Shown: positions 1 through 64,000 of the stretch, in pieces
How the letters are laid out: every line of letters starts with the position of its first letter
How positions within the stretch are numbered: the first letter of the stretch is position 1
DNA from: Alistipes indistinctus YIT 12060
GTDB taxonomy: Bacteria > Bacteroidota > Bacteroidia > Bacteroidales > Rikenellaceae
DNA: 64,000 nt
NCBI RefSeq assembly: GCF_025144995.1
Contig: NZ_CP102250.1
Span: 2,728,001 to 2,792,000 of the forward strand
Direction of reading: 5' to 3'
The notes under the pieces: generated by a model
What the model was told of the DNA's origin: nothing
The model's input: the letters and a program-made list of their open reading frames with translations, nothing else
Databases searched by the model: none
Position numbers and translations under genes: made by a program

Positions 1-744
1 CTGCTATTTCAGGTCTGTACCATTTCTGTGACCATCATAACCAATGCAAAAATAGGTAATCCGTTTTATTCCTCCGGTTCGTAAATCGGCAACTTTGACT
101 CTCGGCAGCCTACTGATTTCGGATCTGAAACCGGCGGTTTGACGGGAAGCGTCGTTTTGCAGTCCTGTCTAACCTCCTGTTTGTGAAATACGAAAATCAC
201 AGCCGGGTGCTGTTGCGGTACATGTTGCCGGACGCAGCAGAGTACTTGTCCATACCGTCCCCGAAAGATCGGGTTTCCACTGATGGACGGAGGCTTTCCG
301 TTTTTCTCTTATTTAGCGGCTTTTTTGGTGGCTTTCGCGACCAACGCTCGTGGCCGGGGCCCGGACGTTGATTGCCGCGGATGATGCGGTTCCGGGCGGC
401 AGCCGTCCCGATTGCCGTTGCAATCCCGTGTGGCGGCTGCACGGGTAGGAATAGCGAGTTGTTTCCCGATTCATAATAGTGGATTAATAAGGGATTGATG
501 GTGATACTTGGTAATTTATCTGTCATTGGCGGCAAGTGTTTCACCGTGAGGGGATCGGATTGTTTCAACTGTTCATCTTTAATTCGGAATCCGCATAAAG
601 TCTGCCAAGAATCGTTGTGCCCGGTTCGCGGACTTTGTTTCCGGTAATTGTTTGCTGTGGGCTATTAGGGTTAACGGTTTGGGGTGAATTTGAGGTTCAG
701 AGGGTTGGTATTATGGGTTTCATGGCGGTGCCTGTGTCCCGGTA
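1..744. other. Gene-free stretch at the left edge
   Basis: I see no supportable gene here. Short open frames exist on both strands but their translations are rich in Arg, Pro and Ser and resemble no family I know. No tRNA, repeat or clear promoter was found. The stretch lies downstream of the polysaccharide operon that ends at 857. Confidence 0.5.
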
Positions 745-788
745 AACAAAACTCCCTGTTACATTTTATTGTAACAGGGAGTTTTGTT
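745..788. terminator. Strong bidirectional hairpin terminator
   Basis: Two perfect 19-base arms (745-763 and 770-788) enclose the 6-base loop TTTTAT. The outer arms hold runs of A and T (CAAAA/TTTTG), so transcripts in either direction would end in a U-rich tail. It sits 69 bases past the stop of gmhB and most likely ends the minus-strand polysaccharide operon. Confidence 0.85.
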
Positions 789-856
789 ATCGGAGAACGT
801 CCGGCCGCCGGACTTTTGGATGATGGATCTTTGTATGGCTTCAATACTTGAGCGGT

Positions 857-1378
857 TTATAACAGGGATGCCGAGAATTGGTGCAGCGAAATGTAGTCAG
901 CCTGCGGGTTGTCTTCTCCGATCAGGACGGTGTGCATGCCTGCGTTCCGGCCGAACAGCAGGTCGGAGGAAGTGTCGCCCACCATAAGCGCCGATGCAAA
1001 ATCGATCTCCGGAAACTCCTTTTGCGCTTGTAAGGCCATCCCGATATTGGGCTTGCGGCACGGATCGTTCTCGGACAGTCCGGTACAGCAGTAGATTTTG
1101 TCGATACGGCCTCCGTGTGCAGCGATCGTTTGGAGCATCCGGCGGTGAATTTCATCCAGCGCCTGCCGGGTCATGAGGCCCTTGCCGACTCCCCGCTGGT
1201 TCGTGACGACCAGGATGCGGCGGAACATCGCGTTGCATTTGGTCAGCGCGTTCAGGGCTCCGGGCAGAAATTCGAATTCGTCCCAGCTTTTGACGTAGTC
1301 GCCGGGCCTGAGCCTGTTGATAATCCCGTCGCGGTCCAGGAAAAGCGTGTCGTATGTGCGGTTACCAAGTTGTGCCAT
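857..1378 (-). CDS. gmhB: D-glycero-D-manno-heptose 1,7-bisphosphate phosphatase (GmhB)
   Basis: A 173-residue HAD-superfamily phosphatase of the HisB-N/GmhB group. It removes the C7 phosphate of heptose bisphosphate in cytoplasmic nucleotide-heptose synthesis. Visible motifs are DRDG (15-18, nucleophile Asp15), TNQRGVGKG (59-67), RKP (108-110) and GDTSSD (134-139). The start is the ATG at 1378; an in-frame extension to 1636 has no homology and lies inside hddC. The gene overlaps the end of hddC by 17 bases, so the two are probably translationally coupled. The zinc loop looks reduced: only Cys97, Cys98 and Cys107 are present where E. coli GmhB has a Cys/His cluster. It is the last gene of the polysaccharide operon. 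The function is well supported, though the exact anomer preference is not visible. Confidence 0.9.
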   Translation of the reverse strand: MAQLGNRTYDTLFLDRDGIINRLRPGDYVKSWDEFEFLPGALNALTKCNAMFRRILVVTNQRGVGKGLMTRQALDEIHRRMLQTIAAHGGRIDKIYCCTGLSENDPCRKPNIGMALQAQKEFPEIDFASALMVGDTSSDLLFGRNAGMHTVLIGEDNPQADYISLHQFSASLL

Positions 1379-2135
1379 CGAACATGTTTTTAAAGTCGGT
1401 TTCGGCCTTGGCGTAGTCGGATGGAATACCGATATCGATAAAATAACCGTTGTCGGGAAAACCGAACAGGTTCCCCTTGCCGACCTGTTTTTCGAGAATC
1501 TCCGTTTCGAAGGAGAATCGTGCGGGCATTCCGTCGAAAAGCGAGTTGTGCGTTTGGAGTATGTAGACTCCGCCGTTGATCGTCCCTTGGGTGCAGAAGC
1601 GTTTTTCGTGAAAAGCCGTAACGCGCCCCTCTCCATCGGTCGTAACGGTCCCGTACCGGTCGAAATGCTCCATCGGTTTGAGTGCCATGCTCAGTGCAGC
1701 CCCCCGTTGGCGGTGGGCGGCTACCAGCGCTTCGATATCCGCATCGAACAGCGTATCGCCGTTGAGAATCAGGACTTCGTTTCCAGTGGCCTGTGCCAGG
1801 GCCTGCTTGACCGCGCCTCCGGTGCCCAGCGGTTCGCTTTCGACCGAGTAGACGAATTCGAATCCGGAAAGGGCCGGGGTTTTGGCAATCCACTCCTCGA
1901 CGGTTTCGTGCAGATAGCCCAGTGACAGGATGACACGCCGGACGCCTTGTTTTTTCAAGTATTCCAGTAGGTAGTACAGGAATGGGTGTCCGCCCACCGG
2001 GGCCATGCATTTGGGCAGGTCCTGCACGACGCTTCGCAGCCTTGTGCCCAGCCCCCCGGCCAGAATAATCGCATCCAGACCTGCAGAGCCGGGTTTATGC
2101 TCGGGACGGGGATAACGTAAAGGTTGCTGTTCCAA
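1362..2135 (-). CDS. hddC: Heptose-1-phosphate guanylyltransferase (HddC-like)
   Basis: A 257-residue sugar-nucleotide transferase with the Rossmann-like NTP-binding signature LAGGLGTRLR (25-34), PKCMAPV (41-47), EPLGTGGA (101-108) and LNGDTLFD (124-131). Lying between a heptose-7-phosphate kinase and GmhB, it most likely joins GMP to D-glycero-alpha-D-manno-heptose 1-phosphate to give GDP-heptose. The start used is a TTG at 2135, because no ATG or GTG lies in frame between it and the nucleotide motif. A later start is possible, since about 20 residues precede the fold. It lies 23 bases downstream of hddA and overlaps gmhB. The family also includes mannose- and glucose-1-phosphate enzymes, so the substrate is inferred from neighbours. 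Confidence 0.85.
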   Translation of the reverse strand: MEQQPLRYPRPEHKPGSAGLDAIILAGGLGTRLRSVVQDLPKCMAPVGGHPFLYYLLEYLKKQGVRRVILSLGYLHETVEEWIAKTPALSGFEFVYSVESEPLGTGGAVKQALAQATGNEVLILNGDTLFDADIEALVAAHRQRGAALSMALKPMEHFDRYGTVTTDGEGRVTAFHEKRFCTQGTINGGVYILQTHNSLFDGMPARFSFETEILEKQVGKGNLFGFPDNGYFIDIGIPSDYAKAETDFKNMFDGTTW

Positions 2136-2158
2136 AATGATTACTGATTATTATTTGC

Positions 2159-3190
2159 TTATTTGGTGAAGATTTTCCAACCGTGTGTTCCTCCTTCGGT
2201 GAATTGGAATTCGACGACGCGTCCCTCCAATCGGTTGAGTGCGCGGACTACCTGCACCCGTTTGGTCGGTTCAACGGCAAACATGATGAAGCCCCCGCCG
2301 CCTGCGCCCGAGACCTTTCCGGTCGTGGCTCCGGCTTCGAGTGCGACCCGGAATACTTTTTCGATTTGGGGATTGGTAATCGATGCGGCCATTTTTTTCT
2401 TGTCTTCCCAGGCGTTGCCGAGGATTTCGGTAAAATGCCCGATGTCGCCGGTCAGCAGCGCACCTTTCATGTCTAACGCGCTCTGTTTGATACGGTGCAT
2501 CGCTTCGACGGCTTGCCGGTTGCCCTGCGTCGTGTTGACTTTCTGCTCGTCGATGATTGCGGCCGATGAACGGGAAGCCCCCGTATAATAGAGCAAAATA
2601 TTCGCTTCCAGTTCGTCGACGATCCACCGCTTGATGCGCAGTGGGTTGACGATTACATGGTTGTCCGGAAGGAACTCCATGAAGTTGAACCCGCCGAAGG
2701 CGGCTGCATATTGATCCTGCTTGCCCCCGCTCAGCTTCAGGTCGTTTCGCTCGATGTCATAAGCCAGTCTTGCGATTTCATAATCTCCTACGGGCAGGTG
2801 GAGCCATTCGGAGAAAGCCTTGAGGATCGCCACGACCATGGTGGACGACGAGCCCAGCCCGCTTCCCGGTGCGGCATCGGAGTAGGTGGTGATTCTGAAC
2901 GACAGCCTGCCGGGGGTGTAATCGCGCATGATCCGGTTGTAAACGCCCTTGTGCAGGTCGACGACGCCGTCGATCGGCAACTGCGGAGCCGAATCGAATA
3001 CCTGGCGTTGCCGGATATCGGTCGCTTCGATCTCGATCCGGCCGTTGTCGGTCTCTTCGATCGTGCAATATGCATAGAGGTTAATCGTGGCGTTGAGGAT
3101 CAGGCCCCCGTAGAGGTCGCTGTAAGGGGATACATCGCTGCCTCCTCCGGCCAGTCCCAACCGCAACGGGGCTTTGCTGCGTATGATCAT
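2159..3190 (-). CDS. hddA: D-glycero-alpha-D-manno-heptose 7-phosphate kinase (HddA)
   Basis: A 343-residue GHMP-family kinase that would phosphorylate heptose 7-phosphate at C1, the first committed step toward GDP-heptose. It begins with the family pattern [16 protein letters not shown] (4-19), has the phosphate-binding loop GSGLGSSS (109-116) and the C-terminal GHMP motif SGAGGGG (294-300). The start is the ATG at 3190; an upstream extension to 3370 runs through non-homologous sequence and toward the terminator hairpin at 3378-3412. A weak promoter-like TATCTTTA occurs at 3218-3225, so hddA may have its own transcription start after that terminator. The isomerase GmhA, needed to supply sedoheptulose-derived substrate, is not in this window. 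Confidence 0.9.
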
Positions 3191-3377
3191 GCGTGGGAAA
3201 ATATGGTTTTTCTTTGGTAAAGATATTAAAAATTGGCGATTCGCCACCACGGTATGCGTTTCAGAAGGAGTTGGTCGGATGTGAAAACCCTCCGATGTAT
3301 CGATCCGAGATGTTCTATCGGTCGGCAATGCACAATTTGGACGTGCTGTGGACGGACCAAGAGGAAGCACCTTAAGA

Positions 3378-3412
3378 CAGCAAAGAGGCAGCCGAAGGCT
3401 GCCTCTTTGCTG
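3378..3412 (-). terminator. Hairpin between fkp and hddA
   Basis: Two perfect 16-base arms (3378-3393 and 3397-3412) enclose the triloop GAA. The hairpin lies 41 bases past the fkp stop. No long U-tract follows on the minus strand, so it may cause partial termination or mRNA processing rather than a full stop before hddA. Confidence 0.65.
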
Positions 3413-3452
3413 CGAAATACATGTGTGGGTTCGGATCGTAGGGTCGGCTGTG

Positions 3453-6344
3453 TTACGATCTGCTGGTTTGCAGTCCCGTCATCGAAATGACCATCTCGAC
3501 GAACCGGGCCTTGTCGTTCGGCGGGTTCCGGGTCAGGATTTCGCGGATCCGCCGTGCGGCCCCGGGGTCTTTGGCAATCATGTAGAGGTAGCCCCCTCCG
3601 CCGGCTCCGGGTAATTTACAGCCGAGGATATAGTCTTTGATCCGGTCGATGATGGCATCGACTTGCGGAGGATTGGTTCCGGCGTCGAGTCGTTTGTTCT
3701 GCTCCCATGTTTTTCCGACCAGATGTCCCAGTCGGTCGAAATCCCCCGCCTGGATCGCGTCGAAAGTTTCGAGGGCGTGTTGTTTCATCGCGTACAGCAA
3801 ATCGAGCTGTTCCGTGGTGTTCAGGAACATATTCCGAACGATGTCCGCAAGGATGTTTTTCGCCACCCGGGTGATGCCGGTGTAATAAAGCAGGTGGCAC
3901 TCCTTGTGGGCCGGATCGGAAAAGAGGAAGTTCGGAGTCCACCGGATAGCCGGGGTCTGTCCTGTTCCGGGTACTGTTTGCAGCAATTTCACGCCGTGGA
4001 AGACGCCGCCGTACTGATCCTGCCATCCGCCTCCGGTGGTGAGCAGTTGCTCCAGGATAAGCGATTGCTGGCAAATGTCGTTTTTATCCCAGGCGAGCCC
4101 GCAAAAATCATTCAATGCGCCCAGTACCGTCGCGGCGAGGATAGAGCTGGTACCCAGTCCCGATCCGGCCGGAATGGCCGAAAGCAGCGTGACTTCGAAT
4201 CCTGAACCGAACTCTTTGAGTTGGGCTTCGAGTGAGGAATACGACCGGGAGCAGAACCGGGGCAGGAATCCGGCGAGCGCTACGGCGGCTTTCGGGATGG
4301 AGAACGGGGAACCGACCGTCGTGAATTGTTGCAGCTCTTCCCAGGTGCGAACCCGTTCTGCATTGCCGAGGTCGATCGAGCGGAAAACGATGTGGAATTC
4401 CCTGCATGGTTTGATATAAATCTGGATCGGCGGCTGTCCGTTCAGTTCGATGGCGATGTTAACGACATGGCCTCCTTCGAGAAAACATTGCGGCGGAGTA
4501 TCCGTCCATCCGCCGGCCAGATCGATACGCACCGGGCAACGGCTCCAGACGATCTGGTCGGGATGGATCGTGAGCCGGGGTTCCCGTTTCCGTCCGGCCG
4601 CCGTGCGGATGATGGTTTCACTGAGCAGGCCGAACGCTTGTCGTTCGTAGGCGTCGGCCTGTCCGGGTTGTTCCTGCTGTATGGCCTTGGACCGGAACAT
4701 CAGGTCGTGCATCCGAACCAACGGGGATTCCTGTTCGGACAATTCCGCGGGAAGGGGTAAACCGTGTGTTGCATATTGGCGGGCGGCATCGTCCAGATTC
4801 AACTGGTAAAAGACGCTTTTGCGGTAGTTTGCGGCCAGCATCGGCAGGTTGCGGCTGCGGAAATAATCTCTTTGGGCATATAACCTGACCAGGTTCGCCC
4901 GGTTTGAAATCTCGTCTGCCGATAACTTTTCCCGTTCCAGCCAAAGTTGCCTGCCGGACCCCTCGCCCGGTTCCCCGATCATAAACCTCAATACCGTTTC
5001 AATCTCCCGGGCCGAGTCGCAGAGTGGAAATAGCGGTGCATTCTGCAGGTCGGTTCCGGTTTCGCCGCATGCGGAGAATGCCAGGTTACGTTCTTTACAC
5101 CAATCCGTCAGTTTGTTCCCCATCCATACGGTTTCCTCGGCCCGGACATCGCCTTTGAACGGATCGTTGAAGCCATACGGGCGTACGGCGTATTGCCGCT
5201 CCCCGACCGGGACGATGTCCACGCATACGCCGGCGGGGATGTCGATCTGCCAGTTGTTTTCGGGAATACCTGTGAGGATGTGATGATCCGAAAGATGCCA
5301 GCCGTTTCCGATGCAACTGTTTTCAATCCAGACCTGGGCATTCCCCGAGGTGAAGGTGAGATCGACGTTGGCATTTTGGGTGAAAATGGCGGGATGCGGT
5401 TTGACTTTGCGCTGTTTGATCTCCCGCTGGTCTGCAATCAGGTTTTGCAGGGCGAGGGTAGAGGAGATCAGTTCACGGCTGGTGCCGTAATGGTAGAATT
5501 CGCCGCCTTCGAGCGGCAGGATAGCGACCGAGAGGGACCCGATCTCCGGATCGGGACGTGAAGGTTCTTCGCCCAGGGCGAGCCCGAAATCGCTGTACAG
5601 GTCGTAGTATCCGATCTCTCCGTCGGGCCGGTTGTGCGATTTGCGGATCAACAATTCGACCGCCCGGTCGCTGAGCAGCCATATGCCGATATCCATCAGG
5701 AAAAGATGGCTCTCGATCAGTTCGTCCAGCACCGTTACGGATGGCTTCTGGAGCATGTATTTGAGCGTATTCGGGGAGTTTCGGTCCGAGATGAATACGC
5801 CGTGGTTGGTTGCGAGAGAGGGATCGCCCCAAAGTCCGTAGCAAACGATATCCACATCCGGGATCGGAGCCAGGGGTTGTGTCGAGCGGATATAGACATC
5901 GCCGCTGGCGATCAGGGTGTTGATGTTTCGGGGCGCTTCGCTGATCATTTGCTCGAGCAGCGGTAGTTGCAGTTCGAGCAGGTTCTGGTCGATGCGTTGT
6001 CCGCGTGCCCAACGGAAAACGGGGATGGGGGTGAGTATTTTCCCGGAAGGAGCATAAGCTGGCAGCCGGCGGCTTTGGCCTCCTGCGTGGAGGATGATTC
6101 GCTTGTTCGCTGCCAGCCAGGGAATCACTTGCCTGTTAGGGACCTCTCTACTCTCGGGGGCGATTGCAGAGCTATCTGTATCATGCCGGTAGCTTTGTTC
6201 CAGCAGCCAGGCTGTTCCGCCGCCGGAACCGACTTTTGTCCCAGAGGGATCAGATGTACAGAACCATTCGTTCGGGTCTGCGTGTTCAATATTATGGAAG
6301 CTTCCTACCAGATTGGCAGGAAGTGACAATAATTTTTTGATCAT
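3453..6344 (-). CDS. fkp: Bifunctional L-fucokinase / GDP-L-fucose pyrophosphorylase (Fkp)
   Basis: A 963-residue two-domain enzyme, close to the roughly 950 residues of Bacteroides fragilis Fkp. It converts L-fucose to fucose 1-phosphate and then GDP-fucose, so host or dietary fucose can be placed on surface glycans. The N-terminal pyrophosphorylase half carries the GTP-binding stretch [17 protein letters not shown] (86-102). The C-terminal half is a GHMP kinase with [13 protein letters not shown] (604-616), [11 protein letters not shown] (724-734) and GAGGGG (913-918). The N-terminus resembles known Fkp proteins, supporting the ATG at 6344. It lies 30 bases after the upstream glycosyltransferase, in the same operon, and is followed by a hairpin. 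All motifs appear intact. Confidence 0.95.
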
Positions 6345-6374
6345 ATGCTTGGAGAAAAGGCGGTATGGATATTT

Positions 6375-7145
6375 CTATCGGACTAAATGGGGAACTGATT
6401 CCCAGAGTTTAGAAAAGTAACGTAGACTTAGCCTTAATGCATTGTTTTTAATTCCGTGATTCCGGAATGCTCTCAAATGTTCTCGCATAATTGTCACTCT
6501 ATTTGCAAGGGAGGCCGTGCTGGCTCCACCTGTTCGCATGGTGACAAAATCCATGTCGAGATATTGTGTTTTTATGCGGTGAATATAAATGTAACGTAAG
6601 AGAGATTCGAAATCTGCGGCAATTTTATATTGGATATCGAACTTCCCGAATCGATCGTATACCTCTTTTTTGACGTAAAATGACGGGTGAGCCGGCATAA
6701 ACCCGAATTTCATTTTGGCTCGCGTAAATGATTTGGATGAATAATAGCGGACTGTTTTAGATAGATCGTCGGGATGAACAAAATGAATATCTCCGTATAC
6801 TCCATCTAGATATTTATCAGCAGTAAAAGCTTTCGCTACCTGATCCAAAATGTTGTTGGCAGAATAAAAATCGTCAGCATTGAGCATCCCGATAACTTGG
6901 CCGGATGCCATTGCGATGCCTTTGTTCATGGCATCGTAGATCCCTTGGTCCGGTTCACTTATCCAGTGAAGCCGGCCGTTAAAACGCGTTTCATAACTGC
7001 GCAATATATTGCGTGTCCCATCTGACGATGCACCGTCTATAACAATACATTCCCAATCCTGATAGGTTTGGGCTAATATAGACCGCAGTGTGTCCTCGAT
7101 GGTCGCGGCACTATTCCAGGCTGCTGTTATGATTGAAATCTTCAT
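6375..7145 (-). CDS. Family 2 glycosyltransferase (WcaA-like)
   Basis: A 256-residue GT-A fold transferase. It opens with the GT2 pattern ISIITAAWNSAATIEDTL and continues with QTYQDWECIVIDGASSDGT, then a region around GMLNADDFY with the acidic metal-binding residues. It would add one sugar to the lipid-linked repeat unit at the cytoplasmic membrane; donor and acceptor cannot be read from sequence. The start at 7145 is fixed by context: its ATG overlaps the TGA of a broken epimerase upstream (ATGA), a common operon junction. Base composition is more AT-rich than in fkp or the rml genes, as in the other transferases here, which suits an exchangeable part of the locus. Confidence 0.85.
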   Translation of the reverse strand: MKISIITAAWNSAATIEDTLRSILAQTYQDWECIVIDGASSDGTRNILRSYETRFNGRLHWISEPDQGIYDAMNKGIAMASGQVIGMLNADDFYSANNILDQVAKAFTADKYLDGVYGDIHFVHPDDLSKTVRYYSSKSFTRAKMKFGFMPAHPSFYVKKEVYDRFGKFDIQYKIAADFESLLRYIYIHRIKTQYLDMDFVTMRTGGASTASLANRVTIMREHLRAFRNHGIKNNALRLSLRYFSKLWESVPHLVR

Positions 7146-7310
7146 TGCTGTTCTTGTATCCATTGAAGGGTTGTCCGTATACCTTCAATTCTGTCATATG
7201 GCGGATTAGGTGCAACTCTGTAAGTATTTTCCAAATTGACCTTATTGTCAGTGGTCATATTGGTTAATCGGAAAGAAGTCATGTGTTTTTGTACATCCTC
7301 GGTGAGCTAT
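7142..7310 (-). pseudogene. 3' remnant of an NAD-dependent sugar epimerase/dehydratase
   Basis: Translated on the minus strand, the last roughly 55 codons before the TGA at 7144-7142 read as an epimerase C-terminus. They include MTSFRLTNMTTDN and, near the end, PPYDRIEGIRTTLQWIQ. An in-frame stop lies just upstream, near 7310, and farther upstream (to about 7480) only scattered, frame-shifted pieces that might belong to the same gene can be seen. The stop codon overlaps the start of the following glycosyltransferase, so the intact ancestor was part of the operon. The exact enzyme (4-epimerase, 4,6-dehydratase or 5-epimerase) cannot be told from this fragment. Confidence 0.55.
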
Positions 7311-7530
7311 ATTATGAGAACACCGGCCATCATGGTACCATATTAAAAAAGTTTCTATACAGAGTACCGAACTGAGATATACAGATGGATGTCGGTCGTA
7401 GAAATGGCCCTATCACAAGAGGGCGGATCTTGCATATTTTGGTTTTAGACGGAGTTTATACTTGCGAAGACTATCTACGATTCGGTCTGTTACCCCCGTC
7501 TGTAATCAAATCCCAGAAAATCTATATTTC

Positions 7531-8167
7531 CTAATACTGTACTTTTAGTTTCCTCTCTTCGATCGAAGCTTTGTCATGGTCTGCCTGAACCTGCTGCCCG
7601 TCGACCCAACGGGTGGACTCGGTGATCCCGCGCTCGAATGGCCAGCAAGGGGTGAAACTCAACAACCGGCGAGCCTTCGAAAAGTCCGCATAGTTGTGGC
7701 GGATGTCGCCCAACCGCGAGTTGTTGCTCACCTCCACGGTACCTCACTTCCACATACGGCGATCAGCATCTGGGTTTCGTCAATACGTCGGTGGCCACCC
7801 TTTCGACCGTATTTTGTGTTTGTGAGTAGACCAAGCATCAACGAGGTGTTGTCGATATTGACAGAGGTGTATTTCTCTATTTCGTACATCGACTGTTCCG
7901 TGCCGCTCTCGGTAGCTAAATGGATCACGACATGCTGTCCATCGAGGGTTCGCGGCTCGTAGTCGTTGCGATTGGTTACGCTACCCTCAGAAAACGTATC
8001 TGGTCGCATATGCTGCGGTATAGCGGGGAAGCGTTCTTTTGATCCCTACCGTGAATCTACGGCTAAGGGTTGTTGTGCACGGTGAATTCACATCCTTTGT
8101 TTTGAAGCTGAGTATGATATGCGAGTCGATAAAGTCTGCAGCTGTCCGTTGCCAGAATATTTGTCAT
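7531..8167 (-). pseudogene. Broken UDP-sugar epimerase (extended SDR), frameshifted and internally deleted
   Basis: Pieces of one extended short-chain dehydrogenase lie in order but in different frames. Near 8167 an ATG opens NILATDSC, then after a frameshift DFIDSHI, matching the usual N-terminal NILVTG..GFIGSHI. Next, within 7728-8009, comes LDGQHVVIHLATESGT followed by SMYEIEKYTSVNI, the strand and helix that follow the cofactor site. Then 7531-7737 gives SRLGDIRHNYADFSKARRLL, typical of the C-terminal substrate domain. About 180 residues between these blocks, including the catalytic YxxxK, are gone. The whole is about 640 bases where about 1,000 would be expected. It sits 8 bases after the upstream transferase and surely cannot make an active epimerase. 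Confidence 0.8.
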
Positions 8168-8175
8168 AGGAATAT

Positions 8176-8913
8176 TTATTTTCGACGACGATCAAGTCGC
8201 ATTCGATCGATCAATCGGCATAGCAGGTAGAAACGATACTTCAGTTTAAAACCCACTGTCGTGGTGGAAGAACCTATGCCGCCGGTCGAGGTGTTATGGG
8301 TGTGTCGACGATAGAGAATTAATTTCTCGTTCACAATTATGCTTTTGAAAAAAGCGCTTCCTACCAGATAGAGCCAATTATCGTGGAGACAATATTTGCG
8401 ATTCGTCGGAAACGGTAGAGCTACTTCCAGAATCTCGCGTCGGAAAGCCATGCAGCATCCCAAATATCCGAATTTGACAAGATTGCCTATGAGCGTTCTA
8501 TGAACATGCCTCACACGGTAGAAAGAGTCGTGTAAAACGTTTTTGTTCTCGTCGACGACGACGGCATCGTGGACTACCAGATCGCACCCTCCGGCCAGAC
8601 GCTCCATGCAATAGGTGACTTTGGAGGGCATCCATATATCGTCTTGATCCGACAGGAATATGATCGGTTTAGTGGCATGTTTCAAGGCATTTTCGAAATT
8701 AGACGTGAATCCCTGTTCTCCAGTGTTGTAGAAAATTTTGATGCGTGGGTCTCCCAAAGCTTTGATCCGTTCGATTGTATCGTCCGATGAATGGTCGTCC
8801 GATATGACTATTTCGTCGTCGTCGTTCAATTGAGGTAAGATTGAGTCTAGTTGTTCCCGGATATAATCTGACCCATTGTAGGTTGCCATGCATACAGAAA
8901 TAGACGGTTTCAT
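8176..8913 (-). CDS. Family 2 glycosyltransferase (rhamnosyltransferase-like)
   Basis: A 245-residue GT-A transferase beginning with the GT2 signature ISVCMATYNGSDYIREQLDS. It contains DEIVISDDHSSDDT and the metal-binding region FLSDQDDIW, a combination often seen in enzymes annotated as rhamnosyl- or alpha-L-Rha transferases. It would act at the inner face of the membrane on the undecaprenyl-linked repeat. Rhamnose supply by rmlABCD in the same operon fits but does not prove the donor. Its ATG overlaps the stop of the polymerase gene (ATGA at 8913-8910). The gene is followed at once by the broken epimerase at 7531-8167. Confidence 0.85.
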   Translation of the reverse strand: MKPSISVCMATYNGSDYIREQLDSILPQLNDDDEIVISDDHSSDDTIERIKALGDPRIKIFYNTGEQGFTSNFENALKHATKPIIFLSDQDDIWMPSKVTYCMERLAGGCDLVVHDAVVVDENKNVLHDSFYRVRHVHRTLIGNLVKFGYLGCCMAFRREILEVALPFPTNRKYCLHDNWLYLVGSAFFKSIIVNEKLILYRRHTHNTSTGGIGSSTTTVGFKLKYRFYLLCRLIDRMRLDRRRK

Positions 8914-9956
8914 GTAAAAATCAAATGTTTATGAATGATGTTGACCGCCAGTAGCAGAGTGCCGATTCCGATCACCGCCATCTTGGCAGCTATTCGAGGC
9001 CGGAATGCGTACATGAACAGCGGATACAGGATAATCTCGACGACGCCCAGTAATTCGGATCCCCGATACCCGAGTAACGAGATGAATGAAAGCGCGGGAA
9101 ACAGAAAGAGGGCGATTCCTTCTATCTTAATCAATAGCGGGAAATAGGGATTGTACGTTCCGATCGTGTCACGTTTCCACAGCATGCCGTAATACAGCGC
9201 ACATCGGAACAAAAAGTACGGGTTGAATAAATTGGCGTCCGTAAACCCTTGTACGCTTTGTTCCTGAAGATGTTGATACATTTCCAGTTTGAGTCGAATG
9301 CTTTCGATGGGAATGACGGAAATATCGAACATCGTACCGTGGACTATGAATCCCAGCGGTACGATACTCCACCAGAGGTATTTGCTTTTGCTTGCAATCG
9401 GTTGGTTTTTCAACACGACTAGCGGTAATAGCAACAGTGAAGAATAATGGAAAAGCGAGGCCAGCAGAATCAAAGCCGTATAACGGAATATTTTGTGCTC
9501 GGCGAGTGGTCGGATGGCTAGCAAAAAAATACCGGACGCAACTCCGGCTCTGATTTGCGTCATGTCGTGTAGCAAGTACACGTTCGATATGTAAATGACT
9601 AACGACAGAAATAATAGTGAAGTTAGTCTCTTGATTGCGAAAATCTTGCATGTGACGCCGATGCTCGCGTAAATCACGAATAACAGGACGGGCCACGGAC
9701 AAACCGCTTTGACAAGGGAACTGATGAGGGTAAATGTGGGTTCTACCGTAGGTGTCTCTTCCGGAAATCGATACATTTCGAGATACACCTTATAGTCTCC
9801 GACCGTATTCCCGTCACGTAGTCCGGCAATTAGTACCATGGCCACTCCTACCGATGCATATAAAAATAGACACTGGCGTGTCTTTAAAGCCGGTTCTATC
9901 AGTGCTATGAAACAACAGAGCACAAACAGTATTCCAACAATACAGAGAGTATTCAC
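8910..9956 (-). CDS. wzy: Polysaccharide repeat-unit polymerase, EpsG/Wzy type membrane protein
   Basis: A 348-residue protein made almost entirely of hydrophobic segments, roughly ten predicted membrane spans. A periplasm-like loop carries AGLRDGNTVGDYKVYLEMY, a pattern typical of EpsG-family polymerases (GxRxxxxGxDxxxY). It would join repeat units after Wzx flips them. The start is a GTG at 9956, three bases after the stop of the preceding transferase. It lies between transferase genes and close to wzx, as expected in a Wzx/Wzy-dependent locus. No other polymerase candidate occurs in the operon. The call rests on topology, length, the loop motif and context, because Wzy sequences diverge strongly. 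Confidence 0.75.
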   Translation of the reverse strand: MNTLCIVGILFVLCCFIALIEPALKTRQCLFLYASVGVAMVLIAGLRDGNTVGDYKVYLEMYRFPEETPTVEPTFTLISSLVKAVCPWPVLLFVIYASIGVTCKIFAIKRLTSLLFLSLVIYISNVYLLHDMTQIRAGVASGIFLLAIRPLAEHKIFRYTALILLASLFHYSSLLLLPLVVLKNQPIASKSKYLWWSIVPLGFIVHGTMFDISVIPIESIRLKLEMYQHLQEQSVQGFTDANLFNPYFLFRCALYYGMLWKRDTIGTYNPYFPLLIKIEGIALFLFPALSFISLLGYRGSELLGVVEIILYPLFMYAFRPRIAAKMAVIGIGTLLLAVNIIHKHLIFT

Positions 9957-9959
9957 GTG

Positions 9960-11522
9960 TTAGTTTCTTCGGAAAAGGCCATATCCTTTTTTTATTCGGG
10001 AGACAATGCGCAGCAATGTCTCTTTTTTCAGGACTATTCGTATGAGCGAGGCCGTTGCTTTGGGAAATAGCCAGAGCATTTTCCCTTGGAATACGGACAC
10101 AAGTTCATACACACAGTTATGCATATATCGGTTCTCTACCTCCATATAGATAGCTGTGATCGCCTCATAGTCGATTGGAACGTGGACGAACGAAGCCGGT
10201 TGCTTCGATTGTCCGAATAGATGTGTGTGCAGCGAACGAGAGAATGCTTCGGGAGGCAGCAATCGGCTATGCAAGGCTTCACCTTCAGCTTTACGAAACG
10301 TCTTATCGCCGATCAATCTTTCTGCATAGCAACAGAATTCCTCAATGTTTCCTCGGACAATCGGCCTGTCTCCTTGAGGACCGTAGGGCAACAACTCGTC
10401 TATGTATTTGCAGGAAATGTTTTTATCCGCAAAGGCCAAGACGGGAACACTGCAATATGCGGCAAGTTGTGTCATCAACCCTCCGCCGATGGGATAAGTC
10501 GACAGGTAAATGTCGATATTCCGGAAAACATGGACGATATCGTCACGCTGACCGATCAAATGCAAACGATTCTCATAACCGTTCCGGTGGATAAATCGCC
10601 GGATAGGAGCCTCATTACCGCTTCCTGCTATATAGATAACTACTTCGGGATAGTGATTGAGTAACAATCTGAGCAATCCGAAATAGCGTTCGTTCTCGCC
10701 GTAAATTTTATAAAGCGCTCCTCCGGAAAAGATACGGACCGCACGATCGTCTGGTACCGGCGGTAACCCGCGAAATGGCTGGCATGAAATGATCGGATAA
10801 TAGTACTGCAATAACAAACGTTTAGGGTCTATTTTACGCTTTTCTGTTGAGATTGTTATTCCGAAGTTCCTGAATTCCAGGAAGTAATCGACCGAATCTC
10901 GTCCAAGCCAGAATGCATGGTCCGTTATGTTAATCAGATACCGTTCGCATTGAGATAGGGCATTGCAAACAATTAGCGGTACGACGTCCGACGGTGCAAG
11001 ATGGAGCAGTATTTTCTCTGGAACAAAAGCGATGATCTCACGGTGAATGGCACGTACGGCCTCGCTTCGTGTGAGGTGTGACGGTACACAAAATACAGTC
11101 GCTTTGTCGTTTTTTCGTAACGCATCGTTGATGTAGGCAGCCCGTCTTGCGTTGGAATACGGATTGTTGAGAATGTATAGTAACTCAATATTCCAGGTGG
11201 CGAAAGCGGTGAGGTATTGTTGCGTAAGAGCTACGTTGTCTATACCGGACGAATCATAAAACACGATCTTACCCGGCATGGGGCGAGGAGTGCCGGTCGA
11301 TTGGACAATTAATCCTCGGGATAGACTGCCGATCAGCTCCTCAAGATCGTCATCGGCATAAATTTCATTGGTTTGATATGCGATCATCGTCGCACACTCG
11401 ACGTACCGAATGGCACGGTCATATCGCGCTTTCCCGCAAGCTTTGATAGCCTGCCGCTTCACTTTATCGAAAATATTCCGTATATCGCGTTGTGTGAATT
11501 TCATGGAAAAGAAGTCATACAT
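9960..11522 (-). CDS. Large GT-B glycosyltransferase (GT4-like C-terminal lobe)
   Basis: A 520-residue protein. The C-terminal half has a GT4-like lobe: RIFSGGALYKIYGENERYF, then VVIYIAGSGNE, HLIGQRDDIVHVFRNIDIYL and PIGGGLMTQLAAYCSVPVLAF, the usual position of the donor-binding loop. The first 200 residues are poorly conserved, and about 120 extra residues follow the lobe. The start at 11522 overlaps wzx by 8 bases; a second ATG at 11504 would avoid the overlap and both are possible. The canonical EX7E motif is not obvious, so a divergent transferase is the safest description. Its place directly after wzx suggests action on the repeat unit. Confidence 0.7.
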   Translation of the reverse strand: MYDFFSMKFTQRDIRNIFDKVKRQAIKACGKARYDRAIRYVECATMIAYQTNEIYADDDLEELIGSLSRGLIVQSTGTPRPMPGKIVFYDSSGIDNVALTQQYLTAFATWNIELLYILNNPYSNARRAAYINDALRKNDKATVFCVPSHLTRSEAVRAIHREIIAFVPEKILLHLAPSDVVPLIVCNALSQCERYLINITDHAFWLGRDSVDYFLEFRNFGITISTEKRKIDPKRLLLQYYYPIISCQPFRGLPPVPDDRAVRIFSGGALYKIYGENERYFGLLRLLLNHYPEVVIYIAGSGNEAPIRRFIHRNGYENRLHLIGQRDDIVHVFRNIDIYLSTYPIGGGLMTQLAAYCSVPVLAFADKNISCKYIDELLPYGPQGDRPIVRGNIEEFCCYAERLIGDKTFRKAEGEALHSRLLPPEAFSRSLHTHLFGQSKQPASFVHVPIDYEAITAIYMEVENRYMHNCVYELVSVFQGKMLWLFPKATASLIRIVLKKETLLRIVSRIKKGYGLFRRN

Positions 11523-12813
11523 AACCTATCTTTCGTAAATAGAGATACACCACCCCCATATGAAGTAAATAGGCAGCCATACCCGCTTGTGTGACGCCGA
11601 TGATCCCGGCGCTCGTTTGCATTAGCTGGCAGGCTAATCCGATATAAATTATAGTGAACACTATTTCGGTTGTTACGTAAACCACAGTACGCGCTTTGGC
11701 AATCATCACATAGGTCAGAATATAGCAACCTATCTTGAACAGGTCGCTGCCCATTTGCCAGCCGAATAACTTGGCCATAGGTAAAAATTCCGACGTAAAC
11801 AAAATTCGGATGATTAGGAAACGGCATAGATAAACCAATACGAAACCTGTGAGCAGAAGCGGAATAATGACCTTGAATGCCTTACCGATCTCGCGCCGCA
11901 CCTCGTTCGGCTCGGTGATCTCAGAAAGGCGGGGCAGGTAATAGACGCTGAACGATGTCGTCACTACCAATAGATAAATGTTGGAGATACGGTTCATCGC
12001 TTCCCACCATCCGGCTTCGAGCTCCGACAGGTCGAGCATGATATAGCGCCGGATGAGGATCTGAGCCACCGGCATCGTCCCGATCGACACAAGGGTCATC
12101 AAAGCATATTTCAGGTAGTTGCGGATAATGCTCCGGTCGATCCTGCCGCGGAAATACGACCACCGTGCCCAGGGTTTCCGACGCACCATATAGAGCGTGA
12201 CGAAGAAGACGGCACTCTGGTAGGTCGTCGCTCCGATCAGGGCACCGGGCAGGCCGTACAGCAGAGTCAGGACGACGGCGAAGACGAGCCCGGCCAGGCT
12301 GTTCGCCACATTGATCCGGATAAACATTTTATATTCCCGGTAGCCGTTGACGATCGAAAGTAACAGCATATTGAACGCATAGAGGATGACCGTTACCCCG
12401 AAAACGATGAAAATATAGCCGTATTCGTCCGAGAGCATGATCCAGCGGCTCAATCTGCGGTGGCACGCGATCATGGCCGTGCCGCACGCGAGTGAGCAAA
12501 CGACCGTGACGAGCAGCGCATTGGTCAGTAGCGTCCGTACTTTGCCGACCGATCCCTTGTGTTCAGAGACGTATTTGACGACCCCGTTATTGATCGCTCC
12601 GCTGGCCAGGTATTGAACGATATAGACTAGATTGTTCAGTTGGCCCAACAAAGCTACACCGCCCGGTCCGATCAGTACCGCAACGACCTTGGTGCTGATC
12701 AGCCCGGTGAGCATCTTGACTAGCGTGGCTACCGATGAGAGCGAAAATACCTTGACGAGCTCGGAACGGCAAAAACGGCCGATCAGTTCTTTCAGCGCTC
12801 CGAATGGGGACAT
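11515..12813 (-). CDS. wzx: Repeat-unit flippase, Wzx (polysaccharide transporter family)
   Basis: A 432-residue membrane protein with about twelve hydrophobic spans, resembling the WzxE/O-antigen translocase branch of the MOP superfamily. It would move the undecaprenyl-diphosphate-linked repeat to the periplasmic side. The N-terminal stretch VKMLTGLISTKVVAVLIGPGGVALLGQLNN is characteristic of this branch (region about 22-51). The start is the ATG at 12813; the TTG before it is less likely. The start shares one base with the stop of the aminotransferase gene (TGATG), so the two are translationally coupled. The WzxE-like branch often handles short repeats with amino-deoxy sugars, in keeping with the 3-amino sugar pathway upstream. 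Confidence 0.88.
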   Translation of the reverse strand: MSPFGALKELIGRFCRSELVKVFSLSSVATLVKMLTGLISTKVVAVLIGPGGVALLGQLNNLVYIVQYLASGAINNGVVKYVSEHKGSVGKVRTLLTNALLVTVVCSLACGTAMIACHRRLSRWIMLSDEYGYIFIVFGVTVILYAFNMLLLSIVNGYREYKMFIRINVANSLAGLVFAVVLTLLYGLPGALIGATTYQSAVFFVTLYMVRRKPWARWSYFRGRIDRSIIRNYLKYALMTLVSIGTMPVAQILIRRYIMLDLSELEAGWWEAMNRISNIYLLVVTTSFSVYYLPRLSEITEPNEVRREIGKAFKVIIPLLLTGFVLVYLCRFLIIRILFTSEFLPMAKLFGWQMGSDLFKIGCYILTYVMIAKARTVVYVTTEIVFTIIYIGLACQLMQTSAGIIGVTQAGMAAYLLHMGVVYLYLRKIGYV

Positions 12814-13910
12814 CAAAAGGCATTGATCGTTGTGACGACATATCGGACCTCTTCATCGCTCATGACCTGGCTGATGGGCAGGCTGAGCTCCTCGTCGTGG
12901 ATCAGTTCGGTGATCGGCAGCGAGCGGTCGTTCCACGCCCGGTAGCACTCCTGCTTGTGGGGCGGGATCGGATAGTGGATGAGGGTCTGAACACCGTTCG
13001 CGGTCAGGTACTGCTGCAAGGCGTCGCGTTCGGCGCACCGTACCGGAAAGATGTGGAATACGTGTGCGTCGGGGGCCGGCACCTGAGGCAAGACGACTTT
13101 CGGATTAGTGATGTGGGTCAGATAGTGGGCAGCGATGGCTTTGCGCCGAGCGTTATCCTCGTCGAGGTGGCGGAGCTTCACGTCGAGTATGGCGGCTTCG
13201 ATTTCATCGAGTCGACTGTTGCGGCCGGTGTACCGGAAAACATATTTTTGTGTTGAGCCGTAATTGGCCAGCGCGCGCACTGTGGCGGCCAGCTCGTCGT
13301 CGTCCGTGGTTACTCCTCCGGCATCGCCCAGTGCTCCGAGGTTCTTGCCCGGGTAGAAGCTGTGCCCGGCGGCGTCGCCGAGCGATCCGGTTCGCCGGCC
13401 GCGGTAGAGGCAGCCGTGCGCCTGTGCGTTGTCTTCGACCAGTTTCAGCCCGTATTTCCGGCACAGTTGGCCGATTCTGTCCGTGTAAGCGCACTGCCCG
13501 TAAAGGTGGACTATCAGAATAGCCCGGGTACGGGGAGTGATGGCGGCTTCGATGCGTGTATCATCGATCTGGTAAGTCTGTAAGTCTGGTTCGACAAGCA
13601 CCGGGACGAGTCCGTTCTCAGTGATCGCGAGAATAGAGGCGATGTAGGTGTTCGCTGGGACAATTACTTCGTCGCCGGGTTGGAGTACACCCATTTCGAG
13701 GTAGGCGCGGAAGATCCAGACTAGTGCATCGAGCCCGTTGGCAACGCCGATCGCGTGACGCGTCCCGATGTAGCGGGCGTAGTTGGCTTCAAACTGCGCG
13801 TTCTCTGTTCCCTGAAGGTACCAGCCAGAACGAATGACACGCTCCACAGCCTCACGGATATCCGCGCCATGGCTTTCGGTTACTTTCTGTAAATCGAGAA
13901 ATTTGATCAT
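12813..13910 (-). CDS. fdtB: dTDP-3-keto-6-deoxyhexose 3-aminotransferase (FdtB/QdtB-like)
   Basis: A 365-residue PLP enzyme of the DegT/DnrJ/EryC1 family. It would transfer an amino group to C3 of the dTDP-3-keto-6-deoxy sugar made by the FdtA-type isomerase. Key sites are [14 protein letters not shown] (78-91), VEDNAQAHG (158-166, with the PLP-contacting Asp160) and the Schiff-base lysine Lys189 in [16 protein letters not shown]. The N-terminal FLDL and the GTENAQFE region match FdtB/QdtB rather than 4-aminotransferases. It lies 12 bases after the acyltransferase gene and is coupled to wzx. Whether the product is Fuc3N or Qui3N depends on the isomerase and cannot be settled here. Confidence 0.88.
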
Positions 13911-13922
13911 CGCTTATTTGTG

Positions 13923-14585
13923 TTAATCCTCGCGGACGCGTTTCATAAATTTGGCGGGTGTCCCGACGTGAATTTCGTAGTCTGGAATATTGTGCGTGAC
14001 TAGACTTCCAGCTCCGGCCACGGCGAAGTCGCCGATTTTGACTTTTTCGATCACTTTGGCACCGAGTGTAACGTCGGAGCAAAGGCCGATAGTGATGTAC
14101 GAGCTGGTGATCGAGCCGACCGAGAAATGGCAAAGCGGTCCGACTGTCGTGTTGTGTCCTACCAACGAGTTGGCCATCATCAGCGAACACTGGCCGAGCC
14201 GCGCCTGGGCCCCGACGTAGCAGTTCGACATGACGAAGACGCCCGGTTCGAGTACGGCGCTGTCGGCCACGAATGCGGTTTTGTGGACGATCGTGGCGAA
14301 TCGCTCGCGCGGAATGTTCACTTTGCGAAAGGTTTTTTCGGTCAGTATGTTGCGGCCGATCATGTGGATGCCCCACATGAAATGGTAGTCCGGATTTTTG
14401 AGCAGTTCCTGCACGTCGTCCGTCCCGCCGAGCACGGGATAACCGCAGACCTGTGTTTCGTAGTCGTTGACGAAGCCGGCCACCTCCCACTCGAGGTCGC
14501 CGAACCGTTTGCGGTTGTCTTCGATACAGGCAGCGATCACGCCTCCGTTGCCTTCGCCGCCGATGATGATTACTTTTTTATTCAT
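13923..14585 (-). CDS. NeuD/PglD-family sugar N-acyltransferase
   Basis: A 220-residue protein with an N-terminal Rossmann-like PglD_N domain (KKVIIIGGEGNGGVIAACIED, about residues 3-23) and a C-terminal left-handed beta-helix of hexapeptide repeats. The helix reads VLEPGVFVMSN, ARLGQCSLM, LVGHNTTVGPLCHFSVGS and so on, ending in GTPAKFMKR. The presumed catalytic base is the His in LVGHNTTVG. Members acylate the amino group of nucleotide-linked amino sugars with acetyl-CoA or other acyl-CoAs. It lies 7 bases after the LUD gene and 12 before fdtB, so it most likely acylates the 3-amino group. The acyl donor may not be acetyl-CoA, given the CoA-related enzymes just upstream. Confidence 0.82.
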   Translation of the reverse strand: MNKKVIIIGGEGNGGVIAACIEDNRKRFGDLEWEVAGFVNDYETQVCGYPVLGGTDDVQELLKNPDYHFMWGIHMIGRNILTEKTFRKVNIPRERFATIVHKTAFVADSAVLEPGVFVMSNCYVGAQARLGQCSLMMANSLVGHNTTVGPLCHFSVGSITSSYITIGLCSDVTLGAKVIEKVKIGDFAVAGAGSLVTHNIPDYEIHVGTPAKFMKRVRED

Positions 14586-14591
14586 AATAAG

Positions 14592-15377
14592 TTATAGACC
14601 AAGATTGTCGTTTACGACCAGCAGATGTGTCCGGTCGGCATTGAATTCGACTTCGCCGCGCATGATGGCGATTTTCCGACATGCACTGCGCGGATGGACG
14701 CAGTCGAAGCATTTGCCTTTCTGAACACAAGGTAGTTCGTCATATCGGTTATGGTGTTTGTTGATGTGCCGGATGTAATTCAGCGGTGCTGCCACATTGC
14801 GGATACGTTTGAGGGCTTCGTCGAGATCCAGACAGATTTTATTGGCGCCGACTACGATAATGACGTGCTTGGGGCCGAACATCATGCCTGCCACTCGGTT
14901 GCCGCTTCCGTCGATTGACACGATCTCCCCTTTCAGCGTTATGGCGTTCGCGCCGATGATTAGGACATCCGAGAGTAGAGTTTGCCGCATTGCTTCTACC
15001 ACAGTACCCATTCTGCGGTAGTATTCGTCTCGGGGCAAGTCGAGCTTTCCGGTAGGTTGATCCTCAAATATTTTGTATTTGCCGTCAGGAGTGCGCTCGA
15101 AAGGGTTGATGATCCGGTGATCGGGTCCTCCGAATTGTTCAGCCACCTGACGGTACACATCGCATTCGTGCAATGAAACGCTGTCGCTGAAAGCGATTGT
15201 GCGGAGGTTACGTTGGTGGATGAAGCTGGTGATGAACGGCGCGACATCGTGTTTGTCTGTGACGGGGTGAAAGTTGATCCTGCGTGCCCCGAAAGTTTTC
15301 TCCATCAGTGTGCACTGATGGAGAAAATGCGTATGGCGCTCTTGTGCGAGATTTCGTTCGTCGATTTTATCAATCAT
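14592..15377 (-). CDS. Stand-alone LUD-domain protein with a C-terminal cysteine cluster
   Basis: A 261-residue cytoplasmic protein of the LUD (DUF162, LutC/YkgG-related) superfamily. The core shows DVLIIGANAITLKGEIVSID (about 137-156), MMFGPKHVIIVVGANKI (165-181) and RIRNVAAPLNYIRH. A cluster of four cysteines (217, 223, 226, 233) in CxxxxxCxxCxxxxxxC spacing is typical of the stand-alone LUD group and could bind a metal or Fe-S centre. The biochemical role of these stand-alone proteins is not settled; relatives act with lactate-oxidising complexes. The gene overlaps the CitE-like gene by 8 bases and is followed closely by the acyltransferase. Such a protein is unexpected in a sugar operon, and I cannot assign its reaction. 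Confidence 0.85.
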   Translation of the reverse strand: MIDKIDERNLAQERHTHFLHQCTLMEKTFGARRINFHPVTDKHDVAPFITSFIHQRNLRTIAFSDSVSLHECDVYRQVAEQFGGPDHRIINPFERTPDGKYKIFEDQPTGKLDLPRDEYYRRMGTVVEAMRQTLLSDVLIIGANAITLKGEIVSIDGSGNRVAGMMFGPKHVIIVVGANKICLDLDEALKRIRNVAAPLNYIRHINKHHNRYDELPCVQKGKCFDCVHPRSACRKIAIMRGEVEFNADRTHLLVVNDNLGL

Positions 15378-16272
15378 GGTTTGTCGTCGTTTTTGTTTGA
15401 CCGATCATGGCATGTTTGCTAAGAATGGTTTGCGCCATCTTGACCATCGGCGGACCGATAAACTTGTTGTCTTTGAGCGCCACTCCTTTGCCTTCACGCT
15501 CGGCTTCCTCGGCCAGCGCGAGCATCTCTTCGGCCCAAGCTACCTCGTCCTCGCCGGGCGAGTAGTAACGATGGCAGAGCGGTAACTCTTTGGGATTGAG
15601 GACGAGCATTCCTTCAAATCCGAGTTTTTTAGAAAGAACTAGATTATGTTCAAGGTCTTCGAGATCATGAACATGGATATGTACCGTGTCAATCGGAACC
15701 ACCCCGCACGCTTTAGCACCCATAGCGATCTGGGCCCGGGCCGTGAAAATGCTCTGTCCCTCGGGATCGTGTTTGCCGCCGAGGTCGGTGACGAAATCTT
15801 CGCAGCCGAAAGCGACTGCCGTAACACGGTTCGGGCAGGCGTTGCAGATCTCCTGGATGTTCATGACTGCGCCCGTTGTTTCGATCAGTGGAATGATCTT
15901 GAAGGTCCCGATCGGGAAACCCTTTTCATACTCGATCGTTTCGAGCAGCTTGCCGAAGAAATAAATGTCTTCTCCTTTCTTGCTTTTGGGGTACATGAAT
16001 CCGGTGATCCCCTCGACGGTCAGTTGGTATACGTCGCGCAGCAGCTCGCCGCTTTCTCGGTCGTTGACGCGGGGATAGAGTACGCGCCCGCGGAACGTGC
16101 CGTCGGCAATGTATCGCAGAATGTTGTCGCGGGCTACCTGTTTGTTTGAGGCCGGCTGAACCGAGTCTTCGATGTCGAGCAGCAGCACGTCGGCGTTGAC
16201 GCGTGCCGCACTGTTCATCAACCGATCGTTATGGGCCGGGACGAACATCAGGCTTCGGAATAAATGGTCCAT
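15370..16272 (-). CDS. CitE-like CoA-ester lyase (HpcH/HpaI aldolase family)
   Basis: A 300-residue TIM-barrel enzyme related to citrate lyase beta subunit and malyl-/citramalyl-CoA lyases. Metal and substrate residues are visible: LLLDIEDSVQP (Asp33, Glu35, Asp36), YPRVND (Arg68, likely CoA or carboxylate contact), IPLIETTGAV (Glu131) and CEDFVTDLGG (Glu158, Asp159, Asp163). Such enzymes split or form 3-hydroxyacyl-CoA thioesters from acetyl- or propionyl-CoA and an oxo-acid. No citrate lyase alpha or gamma genes are nearby, so citrate fermentation is unlikely. It lies 2 bases after the MaoC-like gene and overlaps the LUD gene. I infer that it works with MaoC to make or process a hydroxyacyl-CoA used by the acyltransferase. 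Confidence 0.87.
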   Translation of the reverse strand: MDHLFRSLMFVPAHNDRLMNSAARVNADVLLLDIEDSVQPASNKQVARDNILRYIADGTFRGRVLYPRVNDRESGELLRDVYQLTVEGITGFMYPKSKKGEDIYFFGKLLETIEYEKGFPIGTFKIIPLIETTGAVMNIQEICNACPNRVTAVAFGCEDFVTDLGGKHDPEGQSIFTARAQIAMGAKACGVVPIDTVHIHVHDLEDLEHNLVLSKKLGFEGMLVLNPKELPLCHRYYSPGEDEVAWAEEMLALAEEAEREGKGVALKDNKFIGPPMVKMAQTILSKHAMIGQTKTTTNHD

Positions 16273-16274
16273 GA

Positions 16275-16733
16275 TTATGCTTGTTTTTTGACGAGAACGT
16301 GACGGCGGAAACTGATCACTGCTTCATCATGTTGGTTATAGCCTACGGTTTCGACATGAACGATTCCCCGGTCGGGTTTAGACTTCGATTCTCGTTTATC
16401 GAGGACGATGGTTTTTGCGTACAGTGTATCGTTGATAAATACCGGTCTGAGATGTTTGATATCTTCATATCCCAGATTGGCAATCGCTTTACCGCTGATA
16501 TCGGGAACAGTCATGCCGACAACAAGTGAAAAGACCAGTGTACCGACGACTAGGAGCTGGCCATGCTGGTTCTTGCGTGCATAGTCCAGATTGGTGTGTA
16601 CCGGATGGTGGTTCATCGTGAGCAGGCTGAAGAAATTGTTATCGCTTTCGAAAACGGTTTTGGAAAGAGCATGCTCGACGGTCTCACCGACGACGAATTC
16701 GTCGAAGTAGAGTCCGAGTTTACTTGGTTTCAT
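16275..16733 (-). CDS. MaoC-like acyl-CoA (de)hydratase
   Basis: A 152-residue hot-dog-fold protein of the MaoC/mesaconyl-CoA hydratase type. The hydratase motif MNHHPVHTNLDYAR (40-53) keeps Asn41, His46 and Asp50, which in the family bind and activate water across a CoA-linked double bond. The N-terminus GLYFDEFVVGETVEHALSKTV (7-27 region) matches the mesaconyl-CoA hydratase branch. I chose the ATG at 16733; another at 16766 adds 11 residues without homology. Either start overlaps the upstream ketoisomerase gene, so translation is coupled. The gene ends 2 bases before the CitE-like gene. Pairing with a CitE-like lyase recalls mesaconyl-CoA/methylmalyl-CoA chemistry, but the substrate here is unknown. 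Confidence 0.85.
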   Translation of the reverse strand: MKPSKLGLYFDEFVVGETVEHALSKTVFESDNNFFSLLTMNHHPVHTNLDYARKNQHGQLLVVGTLVFSLVVGMTVPDISGKAIANLGYEDIKHLRPVFINDTLYAKTIVLDKRESKSKPDRGIVHVETVGYNQHDEAVISFRRHVLVKKQA

Positions 16734-17142
16734 GGCGGGTGTAATTGATGAATGATGCATAATCACGGATATAGTCGGCCTCGTCGTAAATGTGCGAGGT
16801 TAGTACCAGGCAGATCGAACCCGAAGAAAAGCCTTGCTCGGCAGCCCAGATACCCGGCGGGATGTGCAAACCGAAGTAAGGCCGATTAAGCGTGACGGTC
16901 CGTTTGTTGTACCCGTCATCGAGCACGACCTCGAAGCTACCGCTCGCCGCAACCAGGAACTGATGGCATTCGCGATGGGCATGCGCTCCGCGAGCCTCAC
17001 CTCCAGGGATGTCGTACAAATAGAAAATCCGGGCGATCTCGAACGGCAGGTTAATCCCACTGTGTACTGGTGTAATGTTCCCTTTTGCGTTCTCTATGCG
17101 CGGCAGTTCGATCACCGAACAATCATACACAGATTTCAGCAT
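16720..17142 (-). CDS. fdtA: dTDP-4-keto-6-deoxyglucose 3,4-ketoisomerase (FdtA/QdtA-like), copy 1
   Basis: A 140-residue cupin of the WxcM/FdtA family. It moves the keto group of dTDP-4-keto-6-deoxyglucose from C4 to C3, giving the substrate of the 3-aminotransferase. The core RGAHAHRECHQFLVAASGS (51-69) carries Arg51, His54 and His56, which match the active-site Arg and His pair of FdtA. The PYFGLHIPPGIWA strand follows. The stop lies inside the MaoC-like gene, so these genes are coupled. It is one of two paralogues; the other, at 17974-18378, lacks the second His. FdtA (galacto) and QdtA (gluco) differ by a few residues, so the stereochemical outcome is not assigned. Confidence 0.88.
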   Translation of the reverse strand: MLKSVYDCSVIELPRIENAKGNITPVHSGINLPFEIARIFYLYDIPGGEARGAHAHRECHQFLVAASGSFEVVLDDGYNKRTVTLNRPYFGLHIPPGIWAAEQGFSSGSICLVLTSHIYDEADYIRDYASFINYTRHETK

Positions 17143-17146
17143 GATA

Positions 17147-17990
17147 TTATGTAAGTTTGCGTTTTAACCATCGGGTTATGGGGCGTTCGATCCATTTCAG
17201 GCAAGCCACACTGCTAGCGTGGTAAGCACGAGAAAAACGAGTAGGGCCGGTAGGTTGTCCGTGTCGAGACTGGCTTTGGCGGCAAAGGTACGTCCGACCA
17301 GAATGGCTTGTTAATGAATTAGATAAAAACAAAAACTGGCTTTCCTGAACAATTGTACGGCACGACAGGACAACCCTTGTGAGAAGATGCCTCCCGTCCG
17401 GTTTTGTAGCGGCTTACGCCGTTTGCGGGGCTCCCGTTGATTTGGGTAATACGCAATGCGTTTCTCGTGATGCAGGTGGTGTTTGGTGGAGTGTAAATTA
17501 CTTATAACGAACTAATTGTGAACATGTATAGCTGTTTAACAAAACGGGTAGGACGAACGGGAACATCAGGTAGAAAAACAATTCGTCCGATCAAAACCAT
17601 GATACGGCATTGTATGACATATAGTAGTCGGACAGCGGAACCCAGCTTTGCAAAAGGAGCAGGTTCAGAGCCGCTTTGGGTAGGTCTGTCATGGCAAAAG
17701 AGCGAATACCTAGCAGAAATATTGCAGCGAAACACAAAAGATGAAGCGGATATAGCTTGACCACTCTGGCTTTCCAAAAATCACATGTTGTCATTTCCCG
17801 GGTCAGCAAACGTTTTTTTATAGTCGTAAGCGAGTAGAAGCCAGCTCAGTATGAAAAAAAACGTTACTCCGATCACACCTCCTGCCTGCAAGGCCGATTT
17901 ACCGTCGATCAGATAATGGTGCAAAAAAAAATCACGACAGCGAAAACGTATCGCCATCCGGTCAATGAGCGGATCATCGGCATCCTTCAA
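17147..17990 (-). pseudogene. Broken acyltransferase-3 family (O-acetyltransferase-like) gene
   Basis: Minus-strand translation in three frames gives, in order: ALQAGGVIGVTFFFILSW (near 17880), FWKARVVKLYPLHLLCF with NLLLLQSWVP and YNAVSWF (17591-17809), then LFFYLMFPFVLPVLLN (about 17530-17590). After a gap with no recognisable content, KWIERPITRWLKRKL follows near 17150-17200. These are the N-terminal half and extreme C-terminus of a membrane O-acyltransferase (OafA/acyltransferase 3). At least two frameshifts and loss of roughly half the gene make it non-functional. The first ATG lies inside the upstream ketoisomerase gene. An ancestral polysaccharide from this locus was probably O-acylated by this enzyme. 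Confidence 0.8.
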
Positions 17991-18378
17991 TTATGAATTG
18001 ATCGAAGTCGCGGATATAATCTTTAGAGTCGTAGGTAGTCGATGAGAGAATGAGTGCCAGTGCATTGGTCGAAAAATTTTCGAGCATGCGCCACGTCATT
18101 TTTGGAATATAAAGTCCATAATACGAACGGTTCAGACTGAATCGCTGTTCCTGCTTGCCGTCGTGCAGGACAACGTCGAAACTTCCGCTGAGGGCAATGA
18201 CCAGTTCCTCGTTTTCACGATATGCATGTCCGCCTCGGACTTCGCCTCCCGGGACATCGTAAATCCAGTATGTTCTGTGAATTTCGAAAGGCACATGGCG
18301 CTTCTCTTCAATGAAAGAGAGGTTTCCGCGTTTGTCAAGTATTTTCGGCAGGTTGATGATCTTCGCTGCGTGGGTCAT
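17974..18378 (-). CDS. FdtA/QdtA-like sugar 3,4-ketoisomerase, copy 2
   Basis: A 134-residue WxcM-like cupin, clearly related to the copy at 16720-17142. It has FEIHRTYWIYDVPGGEVRGGHAYRENEE (residues 31-58), with Arg48 and His51, but Tyr53 where copy 1 has the second active-site His. SLNRSYYGLYIP follows. It lies 13 bases after the rmlB stop and would act on the same dTDP-4-keto-6-deoxyglucose. Two different isomerases in one operon may make 3-keto sugars of different C4 stereochemistry, or one may help the other. Its reading frame is intact, though it is followed by the broken acyltransferase. Family membership is clear; catalytic role is less so because of the His-to-Tyr change. Confidence 0.8.
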   Translation of the reverse strand: MTHAAKIINLPKILDKRGNLSFIEEKRHVPFEIHRTYWIYDVPGGEVRGGHAYRENEELVIALSGSFDVVLHDGKQEQRFSLNRSYYGLYIPKMTWRMLENFSTNALALILSSTTYDSKDYIRDFDQFIIEGCR

Positions 18379-18391
18379 AATTCAAATTGTT

Positions 18392-19507
18392 TCACCGGTT
18401 TTCGTACATTTCGGAGTAATATTTTTGGTATTGACCGGATGTAACGTTATCGATCCATTTTTGGTTATCGAGGTACCAACGGACGGTTTTTTCGATGCCT
18501 TCTTCGAACTGGAGTGTCGGTTCCCATCCGAGTTCGTTTTTGAGTTTGGAGGAGTCTATAGCGTATCGCAGGTCGTGTCCGGCCCTGTCTGTGACGTAGG
18601 TAATCAGTTTTTCGCTGGTCCCTTCCGGCCTGCCCAGGAGTCGGTCGACGGTTTTGATGACGACCTTTATCAGGTCGATGTTCTTCCATTCGTTGAAGCC
18701 TCCGATGTTGTATGTACCGGCAATTTTACCTTCGTGGAAAATGAGGTCTATGGCCCTTGCGTGGTCCTCGACATACAGCCAGTCGCGTACGTTTTCACCT
18801 TTACCGTATACGGGCAGGGGCTTGTTGTGCCGGATGTTGTTGATGAACAGCGGGATCAGCTTTTCGGGAAACTGGAACGGCCCGTAGTTGTTCGAGCAGT
18901 TGGTGACGAGGGTGGGCATTCCGTACGTGTCGTGGAATGCCCTGACGAAGTGGTCCGAAGAGGCTTTGCTGGCCGAATACGGGCTGTGCGGGTCGTATTT
19001 TGTCGTTTCGGTGAAGAACTCCTCGCCGTAGGGTCCGCCTCCGCATTCGTTTCCGTCGGGTTCACCGTGGGGTTTTGTGAGCTCGAGTGCCCCGTAGACT
19101 TCGTCGGTGGATATGTGGTAAAATCGCTTTCCCTGGTAATCTCCGTTCCAGAACTCTTTTGCCGCCTGGAGCAGGGAGAGGGTTCCCATTACATTTGTCC
19201 GTGCGAAGGTGAAAGGATCCTTGATCGACCGGTCGACATGGCTTTCCGCTGCGAGGTGTATGACCCCGTCGATTCGGTATGTCCGGAAGGTTTCCAGCAT
19301 CTTCTCGAAGTCGCAGATGTCCGCCTTTACGAAGGTGTAGTTCGGCGCGTTCTCGATGTCCGCCAGGTTTGCGAGGTTTCCGGCATAGGTCAGTTTGTCG
19401 AGGTTGACGATTCGGTATTGGGGATATTTGTTGACCAGCAGCCGTACTACATGGCTGCCGATAAAACCGGCTCCGCCGGTGACGAGTAAATTGCGTTGGA
19501 AGGTCAT
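18392..19507 (-). CDS. rmlB: dTDP-glucose 4,6-dehydratase (RmlB)
   Basis: A 371-residue extended SDR enzyme that turns dTDP-glucose into dTDP-4-keto-6-deoxyglucose, the branch point for rhamnose and 3-amino-3,6-dideoxy sugars. Seen are NLLVTGGAGFIGSHVVR at the N-terminus, the RmlB-typical HLAAESHVDRSI, the catalytic SPYSASKASSDHFV (YxxxK) and NNYGPFQFPEKLIP. I start at the ATG at 19507; a TTG two codons earlier is less likely. It lies 12 bases after rmlD and 13 before the second ketoisomerase. Length is slightly above the usual 350 because of an insertion near ELTKPHGEPDGNECGGGPYGEE, common in Bacteroidales RmlB proteins. Confidence 0.95.
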   Translation of the reverse strand: MTFQRNLLVTGGAGFIGSHVVRLLVNKYPQYRIVNLDKLTYAGNLANLADIENAPNYTFVKADICDFEKMLETFRTYRIDGVIHLAAESHVDRSIKDPFTFARTNVMGTLSLLQAAKEFWNGDYQGKRFYHISTDEVYGALELTKPHGEPDGNECGGGPYGEEFFTETTKYDPHSPYSASKASSDHFVRAFHDTYGMPTLVTNCSNNYGPFQFPEKLIPLFINNIRHNKPLPVYGKGENVRDWLYVEDHARAIDLIFHEGKIAGTYNIGGFNEWKNIDLIKVVIKTVDRLLGRPEGTSEKLITYVTDRAGHDLRYAIDSSKLKNELGWEPTLQFEEGIEKTVRWYLDNQKWIDNVTSGQYQKYYSEMYENR

Positions 19508-19519
19508 ATGCAAGGAGAG

Positions 19520-20761
19520 TTAGATTGCCGTGCCGGCCGTTTGCGCCCCCAGGCGTTCGAGACATCGCTCGAGCGCATCGCGCCAGTAGGGTATCGTTAG
19601 GTTGAAAGTCTCTTTGATTTTGGTTTTGTCGAGCACGGAATAGCGGGGCCTTTCGACAGGGGAGGGGAACTCTTCGGAGTGGCAGGGTATCACCCGTGCG
19701 GGGTCGAGCCCTGCCAGTACCGCGATTTCGTGAGCGAAGTCGTACCAGGAGCATACCCCTTCGTTGGAAAAGTGGTAAGTCCCTTCGTTTCCCCGGTATG
19801 CCCCCGAGGAGATCATGCGGTGTATGGCCCCGGCGAGGTCTGCGGCGTACGTGGGCGTTCCCGCCTGGTCGAAGACCACTTTTACCCGGGGCGTCTGGGC
19901 CGTTAGCCGGAGCATGGTCTTGACGAAGTTGTTTCCGAACTCGGAGTAGAGCCATGCGGTACGCAGGATCAGTGCGGCACAGCCGGCTTCGGCGATGGCC
20001 TTCTCCCCGGCGAGCTTCGTGCGTCCGTATACGCCCAGCGGCCTTACGGGATCGTCCTCGCGGCGGGGGACGTTTCCGTCCCCTCCGAAGACGTAATCGG
20101 TGGAGATGTGGATCAGCGTGGCTCCCCGTTCCCGGGCTGCGGCAGCGAGGTTCGCCACTGCGCGGTGGTTGAGCAGGTCCGCCGTGGCTTCGTCCTCTTC
20201 GGCTTTGTTGACGTTGGTGTATGCGGCGCAGTTGACGATCACCTCCACGTCGTTCTCGCGCATCGTGCGCCGCACGGCTTGGGGATCGGTGATGTCCAGC
20301 TCGGCGACGTCGGTGAACAGGTAGCGGACGTTGCCCGGAGCGGTTGCTGCCGCCGGGGCTGTTGTCGCATCTGTCGCCGCGATCCTGCGCATTTCGTTGC
20401 CCAGCTGCCCGTTGGCTCCTGTGACGAGCACGGTTATGGCTGCGGTGCGCCTGCCGGTTCCGGGGAGCGTTGCGCTTCCCGCCGTAGCTGTGGGGGGCGT
20501 TGTCGCCGGGGCTGTTGTCGCATCTGTCGCCGCGATCCTGCGCATTTCGTTGCCCAGCTGCCCGTTGGCTCCTGTGACGAGCACGGTTATGGCTGCGGTG
20601 CGCCTGCCGGTTCCGGGGAGCGTTGCGCTTCCCGCCGTAGCTGTGGGGGGCGTTGTCGCCGGGGCTGTTTTTGCAGCAGTTGCCGCTGTGTCCGGCGCTG
20701 CGCCTGCGGTTTTCTCCGCCGTTGCGGGGGCCTGTGCCGCCGCCGTTTTATCGTTGGGCAT
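19520..20761 (-). CDS. rmlD: dTDP-4-dehydrorhamnose reductase (RmlD) with duplicated nucleotide-binding motif
   Basis: RmlD reduces dTDP-4-keto-L-rhamnose to dTDP-L-rhamnose. The body is normal: FTDVAELDITD, NCAAYTNVNKAE, HISTDYVFGGDG and the catalytic VYGRTKLAGE (YxxxK). From the ATG at 20761 the product is 413 residues, over 100 more than the usual 285-300. The excess is an Ala/Thr/Pro-rich leader in which the cofactor motif VLVTGANGQLGNEMRRIAA occurs twice, 51 residues apart, because of an exact DNA duplication. A GTG at 20431-20429, just before the second motif, would give a normal-sized protein of about 303 residues, so the true start is uncertain. The ATG start overlaps rmlC by 14 bases. 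Confidence 0.85.
   Translation of the reverse strand: MPNDKTAAAQAPATAEKTAGAAPDTAATAAKTAPATTPPTATAGSATLPGTGRRTAAITVLVTGANGQLGNEMRRIAATDATTAPATTPPTATAGSATLPGTGRRTAAITVLVTGANGQLGNEMRRIAATDATTAPAAATAPGNVRYLFTDVAELDITDPQAVRRTMRENDVEVIVNCAAYTNVNKAEEDEATADLLNHRAVANLAAAARERGATLIHISTDYVFGGDGNVPRREDDPVRPLGVYGRTKLAGEKAIAEAGCAALILRTAWLYSEFGNNFVKTMLRLTAQTPRVKVVFDQAGTPTYAADLAGAIHRMISSGAYRGNEGTYHFSNEGVCSWYDFAHEIAVLAGLDPARVIPCHSEEFPSPVERPRYSVLDKTKIKETFNLTIPYWRDALERCLERLGAQTAGTAI
20352..20669. repeat. Exact 153-bp in-frame tandem duplication within rmlD
   Basis: Unit 1 (20352-20504) and unit 2 (20505-20657) are identical base for base as far as I can compare by eye, and the first 12 bases of the unit recur at 20658-20669. 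The period of 153 is 51 codons, so the reading frame is kept. Each unit encodes the GxxGxxG cofactor-binding motif of RmlD plus a Thr/Ala/Pro-rich linker. Perfect identity suggests a recent event, or an assembly or culture variant. Confidence 0.92.
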
Positions 20762-21326
20762 AGTAATCCGTGTTATAGTCGAACAGTTCGGGCGCCTCAT
20801 CCAGTCGCGGATGGCGGCTGTCCTTTTCCGAGAGGAGCACGTCTGCGGGGTCGAGCCGCCAGTCGATACCGATCTGCGGGTCGTTCCAGGCGATCGCCCC
20901 TTCGCTCTGCGGCGCGTAAGGCGCATCGCACTTGTACTGGAAAAGCGCGCGGGGGCTCAGTACGGCGAAGCCGTGCGCGAAGCCGCGGGGGATGAACAGC
21001 TGGCGGTGGTTCTCTCCCGAAAGCTCGACGGCCACGTACCGTCCGAATGTGGGGGATCCGCGGCGGATGTCCACGGCCACGTCCAGTACGGCACCTTCCA
21101 CGACGCGCACCAATTTCCCCTGTGCATGTTCTCCGCGCTGGAAATGGAGCCCCCGCAGCACGCCGTATGAGGATCGCGATTCGTTGTCCTGTACGAAGCG
21201 GACCGGCCGGACCGATTTGTCGAACAATTGCCGTGAGTAGCTTTCAAAAAAGTATCCCCGCGCATCGCGGTGCAGTTCGGGCTCGAGGATCACGACCCCT
21301 TCGAGCGCAGTTTCGATAACTTTCAT
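20748..21326 (-). CDS. rmlC: dTDP-4-dehydrorhamnose 3,5-epimerase (RmlC)
   Basis: A 192-residue cupin that inverts C3 and C5 of dTDP-4-keto-6-deoxyglucose. Family features are the N-terminal MKVIETALEGVVILEPELH, DARGYFFESYSRQLFD, GVLRGLHFQ (the His of the catalytic pair), KLVRVVEGAVLDVAVDIR and the IPRGFAHGFAVLSP strand. Length is normal. The start is the ATG at 21326; an upstream in-frame extension to 21632 is Arg/Pro-rich and unrelated. The end overlaps the long form of rmlD. A GC-rich hairpin at 21419-21445 stands between rmlA and rmlC and could tune their relative expression. Confidence 0.94.
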   Translation of the reverse strand: MKVIETALEGVVILEPELHRDARGYFFESYSRQLFDKSVRPVRFVQDNESRSSYGVLRGLHFQRGEHAQGKLVRVVEGAVLDVAVDIRRGSPTFGRYVAVELSGENHRQLFIPRGFAHGFAVLSPRALFQYKCDAPYAPQSEGAIAWNDPQIGIDWRLDPADVLLSEKDSRHPRLDEAPELFDYNTDYYAQR

Positions 21327-21418
21327 AAAGACGAACCCCTCGTTTATATTTTGGGTTTTGGTGTAGAAGAGTGTTTGGCAGATGTTCCGGATTCGCCCGG
21401 GGCTCCTGCCGGATCGCT

Positions 21419-21445
21419 TCGCAGCCCGACAAGACCGGGCTGCGA
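21419..21445 (-). other. GC-rich hairpin in the rmlA-rmlC spacer
   Basis: Two perfect 10-base arms (21419-21428 and 21436-21445) flank the 7-base loop ACAAGAC. No U-tract follows on the minus strand, so it is more likely an mRNA-stability or pause hairpin than a full terminator. The surrounding spacer (21327-21493) holds no gene. Confidence 0.4.
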
Positions 21446-21493
21446 CGGACGGACGATGGCAGGGCGGAGATGCGTCTTGATCCCGTTTCCCGG

Positions 21494-22387
21494 TCAGCGC
21501 CCGTCGCGGGCGACCTCTGCGATCACTTTGAGCAGGTATTGTCCGTACTGGTTTTTGAGCATGGGTTCGGCCGCCTCGCGCAGTTTCCCTTCGGAGATCC
21601 AGCCGTTGCGGTAGGCGATACCCTCGAGGCATGCGATCTTGAGCCCCTGCCGCTTTTCGAGCACCTCGACGAAGATGGATGCCTCCGAGAGCGAATCGTG
21701 CGTTCCGGTGTCGAGCCAGGCGAAGCCGCGTCCGAGGGTCTGCACCTTGAGCGCACCCTCGGCGAGGAACCGCTGGTTCACCGAGGTGATCTCCAGCTCT
21801 CCGCGTGCGGAGGGTTTAATCGATTTGGCCACGGAGACCACCTCGTTCGGGTAGAAGTATAGCCCGACCACGGCATAGTTCGACTTCGGCTCTGCGGGCT
21901 TCTCCTCGATGGAGAGGCAGTTTCCCCGGCGGTCGAACTCCGCCACGCCGTACCGCTGGGGATCGTCGACCCAGTATCCGAATACGGTTGCCTTTTTTTC
22001 CGCTTCGGCGGTGCGTACTGCCCCTGCCAGCAGCTCGGAGAATCCGGCCCCCTGGAAGATGTTGTCCCCGAGTACGAGGCATACGGCATCGTCGCCGATA
22101 AATTCCTCGCCGATCAGGAACGCCTGCGCGAGCCCGTCGGGCGACGGCTGTTCGGCATAAGAGAGATGTACCCCATAATCGGATCCGTCGCCCAGCAGCC
22201 GCCGGAAAGAGGGCAGGTCACAGGGGGTGGAGATCACCAGGATCTCCCGGATTCCGGCCAGCATCAAAACCGACAGCGGATAGTAGATCATCGGCTTGTC
22301 GTAGATCGGGAGCAACTGCTTGGAAACTCCCTTCGTGATCGGGTACAGCCGCGTACCAGAACCCCCAGCCAATACAATGCCTTTCAT
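21494..22387 (-). CDS. rmlA: Glucose-1-phosphate thymidylyltransferase (RmlA)
   Basis: A 297-residue nucleotidyltransferase that makes dTDP-glucose from dTTP and glucose 1-phosphate, the entry step for all dTDP-sugars of this locus. The N-terminus has [20 protein letters not shown] and [17 protein letters not shown], followed by [14 protein letters not shown] and the product-site stretch [11 protein letters not shown], all typical of RmlA. Length is standard. The ATG at 22387 opens directly on the family N-terminus. It is the first enzyme gene after upxY, separated from it by 255 bases. Order rmlA-rmlC-rmlD-rmlB is kept. Confidence 0.95.
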
Positions 22388-22642
22388 GCGGATTGCCTTT
22401 GAAATTTAGTAAATAGAATGTTATCGTGAAATTGCCGTCCGAACTCTTGCCGGCGTAACCGACGCAGATACATGCGTTGCGTTATTCCTGATTCAGTACG
22501 AATAGTTTGAATCCCGAATTGTCGATGGTTATTGCTCGGGTGTTTTTGATGATTCACATTTGAGCGAAACCGAATGCGGAATAAACCGGCAACAGAGAGT
22601 GATAGTTGCAAACATTGGAACAGTCGCGGAAGAAAACTCGTG
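22388..22642 (-). other. Untranslated spacer between upxY and rmlA
   Basis: This 255-base stretch between the antiterminator gene and the first biosynthetic gene holds no gene I can support. A small stem of 5-6 pairs (CCCGA with TCGGG, minus strand, about 22510-22540) is visible. No Bacteroidota promoter match was found on the minus strand, so rmlA is probably read from the upxY promoter. Confidence 0.4.
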
Positions 22643-23164
22643 TCAGATTTTCTCCAGGAAATTGCCCGGAATGTATACGGTGGCCAGTGCCGCTACATCC
22701 TGCAGCCGGATGACCACTCTTTTATGTCCTTTGATACGGATCAACTCTCCTTCGATACCTTTGAACTGCCCCTCCGTCACGCGCACCCGGTCGCCGGGAC
22801 GTAGATCGGGGGAGACGAACTCGATCTGATCTTCGCAATGGCTGAGCAGGAAGATGAAGTCCTCCATCTGTTTGTCGGGCACAACGAGCAGCGAACGGGT
22901 CTCGCGATTACGCAGGTATCGCATTTCGAAACCGTAATCGTTGACTAATGCGATACTGCCGCGGAAATCGTAACGGATAAAAATGATTCCATTGACAATC
23001 GGTTCTTCAACGGCAACCCTCCGTGCCCCGAACTGTTTAACGACTTTGTGAAACGGGATGAAATGTTCGATGCCGAGGATTTCGAGGCGCTCTTTGATTT
23101 TTCTTTCCCGGCGGAATGTTTTCGCTACGTACCAGTGCAGTTCGGTCTGGGGGCTATCTGTCAT
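22643..23164 (-). CDS. upxY: UpxY-type NusG-like transcription antiterminator
   Basis: A 173-residue NusG paralogue of the kind that heads capsule loci in Bacteroidales. It rides with RNA polymerase and prevents early termination in its own long operon. The N-terminal NGN domain shows HWYVAKTFRRERKIKERLE and HFIPFHKVVKQFG, and PIVNGIIFIRYD. The C-terminal KOW domain holds RPGDRVRVTEGQFKGIEGEL (about 124-143) and ends with the UpxY-like VYIPGNFLEKI. It is first in the operon, 126 bases from the proposed promoter. No UpxZ-like partner was found nearby. Confidence 0.9.
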   Translation of the reverse strand: MTDSPQTELHWYVAKTFRRERKIKERLEILGIEHFIPFHKVVKQFGARRVAVEEPIVNGIIFIRYDFRGSIALVNDYGFEMRYLRNRETRSLLVVPDKQMEDFIFLLSHCEDQIEFVSPDLRPGDRVRVTEGQFKGIEGELIRIKGHKRVVIRLQDVAALATVYIPGNFLEKI

Positions 23165-23289
23165 TTCCTTCGGATAAAACCACGCCTAAGCTTCCAGACC
23201 GTGTGTATACGATCCTCGAAAATCGGGTTGAAGTGTGGGGTTCAGCTGCCTCATCTCTTAAACAGAGATATGACCGGTTGAAAGTCCTA

Positions 23290-23320
23290 CAAAAGTAGGA
23301 TAAAATTCTTTAGTAAGCAA
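23290..23320 (-). promoter_or_regulatory. Promoter of the polysaccharide operon
   Basis: On the minus strand TACTTTTG (23297-23290) is an exact match to the Bacteroidota -7 element TAnnTTTG. TTG of the -33 element lies at 23320-23318, with a spacing of 20 bases. Transcription should begin near 23283, giving a leader of about 120 bases before upxY. The -7 box sits inside the small inverted repeat TCCTACAAAAGTAGGA (23285-23300). No long flanking inverted repeats of an invertible promoter were seen. The rest of the 338-base gap (23165-23502) up to the divergent efflux operon holds no gene, and I found no clear promoter for that operon. Confidence 0.7.
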
Positions 23321-23502
23321 GCCTGAATGTGAATAGCAGTTGATTTTCAGTGTAGTACTATAACAGATGAAAATAGAGGGTTATAGTTGAAACGATAAAT
23401 GGAAGCAGTTGCAGTTCAGCGTCGTTTCCTTGTGGCCCGAATCTTTTTAGGAAAAAATATATATCTTGTCGGCCGATAGATTAGGGTAAAAACGATGTAG
23501 TT

Positions 23503-24807
23503 ATGAGAAACGGAGTAAACGTTTTTTGCTGGATGTCGTTTTGTGCGGCTCTGATGGGGGGCTGCAAAGAGGCTCCGGCTGAGATTCCGGTGGTCGGGGT
23601 GGAAGATGTGTTGGTCGACAATATCGAAATTTACGGGGATTATGTCGGCCTGATCAAGGCGGCCAGCCGTGTCGAGATCAATGCCCGGGTCGAAGGGTTT
23701 CTCGAAAAAATGACGTTCGAAGAGGGCAAACGGGTCCGCATGAACGAACCCCTCTTTTATATCAATGACGATCAGTATAAGGCGCGCGTCGAAAAGGCGA
23801 AGGCGCAGCTCAAGAAGGACGAAGCGCAGGCGGCCAAGGCCGAACGCGACGTACAGCGCCTGCGTCCGCTTTATGAGCAGAATGCCGCGAGCCAGCTCGA
23901 TCTGGACAATGCCGTAGCCGCGTTGGATATGGCTCGTGCGAGCGTGGCGATGAGCAAGGCCGATTTGCAGCAGGCCGAATTGGAGTTGAGTTACACGGTG
24001 GTGCGATCTCCGCTGACGGGCTATATCAGTGAACGGTACGCCGATATCGGCTCGTTGGTCGGCAAATCCAATTCCACACGGTTGGCTACCGTGGTCAAAA
24101 GCGATACGGTACTGGTCGATTTCAAACTGACGGCGCTCGATTACCTGCGCAGCCAACGGCGTAACGTCCATCTGGGCGAACTCGACACGTCTCGTTCGTG
24201 GCAGCCTACCGTTTCTGTGACATTGGCCGACAATTCGGCTTACGGTGAAAAAGGGATCGTCGATTTCGCGTCACCGCAGGTCGATCCCCAGACCGGGACT
24301 TTCGGGGTGCGTGCCGTATTGCCCAATCCGCACCAAGTGTTGTTACCGGGACAGTTTACGCGGGTCAGGTTGCTGCTCGACGTGCTGGAAAACGTAATGG
24401 TGGTACCCAAGAAGGCGATTTCAATCGAAAAGGGCGGTGCGTTTATTTTCGTCGTCCGGCCAGACAGTATCGTCGAAAAACGGTTTATCGAGTTGGGTGC
24501 CGAACAGGGCAACCGCGTGGTAGTGGACAGGGGGTTGTCTCCGGACGAGAAAATCGTATCCGAGGGGTATCAGAAACTCAAGCACGGCCAGCATGTGACG
24601 TGGACTTCGGACGACAGGTTCACTTCGGAAGAATTGAGGGGTGATAGTCAGCCGGATGCGAATCCGGGTGAGCAACGGCCGGCCGGAAAATCCGGGGATG
24701 CAGCCGCACGACAGCCGGCAGCAGGGCAGGCTGCCAAGGGGGCTAAAACCGCACAAGATGCCGAAGCTGTCAAGGCAGGGCCATCCAGTACTAACCAAAA
24801 CGAATAG
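23503..24807 (+). CDS. RND efflux periplasmic adaptor lipoprotein (AcrA/MexE type)
   Basis: A 434-residue membrane-fusion protein linking an inner-membrane RND pump to an outer-membrane channel. The N-terminus is a lipoprotein signal with lipobox LMGG-Cys21. Next come the beta-barrel/lipoyl region (DYVGLIKAASRVEINARVEGFLEKM), a long helical hairpin rich in Lys, Glu and Ala (about residues 95-155), and the returning lipoyl half SPLTGYISERYADIGSLVG. The last 60 residues are Gly/Ala/Gln-rich and probably disordered, which is longer than usual. Three bases separate it from the pump gene. The operon runs divergently from the polysaccharide locus. The drug substrate cannot be inferred. Confidence 0.92.
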   Translation: MRNGVNVFCWMSFCAALMGGCKEAPAEIPVVGVEDVLVDNIEIYGDYVGLIKAASRVEINARVEGFLEKMTFEEGKRVRMNEPLFYINDDQYKARVEKAKAQLKKDEAQAAKAERDVQRLRPLYEQNAASQLDLDNAVAALDMARASVAMSKADLQQAELELSYTVVRSPLTGYISERYADIGSLVGKSNSTRLATVVKSDTVLVDFKLTALDYLRSQRRNVHLGELDTSRSWQPTVSVTLADNSAYGEKGIVDFASPQVDPQTGTFGVRAVLPNPHQVLLPGQFTRVRLLLDVLENVMVVPKKAISIEKGGAFIFVVRPDSIVEKRFIELGAEQGNRVVVDRGLSPDEKIVSEGYQKLKHGQHVTWTSDDRFTSEELRGDSQPDANPGEQRPAGKSGDAAARQPAAGQAAKGAKTAQDAEAVKAGPSSTNQNE

Positions 24808-24810
24808 GCG

Positions 24811-27800
24811 ATGAAACCGGGATTTTTTATTGACAGACCGGTCTTTTCGACTGTTTTGTCCGTGCTGATCGTGTTGGTGGGTATCATCGGCCTCGTATCG
24901 CTGCCCATCGAGCAATATCCGCAGATTACCCCGCCCGTAGTCAAGATCAGCGCCTCTTATCCGGGAGCGAATGCCGCGACGGTGTCGCAGGCTGTCGCCA
25001 CGCCGCTGGAGCAAGAGCTCAACGGCACGCCCGGCATGATTTATATGGAGTCGAGCAGTTCCAACTCGGGCGGCTTGTCGATTACGGTGACGTTCGATGT
25101 GAGCACCGATGTCGATCTGGCGGCCGTCGAGGTGCAGAACCGTGTAAAACTGGCCGAGGCACGCCTTCCGGCCGAGGTGCTCCAGAACGGTATTTCGGTC
25201 GAGAAACAGGCCCCCAGCCAATTGCTGACGATTGCGCTGACCTCGGACGACCCGAAATTCAATGAGATCTACCTGAGTAATTACGCGACGATCAATGTCC
25301 TCGACGTGTTGCGGCGTATTCCGGGCGTCGGGCGCGTGTCGAATATCGGCAGCCGGTATTACGGCATGCAGATCTGGGTTTATCCCGATCGGCTGGCCAG
25401 TTTTGGATTGACGGTGAAGGATTTGCAGAATGCGCTGAAAGACCAGAACCGCGAATCGGCCGCCGGGGAACTGGGAAAGCCGCCTGTGGCGGGTGTCGAT
25501 GTAGCCATTCCGCTCACTGCGCCGGGGCGCCTGTCGTCGGTAAGCGATTTCGAAGAGATTGTAGTCCGGGCCAATCCCGACGGTTCGTTCATCCGCATGC
25601 GCGACGTTGCGCGGGTCTCGCTCGAAGCGTCGTCGTACAGCACCGAAAGCGGGCTGAACGGCAGCAATGCGGCGATCCTGGGGATCTATATGCTTCCGGG
25701 GGCCAATGCGATGCAGGTGGCCACCGAGGTGAAAGAGGCGATGAAAGAGATTGCGAAGGATTTTCCCGAAGGGCTGGATTACCTTGTCCCGTTCGATATG
25801 ACCGAGTATATCGCCGAATCGATCCACGAAGTGTATAAAACGTTGTTCGAGGCGCTGTTTCTGGTGATTCTGGTCGTCTTCCTCTCGTTACAGAGCTGGC
25901 GTACGGCGTTGATCCCGATCGTCGCGGTACCGATCTCGCTGGTGGGGACTTTCGGCTTTATGCTGATCATGGGCTTCTCGCTCAACATGCTGACGCTGCT
26001 GGGACTGGTCCTCGCCATCGGTATCGTGGTGGACGATGCGATCGTTGTGGTCGAGAACGTCGAGCGCATCATGGAGCAGCGTAAGATCGGGGCACGCGAG
26101 GCGACGCACATCGCGATGAAAGAGCTGACCGGCGCGCTGATCGCCACGTCGCTGGTGCTGGCTGCCGTCTTTATTCCGGTCAGTTTCCTGGCGGGCATCA
26201 CCGGTTCGCTGTTCCGGCAATTCTCGGTGACGATCGTCGTGTCCGTACTCATTTCTGCCGTCGTTGCGCTGACGCTGAGCCCGGCGATGTGCGCGATTAT
26301 CCTGCGGCCGCAAACCGGGCGCAAGAATATCGTATTCCGCAAAATCAACATCTGGCTCAACCGCGGCAATAAAAAGTACACACGTCTGTTAGGTGTGGTG
26401 CTGAACCGTCCGCGCCGGATCATGGCCGGTTTCGGGATGGTGCTCGTTTTGATTTTCGTACTCAGCAAATTTATTCCTTCGGGTTTCATTCCGCAGGAAG
26501 ATCAGGGTTTTTTCACCGTCGAACTGGCGATGCCCGAGGGAACGACCATTGAGCGGACGAGGGAGGTGACCGAACGTGCGATTGCTTACCTGGGTGGGCA
26601 CGATGCCGTGGAGTATGTGCAGAACGTAACCGGTTCGAGTCCCCGGGTGGGTACGAACCAGGGGCGTGCGACGCTCACGGTGATCCTCAAGCCGTGGAAA
26701 GAGCGCGATAAGAAGGTCGAAGAGGTGATGCGCGACGTGCAACGCGAGTTCCACGATTATCCGGAGATCAGTGCGTTCACGACCCGTCCGCCCGTGGTGC
26801 CGGGCCTCGGTTCGGCCGGTGGCGTCGAGTTCCAGTTGCAGGCCCGTTCTGGAGCCGAGTGGGATGACCTGGTGGCGGCGGTGGATACATTCCGGCGTTA
26901 TGCGGCAGAGACTTCCGAACTGGCCTCTGTCTCCACGTCGTTGCAGCCGGAGATTCCGCAGCTTTACTTCGATGTGGACCGCGATCAGGCGCAGTTGCTC
27001 GGAGTCCCGATGTCCGACATTTTCTCGACGATGAAAGCTTATCTGGGATCGGTCTATGTCAACGATTTCAACATGTTCAACCGCATCTACCGCGTATATA
27101 TCCAGGCGGATCAGGAGTTCCGTACGAACCGCGACGACATCAACCTCTTCTTCGTCAAAACCTCGTCCGGTTCGATGGTGCCGCTTTCGGCACTGGGCAA
27201 GACCGCTTACACGACCGGGCCGGGCAGTATCACGCGCTTTAATATGTATACTTCGGCTCCGATGCAGGTGACACCGGCCCCCGGCCGCAGTTCGGGACAG
27301 GCGATGGCGGCGATCGAGGAGATCGTCGACGAGCACTTGCCGGACAATATAGGCTTGGCCTGGAGCGGCCTTTCGTTTCAGGAGCAAAAGGCTTCGGGAC
27401 AGACCGGCAAGGTGATGGCCCTCGTGTTGCTGTTCGTTTTCCTGTTCCTTGCCGCGCAATACGAAAGCTGGATCGTGCCGCTGGCGGTGCTGTTGTCGTT
27501 GCCTGTGGCGGCGTTGGGCGCCTATTTGGGCATCGGTGCGCTGGGACTCGATCAGGATGTCTACTTCCAGATCGGTCTGGTGACGCTGATGGGGTTGGCG
27601 GCCAAAAACGCGATCCTGATCGTCGAATTCGCCAAGATACAGGTCGACGAAGGGGCCGATCCCGTTGCTGCTGCGATTCATGCCGCACAGTTGCGCTTCC
27701 GTCCTATCCTGATGACGTCGCTCGCGTTCGTACTCGGTATGTTGCCGATGGTGATCGCCTCGGGGCCCGGTTCGGCGAGCCGCCACTCGATCGGTACGGG

Positions 27801-27972
27801 TGTGTTCTTCGGGATGATCTTTGCGATTACGGTGGGGATCGTGCTGGTGCCGTTCTTCTTCGTGATGGTCTATAAGCTCAAGGAGCGGCTTCGCCTGCCG
27901 GAGCTTCGTTTTCCGAAAATGCGCCTGCCGCACATCCATGTCTCGTTCAGGGAGAAACGCAAAAAACGTTGA
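24811..27972 (+). CDS. RND multidrug efflux pump, inner-membrane subunit (AcrB/HAE1 type)
   Basis: A 1,053-residue proton-driven transporter of full HAE1 length with two repeats of six membrane spans and two large periplasmic loops. The N-terminus FFIDRPVFSTVLSVLIVLVGI is typical, followed by LPIEQYPQITPPVVKISASYPGA. Span 4 carries the essential paired aspartates in GIVVDDAIVVVENVER; the second half has MGLAAKNAILIVEFAK with the conserved lysine. It traps substrates in the periplasm and inner membrane and exports them through the trimeric channel. It follows the adaptor gene by 3 bases and the channel gene begins 4 bases later, so the operon encodes a whole tripartite pump. Confidence 0.96.
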   Translation: MKPGFFIDRPVFSTVLSVLIVLVGIIGLVSLPIEQYPQITPPVVKISASYPGANAATVSQAVATPLEQELNGTPGMIYMESSSSNSGGLSITVTFDVSTDVDLAAVEVQNRVKLAEARLPAEVLQNGISVEKQAPSQLLTIALTSDDPKFNEIYLSNYATINVLDVLRRIPGVGRVSNIGSRYYGMQIWVYPDRLASFGLTVKDLQNALKDQNRESAAGELGKPPVAGVDVAIPLTAPGRLSSVSDFEEIVVRANPDGSFIRMRDVARVSLEASSYSTESGLNGSNAAILGIYMLPGANAMQVATEVKEAMKEIAKDFPEGLDYLVPFDMTEYIAESIHEVYKTLFEALFLVILVVFLSLQSWRTALIPIVAVPISLVGTFGFMLIMGFSLNMLTLLGLVLAIGIVVDDAIVVVENVERIMEQRKIGAREATHIAMKELTGALIATSLVLAAVFIPVSFLAGITGSLFRQFSVTIVVSVLISAVVALTLSPAMCAIILRPQTGRKNIVFRKINIWLNRGNKKYTRLLGVVLNRPRRIMAGFGMVLVLIFVLSKFIPSGFIPQEDQGFFTVELAMPEGTTIERTREVTERAIAYLGGHDAVEYVQNVTGSSPRVGTNQGRATLTVILKPWKERDKKVEEVMRDVQREFHDYPEISAFTTRPPVVPGLGSAGGVEFQLQARSGAEWDDLVAAVDTFRRYAAETSELASVSTSLQPEIPQLYFDVDRDQAQLLGVPMSDIFSTMKAYLGSVYVNDFNMFNRIYRVYIQADQEFRTNRDDINLFFVKTSSGSMVPLSALGKTAYTTGPGSITRFNMYTSAPMQVTPAPGRSSGQAMAAIEEIVDEHLPDNIGLAWSGLSFQEQKASGQTGKVMALVLLFVFLFLAAQYESWIVPLAVLLSLPVAALGAYLGIGALGLDQDVYFQIGLVTLMGLAAKNAILIVEFAKIQVDEGADPVAAAIHAAQLRFRPILMTSLAFVLGMLPMVIASGPGSASRHSIGTGVFFGMIFAITVGIVLVPFFFVMVYKLKERLRLPELRFPKMRLPHIHVSFREKRKKR

Positions 27973-27976
27973 CATT

Positions 27977-29359
27977 ATGAGAGTCTTGTATCCTATATTA
28001 CTGGTGGTCGCTGTAGCACTGAGCCTCTTTTCCTGCCGGGTGGGGCGTTCGTTCCGGACACCGGAACTGAAAGAGATGCCCGCTACGTTCGACGAAGAGG
28101 GTATGACTGAAGGAACGACTGCCGACATCGGCTGGAGTACGCTTTATGCCGATACGGTCCTGCAGGGATTGATCTCGCAGGCGCTCGACCACAACAAGGA
28201 CATGCTTGCCGCAGCGGCGCGTGTCCGCGAATTGATGGCGGCCAAGCGGATCACTTTTGCAAAGATGTTTCCCGGGGCCGGAATGGACCTCTACGGCGAC
28301 CGCGAATACCTCAATTACGGAGGCGATAACAAAAAATACGACCCTGAACTGCACGCGAACCTGACTTTCGGGTGGGAAATCGACATTTGGGGAAACCTGC
28401 GCTGGCAGAACGAGGCGGCCGTAGCGGCCTACCTGCAATCGGTTGAGGCGCAGCGGGCGTTGCGACTGACGATCGTTTCGCAGGTCGCGCAGATGTATTT
28501 CGACCTGAAAGCGCTCGACCGCGAACTCTCCATTGTCCGGCAGACCCTCGAAGCGCGGCGTGATGCCGTCCATTTTGCCACATTACGCTACGAGGGGGGA
28601 CTTACTTCGGAAATTCCGTACCGCCAGAGCCTCGTCGAGTTGGCCCGTACCGAAACGCTGTTGCCGAAGCTCGAAAATGAGATCAAGCTCAAGGAGAACG
28701 ACCTGTCGGTACTGTTGGGAGAGTTTCCTGCCGGAATTCCCCGTGGCGGAAGCGACCTGGGGGATGTGCAAATGGGCACGGAGTTGCCTGTGGACCTGCC
28801 TTCTTCGCTGTTGGAGAGGCGTCCCGACGTGCGGCAGGCCGAGCAGGCGTTGCGCGAGGCGAATGCGAAGGTGGGCGTGGCATTGACCGATATGTTCCCG
28901 AAACTGCGGCTGACCGCTAACCTCGGTGCCGAAAATGCAGAGTTGACTGATTTCCTCAAAAGCCCGACGTGGTTCGTTTCCGGTGCATTGACCGGTCCTT
29001 TGTTCCAATTGGGGAGCAAACGGGCGGCGCACAAAGCTGCCAAGGCCGCTTACGAGCAGCAGGTGTATGCTTACGAAAAGAAGATTCTCGAGGTGTTCAA
29101 AGAGGTGAACAATGCGCTGGTGACCTATCGCAAGAGCCGCGAAATGCGGCGTTCGGCCGATGCGCTGTACCGATCAGCGCTCTCTTATAACAAATTGGCC
29201 AAATTGCAATATGTAAACGGCGTGGTGAGTTATATGGACGTGCTTGACGCCCAGCGCCAGTTGTTCGACTCTGAAATCGCCGTCAACGATGCGATTCTGA
29301 CCGAATTTACCGCAACGGTTTCGCTTTACAAAGCTTTGGGCGGCGGATTGGAGCGGTAG
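27977..29359 (+). CDS. RND outer-membrane efflux channel lipoprotein (NodT/OprM type)
   Basis: A 460-residue TolC-like outer-membrane factor. The ATG at 27977 gives a lipoprotein signal ending LSLFSC, whereas the frame opens 13 codons earlier without homology. NodT-family marks are FRTPELKEMPATF, WSTLYADTVLQGLI, FGWEIDIWGNLRWQNEAAVA, LPVDLPSSLLERRPDVRQAEQALREANA and, near the end, YVNGVVSYMDVLDAQRQLFD. Two repeated OEP regions build the barrel and helical tunnel. It is the last gene of the operon. Coding ends only 3 bases before the proposed -33 element of glpD. Confidence 0.94.
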   Translation: MRVLYPILLVVAVALSLFSCRVGRSFRTPELKEMPATFDEEGMTEGTTADIGWSTLYADTVLQGLISQALDHNKDMLAAAARVRELMAAKRITFAKMFPGAGMDLYGDREYLNYGGDNKKYDPELHANLTFGWEIDIWGNLRWQNEAAVAAYLQSVEAQRALRLTIVSQVAQMYFDLKALDRELSIVRQTLEARRDAVHFATLRYEGGLTSEIPYRQSLVELARTETLLPKLENEIKLKENDLSVLLGEFPAGIPRGGSDLGDVQMGTELPVDLPSSLLERRPDVRQAEQALREANAKVGVALTDMFPKLRLTANLGAENAELTDFLKSPTWFVSGALTGPLFQLGSKRAAHKAAKAAYEQQVYAYEKKILEVFKEVNNALVTYRKSREMRRSADALYRSALSYNKLAKLQYVNGVVSYMDVLDAQRQLFDSEIAVNDAILTEFTATVSLYKALGGGLER

Positions 29360-29361
29360 TG

Positions 29362-29393
29362 TTTGCTCTTTCTTTCTTTTTGTATTACTTTTG
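29362..29393 (+). promoter_or_regulatory. glpD promoter
   Basis: TTTG (29362-29365), 20 bases, then TACTTTTG (29386-29393): a full match to the Bacteroidota promoter consensus. Transcription should begin near 29400, which excludes the in-frame ATG at 29363 and supports the glpD start at 29450. Confidence 0.8.
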
Positions 29394-29427
29394 TTTCGTT
29401 TTTAATGGTTTTGGTGGTAAACGAAAC
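29393..29427 (+). promoter_or_regulatory. Candidate DeoR-family operator at glpD
   Basis: GTTTCGTTT (29393-29401) and its exact reverse complement AAACGAAAC (29419-29427) form an inverted repeat with a 17-base spacer. It overlaps the -7 box and the start of the transcript, an ideal place for repression. The same 9-base word recurs at the araM promoter (36247-36255), whose operon ends in a DeoR-type repressor gene. Confidence 0.55.
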
Positions 29428-29449
29428 TGGAAAAGCGAAAAATGATAAT

Positions 29450-31012
29450 ATGAAGAGGGAAGAGAGCCTGAAATTGCTGGCCGATGAAGGCCGGGTATGG
29501 GATATGGTAATCATCGGGGGCGGCGCCACCGGACTGGGGTGCGCGGTAGATGCGGTATTGCGCGGTTACAGCGTAGCGCTGTTCGAACAGGATGATTTCG
29601 CAAAGGGCACTTCGAGCCGGAGTACGAAACTGGTGCACGGAGGGGTGCGTTACCTGCAGCACGGCGATGTCGCATTGGTATTCGAAGCGCTGCGCGAACG
29701 GGGCCGCATGAAGGCCAATGCGCCGCACCTGGTCAAGGACCAGGCGTTCGTGATCTCGAACTACCGCTGGAGGGACAATTTTCTCTATTTCTGCGGGCTC
29801 GCTTTTTACGACCTGCTTTCGTTGGGTTTCGGTTATGGCCGTTCACGTTTCATTTCGGCCGCGAAGACGGCCCGTTGTCTGCCGGTGTCCGTCAAACGCG
29901 GATTGAAGGGCGGTATCGTTTATCACGACGGCCAGTTCGATGATTCGCGCATGGCCGTCAACCTGGCGCAGACCTGTGCCGAGCATGGCGGCTGCCTGTT
30001 GAATCATGCTCCTGTCGAAGAGATTATGCACGATGAAAAGGGGCGCGTTTGCGGTGTCCGGATGACCGACAGCGAGACCGGCCGCAGGTATAGGGTCCGT
30101 GCGAGATCCGTGGTCAATGCCGCCGGCGTCTTTGTCGACCGGGTGATGGCGATGGACCAGCCCGGCCATGCGCCGCTGGTGCGCCCGAGCCAAGGGGTTC
30201 ATCTGGTGCTCGACAAACGTTTTTTGCAGAGCGATTATGCGATTATGGTACCCAAAACCAGCGACGGCCGCGTGTTGTTCGCCGTACCGTGGCACGACAA
30301 GGTTGTAGTAGGTACGACCGATATTCTTCGCGAAACACCCGAAGAGGAACCCCGCCCATTGGAAGAGGAGATCGACTTTATCCTCGGCACGGCGGCCCTT
30401 TACATGGATCCGGCCCCGACGCGAGCCGATATTCTGTCGATGTTTGCGGGGCAGCGCCCGCTGGCGGCACCCAGTAGAGAGGGCAAAAGTACGAAAGAAC
30501 TTTCGCGCGGCCACAAAATCATCGTTTCGGATCACAGCCTGATTACCATTACCGGGGGCAAATGGACTTCCTACCGTAAGATGGCCGAGGATACGGTCGA
30601 CAAGGCCGGGGTGTTGGGGCTGTTGCCCCTGCGCAAATGTATGACCCGCCGTTTCCCGATTCACGGTTACCGCGAACACCCCGACCTGACGAACCATCTT
30701 TATGTCTATGGCTCCGATATGCCGGCGATTGCCGAATTGATGCGGCAGGGGTATGATACGAAACTGGTCGAAGGGCTCGATTACACCGAGGCCGAGGTCG
30801 TGTGGGCCGTTCGCGAGGAGATGGCCCGGACAGTCGAGGACGTGTTGGCCCGGCGGGTGCGAATCCTGTTCGTCGATGCGCGCCGTGCCGTGCAGGCCGC
30901 TCCGCGTGTGGCGCAACTGCTCGCTGCCGAACTGGGATACGACGAGGTGTGGGAACGCGCTCAGGTCGAGCAGTTCACTCGCCTTGCCGAACATTACTAC
31001 CCGTCGGTGTGA
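29450..31012 (+). CDS. glpD: FAD-dependent glycerol-3-phosphate dehydrogenase
   Basis: A 520-residue flavoprotein that oxidises sn-glycerol 3-phosphate to dihydroxyacetone phosphate and passes electrons to quinone at the membrane. The FAD-binding signature DMVIIGGGATGLGCAVDAVLRG is at about 18-39, followed by DDFAKGTSSRSTKLVHGGVRYL, the GlpD hallmark. VVNAAGVFVD and ITGGKWTSYRKMAEDTVD mark the second FAD contacts and the C-terminal region. The ATG at 29450 is chosen because it lies downstream of the promoter and 17 residues before the FAD fold. It stands alone on the plus strand, facing the araM operon, and probably shares its repressor. Confidence 0.94.
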   Translation: MKREESLKLLADEGRVWDMVIIGGGATGLGCAVDAVLRGYSVALFEQDDFAKGTSSRSTKLVHGGVRYLQHGDVALVFEALRERGRMKANAPHLVKDQAFVISNYRWRDNFLYFCGLAFYDLLSLGFGYGRSRFISAAKTARCLPVSVKRGLKGGIVYHDGQFDDSRMAVNLAQTCAEHGGCLLNHAPVEEIMHDEKGRVCGVRMTDSETGRRYRVRARSVVNAAGVFVDRVMAMDQPGHAPLVRPSQGVHLVLDKRFLQSDYAIMVPKTSDGRVLFAVPWHDKVVVGTTDILRETPEEEPRPLEEEIDFILGTAALYMDPAPTRADILSMFAGQRPLAAPSREGKSTKELSRGHKIIVSDHSLITITGGKWTSYRKMAEDTVDKAGVLGLLPLRKCMTRRFPIHGYREHPDLTNHLYVYGSDMPAIAELMRQGYDTKLVEGLDYTEAEVVWAVREEMARTVEDVLARRVRILFVDARRAVQAAPRVAQLLAAELGYDEVWERAQVEQFTRLAEHYYPSV

Positions 31013-31230
31013 TGAGCCGTGCCGGAATACGCGGAATTGCGCCACGATTGAAATTTAACTCCGTCTTGACGGAGTCCAGGACGCGACAAACACCCTTTGG
31101 ATGGATTTGTCCTGAAAGGGAATATTTCAAATAAGAGCTCCCGAAATACTGTAACTGGTGAAGGACAGCCAATCCTGTTTCTGTTTGCAGTGTACCGGCA
31201 TTCGCCGCCGGAGGGGGGCATTTTTCTTGA

Positions 31231-32007
31231 TTATTCAGCGATGATGACTTCCACCCCCTGCTCTTCGAGCATGCGGACGGTCGAGGCGTGAATACCTCCG
31301 TCCGTAACTACCGTGTGGATTTGACTCAGCGGGCAGATGCGGCCGAAACCTTTGCGCGAAAATTTAGACGAATCGACCAGTACGATCGTTTTTGACGCCG
31401 CTTTCATCATTTCGCGGTTCAGCTGCGCTTCTTCCAAATTGGAATTGGTTACGCCGTATTCTTCGTTGATGCCGTCGGCGCCGATAAAGAGTTTCGAACA
31501 GGAGAACTCTTCCATCGAGATGAGCGGGGAGGTTCCGCGTACCGAGAGCGATTTTTTGTGTACGACACCTCCCAGCTGGATGATGTTGACGTTCCCGACG
31601 GCGGAGAGCAGCATCGACACCTTCAGCGACGGGGTTACGACGTTGAGCGTTCCTTTCGGGACGATCTTCTCGGCGAAGGCCATGATGGTCGAGCCGGTGG
31701 CGATGATTACCGAGTCGTTCTCCTCGAGCAGTTGCGTCGCGGCCTGAGCGATTTTCTCTTTTTGCACCCGGTTTTCGAGTTCTTTGAGCTGTACGCTCCG
31801 GTCCGCTACATGCGGATTGACAGGGCATGCGCTGCCGTGCGTGCGGAACAACAGTCCCTGTTCCTCGAGCGCCTTGAAGTCCTTGCGGACCGTCACGGCT
31901 GTTACCTTCAGGCTCTTGGCGATGTCGGCCACGCGGATGTAGCCGTCCTTTTTCAGCTTATCGAGGATGTATTTGTGCCGTTGGGCAATGCTGATAATCT
32001 GTGTCAT
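31231..32007 (-). CDS. DeoR-family transcriptional repressor (GlpR-like)
   Basis: A 258-residue regulator with the DeoR N-terminal winged helix-turn-helix (RHKYILDKLKKDGYIRVADIAKSLKVTAVTVRKDFKALEEQG, about residues 9-51). The C-terminal DeoRC sugar-phosphate sensor domain has VIIATGSTIMAFAEKI, LFIGADGIN and VLVDSSKFSRKGFGRI. Members bind phosphorylated sugars or polyols and release DNA. It is the last gene of the araM, transporter, phosphatase operon. The likely operators are the GTTTCGTTT words at 29393-29427 and 36243-36259. The effector is probably a glycerol phosphate, which is inference from the neighbours. The 218 bases between it and glpD hold no gene. Confidence 0.9.
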   Translation of the reverse strand: MTQIISIAQRHKYILDKLKKDGYIRVADIAKSLKVTAVTVRKDFKALEEQGLLFRTHGSACPVNPHVADRSVQLKELENRVQKEKIAQAATQLLEENDSVIIATGSTIMAFAEKIVPKGTLNVVTPSLKVSMLLSAVGNVNIIQLGGVVHKKSLSVRGTSPLISMEEFSCSKLFIGADGINEEYGVTNSNLEEAQLNREMMKAASKTIVLVDSSKFSRKGFGRICPLSQIHTVVTDGGIHASTVRMLEEQGVEVIIAE

Positions 32008-32166
32008 TGTGTGGTGGTGTTGGCGCTGAATGATCCGGCGTCGCAGTTTGTATTATACACAGGGACTTCCTGCGGTATGCTGCGCGCTCCTATATCGTTT
32101 GCTGCAATCCTTTCGGTCCGGAAATCGGAGCTCCGTGGCGTTGATCGTAGAACACGCAATGTATTG

Positions 32167-33045
32167 CTACGGACGGGACTGCCGTGCCTCTTCGAGCAGC
32201 TCCCCGAACTCTCTGAGCGTGCGTGCGGTCAGGTCGGGTCCGGGATCGGAGGCGAGGGCCGTTTCGAGTGTCGTCTCGCCCGAGAGTACCAGTACGCCGA
32301 GCGATCCGGCGTTGCGTGCCGTGGCTACGTCCGTGTAGATTCGGTCGCCCGCCATGGCGATTTCGGACGGTTGCAACCCGTAACGTGCGGCGATACCCGT
32401 GAGCATTCCCGGATCGGGTTTCCCCAGTACGACGTCCGGTTCCCGGCCGGTGGCGTACTCGATGCATTTGCAGATCGAGCCGCAATCGACCAGCACCTCT
32501 GCCCGGTCGGTGGGGCAGACGCGGTCGGGATTCGTCGCAACGTACGGAATGCCTTGTGCCGCGAGCCATGCCGCATGGCACAGGCGAGGGTAGGCGAGGG
32601 TCATGTCGAACGCCACTACCAGCATATCGGGTTTGTCTCCCTCCGTGGCGGGGGCGGACTCGAACCCGGCCGCTTCGAATTCCGCGATCATACTCGGCGT
32701 ACCGAGCAAAAAGAGCCGTTTGGCCTCGGGATGGTGCGTACGGATGTGGTCGATGGTGGCCAGTGCGGAGGTGTACATCCGTTCACGGGGCACCCCGATG
32801 CCCATCCCTTCCAGTTTGTGCAGGTAGTCGTCGATGTTTTTCGACGGGTTGTTCGTCAGGAACGAGTAACCGATTCCCAACGCGTCGAGTTTGGCGAGGA
32901 AGGCTTTGGTCCACGGGAAAAGTGTCGAGCCCATGTAGATCGTGCCGTCCATGTCGAGTGCGACGTGCCGGATCGCAGCGAGCCGGGTCATCAGTTCCTC
33001 GTGTGCCAGTGGAGAATAGCAGTCTGTGAAGGTGTTTTTATCCAT
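32167..33045 (-). CDS. HAD-IIA sugar-phosphate phosphatase (AraL/NagD-like)
   Basis: A 292-residue HAD phosphatase of subclass IIA. The nucleophile motif is LDMDGTIYMG (30-39, Asp31 and Asp33), motif II is FLTNNPSKN (62-70), a KPDPGM loop follows, and GDRIYTDVATA binds magnesium. The cap is the alpha/beta type of NagD and Bacillus AraL. These enzymes act on small phosphorylated sugars or glycerol phosphate. In Bacillus subtilis the related araL lies beside araM, as here with the AraM gene in the same operon. I infer that it controls the level of a phosphorylated intermediate, or dephosphorylates the incoming ester. It ends 159 bases before deoR. Confidence 0.88.
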   Translation of the reverse strand: MDKNTFTDCYSPLAHEELMTRLAAIRHVALDMDGTIYMGSTLFPWTKAFLAKLDALGIGYSFLTNNPSKNIDDYLHKLEGMGIGVPRERMYTSALATIDHIRTHHPEAKRLFLLGTPSMIAEFEAAGFESAPATEGDKPDMLVVAFDMTLAYPRLCHAAWLAAQGIPYVATNPDRVCPTDRAEVLVDCGSICKCIEYATGREPDVVLGKPDPGMLTGIAARYGLQPSEIAMAGDRIYTDVATARNAGSLGVLVLSGETTLETALASDPGPDLTARTLREFGELLEEARQSRP

Positions 33046-33106
33046 GGTTTGGTTGCGTTGTCGTGAAGCTTCCTGTATGCTTGCGTACTTTGCGTTTGTT
33101 GTCGGA

Positions 33107-34528
33107 TTACGAGTTGATCCGGGCGTATCCGTCCATCTTGGCGCGCCACATCAGCGAGAATACGAGCATACCCACCAACGCCATCGTGATCATTGTAATA
33201 TAGGCCCAGTTCCATCCGTAATGTTGTGCTACGTAGCCCAGGCCGGTACCGGAAACGATCGTGCTCGCATAACCGAACAGTCCTGTGAATCCGGTGGCCG
33301 TGGCGGCGTATTTTTTTGTCGCCTGGTTTGCGGCGGCGATGCCGATCAGCGCCTGCGGACCGTAGATGCAGAAGCCCGCGCCGCATAGCAGCAGGAAGGT
33401 GAGCCAGATCGGGGCACCCTGCGGCAGTTCCCAGAATCCGAAGATGAACAGTGCCGTCCCGGCCATACAGAAGACGCAGGTGCGGTGGGCGCGGCCTTTC
33501 AGGTAACGGTCGGTGGCCCAGCCCGCGAAGATCATACCGACGATTCCTGCGATCTCGAACAGGGCTACGAGCCATCCGGCCATCTCCAGCGAGATGCCCT
33601 TCGACTGTTTGAGCAGCGACGGTCCCCAGTCCAGTACTGAGAAGCGCACGATGTAGACGAAAAAGTTCGCGATCGAAAGGACCCAGATCAATGGATTGGC
33701 AAATACCATCCGGCGCAGCATGTGTTTCTCTTCGGCGCTCTTTTTACCCGGTTTCTCTTTTTTGATTTCGGTTCCGGGTAGTTCGGGCAGCCCCACCGAG
33801 CGCGGCGTATCGCGCAGCGTGATGAAAAGGCCGATCGCTCCCGCGAACGAGATCGCCGCCGGAATCCAGAAACACCATTTCCACGCTCCGACATGGTTGG
33901 GTCCGCTGCCCAGGGTGCCCATGATATAGCCGCAGAGGATGACCACTAGCCCGGCGCCTATCGAGTGCGAGGTGTTCCATACGGACATTTTGGTCGCCAG
34001 TTGTTTGGGCGGTATCCAGTGCGTCAGCAGCCGCGCGCACGGCGGGAACCCCATGCCTTGCAGCCAGCCGTTGGCGACCCACAGCAGCCCCATGAAGAGA
34101 ATCAGCGTGTTGGTGAATTGCGATCCGCCGGTTTCGCCCGTAATCCAGGTCGAGATATCTTCGCCGAATCCGAATGCAAAGTTCGCCAGCGCGCAGAGGG
34201 CCAGTCCGGAAGCCATGAAAAAGCGGGCGTTGACCCGGTCGGCCAGTACGCCGTTCAGGAAACGCGACAGGCCGTAAATCAGCCCGTGCAGCGTGAGGAA
34301 GATGCCTAGACTCGTTTTCGAGATGCCCAGATCGGTTTCCATGCCGGTCATTGCGAAAGAGAAGTTCTTACGTACGAAGTAGAAGAGCGCATAACCGACC
34401 ATCGTGGCGATGATCGTGCGGGTCTGCCAGTATTGAAAACGTTTACGCACTTCGGGGCTGAAGCCGTGCTCGTCCTGCAGATCGGCGGCAGCGGCGGTTT
34501 GTGCTGAGGCTTGTGTGTTATCGTTCAT
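33107..34528 (-). CDS. Organophosphate:phosphate antiporter (GlpT/UhpC-like, MFS)
   Basis: A 473-residue MFS transporter with about twelve spans. The N-terminal segment KRFQYWQTRTIIATMVGYALFYFVRKNFS is typical of the OPA subfamily, and LQGMGFPPCARLLTHW matches its conserved loop between spans. These proteins exchange glycerol 3-phosphate, hexose phosphates or phosphoglycerate for inorganic phosphate. Placed between araM and a HAD phosphatase, it probably imports a glycerol phosphate or glycerophospho-compound. A UhpC-like sensor role is unlikely since no histidine kinase partner is nearby. It follows araM after a 204-base spacer. Confidence 0.88.
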   Translation of the reverse strand: MNDNTQASAQTAAAADLQDEHGFSPEVRKRFQYWQTRTIIATMVGYALFYFVRKNFSFAMTGMETDLGISKTSLGIFLTLHGLIYGLSRFLNGVLADRVNARFFMASGLALCALANFAFGFGEDISTWITGETGGSQFTNTLILFMGLLWVANGWLQGMGFPPCARLLTHWIPPKQLATKMSVWNTSHSIGAGLVVILCGYIMGTLGSGPNHVGAWKWCFWIPAAISFAGAIGLFITLRDTPRSVGLPELPGTEIKKEKPGKKSAEEKHMLRRMVFANPLIWVLSIANFFVYIVRFSVLDWGPSLLKQSKGISLEMAGWLVALFEIAGIVGMIFAGWATDRYLKGRAHRTCVFCMAGTALFIFGFWELPQGAPIWLTFLLLCGAGFCIYGPQALIGIAAANQATKKYAATATGFTGLFGYASTIVSGTGLGYVAQHYGWNWAYITMITMALVGMLVFSLMWRAKMDGYARINS

Positions 34529-34732
34529 CGGTTCGGGTTGAAGTTTTGTCCGGTTTTGGTTAGCCGTTGGTTGTTGGGTTGTGCAATTTTTCGGTTTCGG
34601 CGAGTCGAGTGCGCCGGATGTTGCGGAACTCTGCGAGGTTATTTTGCCGCCGTGCGCCGGCTCGTTGTGCGGGGTATGGTACCCGGTGCAGGCGCGTTGG
34701 CTTTTGTAAGGCGGAATAGCTTGGTCTGGGGA

Positions 34733-36073
34733 TTATTTGATCTCCCAGACCCCGCCGGGGCCGAAAATCGCATCGGTCCATTGCCCGAGCAGGTTCGTCC
34801 GAACGGCTACGTCGAGGATGGTGAAACGCCGGCGGATATGCTGCGCACGGATTACGCTCTCTTTCATGCGCCGGCGTGTGATGCCGATCTCCTCGGGCCG
34901 GGTGGGGGCGCCCACGATCCGCAGCCGGCGGCTCGCCTCGGCAAACGGGATGATCTGCTTTTCGAGCCTTGCCTTGATTTGCGGCCAGTTATTTTTCAGC
35001 GTGGCCAGCTGTTCGCGCAGTTGTTGCTTGCCGATATATTTTGCGTGCGTCTCTTTCAGCCCGATTTCGGGGAAATCGGTGCCCGCATAGAGTTCCAGCG
35101 CATATTTTTCCGCTTCGGCCAATTCGGGCCATGCGGCGACGGCCCCTTCGATATCGAGGCGGGCGATGTCGCTGTGGAGGAATTGTTCGTAATAGGCGGT
35201 CGCGGCGAGCAATCCGATGCTGACTTGGAAACCGTGCGACGGGGTGTGCCCGTCAGCCATTTTATGGTGTTCCATGTTCCACAGATGGCTGAATTGGTGG
35301 TCGGCACCGCTGGCCGGTCGGCTCGTCTGGTGCGCCTGCATCGCGAAACCGCCCAGCATGAGCCCTTCGATCAGCGGCCCGATCGTTTCGACGGTACCCT
35401 GGCGCACCCCTTCCGGATCGCCGAGCGCATCCTGCAGTCCGTCCTGGACGATTGCGAAAGCGCGTTCGTCGAGCGGCTCCACGCCCAGTGCATCCGAAAT
35501 GATCCAGTCTGCACCCGCCGGGACTTTGGCGAACAGGTCGGCATAACCGCTGGCTGTCATCTCTTTCGGGGCTGCGGCGATTATCGCGGTATCGGCCAGT
35601 ACGCCCAACGGAGCGGGACACGAGAAGGTCTGCTTGGCCCCTTCGAAGGTGATCGACGCGCCGAACGACGTGTAGCCGTCCATCGAGGCGGCGGTGCCTA
35701 CGACCATGTAGCGGCGGCCGTTGCGGTGCGAGCAGAGTTTTACCAGGTCGTTGATCGTTCCCGATCCCACGGCTACGGGAATGGCATCGGTTCGTTGCAG
35801 TACGGCATCGAGTTCTTCGACGAATTCCCACTCGGCGTGTAGGTCCGGCGAGGTGAAAATATGCGGCTGGTCCTGTTCCACGCCTGCGGCCGCGAGACTG
35901 TCCCGTACATCGCTGCCCGCCACCCGCAGCGTCGTCGGGTCGGCTATGATGACGGCCCGTTTTCCGGGAAACAGTTCCCGGAACATATCGCCGGACTGGG
36001 GCAGGATGCCGGCCCCGATACGCAGCGCTTTGGTTTCCGTGGCGTGGGCCAGCGCGTTTTCTACTCGGTTCAT
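34733..36073 (-). CDS. araM: sn-glycerol-1-phosphate dehydrogenase (AraM/EgsA family)
   Basis: A 446-residue enzyme of the iron/zinc alcohol-dehydrogenase-like fold that includes archaeal G1P dehydrogenase and Bacillus AraM. It interconverts dihydroxyacetone phosphate and sn-glycerol 1-phosphate with NAD(P)H. The nucleotide loop is VAVGSGTINDLVK (100-112), followed by VVGTAASMDGYTSFGAS (124-140). Metal ligands are expected in GADHQFSHLWNMEHH and SHGFQVSIGLLA. Length is longer than the roughly 395 of B. subtilis AraM, with a C-terminal extension. It is first in its operon; a -7 box and operator-like repeats lie 163-186 bases upstream. It could make G1P, or oxidise imported G1P to feed glycolysis. 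Confidence 0.9.
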   Translation of the reverse strand: MNRVENALAHATETKALRIGAGILPQSGDMFRELFPGKRAVIIADPTTLRVAGSDVRDSLAAAGVEQDQPHIFTSPDLHAEWEFVEELDAVLQRTDAIPVAVGSGTINDLVKLCSHRNGRRYMVVGTAASMDGYTSFGASITFEGAKQTFSCPAPLGVLADTAIIAAAPKEMTASGYADLFAKVPAGADWIISDALGVEPLDERAFAIVQDGLQDALGDPEGVRQGTVETIGPLIEGLMLGGFAMQAHQTSRPASGADHQFSHLWNMEHHKMADGHTPSHGFQVSIGLLAATAYYEQFLHSDIARLDIEGAVAAWPELAEAEKYALELYAGTDFPEIGLKETHAKYIGKQQLREQLATLKNNWPQIKARLEKQIIPFAEASRRLRIVGAPTRPEEIGITRRRMKESVIRAQHIRRRFTILDVAVRTNLLGQWTDAIFGPGGVWEIK

Positions 36074-36235
36074 ATCGTTGTTTTTTGTGTTTGTTTGTCA
36101 GTTCGCCGGTCGGTCGTTGTCCCGCTGTTGTTGCCGGTCAGGGCTTTTTGCAGGAGTGTTGTGGCCGTTGCGGATGCCCGCGACGGTTTTTCCGGTCGGA
36201 TCGATGCGTCGGGAATTTCTTTTCCTTTCGGAAAG

Positions 36236-36259
36236 CAAAGATAACGAAACGAAACGAAA
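36236..36259 (-). promoter_or_regulatory. araM promoter -7 box with adjoining operator-like repeats
   Basis: On the minus strand TATCTTTG (36243-36236) matches TAnnTTTG exactly. Just upstream lies TTTCGTTTCGTTTCGTT (36259-36243), which contains GTTTCGTTT (36255-36247), the same word that is inverted at the glpD promoter. No clear TTG was found at the -33 position, which would fit an activator- or repressor-dominated promoter. The leader to araM is about 160 bases. Confidence 0.55.
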
Positions 36260-36309
36260 TATGCGAGAGGGCGGGCCAAAAAGAAAGATGGCGCAGCAAT
36301 CCTTCGTTT

Positions 36310-36343
36310 TTTGTGTGCAGCGCGGAAAAATTTCCTATATTTG
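36310..36343 (+). promoter_or_regulatory. Promoter of the cobalamin riboswitch-carboxylase transcript
   Basis: TTTG (36310-36313) and TATATTTG (36336-36343) match the Bacteroidota -33 and -7 elements, with a 22-base spacing that is one base above the usual range. Transcription would begin near 36350, directly before the riboswitch. It is divergent from the araM promoter 100 bases away. Confidence 0.65.
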
Positions 36344-36352
36344 CCCCGAATT

Positions 36353-36520
36353 GGTTTTCTCCGTCTCTCCCGGGACGGGGAATGAAGAGGGAATCGGGTG
36401 TGAATCCCGGACTGTCCCGCAGCTGTGATGCTCCGTAACGTCCTGAACGTCTTTACCACTGGCCGAATCCGGGCCGGGAAGGTATCGGGACGGGAGCGAG
36501 TCAGAAGACCTGCCGGTTCG
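36353..36520 (+). promoter_or_regulatory. Cobalamin (B12) riboswitch
   Basis: The conserved blocks of the adenosylcobalamin/AqCbl aptamer occur in order: GGGAATCGGGTGTGAATCCC (36389-36408), CTGTCCCGCAGCTGTGA (the B12 box core, 36412-36428), ACCACTGGCC (36455-36464), CCGGGAAGGT (36474-36483) and GAGTCAGAAGACCTGCC (36498-36514). Ligand binding normally lowers expression of the downstream gene. The first gene downstream is a biotin carboxylase subunit at 36684, not a cobalamin transport or synthesis gene. Confidence 0.92.
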
Positions 36521-36521
36521 T

Positions 36522-36580
36522 TTTACGTTTTGGCGCCTCGTGGGTTAGGTGCTTTGACGCCCGTAAAGTATGCGATTTTT
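36522..36580 (+). terminator. Hairpin expression platform after the riboswitch
   Basis: TTTACG (36522-36527) pairs with CGTAAA (36562-36567), and within it GGCG (36532-36535) pairs with CGCC (36558-36561), with a possible inner stem. The sequence then runs to ATTTTTATAG (36575-36584). This could act as a B12-controlled terminator. The rest of the leader to 36683 shows no further structure I can support. Confidence 0.45.
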
Positions 36581-36683
36581 ATAGAGTTGAGCCTGTTGGG
36601 GTTTGGTATGCTGATTGCCGCAGTTTCATCTGCCGGGATCGGTATATGCTGCCGTGGACGGCTTGTGAATTAAACTGAAAGTT

Positions 36684-38210
36684 ATGATCAGGAAGATATT
36701 GGTTGCCAATCGCGGGGAGATCGCTCTGCGGGTGATGCGTTCCTGCCGGGAAATGGGGATCGTTTCCGTAGCGGTCTTTTCCGAGGCGGACCGGGCTTCG
36801 CGGCATGTTTTCTATGCCGATGAGGCTTATTGTATAGGGGGCGCCGCTTCGCAGGAGAGCTACCTGAACGGGGACCGGATTCTGGAGGTGGCCCGCGGAT
36901 GCGGTGCCGACGCGATCCATCCCGGTTACGGTTTTTTGTCCGAAAACGCCTCTTTCGCCCGCAAGTGCGGTGAAGCGGGAATAATTTTTATCGGCCCCGC
37001 GGCCGAAACGATCGAGTTGATGGGCGATAAGATTTCGGCGCGCCGCACGATGATCGAAGCCGGGGTTCCCGTAGTGCCCGGCACGCAGCAAAATCTTGTG
37101 TCGGCTGACGAGGCCGTCGAGGTGTGCCGCCGGATCGGTTTTCCGGTGATGCTGAAGGCGTCGCAGGGCGGAGGCGGAAAGGGTATGCGGCTGGTGAGGC
37201 GGGAAGCGGACGTGCGCGAAGCTTTTGAGGCTGCCCGTTCCGAGGCGATGGCTTCGTTCGGCGACGATACCGTCTACATCGAACGGTTTGTCGAAGAGCC
37301 GCACCACATCGAATTCCAGGTGTTGGGAGACCGGTTCGGTCGTGTGATCCACTTGTGCGAGCGGGAGTGCTCCGTGCAGCGCCGCCACCAGAAAATCATC
37401 GAAGAGAGTCCTTCGCCCCTGATGACTGCGGAGCTGCGGGAGCGTATGGGGCGTGATGCCGTTGCTGCGGCCCGTGCGGTCGGTTATCTCGGAGCCGGAA
37501 CGGTCGAATTCCTGGTGGACCGGGAGCGCAATTACTATTTCCTCGAGATGAACACGCGCCTGCAGGTCGAGCATCCGATCACCGAAGAGGTGTGCGGGGT
37601 CGATCTGGTCAAGGAGCAGATTTTTGTCGCCGACGGGAGGCCTTTGCGCCTTACCCAGCGCGATATTGTCCAGCGGGGCCACGCCATCGAGTGCCGGATT
37701 TGTGCCGAAGATGCCTCGGCGGGTTTTATGCCTTCTCCGGGGGTGATTTCCCAACTGACCGAACCGGGCGGGATCGGAGTCCGCCTTGACAGCTATATCT
37801 ATGAGAAGTATGAGATTCCGGTGCATTACGATCCGATGATCGGCAAGCTGATCGTTTGGGCCACGACGCGTGAATTTGCGGTCGAACGGATGCGGCGGGC
37901 GCTGGATGAATACAAAATTACCGGTGTCAAAACCAACATTGCCTACCTGGGATCGATACTGGAACTTCCCGAGCTGGTCGGAGGGGATTACAATACGTCC
38001 GTGCTGGAAAAGAATGCCGACTGGCTCGCTTTGCAACAGGAGAGAGGAGATAGGGAAGAGATTGAGAATATGGCCATGATTACTGCTCTTATCAATTACA
38101 TGGTCTCACTGGAGGAGGGTGGCGCCGGATCGCCTGCCGGCGCCGCCCTTTCCGGTTTTACGAGCCGTTGGCGCGAATTCGGCAAACGCAACGGCGTCAA
38201 GGGCATTTAA
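36684..38210 (+). CDS. Biotin carboxylase subunit of an acyl-CoA carboxylase
   Basis: A 508-residue ATP-grasp enzyme that carboxylates biotin on the carrier protein using bicarbonate and ATP. Typical features are RKILVANRGEIALRVMRSCREMGI (3-26), HPGYGFLSENASFA, the ATP loop MLKASQGGGGKGMRLV, and FLEMNTRLQVEHPITEEV containing the metal-binding Glu and the catalytic region. Length is close to PccA/AccC subunits without a fused carrier domain. It opens a three-gene operon with the carrier (12 bases later) and carboxyltransferase. The substrate is probably propionyl-CoA, given the carboxyltransferase type and the B12 riboswitch, but acetyl-CoA cannot be excluded. Confidence 0.93.
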   Translation: MIRKILVANRGEIALRVMRSCREMGIVSVAVFSEADRASRHVFYADEAYCIGGAASQESYLNGDRILEVARGCGADAIHPGYGFLSENASFARKCGEAGIIFIGPAAETIELMGDKISARRTMIEAGVPVVPGTQQNLVSADEAVEVCRRIGFPVMLKASQGGGGKGMRLVRREADVREAFEAARSEAMASFGDDTVYIERFVEEPHHIEFQVLGDRFGRVIHLCERECSVQRRHQKIIEESPSPLMTAELRERMGRDAVAAARAVGYLGAGTVEFLVDRERNYYFLEMNTRLQVEHPITEEVCGVDLVKEQIFVADGRPLRLTQRDIVQRGHAIECRICAEDASAGFMPSPGVISQLTEPGGIGVRLDSYIYEKYEIPVHYDPMIGKLIVWATTREFAVERMRRALDEYKITGVKTNIAYLGSILELPELVGGDYNTSVLEKNADWLALQQERGDREEIENMAMITALINYMVSLEEGGAGSPAGAALSGFTSRWREFGKRNGVKGI

Positions 38211-38221
38211 AAGCAAGCGTT

Positions 38222-38758
38222 ATGGAGATAGAAATAGGAAACAGGAAAGCCGAAGTCGAATGGCTCGGCAAAAACGGGAACGATGTCCAGGTGTCGATAG
38301 ACGGCCGGACGATCGGGGCGAATGTCGTGTTGACCGACAACGGTATCTGTTCGATCCTCTATCAGGGACGTTCGTACAATATGGAGGCGGTGAGTTTCGA
38401 AGGGGGCAGGCGTTATAAGGTCAAGTGCGGCTACGACTCGTACGATGTCCGGGTCATCGATGCGCAGGCGCGTTATCAGCAGGCGCGCAACGGCGGGGAA
38501 GCCAGGCAGGACGACAACCTGAGCGCGCCGATGCCGGGCAAGGTGGTGCGCGTGATGGTGCAGCCTGGTGACCGGGTTGCGGCCGGCGATACGCTCCTTG
38601 TTTTCGAGGCGATGAAAATGCAGAGCAACCTGAAAGTGACCGGGGATTGCACCGTCCGCGAGATACTTGTGGCCGAGGGCGAAACGGTCGCCGGAGGGGC
38701 GCTGTTGGTCAAACTGGATGTTTTGCAAAACGAATCGGATAACCATGGAAAAGAATAA
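38222..38758 (+). CDS. Biotin carboxyl carrier protein subunit
   Basis: A 178-residue carrier. The C-terminal biotinyl domain begins near LSAPMPGKVVRVMVQPGDRV and carries the biotinylation site FEAMKMQ, with lysine between the two methionines. The N-terminal 80 residues form a beta-rich region (MEIEIGNRKAEVEWLG, DNGICSILYQGRSY) like that of Bacteroidota methylmalonyl-/propionyl-CoA carboxylase carriers. I use the ATG at 38222, 11 bases after the carboxylase stop; an upstream in-frame start lies inside that gene. Its end overlaps the carboxyltransferase gene by 14 bases, coupling translation of the two subunits. Confidence 0.93.
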   Translation: MEIEIGNRKAEVEWLGKNGNDVQVSIDGRTIGANVVLTDNGICSILYQGRSYNMEAVSFEGGRRYKVKCGYDSYDVRVIDAQARYQQARNGGEARQDDNLSAPMPGKVVRVMVQPGDRVAAGDTLLVFEAMKMQSNLKVTGDCTVREILVAEGETVAGGALLVKLDVLQNESDNHGKE

Positions 38759-40283
38759 CGAACGGATATATCAGGAATTTGAACGCCGTAACCGCCAGGC
38801 GGAACTTGGCGGCGGCGAGGACAAGCTGCGCAAGCGGCATGAAGCAGGCCGGATGACAGCGCGCGAGCGGATTGAAATGTTGCTGGATAAGGGGACGTTT
38901 GTCGAATTGGATAAATTCGTCACGCACCGTTGTACCAATTACGGCATGGACCGGCAGAAAATTCCCGGCGACGGGATCGTGTCGGGCTACGGTAAAATCG
39001 ACGGTCGTCAGGTATTCGTCTATGCCTATGATTTTACGGTGTTCGGCGGTTCGCTCAGCATTACGAACGCCAGCAAGATCGTCAAGGTGCAGACGATGGC
39101 GCTGAAAAATGGCGCGCCCGTCATCGCGCTGAACGACTCGGGCGGAGCCCGCATCCAGGAAGGAGTTGAGAGCCTGACCGGCTATTCGAACATCTTTTTC
39201 CAAAACACGATCGCTTCGGGTGTGGTGCCGCAGTTCTCGGCCATTCTCGGGCCGTGCGCGGGCGGTGCGTGCTACTCGCCGGCGCTTACCGATTTTATCT
39301 TTATGGTCCGGGACAAAAGCCATATGTTCGTGACCGGGCCCGACGTGGTGAAGGCCGTGACGCACGAAGAGGTGGATAAGGAGGAGCTGGGCGGGGCTTA
39401 TACCCACAGCAGCCGCAGCGGAGTGGCCCATTTTATGGGAGAGAGCGAGGAAGAGGTGCTGATGGGTATCCGGGAGTTGTTGAGTTTTCTGCCGTCCAAT
39501 AACCTCGAGGACGCCCCGGTCGTACACACGACGGATGATATCCGCCGCGAGGACGAACGGCTGCAAACGCTGATCCCGGCCGATCCCAATGTGCCGTATG
39601 ACGTGAAGGAGGTGATCGGATCGGTGGTCGACGACCACTACTTTCTGGAAGTGATGCCCCATTTTGCCAAAAATGTCGTGATCGGATTCGCCCGCCTGGG
39701 AGGGCGTTCGGTGGGCATCGTGGCGAACCAGCCCGCATTTCTGGCGGGAGTACTCGACATCGACGCTTCGGATAAGGCAGCCCGGTTTATCCGTTTCTGC
39801 GACTGTTTCAATATTCCCCTTATTACGCTCGAGGATGTGCCCGGTTTCCTGCCGGGGACGACTCAGGAGCACGGAGGCATTATCCGGCACGGGGCCAAAA
39901 TCGTTTACGCCTATGTCGAGGCTACTGTTCCCAAGATCACGCTGATTTTGCGCAAGGCTTACGGAGGTGCTTATATCGTCATGTCGAGCAAACAGACGGG
40001 ATCGGACGTGAACCTGGCCTATCCGACCGCTGAGATTGCCGTAATGGGTGCCGAAGGGGCTGTGAATATTTTGTGCCGCGGTGCGGGGAAAGAACAGCGG
40101 CGCGAGGCGGTCGAGGAGTATGAGGAGCGTTTTGCCAATCCCTACCGCGCGGCTGAACTGGGCTATATCGACGAGATCATTCTGCCGAAGCAGACCCGTT
40201 TCAAATTGATTCAGGCACTCGAGATGGCCCATAACAAAATCCGGAGCAATCCACCCAAGAAGCACGGTAATATGCCTTTGTAA
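38745..40283 (+). CDS. Carboxyltransferase subunit, propionyl-/methylmalonyl-CoA type
   Basis: A 512-residue crotonase-fold carboxyltransferase of the PccB/MmdA kind. N-terminal marks are KRHEAGRMTARERIEMLLD and FTVFGGSLS. The acyl-CoA and carboxybiotin sites lie around LNDSGGARIQEGVESLTGY, LGPCAGGACYSPALTDF, PGFLPGTTQEHGGIIRHGAK and LRKAYGGAYIVMSSK. Length matches PccB and MmdA. With an ATP-dependent biotin carboxylase in the same operon, it is a propionyl-CoA carboxylase-like enzyme rather than a sodium-pumping decarboxylase. In propionate-forming Bacteroidales such an enzyme could run next to B12-dependent methylmalonyl-CoA mutase. The ATG at 38745 fits the family N-terminus. Confidence 0.93.
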   Translation: MEKNNERIYQEFERRNRQAELGGGEDKLRKRHEAGRMTARERIEMLLDKGTFVELDKFVTHRCTNYGMDRQKIPGDGIVSGYGKIDGRQVFVYAYDFTVFGGSLSITNASKIVKVQTMALKNGAPVIALNDSGGARIQEGVESLTGYSNIFFQNTIASGVVPQFSAILGPCAGGACYSPALTDFIFMVRDKSHMFVTGPDVVKAVTHEEVDKEELGGAYTHSSRSGVAHFMGESEEEVLMGIRELLSFLPSNNLEDAPVVHTTDDIRREDERLQTLIPADPNVPYDVKEVIGSVVDDHYFLEVMPHFAKNVVIGFARLGGRSVGIVANQPAFLAGVLDIDASDKAARFIRFCDCFNIPLITLEDVPGFLPGTTQEHGGIIRHGAKIVYAYVEATVPKITLILRKAYGGAYIVMSSKQTGSDVNLAYPTAEIAVMGAEGAVNILCRGAGKEQRREAVEEYEERFANPYRAAELGYIDEIILPKQTRFKLIQALEMAHNKIRSNPPKKHGNMPL

Positions 40284-40303
40284 TTTCGGGGAATTGCCGT
40301 ATG

Positions 40304-40332
40304 TTTGTGCACTTTTAAAATATGTACTTTTG
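40304..40332 (+). promoter_or_regulatory. Possible promoter very close to the transporter start
   Basis: TACTTTTG (40325-40332) matches the -7 consensus and TTTG lies at 40304-40307, but the spacing is only 17 bases. If real, transcription would begin about 6 bases before the ATG at 40344, giving a nearly leaderless mRNA. Confidence 0.35.
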
Positions 40333-40343
40333 ATTCGTAAACG

Positions 40344-42026
40344 ATGGAGTGGTTGAATAGTCTGTTTTTCGGCAATGAATCGTTCTGGGGCGGCGGCGTC
40401 GCCCATTCGGTGCTGATCCTCGCGCTGGTTATTGCACTGGGGATCATGCTGGGCAAAATCAAGGTAGCCGGTATCTCGCTGGGCGTTACCTGGATCCTTT
40501 TTGTCGGCATCATCTTCAGCCACTTCGGGATGCGGCTCAACGAGCACCTGATCCACTTCATGAAGGAATTCGGCCTGATCCTGTTTGTCTATTCGATCGG
40601 CCTGCAGGTAGGACCCGGCTTTTTCTCGTCTTTCAAAAAAGGGGGTGTCCGGCTCAATTTGCTCGCCACGATGGTGGTGTGCGCGGGTGTGCTCGTGACC
40701 TGCGGGTTGTACGTGATCACCGGGCTGCCGGTCACGACGATGGTCGGCATCCTGTCGGGTGCCGTCACCAATACCCCGGGACTCGGCGCCGCACAGCAGG
40801 CTTACAGCGATATGACCGGTATCGATTCGCCCGATATCGCGTTGGGGTATGCGGTGGCCTATCCGCTCGGCGTGATCGGTATTATCCTGTCGATGATGGT
40901 GTTGCGGCGGGTGTTCCGGATCGATTTTGCCAAAGAGGAGAAAAAAGCGCTCGATACGATGGATGTGCAGCACGATTCGGTAGCGCAACCCCATTCGCTC
41001 AGCGTCGTGAATCCGGCGCTGGAAGACAAAAGCATTCGTGAACTGCAGGGGTTGGTCAACCGCGATTTCGTCATTTCGCGCATTCGTCGCCAGGGTGGAG
41101 AGATCGAGATTGCCGACGACGATACGTTGCTGCATGTCGGCGACCAGATTCTGGTGGTGACCACGCCGCGCGATGCGGCGGCGATCACGGCTTTTATCGG
41201 CCGGGATGTCCAGGTGGAGTGGGAGCAACTCGACAAGCGGCTTATTTCGCGCCGGATTCTGATTACGAAACCCGAGCTGAACGGCAAGTCTCTGGCCCAG
41301 CTCAAACTGCATGCGGGATTCGGGGTGAGCATCACGCGTGTCAACCGCGCGGGTGTCGACCTGATTGCGCAACCGTCGTTGCAGTTGCAGATGGGCGACC
41401 GTGTGACGGTCGTCGGAACCGAAGTCTCGATCGCGAATGTCGAGAAGGTGCTCGGCAACTCGATGAAACGGCTCAATGCGCCGAACCTGATTCCAATTTT
41501 TATCGGTATCGTGCTTGGTGTGATGCTCGGTAGCCTGCCGTTCACTTTTCCCGGGATTCCGCAGCCCGTGAAGCTCGGTCTGGCCGGAGGACCGCTTATC
41601 GTGTCGATCCTCATCAGCCGTTTCGGGCCGAAATTCAAGCTCGTAACCTATACGACCATGAGCGCGAACCTGATGCTGCGCGAGGTGGGTATTGCATTGT
41701 TCCTCGCCTGTGTCGGGCTCGGTGCGGGTGAGGAGTTCGTCGAGACGATTATCGACGGAGGCGGCTATGCGTGGATCGGCTACGGGGCGATTATCACGAT
41801 CCTCCCGCTGCTGATCGTCGGTGTTATCGGGCGCCTTTGGTTTAAGGTAGATTACTTTACGCTGATCGGCGTGATGGCCGGTGCGACGACCGATCCTCCC
41901 GCACTCGCTTATTCCAACGACCTGGCCGGCAACGATATTCCTTCCGTGGGCTATGCGACGGTCTATCCACTCACAATGTTCCTGCGGGTACTGAGCGCCC
42001 AGTTGCTGATCCTGTTTCTGGCATAA
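40344..42026 (+). CDS. YidE/AspT-type membrane transporter with paired TrkA-C domains
   Basis: A 560-residue protein with the aspartate:alanine-exchanger fold. Two membrane halves (about 20-200 and 385-560) carry the duplicated family signature: [20 protein letters not shown] in the first and [18 protein letters not shown] in the second. Between them lie two cytoplasmic TrkA-C domains, seen as [26 protein letters not shown] and [26 protein letters not shown]. Such proteins are putative anion or amino-acid antiporters, and no substrate is known for the YidE branch. It follows the carboxylase operon by 60 bases and may export or import a carboxylate linked to it. That link is only positional. 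Confidence 0.9.
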
Positions 42027-42037
42027 AGGAGATCGGG

Positions 42038-42190
42038 GTGCCGATCATGTTCTTTATTGTATCTTTTCCCGAACAGATTATCCGGTTGATTTTCGAGCGT
42101 GGGGCGTTCGGACCCGACTCTACGGCAATGACCGCCGAACTGTTGTCGGTCTATAACGCCGGAATCGGCTCGGCTCTTGTCGTGTTCATG
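42038..42190 (+). pseudogene. Remnant of murJ (lipid II flippase), C-terminal part
   Basis: The frame beginning at 42038 reads FPEQIIRLIFERGAFGPDST followed by AMTAELLSVYNAGIG, a good match to the MurJ segment IVRLLFERGAF..T..A..Y. Only about 50 residues survive, then the sequence passes abruptly at about 42185-42199 into a glycosyltransferase tail. Neither end has a proper gene boundary. It lies 11 bases after the transporter stop. Confidence 0.7.
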
Positions 42191-42618
42191 CTGCCCCTGT
42201 GGATGTGCAGCCGTCGGTGGTTGCGGCGGACGGAGACCGGGACGGCATTCCCAATGTATTGCTCGAAGCGATGGCCTCCGGACTGCCGGTCGTCTCGACA
42301 CCCGTTTCGGGTATCCCCGAGGTGCTGAACGACCGGAACAGCGAATTGGTTGCCCCCGGCGATCCCGGTGCGATTGCCGCTACGATCGGACGTTTGGCGG
42401 CCGACGAAACCCGGCGCATGGAAGTGATCCGGAATGCACGGGAAACGGTTTTACAGTTCGATATGGACGAGCATATCCGTTTTTTGTTATCTTTGTTTGG
42501 CCGTTATCTCGGTTTGGAACATGCCGGTACGGATGTCTCAGCCGGAAGCGGGGGCGAATATCCTGCAGGCGACGGGAGGCTGGCGGTATCGATGCACAGC
42601 GATGATGTCGGGAAATGA
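42190..42618 (+). pseudogene. Remnant of a GT4 glycosyltransferase, C-terminal part
   Basis: From the GTG at 42199 about 139 residues read as the donor-binding end of a GT4 enzyme: VDVQPSVVAADGDRDGIPNV and LLEAMASGLPVVSTPVSGIP contain the EX7E-type acidic residues, followed by the usual C-terminal helix. The first two thirds of the gene, including the acceptor domain, are missing. The piece is joined directly to a murJ remnant, so a deletion probably removed everything between. It precedes an intact GT4 gene. Confidence 0.75.
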
Positions 42619-42663
42619 GGATTGTTTGTTAATAATTGATTATCCGTATGTAGGTGCGATAAT

Positions 42664-43824
42664 GTGGCGCAAGGTGTGAAAAAACGGATTCCGGTATTGT
42701 TCGGCGTAGAGAGTTTCAGTGGCGGCGTGTTGAGGCATGTCGTCGATCTGGCGTTGGCGTTGGATCCGGAAGAGTTCGAAGTGCACCTGATCACCTCTTC
42801 GCTCCGGACCGATCAGGAGGCTTCCGACAGCATAAAATTGTTGGAGCAACACGGGATCCGTGTGGTTTTGCTGCCTATCCGGCACGGGGCCGCCTTCCCG
42901 GGTGATTGCATGCAGATCGTTCGGATTGCCCGGTATATCCGCTGTCACCGGATCGCCATCGTTCATGCCCACAGTACCAAAGCGGGACTGTTGTTCCGGT
43001 TGGCCGCGTGGTGGAGCGGTACCCGGACGATCTATACCCCGCATTGTTATTATTTTCATGCCCGGACCGGGATGTGCCGCAGGATCATTTTGTCGGCGGA
43101 ACGATTCCTGGCACGAAAGACGGATGCGGTGATCCTGGCCGAAAACGAACGGTGTGCCGCATTGGATGCCTCGGCGGTTAACGTTGCGCGTATCCGGGTG
43201 ATCAACAATGCGATGGCCACGTTTCGGTATCAGACCTATTCCCGGGAGGAAACCCAACGGGCGTGGGAACTCCCTCAGCAGAATTATATTATCGGCGGAG
43301 TAGGGCGCCTTTGCCGCCAGAAGCAGTGGAGAGTACTGATCGAGGCGGCCGCCGAAGTGTTCCGCCATCGTGATGACGTGACTTTTCTGATAGCCGGGGA
43401 GGGTGAAGAGCGTGCTTCGCTCGAGAGAGCGATCCGGAAACGGCACCTGGAAGGAAAAGTCCGGTTGCTGGGGCATGTTTCCGATGTTTCAAAAACTTAC
43501 TCCTGCCTGGATGTATTCGTTTCCACTTCGCTGTGGGAAGGGTTGCCTTATGCCTATTTGGAGGCGGATTGTTTCGGCCTCCCGATGATTCTTCCCCGTC
43601 TTCCTTATCTGGACCGGTTGTTTCAGGGGGAATCCTACCGTTATTTTCCTCCGGGGGACAGTTATGCTTTTGCGAATCAATTGCTTCTGCAACTGGAGGC
43701 GATGTCTGTGAACGGGAAAAAACCGGAGAAAATTGCAAAAATGTCACAACCGGACAAAGAGGCGTTCGACCGGTTTGTCAGCGCTCACCGGCAATTGTAT
43801 CTGGAGTTGGCGGAACGTATCTGA
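42664..43824 (+). CDS. Family 4 glycosyltransferase (WfgS/PelF-like)
   Basis: A 386-residue GT-B transferase. The N-terminal lobe shows VLFGVESFSGGVLRHVVDLALAL and IAIVHAHSTKAGLLFRLAA. The C-terminal lobe shows IIGGVGRLCRQKQWRVLIEAA, TFLIAGEGEE, VRLLGHVSDV and VFVSTSLWEGLPYAYLEADCFGLP, with the EX7E acidic pair. It probably adds a sugar to a lipid-linked glycan. The start is a GTG, either 42664 or 42676; the latter gives MKKRIPVLFG and looks more natural. It stands outside the main polysaccharide locus, after gene remnants, and has no visible operon partner downstream. Confidence 0.88.
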   Translation: MAQGVKKRIPVLFGVESFSGGVLRHVVDLALALDPEEFEVHLITSSLRTDQEASDSIKLLEQHGIRVVLLPIRHGAAFPGDCMQIVRIARYIRCHRIAIVHAHSTKAGLLFRLAAWWSGTRTIYTPHCYYFHARTGMCRRIILSAERFLARKTDAVILAENERCAALDASAVNVARIRVINNAMATFRYQTYSREETQRAWELPQQNYIIGGVGRLCRQKQWRVLIEAAAEVFRHRDDVTFLIAGEGEERASLERAIRKRHLEGKVRLLGHVSDVSKTYSCLDVFVSTSLWEGLPYAYLEADCFGLPMILPRLPYLDRLFQGESYRYFPPGDSYAFANQLLLQLEAMSVNGKKPEKIAKMSQPDKEAFDRFVSAHRQLYLELAERI

Positions 43825-44141
43825 AGTGCCTGAAAATCTGAAATGCCAGTGGGATTGATGCGGCTGCTCCGTCCTTGGTCGCTCGTATAACATACAACAG
43901 GGCAAAGTCTGTCGTTGGAATGACCTTATTTCCAATGTTAATAATTGTTTGCAATGTGTGTATTTTCATTCATAAGATTGACTAATTGTTAATTGTGCTG
44001 AAGTGCATACGCTGCAAAATGGGATAAAAGGCGGTAGAGGTTTGTAATATGGACAACGGAATTTTCGAATGAGTGAAATCTTGAGTATTGCCGGAAAATG
44101 CATATATTTACCCCCTCCCCATAAAACTTATCCGTTTGAAA
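43825..44141. other. Intergenic stretch before the GH36-like gene
   Basis: These 317 bases are clearly more AT-rich than the flanking genes. I found no gene, tRNA or repeat and no full promoter match on the plus strand, though a promoter for the GH36-like gene must lie here or close by. Confidence 0.4.
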
Positions 44142-46667
44142 ATGCGAATCATTGTTGTTACTTGCTGCTTGGCAGTTGCTCTTATGGAGAGCGGTTTTGC
44201 CGGGACTAAATCAGAGAACCTAGTTCCTTCGACTCCTGTGTCGATGTCCGAAACTGCAGGTTCCTTGTCGAATGCTATGTCCCGGACGGGAATTTCCTAC
44301 CGTCTGCAGGACAATCGGCTGAGTCTTTCCGATGGCCCTATTGTAATTCGGGATGCCGCTTTCGGGGCCGTTATCCTCGAGAATGGCCGTTCCCGCGTAA
44401 TCTGCCCCCAGGATGAACCGATTGTCGAATCCGTTGTTTGTGAAACTCCGCTGGGCCGTGGCCTCGAGACCGTTTACAGTTGGACAATGCCCGAAGGGTA
44501 TGGATTTAAATACAAAGTGACCCGGGTCGGAAGTGACCGTCTTACTGTGGCGGCCGAATTTGTGAACGGTTCGTTGCATCCGGTCTATTTACAGCGCTTC
44601 CTGTTGTTGGATACGCCGCGTGGCGGTTTTACCGTGCGGGGTGCCGCAGCCGACTGGATGCTGGCCACGACCGATGTGGAGGCGCGCCGCATGGGAACGC
44701 TCGAGCGGACGCTTCCTTCGGAAGATGCGCTTCGGGTAGAAAAGGCTTTTAACCGCGAATACCTGACGGCGAGCGGTGATTCGGTGAAAATGGCCGACGG
44801 GGCATGGCGCGGTTACCGCGACGATATGACACTCTATGCCGCCGGTGGTGAAGGCGTTTCGATGGCGGCCGTCGGCCTGGTGTCGGATGTCTATTTCCAT
44901 GTCCGCACCGAAGGGACTTCGATGAAACTCGAAGTCTTCGGCGATATGAGCGAAGTGTTGGTCGAGCCGGGCGAGGTACGTCCTTCGGACGAAGTTTTGC
45001 TGTCGTTCTGCCCTTGGGGAGCCGCCCAGGAGGGCAAAGACCGCTGGCTGGCCGAGGTTGCGGGTGTAAACCTGACGAAAAAACCGGTTTACGGCTGGTG
45101 TAGCTGGTATCGGAGCATGCGTAACATTATGCAGGAAGATATTCTCGCAATGACCGATTATCTGGGAAAAAACAGGAACAAGCTGCCTATGGAGGTGTTC
45201 CAGATCGACGATGGCTGGCAGAAACAATATTACGATTGGAATGAGGCCGGGAAATTTTCGTTGGGTATGGATTCGCTGGCGAGGAGTATCCGTCAGGCGG
45301 GGATGGTTCCCGGCGTCTGGCTTTCGCCGGTAGCGCCCAATCCCGGCTGGGACCGTGGCGGATGGTTGTTCCCTGTTTCCTGGTATGCCAAAACCCGGAC
45401 CGGAGTGCCCGACTGGGAGCGGCTCGATCCGACCAATCCCGATGTGGCGGCTTTTATTACCACTTCGCTGCGCAATATGTACCGCAAGGGTTACCGCTAT
45501 TTCAAAATCGATTTCAATAACCTGCCGCTGATGGGGGTGCGCCTTTTCAATCCGAAGATGACGCGCCTGCAGGCGCAGCGCGAACTGTTCCGTCTTTACC
45601 GGGAGGCAATCGGTCCGGAGAGCTACCTGATGGCCTGCAATCCCGACCAACGTCTCTTCGTGGGTTATGCCGACGCGAACCGTATCGGCCCGGACTGTCT
45701 GCCTTTCGACGGTTTCACGCAGAAATGGGCCTCGGATGACATGCCCACGAATGCCTGGGGACTCTATTATCCGATTATGGCAATGGCCGGCAGGGGGTAC
45801 CAAAACCGCATCACGACGATGGGCGATCCGGATGTCACTTACCTCGGCCAGACGGGCAAGGCCCGCCCTGCACAGTTACTGACTTACCACAGTTTTATCG
45901 GCCTTTACGGAGGGTTTGCCATGACTTCCGACCATTTGTACAAGCCGGAATTCGGCGGAGAGCAGAGTGTTCGCATGATGGAACAGCTCTATCCGGTTTC
46001 GCGGGAGGCGGGTCACGCCTTTTCGGGCGGATACGATATCTTCGGACGGGAATTCGGTTATGTTGCGGACCGTCCTTATGGCCGCAGTATCGATCTCATC
46101 CTGTGGAATCCGCAACATGACCGCAATGCCGATCTGACGATGCGGCATGTGCCGGTCGATACGCTCGGCGGCAGGTTCCACGTCTGGTCTTTCTGGGACG
46201 AGCGTTACGAAGGGGTACAGGACGGCAGTTATACGGTCCGTGATGTAGCTCCCTTCGAGCATAAATTGCTGCGATTGACGGCACTGTCGGACGGGCCGTG
46301 CCTGATCGGCTCGAATTTGCACATCAGCATGGGGGCAACCGAAGTGATTTCCCTGCGATGCGACGGCGACCGGCTCGTAGTTGAACTCGATCCCAATGCG
46401 GGGGCGCGCGACGGCAAATTGTTCTTCTATTCCGAGCAGCCCGTCAGCAGCGTTTCGTCGACTAACTCCGACGTTTTCGTTTGTAAGATCCAGGAGCACG
46501 TTTATGCTGTCACGCTGTCGGATCGGGAACGCGATAAGCGCGAAATCCTGACTTTGCAATTGGGCGGCAAGGAGGCGCCTTCCGAAAAGGATATCCGGAA
46601 AGACAAGCGGCTTGCAGGACGTTACCGACACGCTTCGTTCGACAGGGCCTGGTTGCGTTCCTGGTAG
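44142..46667 (+). CDS. Secreted GH36-like alpha-galactosidase
   Basis: An 841-residue glycosidase with a signal peptide (MRIIVVTCCLAVALMESGFAG region). The N-terminal 290 residues form a beta-sandwich domain, followed by a TIM barrel opening with KPVYGWCSWYRSMRNI. Barrel motifs of clan GH-D are MEVFQIDDGW, GVWLSPVAPNP, YFKIDFNNLP (likely nucleophile Asp) and QKWASDDMP (possible acid/base region). A C-terminal beta domain of about 150 residues completes the protein. Substrates would be alpha-galactosides of plant or mucin origin, hydrolysed in the periplasm or at the cell surface. The ATG at 44142 is used because it begins the signal peptide. A strong terminator follows at 46695-46735. Confidence 0.85.
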   Translation: MRIIVVTCCLAVALMESGFAGTKSENLVPSTPVSMSETAGSLSNAMSRTGISYRLQDNRLSLSDGPIVIRDAAFGAVILENGRSRVICPQDEPIVESVVCETPLGRGLETVYSWTMPEGYGFKYKVTRVGSDRLTVAAEFVNGSLHPVYLQRFLLLDTPRGGFTVRGAAADWMLATTDVEARRMGTLERTLPSEDALRVEKAFNREYLTASGDSVKMADGAWRGYRDDMTLYAAGGEGVSMAAVGLVSDVYFHVRTEGTSMKLEVFGDMSEVLVEPGEVRPSDEVLLSFCPWGAAQEGKDRWLAEVAGVNLTKKPVYGWCSWYRSMRNIMQEDILAMTDYLGKNRNKLPMEVFQIDDGWQKQYYDWNEAGKFSLGMDSLARSIRQAGMVPGVWLSPVAPNPGWDRGGWLFPVSWYAKTRTGVPDWERLDPTNPDVAAFITTSLRNMYRKGYRYFKIDFNNLPLMGVRLFNPKMTRLQAQRELFRLYREAIGPESYLMACNPDQRLFVGYADANRIGPDCLPFDGFTQKWASDDMPTNAWGLYYPIMAMAGRGYQNRITTMGDPDVTYLGQTGKARPAQLLTYHSFIGLYGGFAMTSDHLYKPEFGGEQSVRMMEQLYPVSREAGHAFSGGYDIFGREFGYVADRPYGRSIDLILWNPQHDRNADLTMRHVPVDTLGGRFHVWSFWDERYEGVQDGSYTVRDVAPFEHKLLRLTALSDGPCLIGSNLHISMGATEVISLRCDGDRLVVELDPNAGARDGKLFFYSEQPVSSVSSTNSDVFVCKIQEHVYAVTLSDRERDKREILTLQLGGKEAPSEKDIRKDKRLAGRYRHASFDRAWLRSW

Positions 46668-46694
46668 CTGCGTTTCAGGATTATTCAGAATTGT

Positions 46695-46735
46695 AACCGT
46701 CATGCCGGAGGGGTGTTTTGTCCGGCATGACGGTT
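46695..46735 (+). terminator. Terminator after the GH36-like gene
   Basis: Perfect 15-base arms (46695-46709 and 46721-46735) enclose an 11-base loop and are followed by TTGCT, with TTTT at the arm end. It lies 28 bases past the stop codon. The remainder of the 331-base gap (46668-46998) holds no gene; near its end TATCTTTG at 46965-46972 matches the -7 consensus for the next gene, but its -33 TTG at 46947 is too close (15 bases). Confidence 0.8.
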
Positions 46736-46998
46736 TTGCTGGAAATCGTTACACTGGTTTGGGAATGGCGGGTTTTGTTTTTTATTCCGGTTTCTTCGGG
46801 AAAATTATCCGGTATCGCAATAACCCTTTTTGTGAGCAATTGCCCATGATCGACAAAATTCACGGGTACCCCGGTTATTCGATTCGTTTCCATTACGGAG
46901 TATTTGAGGTAAAGGCTGCCGAATATTGGTGTACCTTTACCGGCGGTTGTATTAAAAATATCTCTATCTTTGTTCATTAGTAACCGAAACAACCGTCG

Positions 46999-48003
46999 AT
47001 GATTAAGCCGGGATATCTTTGTTTTGCTCTTTTTGCATTGATTGCGAGTTGTTTGCATGCCCAGCAGGCGCCGGTAGCGTCGCCCGGCACGGTATCGCTG
47101 GCAGAAATCCGGATTCGGGATCCGTTCATTCTTCCCGATTCAGCACAACGCATATATTATCTGTTCGGGACGAACTATCCCGATGCGGCGCCCGGTAAGG
47201 GAGGGTTCGACGTTTATACCAGCCGCGACCTGATCTCCTGGCAAGGACCGGAAGCCGTGTATCGCCCGGCATCCGGCATTTGGGGATGGAAAAATTTCTG
47301 GGCTCCGGAATGCCACACTTACCGGGGAAAATCCTATCTTTTCGTCACGATGTGGGAGGAGGCCGCTTCGCAGCGCGGCACTACGATTCTGCGGGCAGAG
47401 CGGCCGGCAGGACCTTACCGTGAATATGCCAAAGGTCGGGTTACGCCGGAGGAGTGGGGGGCGCTCGACGGAACGCTTTATCTCGACGGGCAGGGCGATC
47501 CGTGGATGGTTTTCTGCCACGAATGGGTACAGGTCGGCGACGGGACGATCGAAGCGGTACCGTTGCGTAAAGACCTGAGGGGGCCGGCGGGAAAACCCGT
47601 AACCCTATTTGCCGCCTCAGAGGCTCCCTGGGTTCGGGCATATGTCCCCGGTAAGTATGTGACCGACGGACCGTTCCTGTACCGCAACTCGCGGGGAGAG
47701 CTGCTGATGCTTTGGTCGTCGTTCGGCCAAGAGGGTTATGCGCTGGGTGTGGCACGCTCTTTAAGCGGTGAAGTGACCGGCCCGTGGGAGCATGTGTCCG
47801 AGCCTCTTTTCGCTCGCGATGGCGGTCATGGCATGTTGTTCCGTACTTTTGACGGACAGTTGGTGTTGAGCCTGCATCAGCCCAATAAGGGCCCGCTGGA
47901 GCGGACGCGACTTTTCCTGGTCGGCGAGCGGCCCGACGGTCTGCCTTATGTGGTCGGACGACTGACAGAGGAGGCCGTACCGACTGCTTGCGACGGTTCA
48001 TAA
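46999..48003 (+). CDS. Secreted GH43-like glycosidase
   Basis: A 334-residue five-bladed beta-propeller enzyme with a signal peptide ending near CLHAQ. GH43 landmarks are EIRIRDPFILPD (catalytic-base Asp region), KNFWAPECHTYRGKSYLFVT, WGALDGTLYLDGQGDPWMVF (pKa-modulating Asp region) and VTDGPFLYRNSRGELLMLWS. In many GH43 enzymes the last site is EGP with a catalytic Glu; here Asp stands in that position, as in several Bacteroidales homologues, so activity should not be assumed. Likely substrates are arabino- or xylo-oligosaccharides. It lies alone between terminators and the essential gene glyS. Confidence 0.82.
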   Translation: MIKPGYLCFALFALIASCLHAQQAPVASPGTVSLAEIRIRDPFILPDSAQRIYYLFGTNYPDAAPGKGGFDVYTSRDLISWQGPEAVYRPASGIWGWKNFWAPECHTYRGKSYLFVTMWEEAASQRGTTILRAERPAGPYREYAKGRVTPEEWGALDGTLYLDGQGDPWMVFCHEWVQVGDGTIEAVPLRKDLRGPAGKPVTLFAASEAPWVRAYVPGKYVTDGPFLYRNSRGELLMLWSSFGQEGYALGVARSLSGEVTGPWEHVSEPLFARDGGHGMLFRTFDGQLVLSLHQPNKGPLERTRLFLVGERPDGLPYVVGRLTEEAVPTACDGS

Positions 48004-48106
48004 AATGGGGGTAAACGCCGGAACAACCGGTTTCGTAAGGTTCAGGCGATGCTCTCGAAAGAAGATTGATACTACAAACCCAGATTAATAATCAATAGTA
48101 AAGCAT

Positions 48107-49648
48107 ATGACACAGGATGAACTTTTCAAGAAACTGATCGCCCACTGCAAGGAGTACGGGTTTATCTTCCCGTCGAGTGAAATTTACGACGGGCTGAGCG
48201 CCGTTTACGATTACGGGCAGATGGGCGTCGAACTGAAAAATAACATCAAAAAATATTGGTGGGATGCGATGACCAAACTCAACGAGAACATCGTAGGCAT
48301 CGATGCGGCCATCTTCATGCACCCCAAAACCTGGGAGGCTTCGGGCCATGTGGGCGCATTCAACGATCCGCTGATCGACAACCGCGACTCGAAGAAACGT
48401 TACCGTGCCGATGTGCTGCTCGAGGATTTCCTCGCCAAACAGGATGAGAAGATCGAGAAAGAGGTGGAGAAAGCGCGCAAACGTTTCGGAGAAAGTTTCG
48501 ACGAAAAACTTTTCCGCGAGACGAATCCGCGCGTGGTCGAGCACCGGGCCAAGCGCGATGCTGTCCATGAAAGGATGGTCGCAGCTTTGAACGACAACGA
48601 CCTTGAGGAACTGCGCCAGATCATCCTCGATGCCGAAATCGTCTGCCCTATTTCCGGTACGCGCAATTGGACCGAAGTGCGCCAGTTCAACCTGATGTTC
48701 GAAACCAAAATGGGTTCGGTGGCCGAAGGGGCCAGCACGATCTACCTGAGGCCCGAAACGGCGCAGGGGATTTTCGTGAATTTCCTCAATGTCCAGAAAA
48801 CCGGCCGTATGAAGATTCCGTTCGGTATCGCGCAAATCGGCAAGGCTTTCCGCAACGAGATCGTTGCCCGGCAGTTCATTTTCCGCATGCGCGAGTTCGA
48901 ACAGATGGAGATGCAGTTTTTCGTGCGCCCGGGCGAGGAGCTCAAATGGTTCGACCATTGGCGCCAGACCCGCATGAAATGGCACCGTGCGCTTGGGTTC
49001 GGCGACGAACATTACCGGTTCCACGATCACGACAAACTGGCCCATTATGCCAATGCGGCCACCGATGTCGAGTTCGAATTCCCGTTCGGCTTCAAGGAGG
49101 TCGAGGGGATCCATTCGCGTACGGACTTCGACCTGGGGAACCACGCCAAGTTCTCAGGCAAGAAAATTCAGTATTACGACACGGAAACCGGTGAAAGTTA
49201 TGTTCCTTATGTGGTCGAAACCTCTATCGGCGTAGACCGCATGGTGTTGCAGGTGCTTTCGGCCGCCTACAAGGAGGAGCGGCTCGAGAACGGCGAGACG
49301 CGTACCGTCCTGAATATCCCGGCAGCCATCGCGCCGGTCAAGGCGGCGATTTTCCCGCTGGTCAAGAAGGACGGACTGCCCGAACTGGCCCACCAGATCA
49401 AGGATATGCTCAAGTTCGACTATAACATCCAATACGACGAGAAGGACAGCATCGGCAAGCGCTATCGCCGTCAGGATGCGATCGGCACGCCGCTGTGTAT
49501 CACCGTCGACTACCAGTCGCTCGAGGACAAGACCGTTACGGTCCGCCACCGGGACTCGATGCAGCAGCATCGTGTAGCGATCGCCGATCTGGCGGCTATG
49601 GTCGGCGACGAAGTAAGCTTGCGCAAACTGTTCAGTAAGATCGTTTAA
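48107..49648 (+). CDS. glyS: Glycyl-tRNA synthetase, alpha2 type
   Basis: A 513-residue class II synthetase of the single-chain (archaeal/eukaryotic-like) type used by Bacteroidota. The N-terminus KKLIAHCKEYGFIFPSSEIY with GLSAVYDYGQMGVELKNN is diagnostic. Motif 2 includes PFGIAQIGKAFRNEIVARQF, and motif 3 lies around SIGVDRMVLQVL. The anticodon-binding domain begins near IAAPVKAAIFPLVKKDG-like sequence (IAPVKAAIFPLV). It charges tRNA-Gly with glycine in the cytoplasm. It leads a group of housekeeping genes on the plus strand: coaD follows 11 bases later, then lpxD and ruvC. Confidence 0.97.
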   Translation: MTQDELFKKLIAHCKEYGFIFPSSEIYDGLSAVYDYGQMGVELKNNIKKYWWDAMTKLNENIVGIDAAIFMHPKTWEASGHVGAFNDPLIDNRDSKKRYRADVLLEDFLAKQDEKIEKEVEKARKRFGESFDEKLFRETNPRVVEHRAKRDAVHERMVAALNDNDLEELRQIILDAEIVCPISGTRNWTEVRQFNLMFETKMGSVAEGASTIYLRPETAQGIFVNFLNVQKTGRMKIPFGIAQIGKAFRNEIVARQFIFRMREFEQMEMQFFVRPGEELKWFDHWRQTRMKWHRALGFGDEHYRFHDHDKLAHYANAATDVEFEFPFGFKEVEGIHSRTDFDLGNHAKFSGKKIQYYDTETGESYVPYVVETSIGVDRMVLQVLSAAYKEERLENGETRTVLNIPAAIAPVKAAIFPLVKKDGLPELAHQIKDMLKFDYNIQYDEKDSIGKRYRRQDAIGTPLCITVDYQSLEDKTVTVRHRDSMQQHRVAIADLAAMVGDEVSLRKLFSKIV

Positions 49649-49659
49649 AACATTCCGTC

Positions 49660-50130
49660 ATGGAACGCAGAGCCCTTTTCCCGGGATCGTTCGATCCCTT
49701 CACGCTCGGCCATAAAGTGGTGGTCGACCAGGCCCTCGAGTTGTTCGACCGCATTGTGATCGCGGTGGGAGTGAATAGCGAAAAACGCGGTTTGATGACC
49801 GCCGAAAACCGTGTGCGGCTGATCCGCGATTTGTACAAGGACAACCATCGCATCGAGGTGCGCACTTATACCGAGCTGACCGGAGCTTTTTGCCGGGAGT
49901 TGGGCATACGTTTTATCCTGCGCGGGTTGCGTAACAACGTGGATTTCGAATACGAGCGTAACATCGCTCAGGTGAACCAGACGCTGTTCCCCGAAGTAGA
50001 GACGATTCTGCTGTTCACTCCGGCCAAGTATGTGGCGATTTCGTCGAGTGTGATCCGTGAGCTGGTCACTTTCGGCGGAGATCCCACGCCGTTGATGCCG
50101 CAGAATATCAATATCAAAGATTACCTGTAA
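49660..50130 (+). CDS. coaD: Phosphopantetheine adenylyltransferase (CoaD)
   Basis: A 156-residue nucleotidyltransferase catalysing the fourth step of coenzyme A synthesis, adenylation of 4'-phosphopantetheine. The N-terminal [12 protein letters not shown] (7-18) carries the T/HxGH-type motif, [16 protein letters not shown] binds phosphopantetheine, and [13 protein letters not shown] is the second nucleotide motif (SSSxxR). Length is standard. It sits between glyS and lpxD with short spacers, so all may share a transcript. Confidence 0.96.
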
Positions 50131-50185
50131 TTCCCGGTATGGGCTGTGCCCGATTCCGGATAAACCGAAAACAAAGCAGACAAGC

Positions 50186-51235
50186 ATGGAATTTTCAGCC
50201 GAAATGATCGCCGGGTTCCTCGGCGGCGAAATCGTGGGCGACCCGAAAGCGGCCGTCTGGACGCTGGCTAAAATTGAGGAGGGCGCGCCCGGTGCACTGT
50301 CGTTCCTCGCCAATCCCAAATACGAACACTACATTTACAACTCCCGTTCGTCGATCGTGATCGTCAACAAATCGTTCGAACCCACGGCACCTGTGCCGGC
50401 GACGATGATCAAAGTCGATGACGCTTACAGCTGTTTCGCCAAACTGCTTGAACTCTATGCGGCTAACAGACCGCAGAAAAAGGGGATCAGCGAGCGTGCC
50501 GCGATCGACGCTACCGCTGCGTTGGGGGAGGATGCCTATGTGGGTGAGTTCGCCGTCATCGGACAAAATGTCAAAATCGGTAAAAACGTTAAAATTTACC
50601 CGCAGGTTTGCATCGGCGACAACGTGCGCATCGGCGACAACGTGACGCTTTATTACGGGGTGAAAATCTACGAAGAATGCGTGTTGGGCGATAACGTTAC
50701 GATTCATGCCGGTACGGTGATCGGTGCCGACGGTTTCGGTTTCGCACCGAACGGAAAGGGCGAATACAGCAAGATCCCGCAGTTGGGCAACGTCGTGATC
50801 GAGGATAACGTCGAGATCGGTGCGAACACCTGTATCGACCGTGCCACGATGGGATCGACGCGGATCGGAACCGGCACCAAGCTCGATAACCTGATCCAGA
50901 TCGGCCACAACGTCGTAATCGGCAAAAATACCGTAGCTGCCGCACAACTCGGCGTCGCGGGTTCGACGCACATCGGGGACAGCTGCATGTTCGGCGGGCA
51001 GGTAGGTATCGCCGGACACCTTCACATTGCGGACAAGGTACAAATTGCTTCGCAGTCGGGTATTGCCAAGGACGTGACCGAGCCGGGAGGCTATATGGGC
51101 AGCCCGATCATGTCCGGGATCAAATTCCACCGTGCGAACGCAGTGTTTCACAAATTGCCCGAATTGAGTGCCCAGGTACGGCAGTTGGAGAAAAAAATCG
51201 AGCAGTTGCAGGCCCTACAGGCTGCCGAAGAGTAG
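50186..51235 (+). CDS. lpxD: UDP-3-O-acylglucosamine N-acyltransferase (LpxD)
   Basis: A 349-residue lipid A enzyme adding the second hydroxyacyl chain to UDP-3-O-acyl-glucosamine from acyl-ACP. The N-terminal domain ([28 protein letters not shown], then [18 protein letters not shown]) binds the uridine part. It is followed by many hexapeptide repeats such as [46 protein letters not shown] and [13 protein letters not shown] contain the catalytic histidine region. A helical C-terminal tail ends the protein. Length agrees with LpxD. It lies 55 bases after coaD, and a 7-pair hairpin (51242-51259) follows its stop. Confidence 0.95.
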
Positions 51236-51288
51236 TTTTCGCGCCAGCGATGGCTGGCGTCCATAAATCGCAGAAGAAGTGTTTCCGC

Positions 51289-51894
51289 ATGGGCAAAGCC
51301 GGCGTAAAGATTATTCTCGGGATCGATCCCGGCACCAACACCACCGGTTACGGCGTAATCGAGGTGAGGGGCAGTGTCGTGCGCTGTGTCATCCTCGGGG
51401 TGATCGACCTGCATCAGTTGAAGGATCCTTACCGAAAATTACACCACATTTTCGAACGGGTTTGTGCACTGGTCGATGAATACGGCCCGCACGAAGTGGC
51501 GTTGGAATCGCCCTTCTTCGGCAATAACGTACAGAGTATGCTGAAACTGGGACGGGCGCAGGGAGTGGCTATGGCTGCCGCCCTGAGCAAGGGGTGCCCG
51601 GTGGCTGAGTATGCCCCGCGCCGGGTCAAGCAGGCGATTACGGGGCAGGGGGCGGCATCGAAGGAGCAGGTTGCCGCCATCCTCAAAAGCATGCTGAAAT
51701 TGGAGGAGTTGCCCAAACGGCTCGATGCGACCGACGGACTGGCGGTTGCGGTATGCCACCACTTTCAATGTTCCGTCATTGCTCGAGTCGACCCTTCCCC
51801 GTTGAAAAAGGCGCTGGGCGGCGGCCGCACGGCAAGTAAAAGCTGGACGGAGTTCATTTCGTCGCATCCTGACCGGGTAAAAGGCGATAAATGA
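51289..51894 (+). CDS. ruvC: Holliday junction endonuclease RuvC
   Basis: A 201-residue RNase H-like resolvase that cuts four-way DNA junctions made by RuvAB. The N-terminal ILGIDPGTNTTGYGVI carries the first catalytic Asp, ALESPFFGNNVQSMLKLGRAQGVAM the Glu, and LDATDGLAVAVCHHFQ the final acidic pair. The ATG at 51289 is preferred; an in-frame ATG at 51250 lies in a hairpin next to the lpxD stop. A C-terminal tail of about 30 residues is somewhat longer than usual. After it, 134 bases without a gene lead to a lipoprotein gene. Confidence 0.94.
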   Translation: MGKAGVKIILGIDPGTNTTGYGVIEVRGSVVRCVILGVIDLHQLKDPYRKLHHIFERVCALVDEYGPHEVALESPFFGNNVQSMLKLGRAQGVAMAAALSKGCPVAEYAPRRVKQAITGQGAASKEQVAAILKSMLKLEELPKRLDATDGLAVAVCHHFQCSVIARVDPSPLKKALGGGRTASKSWTEFISSHPDRVKGDK

Positions 51895-52028
51895 GCCGCA
51901 AGCGAGTGCCCGCAGGGAAATAAATAGAGTCCGCTGAACGTTGGTATTTTAAAAGATGTTTCGGACGGCTATTCCGGCCGTCCCGCATTTTTTTCGAAAG
52001 CACCGAACGAATAAACGATATAATAAGT

Positions 52029-53126
52029 ATGAAAGCCAAATTGTTATTTGCCGGCGCACTAGCGCTGATCTTTCTTGCCTGCGGGCAAAAGCCGCAAAGC
52101 GAAGGGTATACGATCACCGGCGAGATCGCAGGAGTGACGGGAAAAGTATATTTGACACTCTTCGAAGGTAAAATGCCGCAACGTATCGACTCTACGGAGG
52201 TGGTTAACGGCACGTTCTCCTTTACCGGTAAACAACCGCTCCCGATGTTGGCTTCGATCGATACGCCCGAACACGGAGCGATCCTGCGTTTCTTCCTCGA
52301 GAACAGTCCCATTACGATCACCGGTTCGGCCGATGCCCCGGATCGGATCAGCGTATTGGGATCGGCCAGCGAAGAGATGGCCCGCAAATACCGGGCTGAT
52401 ATCGACTCCATCAGCGAGGTCTTTTATAGCGATTCCGCAGCCGTCTCGACACCTGCCGGCCGCGACTCGCTCGAAAAACTGATCAATGCCCGGCGCATGG
52501 AGTTCGTCAAAGCCAATCCGGGAAGCGTGGTAGCGGCCTATGTCCTTTACCGCGAACTCTCTTACTACATGCCTTATGATGAACTGTATCAGGCTGTGGC
52601 GGCTTTTGACGAACCGGTTAAACAGTCCGTGTATCTGAAACTGGTTGCCAGTATGGCCGATGCACAGAAAAAGACCTCGATCGGACAGCACTACACTGAT
52701 GTATCGGCACCGGATAGGGATGGCAAAGAACTGGCGCTTTCGTCGGTAGTCGGTCCGGGTAAATACGTGTTGCTCGATTTTTGGGCTTCATGGTGCCCGC
52801 CGTGCCGTGCAGAATCTCCGTATATGGTAGCGGTTTACAAGGAATTCGCACCGAAAGGCTTTGAAATTTACGCCGTATCCCTCGACAAAACCAAAGAGGC
52901 CTGGCAAAAGGGTATTGCCGATTTAAATCTCGGATGGAAGCACGTCAGCGAACTAAAATTCTGGGATAGTAAGGCTGCCGAAATGTACGGGGTCCGCTCG
53001 ATTCCTGCCAACATCCTGATCGGTCCTGACGGTACGATTCTCGCACGCAACCTGATGGGCAATGATCTTTATGCAAAACTTGCCGAACTGCTTAATAAGC
53101 CCTCAAAAAGCGGGAAAAACGAGTAA
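52029..53126 (+). CDS. Thioredoxin-like lipoprotein (TlpA/ResA family with DUF4369-type N-terminus)
   Basis: A 365-residue envelope protein. The signal LLFAGALALIFLAC is a lipoprotein type with Cys18. Residues about 25-120 form a DUF4369-like beta domain (GYTITGEIAGVTGKVYLTLFEG, ENSPITITGSAD), followed by a helical linker. The C-terminal thioredoxin domain has VLLDFWASWCPPCRAESPYM with the active WCPPC and the cis-proline in VRSIPANILIGPDG. It probably reduces disulfides of periplasmic or surface proteins, including apocytochromes. Such paralogues are numerous in Bacteroidota. It is single, followed by the tRNA-Arg gene. Confidence 0.92.
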   Translation: MKAKLLFAGALALIFLACGQKPQSEGYTITGEIAGVTGKVYLTLFEGKMPQRIDSTEVVNGTFSFTGKQPLPMLASIDTPEHGAILRFFLENSPITITGSADAPDRISVLGSASEEMARKYRADIDSISEVFYSDSAAVSTPAGRDSLEKLINARRMEFVKANPGSVVAAYVLYRELSYYMPYDELYQAVAAFDEPVKQSVYLKLVASMADAQKKTSIGQHYTDVSAPDRDGKELALSSVVGPGKYVLLDFWASWCPPCRAESPYMVAVYKEFAPKGFEIYAVSLDKTKEAWQKGIADLNLGWKHVSELKFWDSKAAEMYGVRSIPANILIGPDGTILARNLMGNDLYAKLAELLNKPSKSGKNE

Positions 53127-53282
53127 AGGTTCCGTATCTGTTGCACCTAACCATGCTGTTATCTGGAGCACGGTGTCGCAGGGAAGGGTTTTGGTACCGG
53201 GGATGGAAGGTGTGATTTGGTCCGGCGAATCGGGGACAATCGCATGCGGAGAGGTAAAACCTGAAAATTTCGGCGATTTTTA

Positions 53283-53314
53283 TTTGCCGGTAAAGATTTT
53301 TTAACTTATATTTG
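53283..53314 (+). promoter_or_regulatory. tRNA-Arg promoter
   Basis: TTTG (53283-53286), 20 bases, TATATTTG (53307-53314): a perfect Bacteroidota promoter. The start of transcription would be near 53321, ten bases before the mature tRNA. Confidence 0.85.
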
Positions 53315-53330
53315 CACTCGCAAAAGGGAC

Positions 53331-53404
53331 GGCACCGTAGCTTAGCTGAATAGAGCATCTGACTACGGATCAGAAGGTCACAGGTTTGAATCCTGTCGGT
53401 GTCA
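53331..53404 (+). tRNA. tRNA-Arg (anticodon ACG)
   Basis: A full cloverleaf is visible. The acceptor stem GGCACCG pairs with CGGTGTC (one G-U pair), the anticodon stem TCTGA pairs with TCAGA around the loop CTACGGA, and the T arm is CAGGTTTGAATCCTG. The anticodon ACG is at 53365-53367; its first base is normally deaminated to inosine to read CGU, CGC and CGA. The 3' CCA is not encoded. The discriminator base is A53404. Confidence 0.95.
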
Positions 53405-53421
53405 CAAAAACGATTTGCGTA

Positions 53422-53456
53422 AACGGTGCGGCTTGTCTAGCCGCACCGTTTTTTAT
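53422..53456 (+). terminator. tRNA-Arg terminator
   Basis: Twelve perfect pairs (53422-53433 with 53439-53450), loop TGTCT, followed by TTTTATTTTA: a classic intrinsic terminator. Confidence 0.9.
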
Positions 53457-53590
53457 TTTACTTCGGTATGCCATGCGGCAATTTGTTGATTTTCAGCTTA
53501 TCTGATAGTTTTTTTATATGTCTTGAGAACAATGCCCCGCACAATATTTTTGAAGAAGCTGGATGATGGGTTTGGATATGCATCGATAGC

Positions 53591-54208
53591 TTACGGTAGT
53601 TTCTTTTCGAAGTGCATGTAATCCTTGAGCGAAGTCCAGTTGCCGCCCCATGTCCACCCCAGCCGAATAAATTCTTTTACGACGGGCGATGTGTCGGCTA
53701 GGGTGCCCGGGATGTCGCGATCGTAGGTTCCTCCCTGGGGGATGACCTTGCCGTTGGCCAGAACCGCCGGATTGTTGTAGGGATTGATATCGATAGCCAT
53801 ACCGTAAGAGTGCACCGATCTGCTACCGTTGCCGGAGGTCGAGATTCGGCGGTAGTGAAACGAATAAGAGTTGTTCAAGGTGTCCATGGAGGTCCCGTCG
53901 TTCGGTTTGTCGAATCGGATCGGAATCGCGCTTTCGATTGGGAACCGTTGGTTGCGCATAAACCGGAACAGGTGGATAACATCCTCCTTCAGGGTTTTGT
54001 GCATTACGATTTGTCCCCGGTGGAGTTTCCCGTCGAACGAATAATACTCAACATCGGCAATCGCCAGACTATCCAGTACCTCTTGCGGAGCCGAAGACCC
54101 CGCCAAAGCTTCGGCCAGCGTGACCTGCGAATCGATAACGACAGTTTGTGCCTGTACTGCCGGAAAAATTCCCGCCATTGCCAAACACAGTACGATCAGT
54201 TTTTTCAT
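53591..54208 (-). CDS. Secreted M15-family D-Ala-D-Ala carboxypeptidase-like peptidase
   Basis: A 205-residue zinc peptidase with a signal peptide (KKLIVLCLAMAGIFPAVQAQ). The zinc site is visible as SVHSYGMAIDINPYNNP (HxxxxxxxD) and the C-terminal DYMHFEKK (HxE/H type). Such enzymes trim peptidoglycan stem peptides. RFPIESAIPIRFDKPNDGTSM and GWTWGGNWTSLKDYMHF match the Peptidase_M15_4 (VanY-like) group. The ATG at 54208 starts the signal peptide; a longer open frame to 54541 is not homologous. It is convergent with tRNA-Arg on one side and shares the upstream region with the RRM gene terminator. Confidence 0.88.
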   Translation of the reverse strand: MKKLIVLCLAMAGIFPAVQAQTVVIDSQVTLAEALAGSSAPQEVLDSLAIADVEYYSFDGKLHRGQIVMHKTLKEDVIHLFRFMRNQRFPIESAIPIRFDKPNDGTSMDTLNNSYSFHYRRISTSGNGSRSVHSYGMAIDINPYNNPAVLANGKVIPQGGTYDRDIPGTLADTSPVVKEFIRLGWTWGGNWTSLKDYMHFEKKLP

Positions 54209-54345
54209 CGGGTGTATGATTCTTGGCTTTATTCGTTGCTTGAAATTAAGTTTTTTGGATCGAAAAAACACAGAAAAATGATATAACAAATGCGAGCTCC
54301 CGGGTTTGTAAATTTTATAAATGAAGGCATACTCCCAAAATAAGA

Positions 54346-54372
54346 TCGGAATCGGGGAATACCCGATTCCGA
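54346..54372 (-). terminator. Terminator of the helicase/CSD/RRM gene group
   Basis: Eleven perfect pairs (54346-54356 with 54362-54372) with a 5-base loop. On the minus strand it is followed by TCTTATTTTGGG, moderately T-rich. It lies 63 bases past the RRM gene stop. Confidence 0.7.
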
Positions 54373-54434
54373 CCCATAATGATTGCCTAAGTCCGATTAT
54401 CAGTCGGGTTTGACCCGATGAAACGGAACTCTGA

Positions 54435-54764
54435 TTATCGCCTGTTGAATCCGCCGCGATTGTAACCGCCGCCGCCACGGTTGAAGCCACCTCCGCGATT
54501 GAACCCGCCGTTGCTCCTTTCGGTTTTCGGACGCGCAACATTCACGCCGATCACTTTGCCTTCGAACTCCGTATCGTTCAGCGCATCGATAGCCTGTTGG
54601 CCTTCCGCATCGTTGGCCATTTCGACAAAGCCGAATCCGCGTGAGCGTCCGGTTTCGCGATCCGTGATGATATTGGCCGAAGATACTTCTCCGTATGCCG
54701 CGAATAAATTCTGTAAACTGTCGTTCTTAGTGGCGAAGTTCAGATTTGAAATGTAAATGTTCAT
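54435..54764 (-). CDS. RRM-type RNA-binding protein with Gly-rich tail
   Basis: A 109-residue protein. One RNA-recognition motif covers residues 1-80: RNP2 is IYISNL (3-8) and RNP1 is RGFGFVEM (about 42-49), with aromatic residues in place to stack on RNA bases. The last 30 residues are repeats of GGFNRGGG, like RGG-box proteins. Bacteroidota proteins of this type bind single-stranded RNA and act as broad post-transcriptional regulators or chaperones, partly replacing Hfq and CsrA. It follows the cold-shock domain gene by 29 bases and is last of the group ending at the terminator at 54346-54372. Confidence 0.92.
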   Translation of the reverse strand: MNIYISNLNFATKNDSLQNLFAAYGEVSSANIITDRETGRSRGFGFVEMANDAEGQQAIDALNDTEFEGKVIGVNVARPKTERSNGGFNRGGGFNRGGGGYNRGGFNRR

Positions 54765-54793
54765 TTTTTGTTTTTGTTAAGTGAATCGTATTG

Positions 54794-55234
54794 TTATTTT
54801 GTCAATGTTATGCTTACCGCATTCATGCCCCGTGCGCTCTTTTCCGTTTCAAAAGTGACGGTATTGCCTTCCGCAATACCTGCGGGTGCGGACGAAACGT
54901 GGAAAAAATATTTCTCGGCCGATACCAGATCTTTAATGAATCCGTATCCTTTCGCCTCGTTGAAGTGTTCGACCCTGCCTTTCAGGATTTCGGGTTCCAT
55001 CTCGTCTTTTTTAGGGGTGGCGATGGCGATATCCTCTAATTTGACTGTCTCTTTTTTGCGTTCTTCAGGCGGTATGTTCGTAAAATTACCGTTCTCGTCC
55101 ACATAGGCGATCATGTCGTCGAACGAACTGGTGCCGGCTGCCTGGCGTTCTTCCTTGCGTTTCTGTTTCTCGAGGCGCTTAGCCTGCTTTTTCTTTTCGT
55201 TCTCTCTTTTTCCGAATGATTGTGATCCTGCCAT
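54794..55234 (-). CDS. Cold-shock domain protein with charged N-terminal extension
   Basis: A 146-residue protein. The first 40 residues are a Lys/Glu/Arg-rich helix (FGKRENEKKKQAKRLEKQKR), likely RNA-contacting. The cold-shock fold occupies about 80-146: ILKGRVEHFNEAKGYGFIKD with RNP1-like KGYGFI, and KYFFHVSSA with RNP2-like YFFHV. It would bind and melt RNA structure. It lies 25 bases after the DEAD-box helicase gene and 29 before the RRM gene, so all three are probably co-transcribed. Confidence 0.9.
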   Translation of the reverse strand: MAGSQSFGKRENEKKKQAKRLEKQKRKEERQAAGTSSFDDMIAYVDENGNFTNIPPEERKKETVKLEDIAIATPKKDEMEPEILKGRVEHFNEAKGYGFIKDLVSAEKYFFHVSSAPAGIAEGNTVTFETEKSARGMNAVSITLTK

Positions 55235-55259
55235 TTAATATTTTATGATTAATAAATAA

Positions 55260-56462
55260 TTACGCGGTGTACTGCACAGTGGCCAGTTTCCGGCCGGTCA
55301 GCTTCTGGATGTCTTTCACCATCACGTGTTCATCTTTGGAACAGAATGAAAGGGCTGTTCCCGAACGGCCTGCACGGCCGGTTCTTCCGATCCGGTGCAC
55401 GTATGTCTCGGCTACATCGGGCAGATCGTAGTTGATCACCATGTTCAGTTCGTTGATGTCTATGCCGCGTGCTGCGATGTCCGTGGCCACCATAACTTGT
55501 ATCTTTCCCGACTTAAAGTCGCCCAGAGCCCGCTGGCGTTGCCCCTGGGATTTATTCCCGTGGATCGCTTCGCTCCGGATGCCGGCCTTTCTCAGGATAC
55601 GCGAAATGCTGTCGGCACCGTGCTTTGTCCGTGAAAATACGAGCACCGATTTATCGGATTCTTGCTTCAGTAGCGATATCAGCAGCCCCTTTTTTTCGGG
55701 TTTTTCGACGAAATAGATGCGCTGGTCGACCGTATCGACCGTCGATGAGACCGGGGTCACCTCGACCCGTGCCGGATCGTGCAGGATGGAGCCCGAAAGG
55801 GCGACGATATCCTTGGGCATGGTCGCTGAAAAGAAAAGCGTTTGCCGCTCTGCCGGAAGCATGGGCAGCAACCGCCTGATGTCGGCGATGAATCCCATGT
55901 CGAGCATTCGGTCGGCTTCGTCCAGTACGAAATGCGTCAGGCTTTCGAGTCTCACTTCGTCCTGTCCGATCAGGTCGAGCAACCGGCCCGGGGTCGCGAT
56001 CAGAATATCCACGCCCTGGCGCAGCTTTTCTGTCTGGGGATGCTGTTTCACCCCGCCGAATATCGCCGTATGCCGCAGTCCCGTGTATTTGCCGTAGTCG
56101 GTAAAACAGTCGTTGATTTGCAGGGCGAGTTCCCTCGTGGGCGTCAGAATCAGTGCCCTGATGGCGCGGTACTCTTTTTTTCCGTGCGACCGGCCTCTCC
56201 GGTTGCGGCGGGCCCGACCCGGTTCATTGGTGGAAGCCGGTTCAGCAGCAATGTTTTGTTCGTTTTTTTTCAGCAGGTGTTGCAGGATAGGGATGGCGAA
56301 TGCCGCCGTTTTACCCGTTCCTGTCTGCGCGATGCCGAAAATGTCTTTTCCCCGGAGAACTACCGGGATTGCCTGCTCCTGGATGGGAGTAGGTTCGTTA
56401 TATCCTTTTTCGCAGACGGCCCTCAATATGGGTTCTGCAATGTTCAGTTCGTTAAATGTCAT
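55260..56462 (-). CDS. DEAD-box RNA helicase (RhlE-like)
   Basis: A 400-residue ATP-dependent RNA helicase. Motifs in order: Q-motif with PTPIQEQAIP, motif I AQTGTGKT, PTRELALQI, motif II VLDEADRML, motif III FFSATMP, motif IV LVFSRTKHGAD, motif V ATDIAARGID and motif VI HRIGRTGRAGRSG. A basic insert RRNRRGRSHGKK near residue 92 is unusual and may help RNA binding. The short tail after motif VI places it in the RhlE group rather than CsdA or DbpA. It would unwind RNA during ribosome assembly or decay, together with the two RNA-binding proteins downstream. It lies 52 bases after the nitronate monooxygenase gene. Confidence 0.95.
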   Translation of the reverse strand: MTFNELNIAEPILRAVCEKGYNEPTPIQEQAIPVVLRGKDIFGIAQTGTGKTAAFAIPILQHLLKKNEQNIAAEPASTNEPGRARRNRRGRSHGKKEYRAIRALILTPTRELALQINDCFTDYGKYTGLRHTAIFGGVKQHPQTEKLRQGVDILIATPGRLLDLIGQDEVRLESLTHFVLDEADRMLDMGFIADIRRLLPMLPAERQTLFFSATMPKDIVALSGSILHDPARVEVTPVSSTVDTVDQRIYFVEKPEKKGLLISLLKQESDKSVLVFSRTKHGADSISRILRKAGIRSEAIHGNKSQGQRQRALGDFKSGKIQVMVATDIAARGIDINELNMVINYDLPDVAETYVHRIGRTGRAGRSGTALSFCSKDEHVMVKDIQKLTGRKLATVQYTA

Positions 56463-56514
56463 AATAATGTTTCCGCATGTGCGGATGTTTTTGATGATTT
56501 GAGCCGCTTGTACT

Positions 56515-57585
56515 TTATAAAAGGGCTTTGGAGAGGAAGAAATCGGCTTTCAGTTTTTCGATCACTTCCTTTACGCTCCTGATCCTGTCCGAGAGGTAGG
56601 CGTTGCCGCCGGCAAAGGCATAGCCTTTTTTCATGTCGCCTCTGGCGGCATTGTAGAGCGCTTTGATGATACAATAAGGACTTTTGGTATAGTCGCATGT
56701 TTTGATGCAGTGGAACGGGCAGGACCGGGGTTTTTCCTTGCCTTCGGCCACGTTCCGGATGAACTCCCCGTCGAAAGCGCGTCCGGGCATGCCTACCGGG
56801 CTTTGAATGATGCGGATATCCTCCCGGTGGGCGTTCAGGTACACTTGCTTGAATTCGACCGAAGCGTCGCACTCCTCGGTCGGGACGAAAATGGAACCCA
56901 TTTGTACCGCCGATGCGCCCAGCGCCATAAACCGTGCGATATCTTCGCCGGTCGCTATGCCGCCCGCTGCGATGACCGGGATGCCTTTCCGCCCGGCGTA
57001 ACTCCGGGCTACCTCGACCACCTCCGGAATCAGGTGTTCCAGCGAGTAGTGTTCGTCCTCGATCTGTTCGTTTTTGAAACCCAGGTGCCCTCCCGCTTTC
57101 GGGCCCTCCACGACGATCGCATCCGGAAGGTACCCGTAGTTGGCCGACCATTTTTCGCAAATCAGCCTCGCCGCACGGGAAGAGGAAACGATCGGAACGA
57201 GCTGCGTCTTGCTGTCGGTCGTCAAATAGGAGGGTAAATCGAGCGGAAGTCCTGCACCGGCGAATATCACGTCCGCTTTCTCTGCAATGGCCGTACGTAC
57301 CATATCGGAGAAGTTGGAGAGTGCCACCATGATGTTGACGCCGATCACGCCGTACGTTTTTTCGCGGGCTTTGCGGATCTCCTGACCGAGTCCGTAAATG
57401 CACTTTTCGGGGTAACTTCCTCTGTATTCGGGATAAAGCAGCCCCAGTCCTGCCGCTGAAATAACCCCGACTCCCCCCTCGTTGGCGACGGCCGAAGCCA
57501 AGCCGTTGAGGGATACGCCTACACCCATACCGCCTTGTATGATAGGTAGTTTAATTTCGTACTTGCCGATAAAAAATGATTTCAT
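56515..57585 (-). CDS. Nitronate monooxygenase / 2-nitropropane dioxygenase family flavoprotein
   Basis: A 356-residue FMN-dependent TIM-barrel protein. It has LPIIQGGMGVGVSLNGLASAVA at the N-terminus, GVNIMVAL, DAIVVEGPKAGGHLG (with the catalytic-position His of the family), PVIAAGGIATGEDIARFMALGA for phosphate binding of FMN, and a cysteine-rich segment PRSCPFHCIKTCDYTKSPYC. The Cys segment and length place it near the group also called enoyl-ACP reductase II/FabK-like or NMO class with unknown substrate. I start at the ATG at 57585; one nine codons earlier is possible. It precedes the helicase gene with a 52-base gap. Confidence 0.88.
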   Translation of the reverse strand: MKSFFIGKYEIKLPIIQGGMGVGVSLNGLASAVANEGGVGVISAAGLGLLYPEYRGSYPEKCIYGLGQEIRKAREKTYGVIGVNIMVALSNFSDMVRTAIAEKADVIFAGAGLPLDLPSYLTTDSKTQLVPIVSSSRAARLICEKWSANYGYLPDAIVVEGPKAGGHLGFKNEQIEDEHYSLEHLIPEVVEVARSYAGRKGIPVIAAGGIATGEDIARFMALGASAVQMGSIFVPTEECDASVEFKQVYLNAHREDIRIIQSPVGMPGRAFDGEFIRNVAEGKEKPRSCPFHCIKTCDYTKSPYCIIKALYNAARGDMKKGYAFAGGNAYLSDRIRSVKEVIEKLKADFFLSKALL

Positions 57586-57912
57586 ATCCGTAACACCGTT
57601 GAAATTTGACACCTGCCGTCTTCAGTTTGCGTAACACACCTACTCGGGCAGCGGATTGCCGAAACAAAGGAAGCTTATAAAGGTCGATTTCAACGATGAA
57701 AGAGACCGGACGGACCCGTCCGGGACAATGCAAAGGAGATAAAGATCAGAATGAACCTACGTTGTTTACTTGACAAAGGTAATATTATTTTTCCATTTAC
57801 CCTATTTTCTGTAAAAATAACGGAATTCCGCCCTTTTTATTTTTGAACGGGCGGAGGCCGCCGGTTTTCCGGAGCATCGCGCTCCCTTCCGGTGGCCGGG
57901 AGCAGCACGTTG
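57586..57912. other. Intergenic stretch with hairpins
   Basis: This 327-base gap holds no gene I can support. CCGGACGG (57706-57713) can pair with CCGTCCGG (57716-57723), making a small hairpin. GGCCGCCGG (57856-57864) can pair with CCGGTGGCC (57889-57897) through one G-U pair; being just past the stop of the minus-strand gene at 57913, it may be its terminator. Confidence 0.4.
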
Positions 57913-58563
57913 TCAATATCCTGCGGTGAAGCGTTCCCGGTGGTGTGCGGGGTGTTCCATCTCGTCGATCATAGCTGCGGCGTAATCCTGGACGCTGATG
58001 CGGCTTTGTCCCTGTCCGTCGACGATCAGATCATCCTTCCCGAGGCGGAAATTACCCGTTCGTTTGCCGGAGAACAGCTCAGCAGACGGGGAAAAGAAGA
58101 CCCAGTCGAGTTTCTTCTCGGGGATCAGCAACCGCGAATATACTTCGGCCTGCCCTTTGACCCCGGGCAGCAAAGATGCCGGAATCTGTCCCGATTCGAT
58201 CAGACTCCTGCCCGGTGTGACGTTCAGGCTGCCGGCTCCCCCGACGACGAGCAGACGTCCGACACCGGCCCGTTTCGTCCCTGCGATGATGGCCGGGTAA
58301 GTGGCGAGTATCTCCTGGTAGATATTGGGGTTTTTCCAGCCGGGGTTGTACGCGCTGATCACGACGTCCATGCCTTTGGCCGTGCATGTGATTTCGTCCG
58401 CTGAAGAGGCGTTGCCGGAGACCGCGTTCAGGTTGGGATGCCTGATCGTCAATTTGGCCGGGTCGCGTATCAGGGCGGTGACGCTGTGCCCCCGCTCCAG
58501 CGCCTCTTTCAGGATGGCCGAACCGACGAATCCGCTGGCTCCGATAAATAGTATATTTTTCAT
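57913..58563 (-). CDS. NAD(P)-binding oxidoreductase, NmrA/SDR atypical type
   Basis: A 216-residue Rossmann-fold protein. The dinucleotide motif KNILFIGASGFVGSAILKEAL opens the chain, followed by VTALIRDPAKL, MDVVISAYNPG and GRLLVVGGAGSLNV. The C-terminal half has GQAEVYSRLLIPEKKLDWVFFSPSAELF and ISVQDYAAAMIDEMEHP. This matches the YwnB/YhfK-type NAD(P)H-binding family, whose members lack the classic YxxxK and include flavin reductases and quinone-related proteins. No substrate can be named. It is divergent from ruvX. Confidence 0.87.
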   Translation of the reverse strand: MKNILFIGASGFVGSAILKEALERGHSVTALIRDPAKLTIRHPNLNAVSGNASSADEITCTAKGMDVVISAYNPGWKNPNIYQEILATYPAIIAGTKRAGVGRLLVVGGAGSLNVTPGRSLIESGQIPASLLPGVKGQAEVYSRLLIPEKKLDWVFFSPSAELFSGKRTGNFRLGKDDLIVDGQGQSRISVQDYAAAMIDEMEHPAHHRERFTAGY

Positions 58564-58704
58564 GTTTTCAGTTTGTTATGTCGAAGTGGAGGTGCTCAAA
58601 CGGAAGCTTCCCGGATGCTATCCGCAAAGATGCTGCCACCCCTGCGTTATTGTCCTTAATTTTGTTCGGAGAAAATAATCGCTCAAAAAGTAGCGTTATT
58701 TTTG

Positions 58705-58712
58705 TACCTTTG
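58705..58712 (+). promoter_or_regulatory. Possible -7 element of ruvX
   Basis: TACCTTTG matches TAnnTTTG exactly, 28 bases before the ruvX ATG at 58740. No TTG is found at the correct -33 distance, so confidence is limited. Confidence 0.45.
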
Positions 58713-58739
58713 TTCCTCTCATACCGAAACCTGAAAACG

Positions 58740-59156
58740 ATGGGCAGAATAGTGGCGATTGACTACGGACGCAAGCGGACGGGCCTCGCGGTTACCGATC
58801 CGTTGCAGATGATCGCCGGGGCGCTCGACACCGTGCCGACCCATACGCTGATGGATTTTCTGAAGAAATACCTGCCCGCGAACGGAGTGGAAACTGTGGT
58901 CGTGGGCATGCCGCGCCAAATGGACGGGACTCCTTCGGACTCCTACACGTATATCCGTCCGTTCGTCACCCGGCTGCAAAAGGAGTTCCCCGATCTGCGG
59001 ATCGAGATGTTCGATGAACGGTTTACTTCGAAACTCGCGTTTCAGGCGATGATCGAAGGGGGAGTGAAGAAGAGCCGGCGGCGCGGGGACAAAGGATTGG
59101 TGGACCGGGTGAGCGCGACGATCATCCTGCAAGGGTATTTGGAGAGCCGCCACTGA
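58740..59156 (+). CDS. ruvX: Holliday junction resolvase-like YqgF/RuvX
   Basis: A 138-residue RNase H-like protein. It opens with GRIVAIDYGRKRTGLAVTDPL (conserved first Asp), continues with VVVGMPRQMDGTPSD, and carries IEMFDERFTSKLAFQAMIEGG (Glu/Asp of the active site) and KGLVDRVSATIILQGYLE (last Asp). The family is needed for pre-16S rRNA 5' maturation, and is also named a putative resolvase. The ATG at 58740 agrees with the family start and lies after a -7 box. def follows 118 bases later. Confidence 0.93.
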   Translation: MGRIVAIDYGRKRTGLAVTDPLQMIAGALDTVPTHTLMDFLKKYLPANGVETVVVGMPRQMDGTPSDSYTYIRPFVTRLQKEFPDLRIEMFDERFTSKLAFQAMIEGGVKKSRRRGDKGLVDRVSATIILQGYLESRH

Positions 59157-59274
59157 GCCTGATGAGTGAGGAGGGGAAGGAGGCCGGATGAATCCGGCAT
59201 CTCTGGGCTTTTCCCGGCATGCAGGCGATGGTGCCTGAAATTGGAACGGCAACGAATATTAAGAGAAACGTTTT

Positions 59275-59832
59275 ATGATATTACCGATTTACATTTATGG
59301 TTCGCCCGTGCTGCGCAAGACAGCCGCAAACATTACCCCGGATTATCCCGGCCTGCAGCAATTCATCGCCGACATGTGGGAGACGATGTACGATGCCGAT
59401 GGGGTAGGGCTTGCCGCACCGCAGGTGGGCAAGAGCATCCGCATGTTCGTGGTCGATGCTTCGCCTTGGGCCGAGGAAGAGCCTGAATTGGCCGATTTCA
59501 AGAAAACTTTTATCAACGCTGAGATTTACGAACGCTTCGGTGACGAATGGCGTTTCAGCGAAGGGTGTCTGAGCCTGCCCGGGATCCACGAGGACGTGAT
59601 GCGTCCGTCCGGTATTAAAATCCGTTATGTGGATGAGAATTTCGTCGAGCACGACGAGGAGTACAGCGGTTATGCCGCCCGCGTCATCCAGCACGAGTAC
59701 GATCACCTCGACGGCAAACTCTTCGTCGATCACCTTTCCCCCCTGCGCCGCACGCTGCTTAAGAGCAAGCTGGTCGGGATGACCAAGGGGAATTTCAAAG
59801 CGCATTATAAGTGTAAACTCGTTAAGAAGTAA
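59275..59832 (+). CDS. def: Peptide deformylase
   Basis: A 185-residue metallo-hydrolase that removes the formyl group from nascent protein N-termini. All three motifs are present: GVGLAAPQVG (motif I), EGCLSLPGI (motif II with the metal-binding Cys) and HEYDHLDGKLF (motif III, HExxH). The N-terminal ILPIYIYGSPVLRKTAANI is typical of Bacteroidota. Length is standard. It is followed by a HAD gene after 4 bases, suggesting co-transcription. Confidence 0.97.
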   Translation: MILPIYIYGSPVLRKTAANITPDYPGLQQFIADMWETMYDADGVGLAAPQVGKSIRMFVVDASPWAEEEPELADFKKTFINAEIYERFGDEWRFSEGCLSLPGIHEDVMRPSGIKIRYVDENFVEHDEEYSGYAARVIQHEYDHLDGKLFVDHLSPLRRTLLKSKLVGMTKGNFKAHYKCKLVKK

Positions 59833-59836
59833 CGGC

Positions 59837-60526
59837 ATGGAACTGCGTTGTGACGGTATTATTTTCGATTTCAACGGTACGCTCTTTTTCGATACTGAAA
59901 AGCAGGAGCAGGCGTGGAATACCGTGTCGTTCAGCCTGCGCGGCCATCCTTTCGATCCGGAAGAGATGGACGAACATGTACACGGGCGGAACGGCAAATC
60001 GATTTTCGAGTACCTGCTGGGCCGCGAGATCGATTTGGTCGAAGAGAGGCGCCTGGTCGAGCAGAAAGAGCAAATTTACCGTGCACTTTGCCTCGAAGAC
60101 GATGTGAACTTCCATTTGGCGCCGGGAGTCCACGAATTGCTCGATTTTATTACCGAACATCATATTCCCACGACGATCGCCACGGCTTCTGGGCGGACGA
60201 ATCTCGACTTTTTTATCCGTCAGTTCCGGCTCGACCGTTGGTTTAAGCCTGAGCGGATCGTCTATGACGACGGGACGCTCAAAGGCAAGCCCGATCCCGA
60301 TATCTACCTGCGTGCCGCGCAGCGGATCGGAGTGGTACCCCAGTTTTGCATGGTGATCGAGGATGCTTTCTCGGGTATAGAATCGGCCCGGCAGGCCGGT
60401 ATAGGCCGGATTATCGCCATTGCCCCTGCAGAGGAGCACGAATTTATGCTGAGTATTCCCGGCGTGCATGACGTGATTATCGATTTCGCAGAGTTCGACA
60501 CCTCAGTCTTCAACCTGCCGAGTTGA
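59837..60526 (+). CDS. HAD-superfamily phosphatase (beta-phosphoglucomutase-like)
   Basis: A 229-residue HAD-I protein with a helical cap. Motif I reads IIFDFNGTLFFD (9-20): the nucleophile Asp11 is present but the usual second Asp, which acts as general acid/base, is Asn13. Motif II is TIATASGRTN, motif III is KGKPDPDIYL and motif IV is CMVIEDAFSGIESARQAGIG. The Asn change is seen in other Bacteroidota members and may alter substrate or slow the reaction. Targets are probably small sugar phosphates. It lies 4 bases after def. Confidence 0.87.
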   Translation: MELRCDGIIFDFNGTLFFDTEKQEQAWNTVSFSLRGHPFDPEEMDEHVHGRNGKSIFEYLLGREIDLVEERRLVEQKEQIYRALCLEDDVNFHLAPGVHELLDFITEHHIPTTIATASGRTNLDFFIRQFRLDRWFKPERIVYDDGTLKGKPDPDIYLRAAQRIGVVPQFCMVIEDAFSGIESARQAGIGRIIAIAPAEEHEFMLSIPGVHDVIIDFAEFDTSVFNLPS

Positions 60527-60559
60527 TCGGGGATCTCGGCCGGGAGCGGAACCTGTAAC

Positions 60560-60720
60560 AATAGAAAAAGCAGGGAACCTCACGGTTGCCTGCTCTCCTT
60601 GGGGACTTTCACCCCTAAACTACTAACCCAAACTTAAATAAATGAAGAAACCTTTGCATGCGTGCTTCGTTTCCGAAGCGGCACCGTGTCCGTTTGCTGC
60701 AATGGCATTTCTTTTACTAT
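60560..60720 (+). ncRNA. Structured leader-like element with tiny ORF, unknown
   Basis: A hairpin (60569-60579 with 60584-60594, one G-G mismatch, loop TCAC) is followed by a smaller one, GGGG (60601-60604) with CCCC (60612-60615). Then comes an unstructured CTAAACTACTAACCCAAAC tract and an ATG at 60642 that opens 26 codons ending TAG at 60720 (MKKPLHACFVSEAAP at its start). No downstream gene lies on this strand before the terminator at 60837-60869. This could be a small RNA or a leader cut off from its gene. I do not recognise the family. The rest of 60527-60968 holds nothing else I can name. Confidence 0.3.
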
Positions 60721-60836
60721 AGAAACCTTCAAAATCTGTGCCACATTCTCCGGTTAAGGTATAGAGCCTTTTCCTATCCGGCATCCCGGAGTTCATTCTG
60801 GTAAGATAATAAGCAAATCCCGTGCCAAGGCAAAAT

Positions 60837-60869
60837 AAACCCTTCCGGAAATAAGGTCCGGAAGGGTTT
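60837..60869. terminator. Intrinsic terminator, probably bidirectional
   Basis: Thirteen perfect pairs (60837-60849 with 60857-60869), 7-base loop. AAA/TTT ends and flanking A/T allow function on both strands: for the element at 60560-60720 and for the minus-strand rpoN/PAP2-like transcript. Confidence 0.8.
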
Positions 60870-60968
60870 TATTGATTCTGACGCTGTGTTACAGCAATCG
60901 ATAGCGCTGCGTGACGGCCGACCGTTCTACGGGTCCCGGGCCATTTATTGGCTGAGAACGCCAGAGGT

Positions 60969-61613
60969 TCAGACGAACAAGATCAGCAGCAATGCGATGG
61001 TATAGCCGCCTGCCAGTCCCGCCGCTATTTGTGCGAGGTTGTGGCTCCCGAGCCAGAGCCGGGCGCTGCCGAGCAATCCCGCCAGCAGGATGAACAATAC
61101 CAGCGTGTACGGGAATTGTCCCAATCCCGATGCGTTCAGTGCGGTCAGTAGGGCGAGCAAGCCCCCGATCGAGGTCATGTGGAGGCTGATTTTCCAGAAA
61201 GGCGTTACGATCAGCGTCAGTACCACACAGCCCATCGCTGCGAAAAGGAACCTGCGGATCAGAAAAGCCATCATCACGTCCGAGAGCATCATCAGGCAGC
61301 TCACGTAACTCAACAGCACGATCAGGATCGGAATCAGCCGCTGCCGCGGTTCGGACAGCTGCAGGTCCGGAATAAGCCGGAAGGCTCTCAGCAATCCGAT
61401 GCAGAGAGCCGGTGCGACCAGCGTATTGAGGGCGAGTACGGCCAGGAAAAACCATTTGATGCTGAGCGGCATCGTTGCCATCAGCGTATTGCCGAACAGC
61501 ATCAGGATGCCGGCCCAGAGCGGAATGGTCAGCGGGTGCAGCAGCAGCGAGATCGCCTGACTCAGCCGGGTCAGGGATTGGGTGGGTGTCGATAGGGTTT
61601 GTGCGTGTTCCAT
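60969..61613 (-). CDS. PAP2-like integral membrane protein
   Basis: A 214-residue membrane protein with about six hydrophobic spans. The C-terminal half resembles phosphatidic-acid phosphatase type 2 proteins: WKISLHMTSIGG, where H may be the first catalytic His, and GSARLWLGSHNLAQIAAGLAGG, like the SRxxxxxHxxxD motif but without the final Asp. The first PAP2 motif (KxxxxxxRP) is only partly seen as EPRQRLIP. It may be a degenerate phosphatase or a lipid-related protein of unknown role. It starts 13 bases after the rpoN stop and is probably co-transcribed. Confidence 0.7.
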   Translation of the reverse strand: MEHAQTLSTPTQSLTRLSQAISLLLHPLTIPLWAGILMLFGNTLMATMPLSIKWFFLAVLALNTLVAPALCIGLLRAFRLIPDLQLSEPRQRLIPILIVLLSYVSCLMMLSDVMMAFLIRRFLFAAMGCVVLTLIVTPFWKISLHMTSIGGLLALLTALNASGLGQFPYTLVLFILLAGLLGSARLWLGSHNLAQIAAGLAGGYTIALLLILFV

Positions 61614-61626
61614 CGGGGAGAAACGG

Positions 61627-63051
61627 TTAAATCTGTTTGCGCAGCCGGGCTACCGGAATACCGAGCATCTCGCGGTATTTCGCTACGGTGCGGCGCGCGA
61701 TGCGGTAGCCTTTGCCGTTGAGGATATCCATCAGCACCTCGTCGGTCAGCGGTTTGCGTTTGTCCTCCTGGTCGATGCATTCGGTCAGGATGTTTTTGAT
61801 TTCGTATGAGGAGACCTCTTCGCCGCTGTCGGTCTGCATCGCTTCGGAGAAGAGCTGTTTGAGCGGAAGGATGCCGAACTGCGTCTGGACGTATTTGCTG
61901 TTCACCACGCGCGAAATGGTCGAGACGTCGAGGCCCGTGCGGTCGGCGATGTCCTTAAGGATCATCGGACGCAGTTTCGACTGGTCGCCTTCGATGAAGT
62001 AGTCGCGCTGGTAGTCCAGGATCGCCTGCATCGTACGCATTAGCGTGTCGTGCCGTTGTTTGATCGCCGAGATGAACCATTTGGCCGAGTCGATCTTGTT
62101 TTTGACGAACTGGATCGCCTCCTTGTCCGAATCGTTGGTCGGCTTGCCGTCCCGGGTCACCATGCCGCGGATCATCTCCACATAGCGGCGGTTCACCTTC
62201 AGGTCGGGTACGTTCGCTCCGTTCAGGCTCAGTTCGAACATGCCGTTCTGGTAGTCGAGAATGAAGTCGGGCGTGATATAGGGCTGCATCTCGTTGCGTC
62301 CCCCGCTGTACAGGTTGCCCGGTTTGGGCGAAAGGCGGATGATCTCTTCGATTGCATTCCGGAACTGATCCTCGTCGACACCGAGGCGCGACATCAGTTT
62401 TTCGTAATGCTTCTTGGTAAATTCGTCGAAATAGTTGGTCAGGATCTTCATCGCCATCTGCTGTTCCGGGGTATGATCGGGGATCGAGCCCAACTGGAGC
62501 AGCAGGCACTCCTGCAGGTTGCGGGCGCCCACCCCCGCAGGTTCCAGTTCGTGGATGACCTTCAGGAGCTTTTCCAACTCCTGTTCGTCGGTTTCGATGC
62601 CGAGGCTGAACGCGATGTCGTCGGCGATGGAATTCAGGTCGCGGCGCAGGTAACCGTCTTCGTCGATACTCCCGATCAGGTATTTGGCCAGGGTCTGGTC
62701 GTGTTCGCCGAGGTTCTTGAATCCGAGTTGCTGGATGAGGCTTTCGTGAAACGAAACGCCTTCGGAGATATAGACCGGTCGTTTCTCATCGTCTTTCGAA
62801 TAGTTGTTGATCCGGTATTTGTAGCTGGGCGTATCGTCTTCGGCAAAATATTCCTCAACAGACACCTCTTTGGCTTCCTGTTCTTCGTCTGCCGATTCCT
62901 CTTCTTCGAGTACAGGGTTCTCTTCGATCTCCTGTTTGATGCGCTGTTCGAGTTGAAGGGCCGGCAGTTCGAGTAGTTTTATCATTTGGATTTGCTGCGG
63001 GGAGAGTTTTTGCAGCATCTTTTGCACCTGTCGTTGGGATATGGCTGTCAT
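61627..63051 (-). CDS. rpoN: RNA polymerase sigma-54 factor (RpoN)
   Basis: A 474-residue alternative sigma factor that needs an AAA+ activator. Region I (QKLSPQQIQMIKLLELPALQLEQRI, about 14-38) binds activators and is followed by an acidic region II (ENPVLEEEESADEEQEAK). The core-binding domain is in the middle. The DNA-binding helix-turn-helix spans VSTISRVVNSKYVQTQFGILPLKQLF, and the RpoN box ARRTVAKYRE stands near the end (458-467 or so). No activator is encoded in this window. A -7 box lies at 63098-63105. Confidence 0.97.
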   Translation of the reverse strand: MTAISQRQVQKMLQKLSPQQIQMIKLLELPALQLEQRIKQEIEENPVLEEEESADEEQEAKEVSVEEYFAEDDTPSYKYRINNYSKDDEKRPVYISEGVSFHESLIQQLGFKNLGEHDQTLAKYLIGSIDEDGYLRRDLNSIADDIAFSLGIETDEQELEKLLKVIHELEPAGVGARNLQECLLLQLGSIPDHTPEQQMAMKILTNYFDEFTKKHYEKLMSRLGVDEDQFRNAIEEIIRLSPKPGNLYSGGRNEMQPYITPDFILDYQNGMFELSLNGANVPDLKVNRRYVEMIRGMVTRDGKPTNDSDKEAIQFVKNKIDSAKWFISAIKQRHDTLMRTMQAILDYQRDYFIEGDQSKLRPMILKDIADRTGLDVSTISRVVNSKYVQTQFGILPLKQLFSEAMQTDSGEEVSSYEIKNILTECIDQEDKRKPLTDEVLMDILNGKGYRIARRTVAKYREMLGIPVARLRKQI

Positions 63052-63097
63052 AGTTTAGTTTTTGATAGGATGATTAGATAGTTTAGAGCTATTACAA

Positions 63098-63105
63098 CAA
63101 AGATA
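63098..63105 (-). promoter_or_regulatory. Possible -7 element of rpoN
   Basis: On the minus strand TATCTTTG (63105-63098) matches TAnnTTTG exactly, 47 bases before the rpoN ATG. A TTG at the right -33 distance is missing, since that position falls into the asnS terminator. Confidence 0.45.
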
Positions 63106-63124
63106 GTAAATCCTCGGTATAAAA

Positions 63125-63149
63125 AAAGCCCACCTTCAAGGTGGGCTTT
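63125..63149 (-). terminator. asnS terminator
   Basis: Ten perfect pairs (63125-63134 with 63140-63149) with loop TTCAA; on the minus strand the stem is followed by TTTTTTT. It lies 19 bases past the asnS stop. Confidence 0.9.
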
Positions 63150-63167
63150 CAATAATTGTGCCACTCG

Positions 63168-64000
63168 TTAGAAATCAGCGTTTTTCGGGGTTCTCGGGAA
63201 GGGGATCACGTCCCGGATGTTGCCCATGCCGGTTACGAACAGCAGCAGCCGTTCGAAGCCCAGCCCGAAGCCGCTGTGCGGTGCGCTACCCCAGCGCCGC
63301 GTATCGAGGTACCACCAGATATCTTTTTCGGGAATGCCCAATTCGGCTACCCTTGTACGCAGTTTATTGTAATCTTCCTCACGTTGGGAACCGCCGATGA
63401 TTTCGCCGATTTTCGGGAAGAGGACATCCATGGCCCGTACGGTTTTGCCGTCGGCGTTCTGTTTCATGTAGAAAGCCTTGATCTCCTTGGGGTAGTTGAT
63501 CAGGATAACCGGTTTTTTGAAATGTTTTTCGACCAGGTAGCGTTCGTGTTCGCTTTGCAGGTCGAGGCCCCAGCTGACCGGGTATTCGAATTTTGCACCG
63601 CTTTCCATCAGTATCTTGATGCCTTCGGTGTAATCGAGACGGACGAAATCGTTTTCGACGACGAATTTCAGCCGGTCGATCAATTCCGCATCGAACATTT
63701 TGGTCAGGAATTCCAGATCGTCCTTACAGTTGTCGAGAGCATAACGGATCAGGTATTTGAGGAAATCCTCGGCCAGTTCCATGTTATCTTCCAGTTCGTA
63801 GAAGGCAACCTCCGGTTCGATCATCCAGAATTCGGCCAGGTGGCGCGGTGTGTTCGAGTTCTCGGCGCGGAACGTGGGGCCGAACGTGTAGATCTGCGAG
63901 AGCGCCAGCGCACCCAATTCGCCTTCGAGCTGGCCCGAAACGGTCAGGTTACACGGTTTGCCGAAGAAATCCTCCGAGTAGTCCACATGCCCTTCGCTGT
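63168..64000 (-). CDS. asnS: Asparaginyl-tRNA synthetase, C-terminal part (runs off the window)
   Basis: The last 277 residues or so of a class II synthetase, open at the right edge. Motif 2 is seen as [28 protein letters not shown]. The asparagine-binding region includes [21 protein letters not shown] and [19 protein letters not shown]. Motif 3 is [29 protein letters not shown]. The family calls for about 465 residues, so the N-terminal anticodon-binding domain lies outside. The GTG at 63986 is an internal valine, since the frame continues without a stop to the edge. It charges tRNA-Asn and ends at a clear terminator. Confidence 0.96.

Follow-up and report, generated by a model that had tools for sequence, protein, structure and literature searches.

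Proteins with a LUD domain (DUF162, PF02589) include LutC and a range of stand-alone proteins, and to our knowledge none of the stand-alone ones has a demonstrated reaction. LUD domains are reported to be over-abundant in gut microbiomes, and the substrate with which LUD proteins are associated is lactate (PMC3924224). The LUD protein considered here, encoded in a 64,000-nucleotide stretch of the Alistipes indistinctus YIT 12060 genome (the window), shares the LUD domain with LutC and the stand-alone proteins, and with other stand-alone proteins also four cysteines and 17 further invariant columns, but it lies outside a LutABC operon, in a genome without LutB and within a sugar cassette. It is the only PF02589 match in the whole genome, so that a LutB partner (LUD plus Fe-S) is absent both from the operon and from the rest of the genome; the CCG matches of this genome fall in ORFs 594 and 631 aa long, at 1.46 Mb and away from the LUD gene. 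Lactate oxidation was accordingly ruled out as the setting. We read the gene set of the window as a cassette for sugar N-acylation whose acyl branch is uncommon and whose LUD/FrhB slot is exchangeable. That LUD is one enzyme of this mobile nucleotide-sugar N-acylation cassette, acting along the route proposed below, is a reading to which we give a probability of about 40%.

The LUD gene and its cassette

The LUD gene (14592-15377, minus strand, ATG start) encodes 261 aa and matches the LUD_dom model PF02589 with E=1.9e-23 and 83.6 bits against a cut-off of 22.6, far beyond chance; the ORF proposed in the preliminary description is real. The protein has cysteines at residues 22, 72, 182, 217, 223, 226 and 233, among them the Cys217/223/226/233 cluster noted earlier, and the 8-base overlap with the preceding CitE-like gene was also read correctly (CitE end 15370, LUD start 15377). 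In Bacteroides timonensis, CitE (9120-10001) and LUD (10001-10789) share 1 base only; the overlap itself varies, and what is conserved is the gene order and the tight packing. A PDB sequence search with LUD alone matched nothing, one with a LUD profile picked up only designed and unrelated proteins, with weak scores, and did not recover the known LutC structure, and an AlphaFold model of LUD built from two sequences had a mean pLDDT of 42.4, too low for placing the cysteines in space.

On the minus strand the locus runs from a NusG-like gene (22643-23164) through rmlA, rmlC, rmlD, rmlB, FdtA2, FdtA1, MaoC, CitE, LUD, a NeuD-like acyltransferase, a DegT aminotransferase and a Polysacc_synt (Wzx-like) gene to a gene whose glycosyltransferase match is sub-threshold, one of the EpsG family and two of the glycosyltransferase-2 type. 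The ORFs at 18392-22387 (minus strand), which we take to be rmlB, rmlD, rmlC and rmlA and hence dTDP-6-deoxyhexose precursor genes, have homologues in the same order in locus L052. The start of the rmlD frame (20351-20686) contains, in both cassettes of this genome (see below), a 183-base repeat (about 97% identity, offset 153 bases), so that the N-terminal coding segment of rmlD is present twice. Two WxcM-like genes follow on the same strand, FdtA2 (17974-18378; PF05523, 2.5e-51) and FdtA1, of the ketoisomerase family (16720-17142; PF05523, 1.9e-51), and between them lies a decayed Acyl_transf_3-type gene (17232-17977, minus strand), pieces of which are 64% and 50% identical to an intact 354-aa protein of locus L051; B. 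timonensis has a 275-aa ORF at that place. In a conserved segment FdtA1 reads His-Ala-His and FdtA2 His-Ala-Tyr, a split also present in B. timonensis; these His residues presumably carry catalytic weight, and the two proteins may catalyse different steps.

The operon thus pairs two FdtA-family genes with a DegT-family sugar aminotransferase (12813-13910, minus strand; PF01041, 9.6e-104), a combination that we take to point to a dTDP-3-amino-3,6-dideoxyhexose. The FdtA/FdtB/FdtC route to dTDP-Fuc3NAc likewise combines FdtA and DegT families, but the window has two FdtA genes, an acyltransferase of the NeuD/PglD-like hexapeptide type (13923-14585, minus strand; PF17836 and Hexapep) and the added MaoC, CitE and LUD genes, and no FdtC was identified in it. 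The NeuD_NnaD model (TIGR03570, NeuD/PglB/VioB) gives this acyltransferase 143.6 bits, under the NCBIfam cut-off of 160.8.

Among the genome contigs scanned, the window LUD has a single relative, 75% identical over residues 1-261, in B. timonensis, where FdtA1, MaoC, CitE, LUD, NeuD and the aminotransferase stand in the same order (77, 80, 73, 75, 85 and 72% identical by blastp). FdtA2 (70%) lies farther upstream there, and the flanking genes differ from those of the window. With the cassette kept in two genomes of different families, the earlier proposal that this LUD is tied to sugar decoration gains support, and its membership of the cassette is well supported. Most likely the cassette makes an acid group that it adds to a sugar of the bacterial surface.

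The four-cysteine cluster and other LUD genes

The codons of Cys217, Cys223, Cys226 and Cys233 (14679-14729, minus strand) spell the motif C-x5-C-x2-C-x6-C near the C-terminus, which is invariant in 35 of 35 aligned LUD rows (the window, B. timonensis, three plasmids and 30 further loci). Asp156 is likewise invariant. The cluster is thus a trait of the LUD subfamily, and the idea that it sets the window LUD apart does not stand. B. timonensis excepted, the aligned rows are about 25-35% identical to the window LUD. Across the phylum, LUD matches were found in 2 of 395 genomes, the window's own and one with a distant stand-alone LUD. The window's family has them in 32 of 101 genomes, its own included; the remaining matches are distant LUD proteins, aligning chiefly over residues 122-261, and a decayed copy next to a cassette in genome G426. 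A plasmid search with LUD gave 20 records, every one below 60% identity, and a scan of viral contigs for further rows (19 stretches) gave no relative. One of the plasmid proteins, from Salipiger, is 48% identical over 132 residues and groups with the cassette pair at 97/89 in a tree; the program warns of long branches meeting at that point, and we do not rely on the grouping. The Salipiger LUD gene ends 6 bases ahead of an MmgE/PrpD gene (L004 9659-11770), a family that includes branched-carboxylate hydro-lyases, and is possibly another LUD tied to branched carboxylic acids.

A wider link between stand-alone LUD genes and sugar loci, for which the preliminary description had suggested a neighbourhood survey, did not emerge from 30 LUD loci with 125 neighbouring ORFs (flanks of about 1.5 kb on each side). 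No CitE, MaoC, FdtA, DegT or Rml homologue adjoined LUD in any of them (blastp, 1e-5), two weak hexapeptide proteins were the sole neighbours matching sugar-locus proteins of the window, and no glycosyltransferase or sugar-nucleotide family appears among the 25 listed of 53 neighbour Pfam families. These 30 loci, together with the decay of LUD in G426 and its replacement in two cassettes described below, would suit an unrelated stand-alone LUD caught in the cassette as a passenger with no effect on the glycan. We consider this unlikely, as LUD has been kept at 75% identity beside neighbours at 72-85%, in overlapping or touching frames, in two genomes of different families.

The MaoC and CitE-like pair

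The MaoC-family protein (16275-16766, minus strand; PF19315, 2.3e-19) is nearest to mesaconyl/itaconyl-CoA hydratases, the mesaconyl-CoA hydratase model scoring 70.2 bits against 61.5 for the general MaoC model. Its best NCBIfam match is RipB/Ich (2.1e-44; 151.5 bits, under the cut-off of 340). Asn52 and His57 align with the Asn and His in domain 2 of 4e3e and 8hgn (beta-methylmalyl-CoA dehydratase) and are kept in 11 of 11 distinct copies. The CitE-like protein (HpcH_HpaI; 15370-16272, minus strand; PF03328, 2.8e-38) is matched by RipC with 99.6 bits, under the cut-off of 375. By alignment it keeps R68, E131, D159 and E35/D36 at the positions of Arg76, Glu141, Asp168 and Glu44/Asp45 of malyl-CoA lyase (MCL), which belong to the active-site Arg and Mg-site acids listed for that enzyme (PMC3832036). 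The lid Asp (MCL Asp299/Asp318), presumed to handle the enolate proton in malyl-CoA lyase and conserved across the CitE-like superfamily except for a Glu in the thioesterase group (PMC3832036), is replaced by Gly273. Gly occupies this position in 12 of 12 glycan-locus CitE copies and Asp in 3 of 3 outgroup copies. The replacement puts plain CitE lyase or synthase chemistry in doubt: either another residue would substitute for the Asp, or the reaction would differ.

The nature of these neighbours would fit a CoA-linked step and raises the question of whether LUD itself handles CoA. RipA, the partner of RipB and RipC, is a CoA transferase, and a LUD that loads the acid onto CoA or unloads it would be its counterpart, given the resemblance of the neighbours to RipB and RipC and the ISOCOT fold of LutC. 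CitF, the acyl-transferase partner of CitE, offers a second model (PMC3832036). This activity nevertheless seems doubtful. The RipB and RipC models score under their cut-offs, the alternative occupant of the slot, FrhB, is without such a fold, and seven MaoC-CitE loci have no LUD at all. The invariant cysteines of LUD also speak against it, since we know of no part played by such residues in CoA transferases.

Searches with CitE gave matches in 10 of 395 genomes of the class (the cassette type in the window's genome alone), in 3 of 250 genomes of the family (all of the cassette type) and in 14 of 399 genomes of a second family of the order, seven of them at 69-76%. These seven are MaoC-CitE pairs with an acyltransferase at their side. 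In six it is NeuD-like/hexapeptide (assigned by Pfam in five, and in L072 by blastp only), and in one, L074, it is Antibiotic_NAT. At least six have aminotransferase, rml or other sugar genes close by; neither LUD nor FrhB was found at E 1e-4 in the 17 kb examined of each. The other seven matches were at 28-31%, and the three examined (L076-L078) had a CitE without an adjoining sugar-locus homologue. A plasmid search with CitE returned 496 records, every one below 60% identity. Altogether, each of the 12 MaoC-CitE copies examined has an acyltransferase adjacent to it or one slot away. The seven further loci argue that MaoC-CitE and the N-acyltransferase are the core, to which the FdtA-type cassette adds LUD or FrhB as an accessory. 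The LUD step is dispensable, as 7 of 12 MaoC-CitE loci are without LUD or FrhB and G426 has lost its LUD. In locus L070 an ATP-grasp protein (11267-12478) adjoins the aminotransferase, NeuD-like and MaoC-CitE genes and is perhaps a further acyl or amino-acid tailoring step of non-FdtA loci.

An exchangeable slot and its place among known loci

The CitE search found a second cassette in the window's own genome, at 2.04 Mb (G000:C1 2036749-2046664, locus L048). From rmlA to the 3' end of CitE the two cassettes are identical at 6973 of 6975 bases, and NeuD at 654 of 663 (98.6%). The first 700 nt of the aminotransferase gene are 98-100% identical, after which identity falls to 72-78 per 100 nt, with 58 of the last 98 nt identical. 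The CitE-NeuD interval is wholly different: on the window's minus strand homology ends at 15413 and resumes at 14585, and the slot between them (14586-15412) holds LUD here and an FrhB-type gene there (L048 10725-11892; 4Fe-4S and FrhB_FdhB matches). Upstream of rmlA, blastn finds no match and forced identity is 45%. The block at 12813-22387 is thus nearly identical to that at 2036749-2046664, while the upstream sequence is unrelated and the downstream genes are different; sharing of this block by two polysaccharide loci is a sign of recent copying between them.

The FrhB frame of the second cassette is broken into 300 aa and an 84-aa piece, a break that may reflect gene decay or misassembly, so that the exchange rests on one intact example, a 393-aa FrhB protein in the slot of genome G885 of the window's family. 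Genome G426 has a LUD remnant containing stops. Over five FdtA-type cassettes the slot therefore holds LUD in two, FrhB in two (one broken) and a decayed LUD in one. We considered whether NeuD travels with the slot gene, the G885 NeuD being 65-66% identical against 80% for CitE. We judged this sign weak, as MaoC (68%) and FdtA1 (58%) of G885 are likewise divergent and, in the cassette at 2.04 Mb, FrhB is coupled with a LUD-type NeuD.

Replacement of LUD by an Fe-S protein would fit a redox step, to judge from the protein families concerned; LUD and FrhB share no homology, and nothing requires them to catalyse the same step. Such a step might concern the sugar rather than the acyl group, for instance redox of a dTDP-keto-sugar, as both LUD and FrhB stand in sugar-nucleotide operons and FrhB-type (K00441) genes of gut strains co-localise with LPS/EPS genes, a link left unexplained (PMC10267222). 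We regard an action on the sugar as very unlikely: rml, FdtA and DegT already make up, by family knowledge, a complete amino-sugar route, and the slot sits between the acyl-CoA genes and the acyltransferase.

In the reading we prefer, RmlA and RmlB would provide dTDP-4-keto-6-deoxyglucose, FdtA would move the keto group to C3 and the DegT transaminase would yield dTDP-3-amino-3,6-dideoxyhexose, onto whose amine the NeuD-like transferase would pass an acyl group from CoA; the last three steps are assigned from family knowledge. The MaoC and CitE-like pair would supply the acyl-CoA, perhaps a C4-C5 hydroxy-dicarboxylyl (malyl/citramalyl) or enoyl (fumaryl/mesaconyl/itaconyl) ester as the likeliest candidates. 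N-linked 4-malyl groups do occur on amino sugars (PMC3210612), and transfer from a malyl-CoA thioester would, on chemical grounds, give a 4-malyl amide. LUD might tailor the acyl group before transfer, by a putative Fe-S-dependent oxidation or reduction at its 2-hydroxy- or 2-oxo-acid end; the invariant cysteines, the exchange with an Fe-S protein and the lactate-like free end (HOOC-CHOH-) of the predicted substrate are suggestive of such redox tailoring. In the alternative allele the FrhB-type Fe-S protein would perform an equivalent or other redox step. Only tentatively do we go further and propose that LUD and FrhB-type Fe-S proteins can stand in for each other as oxidoreductases of a CoA-bound hydroxy- or enoyl-dicarboxylic acid from a new MaoC/CitE branch whose CitE is without the lid Asp, the product being an undescribed N-acyl group on a 3-amino-3,6-dideoxyhexose. 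If true, a LUD protein would have a reaction that is anabolic and does not involve lactate, and the FrhB proteins of glycan loci would gain their first role.

Among the papers listed by our searches of the open-access literature, none was evidently on LUD or MaoC-CitE in a glycan locus; two of them contain both 'LUD domain' and 'O-antigen'. One genome here carries two loci in which a long, nearly identical block differs in the slot gene alone, and this natural one-gene exchange, set among steps that can be guessed, makes both orphan families directly testable. The MaoC-CitE subfamily with its altered CitE active site may supply acyl donors for surface glycans and in that way bear on antigenic variation of gut-type capsules.

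Compared with RipABC itaconate degradation, the locus has a MaoC nearest to RipB/Ich, a CitE with a RipC match and, as third member, a protein from a family with the ISOCOT fold, but its RipB and RipC matches are below cut-off, it has no RipA and it lies in a glycan operon with a sugar N-acyltransferase. The O-polysaccharide loci of Flavobacterium psychrophilum offer a parallel, in that they differ only in genes whose predicted product is an N-acyl R-group, with an antigenic effect (PMC6519341). The R-group described there is 3,5-dihydroxyhexanoyl, and the terms WxcM, hydratase, citrate lyase and aldolase are absent from that text. As for the FrhB-type (K00441) genes of gut LPS/EPS loci, the corresponding passages of PMC10267222 give co-localisation only and no exchange with LUD; the present analysis adds that exchange, the same family filling the LUD slot in two of the cassettes described here.

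Follow-up and report, generated by a model that had tools for sequence, protein, structure and literature searches.

The glp regulon of Escherichia coli (GlpQ, GlpT, GlpD, and GlpR) combines a secreted diesterase, an OPA antiporter, a membrane glycerol-3-phosphate (G3P) dehydrogenase, and a DeoR-family repressor. Bacterial genes for sn-glycerol-1-phosphate (G1P) dehydrogenase (G1PDH) are usually taken as evidence of archaeal-type lipids and have been used in arguments about the lipid divide. The Ni-dependent AraM (EgsA) of Bacillus subtilis works with PcrB in making lipid, and its operon also holds the HAD-IIA phosphatase gene araL, whose product has weak activity on sugar phosphates and none on G3P (PMC3207120). 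G1P is the "archaeal" mirror form of glycerol phosphate. Lipoteichoic acid (LTA) of Gram-positive bacteria nevertheless consists of G1P units, and phosphatidylglycerol retains a G1P head group (PMC7086022). That bacteria can take up and grow on G1P is already known from marine species, whose transporters do not discriminate between the enantiomers; the Phaeobacter GpxB and UgpB systems import both G1P and G3P as a carbon source (PMC12718374).

The window analyzed here, a 64,000-nucleotide stretch of the Alistipes indistinctus genome, carries a gene set that shares the logic of the E. coli glp regulon but adds a predicted G1P dehydrogenase, which would make the opposite enantiomer usable, and a HAD phosphatase, whereas GlpK is absent from the genome. 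The dehydrogenase has its fold and family in common with B. subtilis AraM and is likewise encoded alongside a HAD-IIA gene; however, it is approximately 50 residues longer, its genome lacks PcrB, and its gene is accompanied by those for a transporter, a DeoR regulator and, in relatives, a secreted glycerophosphodiesterase (GDPD) and GlpD. GpxB and UgpB are ABC systems, reported mainly from Proteobacteria, whereas the window encodes an OPA-type antiporter and an AraM-type dehydrogenase in Bacteroidales.

Gene identities in the Alistipes indistinctus window

The HAD-IIA hydrolase, OPA-type MFS transporter, and G1PDH genes exactly span positions 32167-36073, with the DeoR gene and a convergent GlpD gene just beyond (Table 1). 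HMM families and coordinates thus bear out the sequence-only reading, which had listed the dehydrogenase, the OPA transporter, DeoR, and a neighboring GlpD. Its "AraL-AraM pair" stood only in part: both a HAD-IIA and an AraM-type gene are present, but the transporter gene lies between them in the window (some relatives, such as those with loci L106, L107, and L023, have them side by side), and the evidence for "AraL" reaches HAD-IIA (NagD-type) membership, not an AraL orthologue. The set does recur, as had been stated, across genomes, but its own genome holds one copy only. A promoter-like TTTG-N20-TACTTTTG, read from the sequence upstream of GlpD, would be that gene's own, and a search for an operator common to the GlpD and G1PDH upstream regions yielded nothing beyond poly-pyrimidine similarity. 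The window cluster itself contains no phosphodiesterase gene.

Table 1. Features annotated in and around the G1PDH cluster (positions in the window)
Feature	Position	Strand	Basis
AraM-type (long-form, 446 aa) sn-glycerol-1-phosphate dehydrogenase, predicted G1P -> DHAP	34733..36073	-	PF13685, PDB matches, fold
OPA-family (GlpT/UhpC-like) organophosphate transporter, predicted glycerol phosphate importer	33107..34528	-	TIGR00881, GlpT HMMs
HAD-IIA (NagD/AraL-type) phosphatase	32167..33045	-	TIGR01460 above cut-off, motifs
DeoR-family transcriptional regulator	31231..32007	-	PF08220 (HTH_DeoR) + PF00455 (DeoRC)
GlpD-type FAD glycerol-3-phosphate dehydrogenase	ORF 29363-31012, likely start ATG ~29450	+	DAO + DAO_C
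G1PDH upstream region, putative operon promoter	36160..36260 (approximate bounds)	-	Bacteroidota-type -7-like TATCTTTG

The window G1PDH, assigned to the AraM-type family (PF13685 / cd08549), matched PF13685 (Fe-ADH_2) with 134.5 bits against a gathering score of 28, and its best sequence matches in the PDB were G1PDHs, with B. subtilis AraM ranked first. Its AlphaFold model (pLDDT 93) had B. subtilis AraM (9h4x) as the top solved fold match (Z 42.1; 27% identity over 375 residues), followed by 3ce9 (annotated as a glycerol dehydrogenase; Z 38.9), 5fb3 (35.7), and 4rgq (35.4), compared with Z ≤32.6 for typical glycerol dehydrogenases. Invariant residues (alignment, n = 63) comprised H259, the NAD(P) glycine motif (G103-G105-D109), and the metal-binding Asp/His/His (D179, H263, and H280), which we presume to be the ligands by analogy with glycerol dehydrogenase. 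Because its score against the archaeal EgsA equivalog NF002022 (NCBIfam) was 163.7 bits, below the cut-off of 413, the enzyme was not filed as EgsA. Sequence, fold, and glycerol-phosphate gene company together make G1P use by this AraM-like protein, as the earlier reading had proposed, a well-supported prediction.

The transporter is an MFS_1 protein that scored 323 bits with TIGR00881, 304 bits with glpT, and 159 bits with uhpT; since the GlpT model (TIGR00712) has a curated cut-off of 632.55 bits, we refer to it as OPA-family and GlpT-like rather than GlpT. Its best PDB match was E. coli GlpT (1pw4), and R53, H188, and R295, equivalent to GlpT R45, H165, and R269, were invariant in 38 homologues, preserving the phosphate-binding Arg pair and the TM5 His of GlpT. 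The position of GlpT K80 is occupied by R89 in the window protein, and among the 38 homologues by Lys in 17 and Arg in 20; with Arg there in roughly half of these proteins, something other than G3P may be transported. This is the sole OPA transporter of the complete genome, and in 3/3 same-genus genomes with G1PDH that were searched, the only OPA transporter adjoins G1PDH, placing the association well above chance. The HAD phosphatase exceeded the TIGR01460 cut-off (119.6 vs 100.15 bits), which places it in HAD-IIA, had TM1742 (1vjr) as its closest PDB match, with archaeal phosphatases also among the best hits, and carries the motifs DxDGT at 31, TNN at 64, GKPDP at 208, and GDR at 233.

Targeted searches of the complete genome revealed no match to PcrB/GGGPS, whereas control genomes did match, and no glycerol kinase (GlpK) over cut-off, the two FGGY kinases being XylB-like and RhaB-like. 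The genome encodes one secreted GDPD, outside the cluster, and GpsA for making G3P. Glycerol kinase was missing in 4/4 genomes with set-linked GlpD (that of the window, G006, G278, and G088) compared with 3/13 others; in those four genomes, GlpD therefore probably serves imported G3P.

Gene company of long-form G1PDHs in relatives

In one Bacteroidales family, 60 of 200 sampled genomes carried a long-form G1PDH. Sampling across the phylum (395 genomes) retrieved only the window's own genome. Within 4.5 kb of the 102 long-form loci, OPA transporters were present at 39, HAD phosphatases at 23, GDPDs at 22, and DeoR regulators at 16. The long form is not always in glycerol-phosphate company, because 31 of the 102 loci had no scored neighbor (some of these contigs being short) and approximately 23 carry a PEP-mobile-domain protein instead. 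The window enzyme fell in a 34-row clade (SH-aLRT 100), 27 rows of which have the glycerol-phosphate company, in a tree whose root is unsure owing to the very long branch to two short forms. Independent-pairs tests of OPA against GDPD, HAD, and DeoR, all small, did not reach significance.

The order of the genes varied: DeoR / GlpD-GDPD-G1PDH-OPA-HAD in L074, GlpD / DeoR-G1PDH-OPA-HAD in L075 and L076 (GlpD being linked to the set at these three loci, as in the window), GDPD-G1PDH-OPA-HAD with divergent DeoR in L078, and G1PDH-OPA-DeoR with divergent GDPD-HAD in L101, L102, L103, L108, and L111. The linked GDPDs belong to PF03009 and have signal-peptide-like N termini; a secreted metallophosphoesterase replaces GDPD between G1PDH and HAD in L100, L104, and L105 (in L105 judged by a matching gap).

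Probable glycerol-phosphate salvage and competing readings

We favor, with a probability of about 0.7, the reading that the cluster would serve catabolic salvage of glycerol phosphates, with both enantiomers usable. Relatives rebuild the set, often with secreted phosphoesterases, PcrB and GlpK are absent beside a single OPA transporter, and the short-form G1PDHs look biosynthetic, which is why we prefer it; its observed basis also includes the identities of the genes, the conservation of residues at the metal site and in the transporter, and the recurring gene company. The source would be glycerophosphodiesters in the gut, such as LTA chains, deacylated phosphatidylglycerol or cardiolipin, and phosphoglycerol-decorated glycans, which a secreted glycerophosphodiesterase, encoded elsewhere here and inside the cluster in relatives, would cut outside the cytoplasm. 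The OPA transporter may then take up both glycerol-phosphate enantiomers, its substrates and direction of transport being predicted, after which GlpD would oxidize G3P and the AraM-type enzyme, running in the presumed oxidative direction, would oxidize G1P, both yielding DHAP that enters glycolysis. A probable task of the HAD phosphatase is to clear excess or toxic phosphorylated intermediates, and DeoR is the likely repressor.

It is unlikely that the set instead serves some other phosphorylated import, such as a polyol or sugar phosphate, and is not tuned to G1P. Both OPA transporters and HAD-IIA phosphatases form broad families, the substrate profile of B. subtilis AraL fits such a role (PMC3207120), and the transporter remains below the curated GlpT cut-off (304 vs 633 bits), but G1PDHs are the top sequence and fold matches of the dehydrogenase, and the linked GDPD and GlpD indicate glycerol phosphate.

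Similarly improbable is a biosynthetic role, in which the dehydrogenase converts DHAP to G1P to supply an ether lipid, heterochiral phospholipid, or surface glycan and its neighbors are incidental. AraM and PcrB of B. subtilis do yield heptaprenylglyceryl phosphate, and PlsY and PlsC accept G1P (PMC13400652). The PcrB check proposed with the synthesis option in the sequence-only reading, however, went against it: PcrB is missing from the complete genome and exceeded the cut-off in none of 19 other members of the family that carry long-form G1PDH, and the linked genes, namely, transporter, phosphodiesterase, phosphatase, and GlpD, are those of uptake and breakdown rather than prenyl or nucleotidyl transferases. 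Across the window genome, 7 order members, and the 19 other family members, PcrB was found over cut-off in 3 order genomes, 2 of which carry a distant short-form G1PDH; of the five closest relatives from other parts of the order, just 1 has PcrB. In two glycerophosphate glycan clusters of other Bacteroidales (L080 and L079), a short-form G1PDH adjoins a gene for a cytidylyltransferase or nucleotidyltransferase and one for a CDP-glycerol glycerophosphotransferase; these short forms share the superfamily PF13685 with the window enzyme but branch far from it, having 328-349 aa and ~28-30% identity to it over ~210 residues. By their gene company, these two represent biosynthetic use by a different enzyme branch. 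Glycan synthesis was rejected for the window enzyme; glycan-gene company was found only with short-form G1PDH.

Methanogens also live in the gut. Scavenging, as the sequence-only reading had it, fits the linked uptake and breakdown genes, but a specific source in archaeal membrane lipids, although G1P recycling from archaea motivated the marine study (PMC12718374), is unsupported by our findings and very improbable: no ether-cleaving or archaeal-lipid-specific gene was recognized near the loci examined, and LTA and phosphatidylglycerol head groups (PMC7086022) are likelier sources that better fit the linked glycerophosphodiesterases, because releasing G1P from lipids of archaea would require the ether bonds to be cleaved as well.

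Implications for gut Bacteroidales

Extending glycerol-phosphate salvage beyond this genome, we consider it somewhat more probable than an even chance that many gut and rumen Bacteroidales salvage glycerophosphodiesters with "both hands," G1PDH, commonly read as a sign of archaeal membranes, running in reverse as a nutrient enzyme that lets them eat the G1P of Gram-positive LTA and phosphatidylglycerol head groups. The gene set appears undescribed for Bacteroidales in the open full-text literature searched, which is no proof of absence. A previous survey placed FCB-group G1PDH orthologues only in Fibrobacteres and Cloacimonetes (PMC6431249), in contrast to the frequency of the long form in the one Bacteroidales family sampled here, where its company is catabolic. 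This would be a warning not to infer a capacity for ether lipids just from the presence of G1PDH, and gut Bacteroidales would gain a testable route for using LTA and the head groups of phospholipids as food.

Identity of the cluster's enzymes and transporter

With gaps of about 204, 61 and 159 bases between the four minus-strand genes, a single putative operon of dehydrogenase, transporter, HAD and DeoR genes is plausible. PDB sequence searches with the dehydrogenase placed glycerol-1-phosphate (G1P) dehydrogenases on top. Its AlphaFold model (mean pLDDT 93) was closest to Bacillus subtilis AraM (9h4x; Z 42.1, 375 residues, 27% identity), likewise the top Foldseek match, followed by a Clostridium protein with a glycerol dehydrogenase annotation (3ce9; Z 38.9), archaeal G1P dehydrogenases (G1PDHs; Z about 35) and typical glycerol dehydrogenases (Z 32.6 and below). 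The metal-site positions D179, H263 and H280, together with H259 and the glycine motif, were invariant across 63 relatives. Because the protein scored below the archaeal equivalog cut-off (NCBIfam), we filed it as AraM-type (AraM is an already known bacterial G1PDH) and not as EgsA; family membership predicts its preference for G1P.

E. coli GlpT was the transporter's top PDB sequence match, and R53, R295 and H188, the counterparts of GlpT's phosphate-binding arginines and histidine, were invariant in 38 homologues, with Lys or Arg at the GlpT Lys80 position. Its score fell under the GlpT equivalog cut-off; we therefore call it GlpT-like (OPA). The phosphatase, whose top PDB sequence matches were NagD-type enzymes, is assigned by sequence to HAD-IIA only, and the name AraL predicts no substrate, since the sugar phosphatase AraL of B. 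subtilis has low specificity and was inactive on glycerol 3-phosphate (PMC3207120). Elsewhere in the window, a cobalamin riboswitch (RF00174, 109 bits) has 3' of it a biotin carboxylase, biotin carboxyl carrier and carboxyltransferase operon that looks like propionyl-CoA carboxylase.

Features in the window and in G1PDH loci of other genomes (L-numbers); for the first five rows, Pfam and NCBIfam agree in kind
Feature	Position	Strand	Remark
Fe-ADH_2 dehydrogenase, 446 residues	34733-36073	-	first in transcription order
MFS transporter, 473 residues	33107-34528	-	second
HAD-IIA hydrolase, 292 residues	32167-33045	-	third
DeoR-family regulator	31231-32007	-	fourth
GlpD	29363-31012	+	as listed; first plausible ATG 29450; convergent with the four minus-strand genes
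Cobalamin riboswitch	36335-36531	+	
Carboxylase operon	36684-40283		
Secreted metallophosphoesterases	L100:8947-10143; L104:6304-7482; L010:5744-7522		adjoin G1PDH; purple-acid-phosphatase-like, 5'-nucleotidase-like
PF00391 protein, 133 residues	L014:9336-9734		
Short-form G1PDH cluster	L080:7297-10131		
Short-form G1PDH cluster	L079:6800-11780		

Distribution and gene company

G1PDH occurred in 8 of 295 sampled Bacteroidales genomes (two of the eight being distant short-form matches), in 60 of 200 sampled Rikenellaceae genomes and, across a phylum sample of 395, in the A. indistinctus genome only; 57 loci came from named Bacteroidales MAGs, the majority of gut or rumen origin. A published survey placed G1PDH within the FCB group in Fibrobacteres and Cloacimonetes only (PMC6431249). 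Several genomes of one Rikenellaceae genus, g204 (e.g., L116/L117, L118/L119), carry two paralogues of the long, window-type form, one often beside OPA or glycerophosphodiesterase (GDPD) genes and the other, about 39-47% identical to the window enzyme, without them.

The cluster recurs in varied order: DeoR followed by a single GlpD-GDPD-G1PDH-OPA-HAD run (L074); DeoR-G1PDH-OPA-HAD with GlpD divergent (L075, L076); GDPD-G1PDH-OPA-HAD (L078); GDPD-G1PDH-HAD (L077); G1PDH-OPA-HAD with DeoR divergent (L093, L094, of the window's genus); G1PDH-OPA-DeoR with GDPD-HAD divergent (L101, L102, L103, L108, L111); and G1PDH-OPA-GDPD (L109, L110, one L127 copy). Within 4.5 kb of 102 long-form loci, OPA was present at 39, HAD at 23, GDPD at 22 and DeoR at 16, and 31 had none of these. 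The G1PDH tree placed the window enzyme in a well-supported clade of 34, 27 of them with such company; pairwise independent-contrast tests between neighbour types, on small samples, did not reach significance. The GDPDs linked to G1PDH have signal-peptide-like N termini, and the place usual for GDPD is taken at L100 and L104 by a calcineurin-like phosphoesterase, also secreted, with a matching gap at L105. In one large subclade, a standalone PEP-utiliser mobile (phosphohistidine swivel) domain protein (PF00391; L014 and about 23 similar loci) sits 7-10 bases downstream of long-form G1PDH, and at L041, L043 and L044 a secreted GDPD lies between the two.

Proposed salvage of glycerol phosphates

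The complete 2.86 Mb genome contains no glycerol kinase match over the cut-off; its two FGGY kinases most resemble XylB and RhaB, and adjoin genes reading as xylose and rhamnose isomerase. Imported glycerol 3-phosphate (G3P) is thus the obvious substrate of GlpD, and lipid G3P can come from GpsA, which is present. The kinase was missing from 4/4 genomes with GlpD linked to the set versus 3/13 others searched (Fisher exact p about 0.015, calculated by hand and uncorrected for kinship and missing contigs). The cluster's OPA transporter is the genome's only one, and the single GDPD, with a signal-peptide-like start, is encoded away from the cluster.

Alongside these observed gene identities, conservation, company and absences, we infer all substrates and directions of the following scheme. 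A secreted GDPD or metallophosphoesterase would cut external glycerophosphodiesters, and the OPA transporter would bring glycerol phosphate in, exchanging phosphate. GlpD would convert G3P, and the AraM-type enzyme G1P, to DHAP, with the HAD enzyme probably curbing accumulation of phosphorylated intermediates and DeoR controlling cluster expression. The G1P source is likely bacterial, because lipoteichoic acid is a G1P polymer and G1P is retained as the head group in phosphatidylglycerol (PMC7086022). Archaeal lipids, the source proposed by the sequence-only reading, are possible, but would first require ether cleavage, for which no gene was recognised. G1P uptake and growth on G1P have been published for marine Phaeobacter, which uses ABC transporters (PMC12718374), whereas the window cluster has an OPA-type transporter; the searchable open-access literature yielded no description of the OPA/AraM/GDPD/HAD set in Bacteroidales.

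Predicted catabolic and probable biosynthetic enzymes in Bacteroidales

The same reading had entertained G1P synthesis, which loses ground here, as the complete genome encodes no PcrB-like prenyltransferase. Short-form G1PDHs lie in surface-glycan clusters of two other Bacteroidales genomes, L079 and L080, both with PcrB. In L080, a CTP_transf_like cytidylyltransferase directly precedes the enzyme and a CDP-glycerol glycerophosphotransferase follows; in L079, it is accompanied by a nucleotidyltransferase, HAD, a flippase-like protein and a glycerophosphotransferase. Glycan clusters and PcrB together suggest that biosynthetic G1P use probably exists in Bacteroidales, with a distant, different enzyme and different neighbours, possibly for a G1P-based (mirror-image) teichoic-like polymer; the company of the window-type G1PDH is catabolic.
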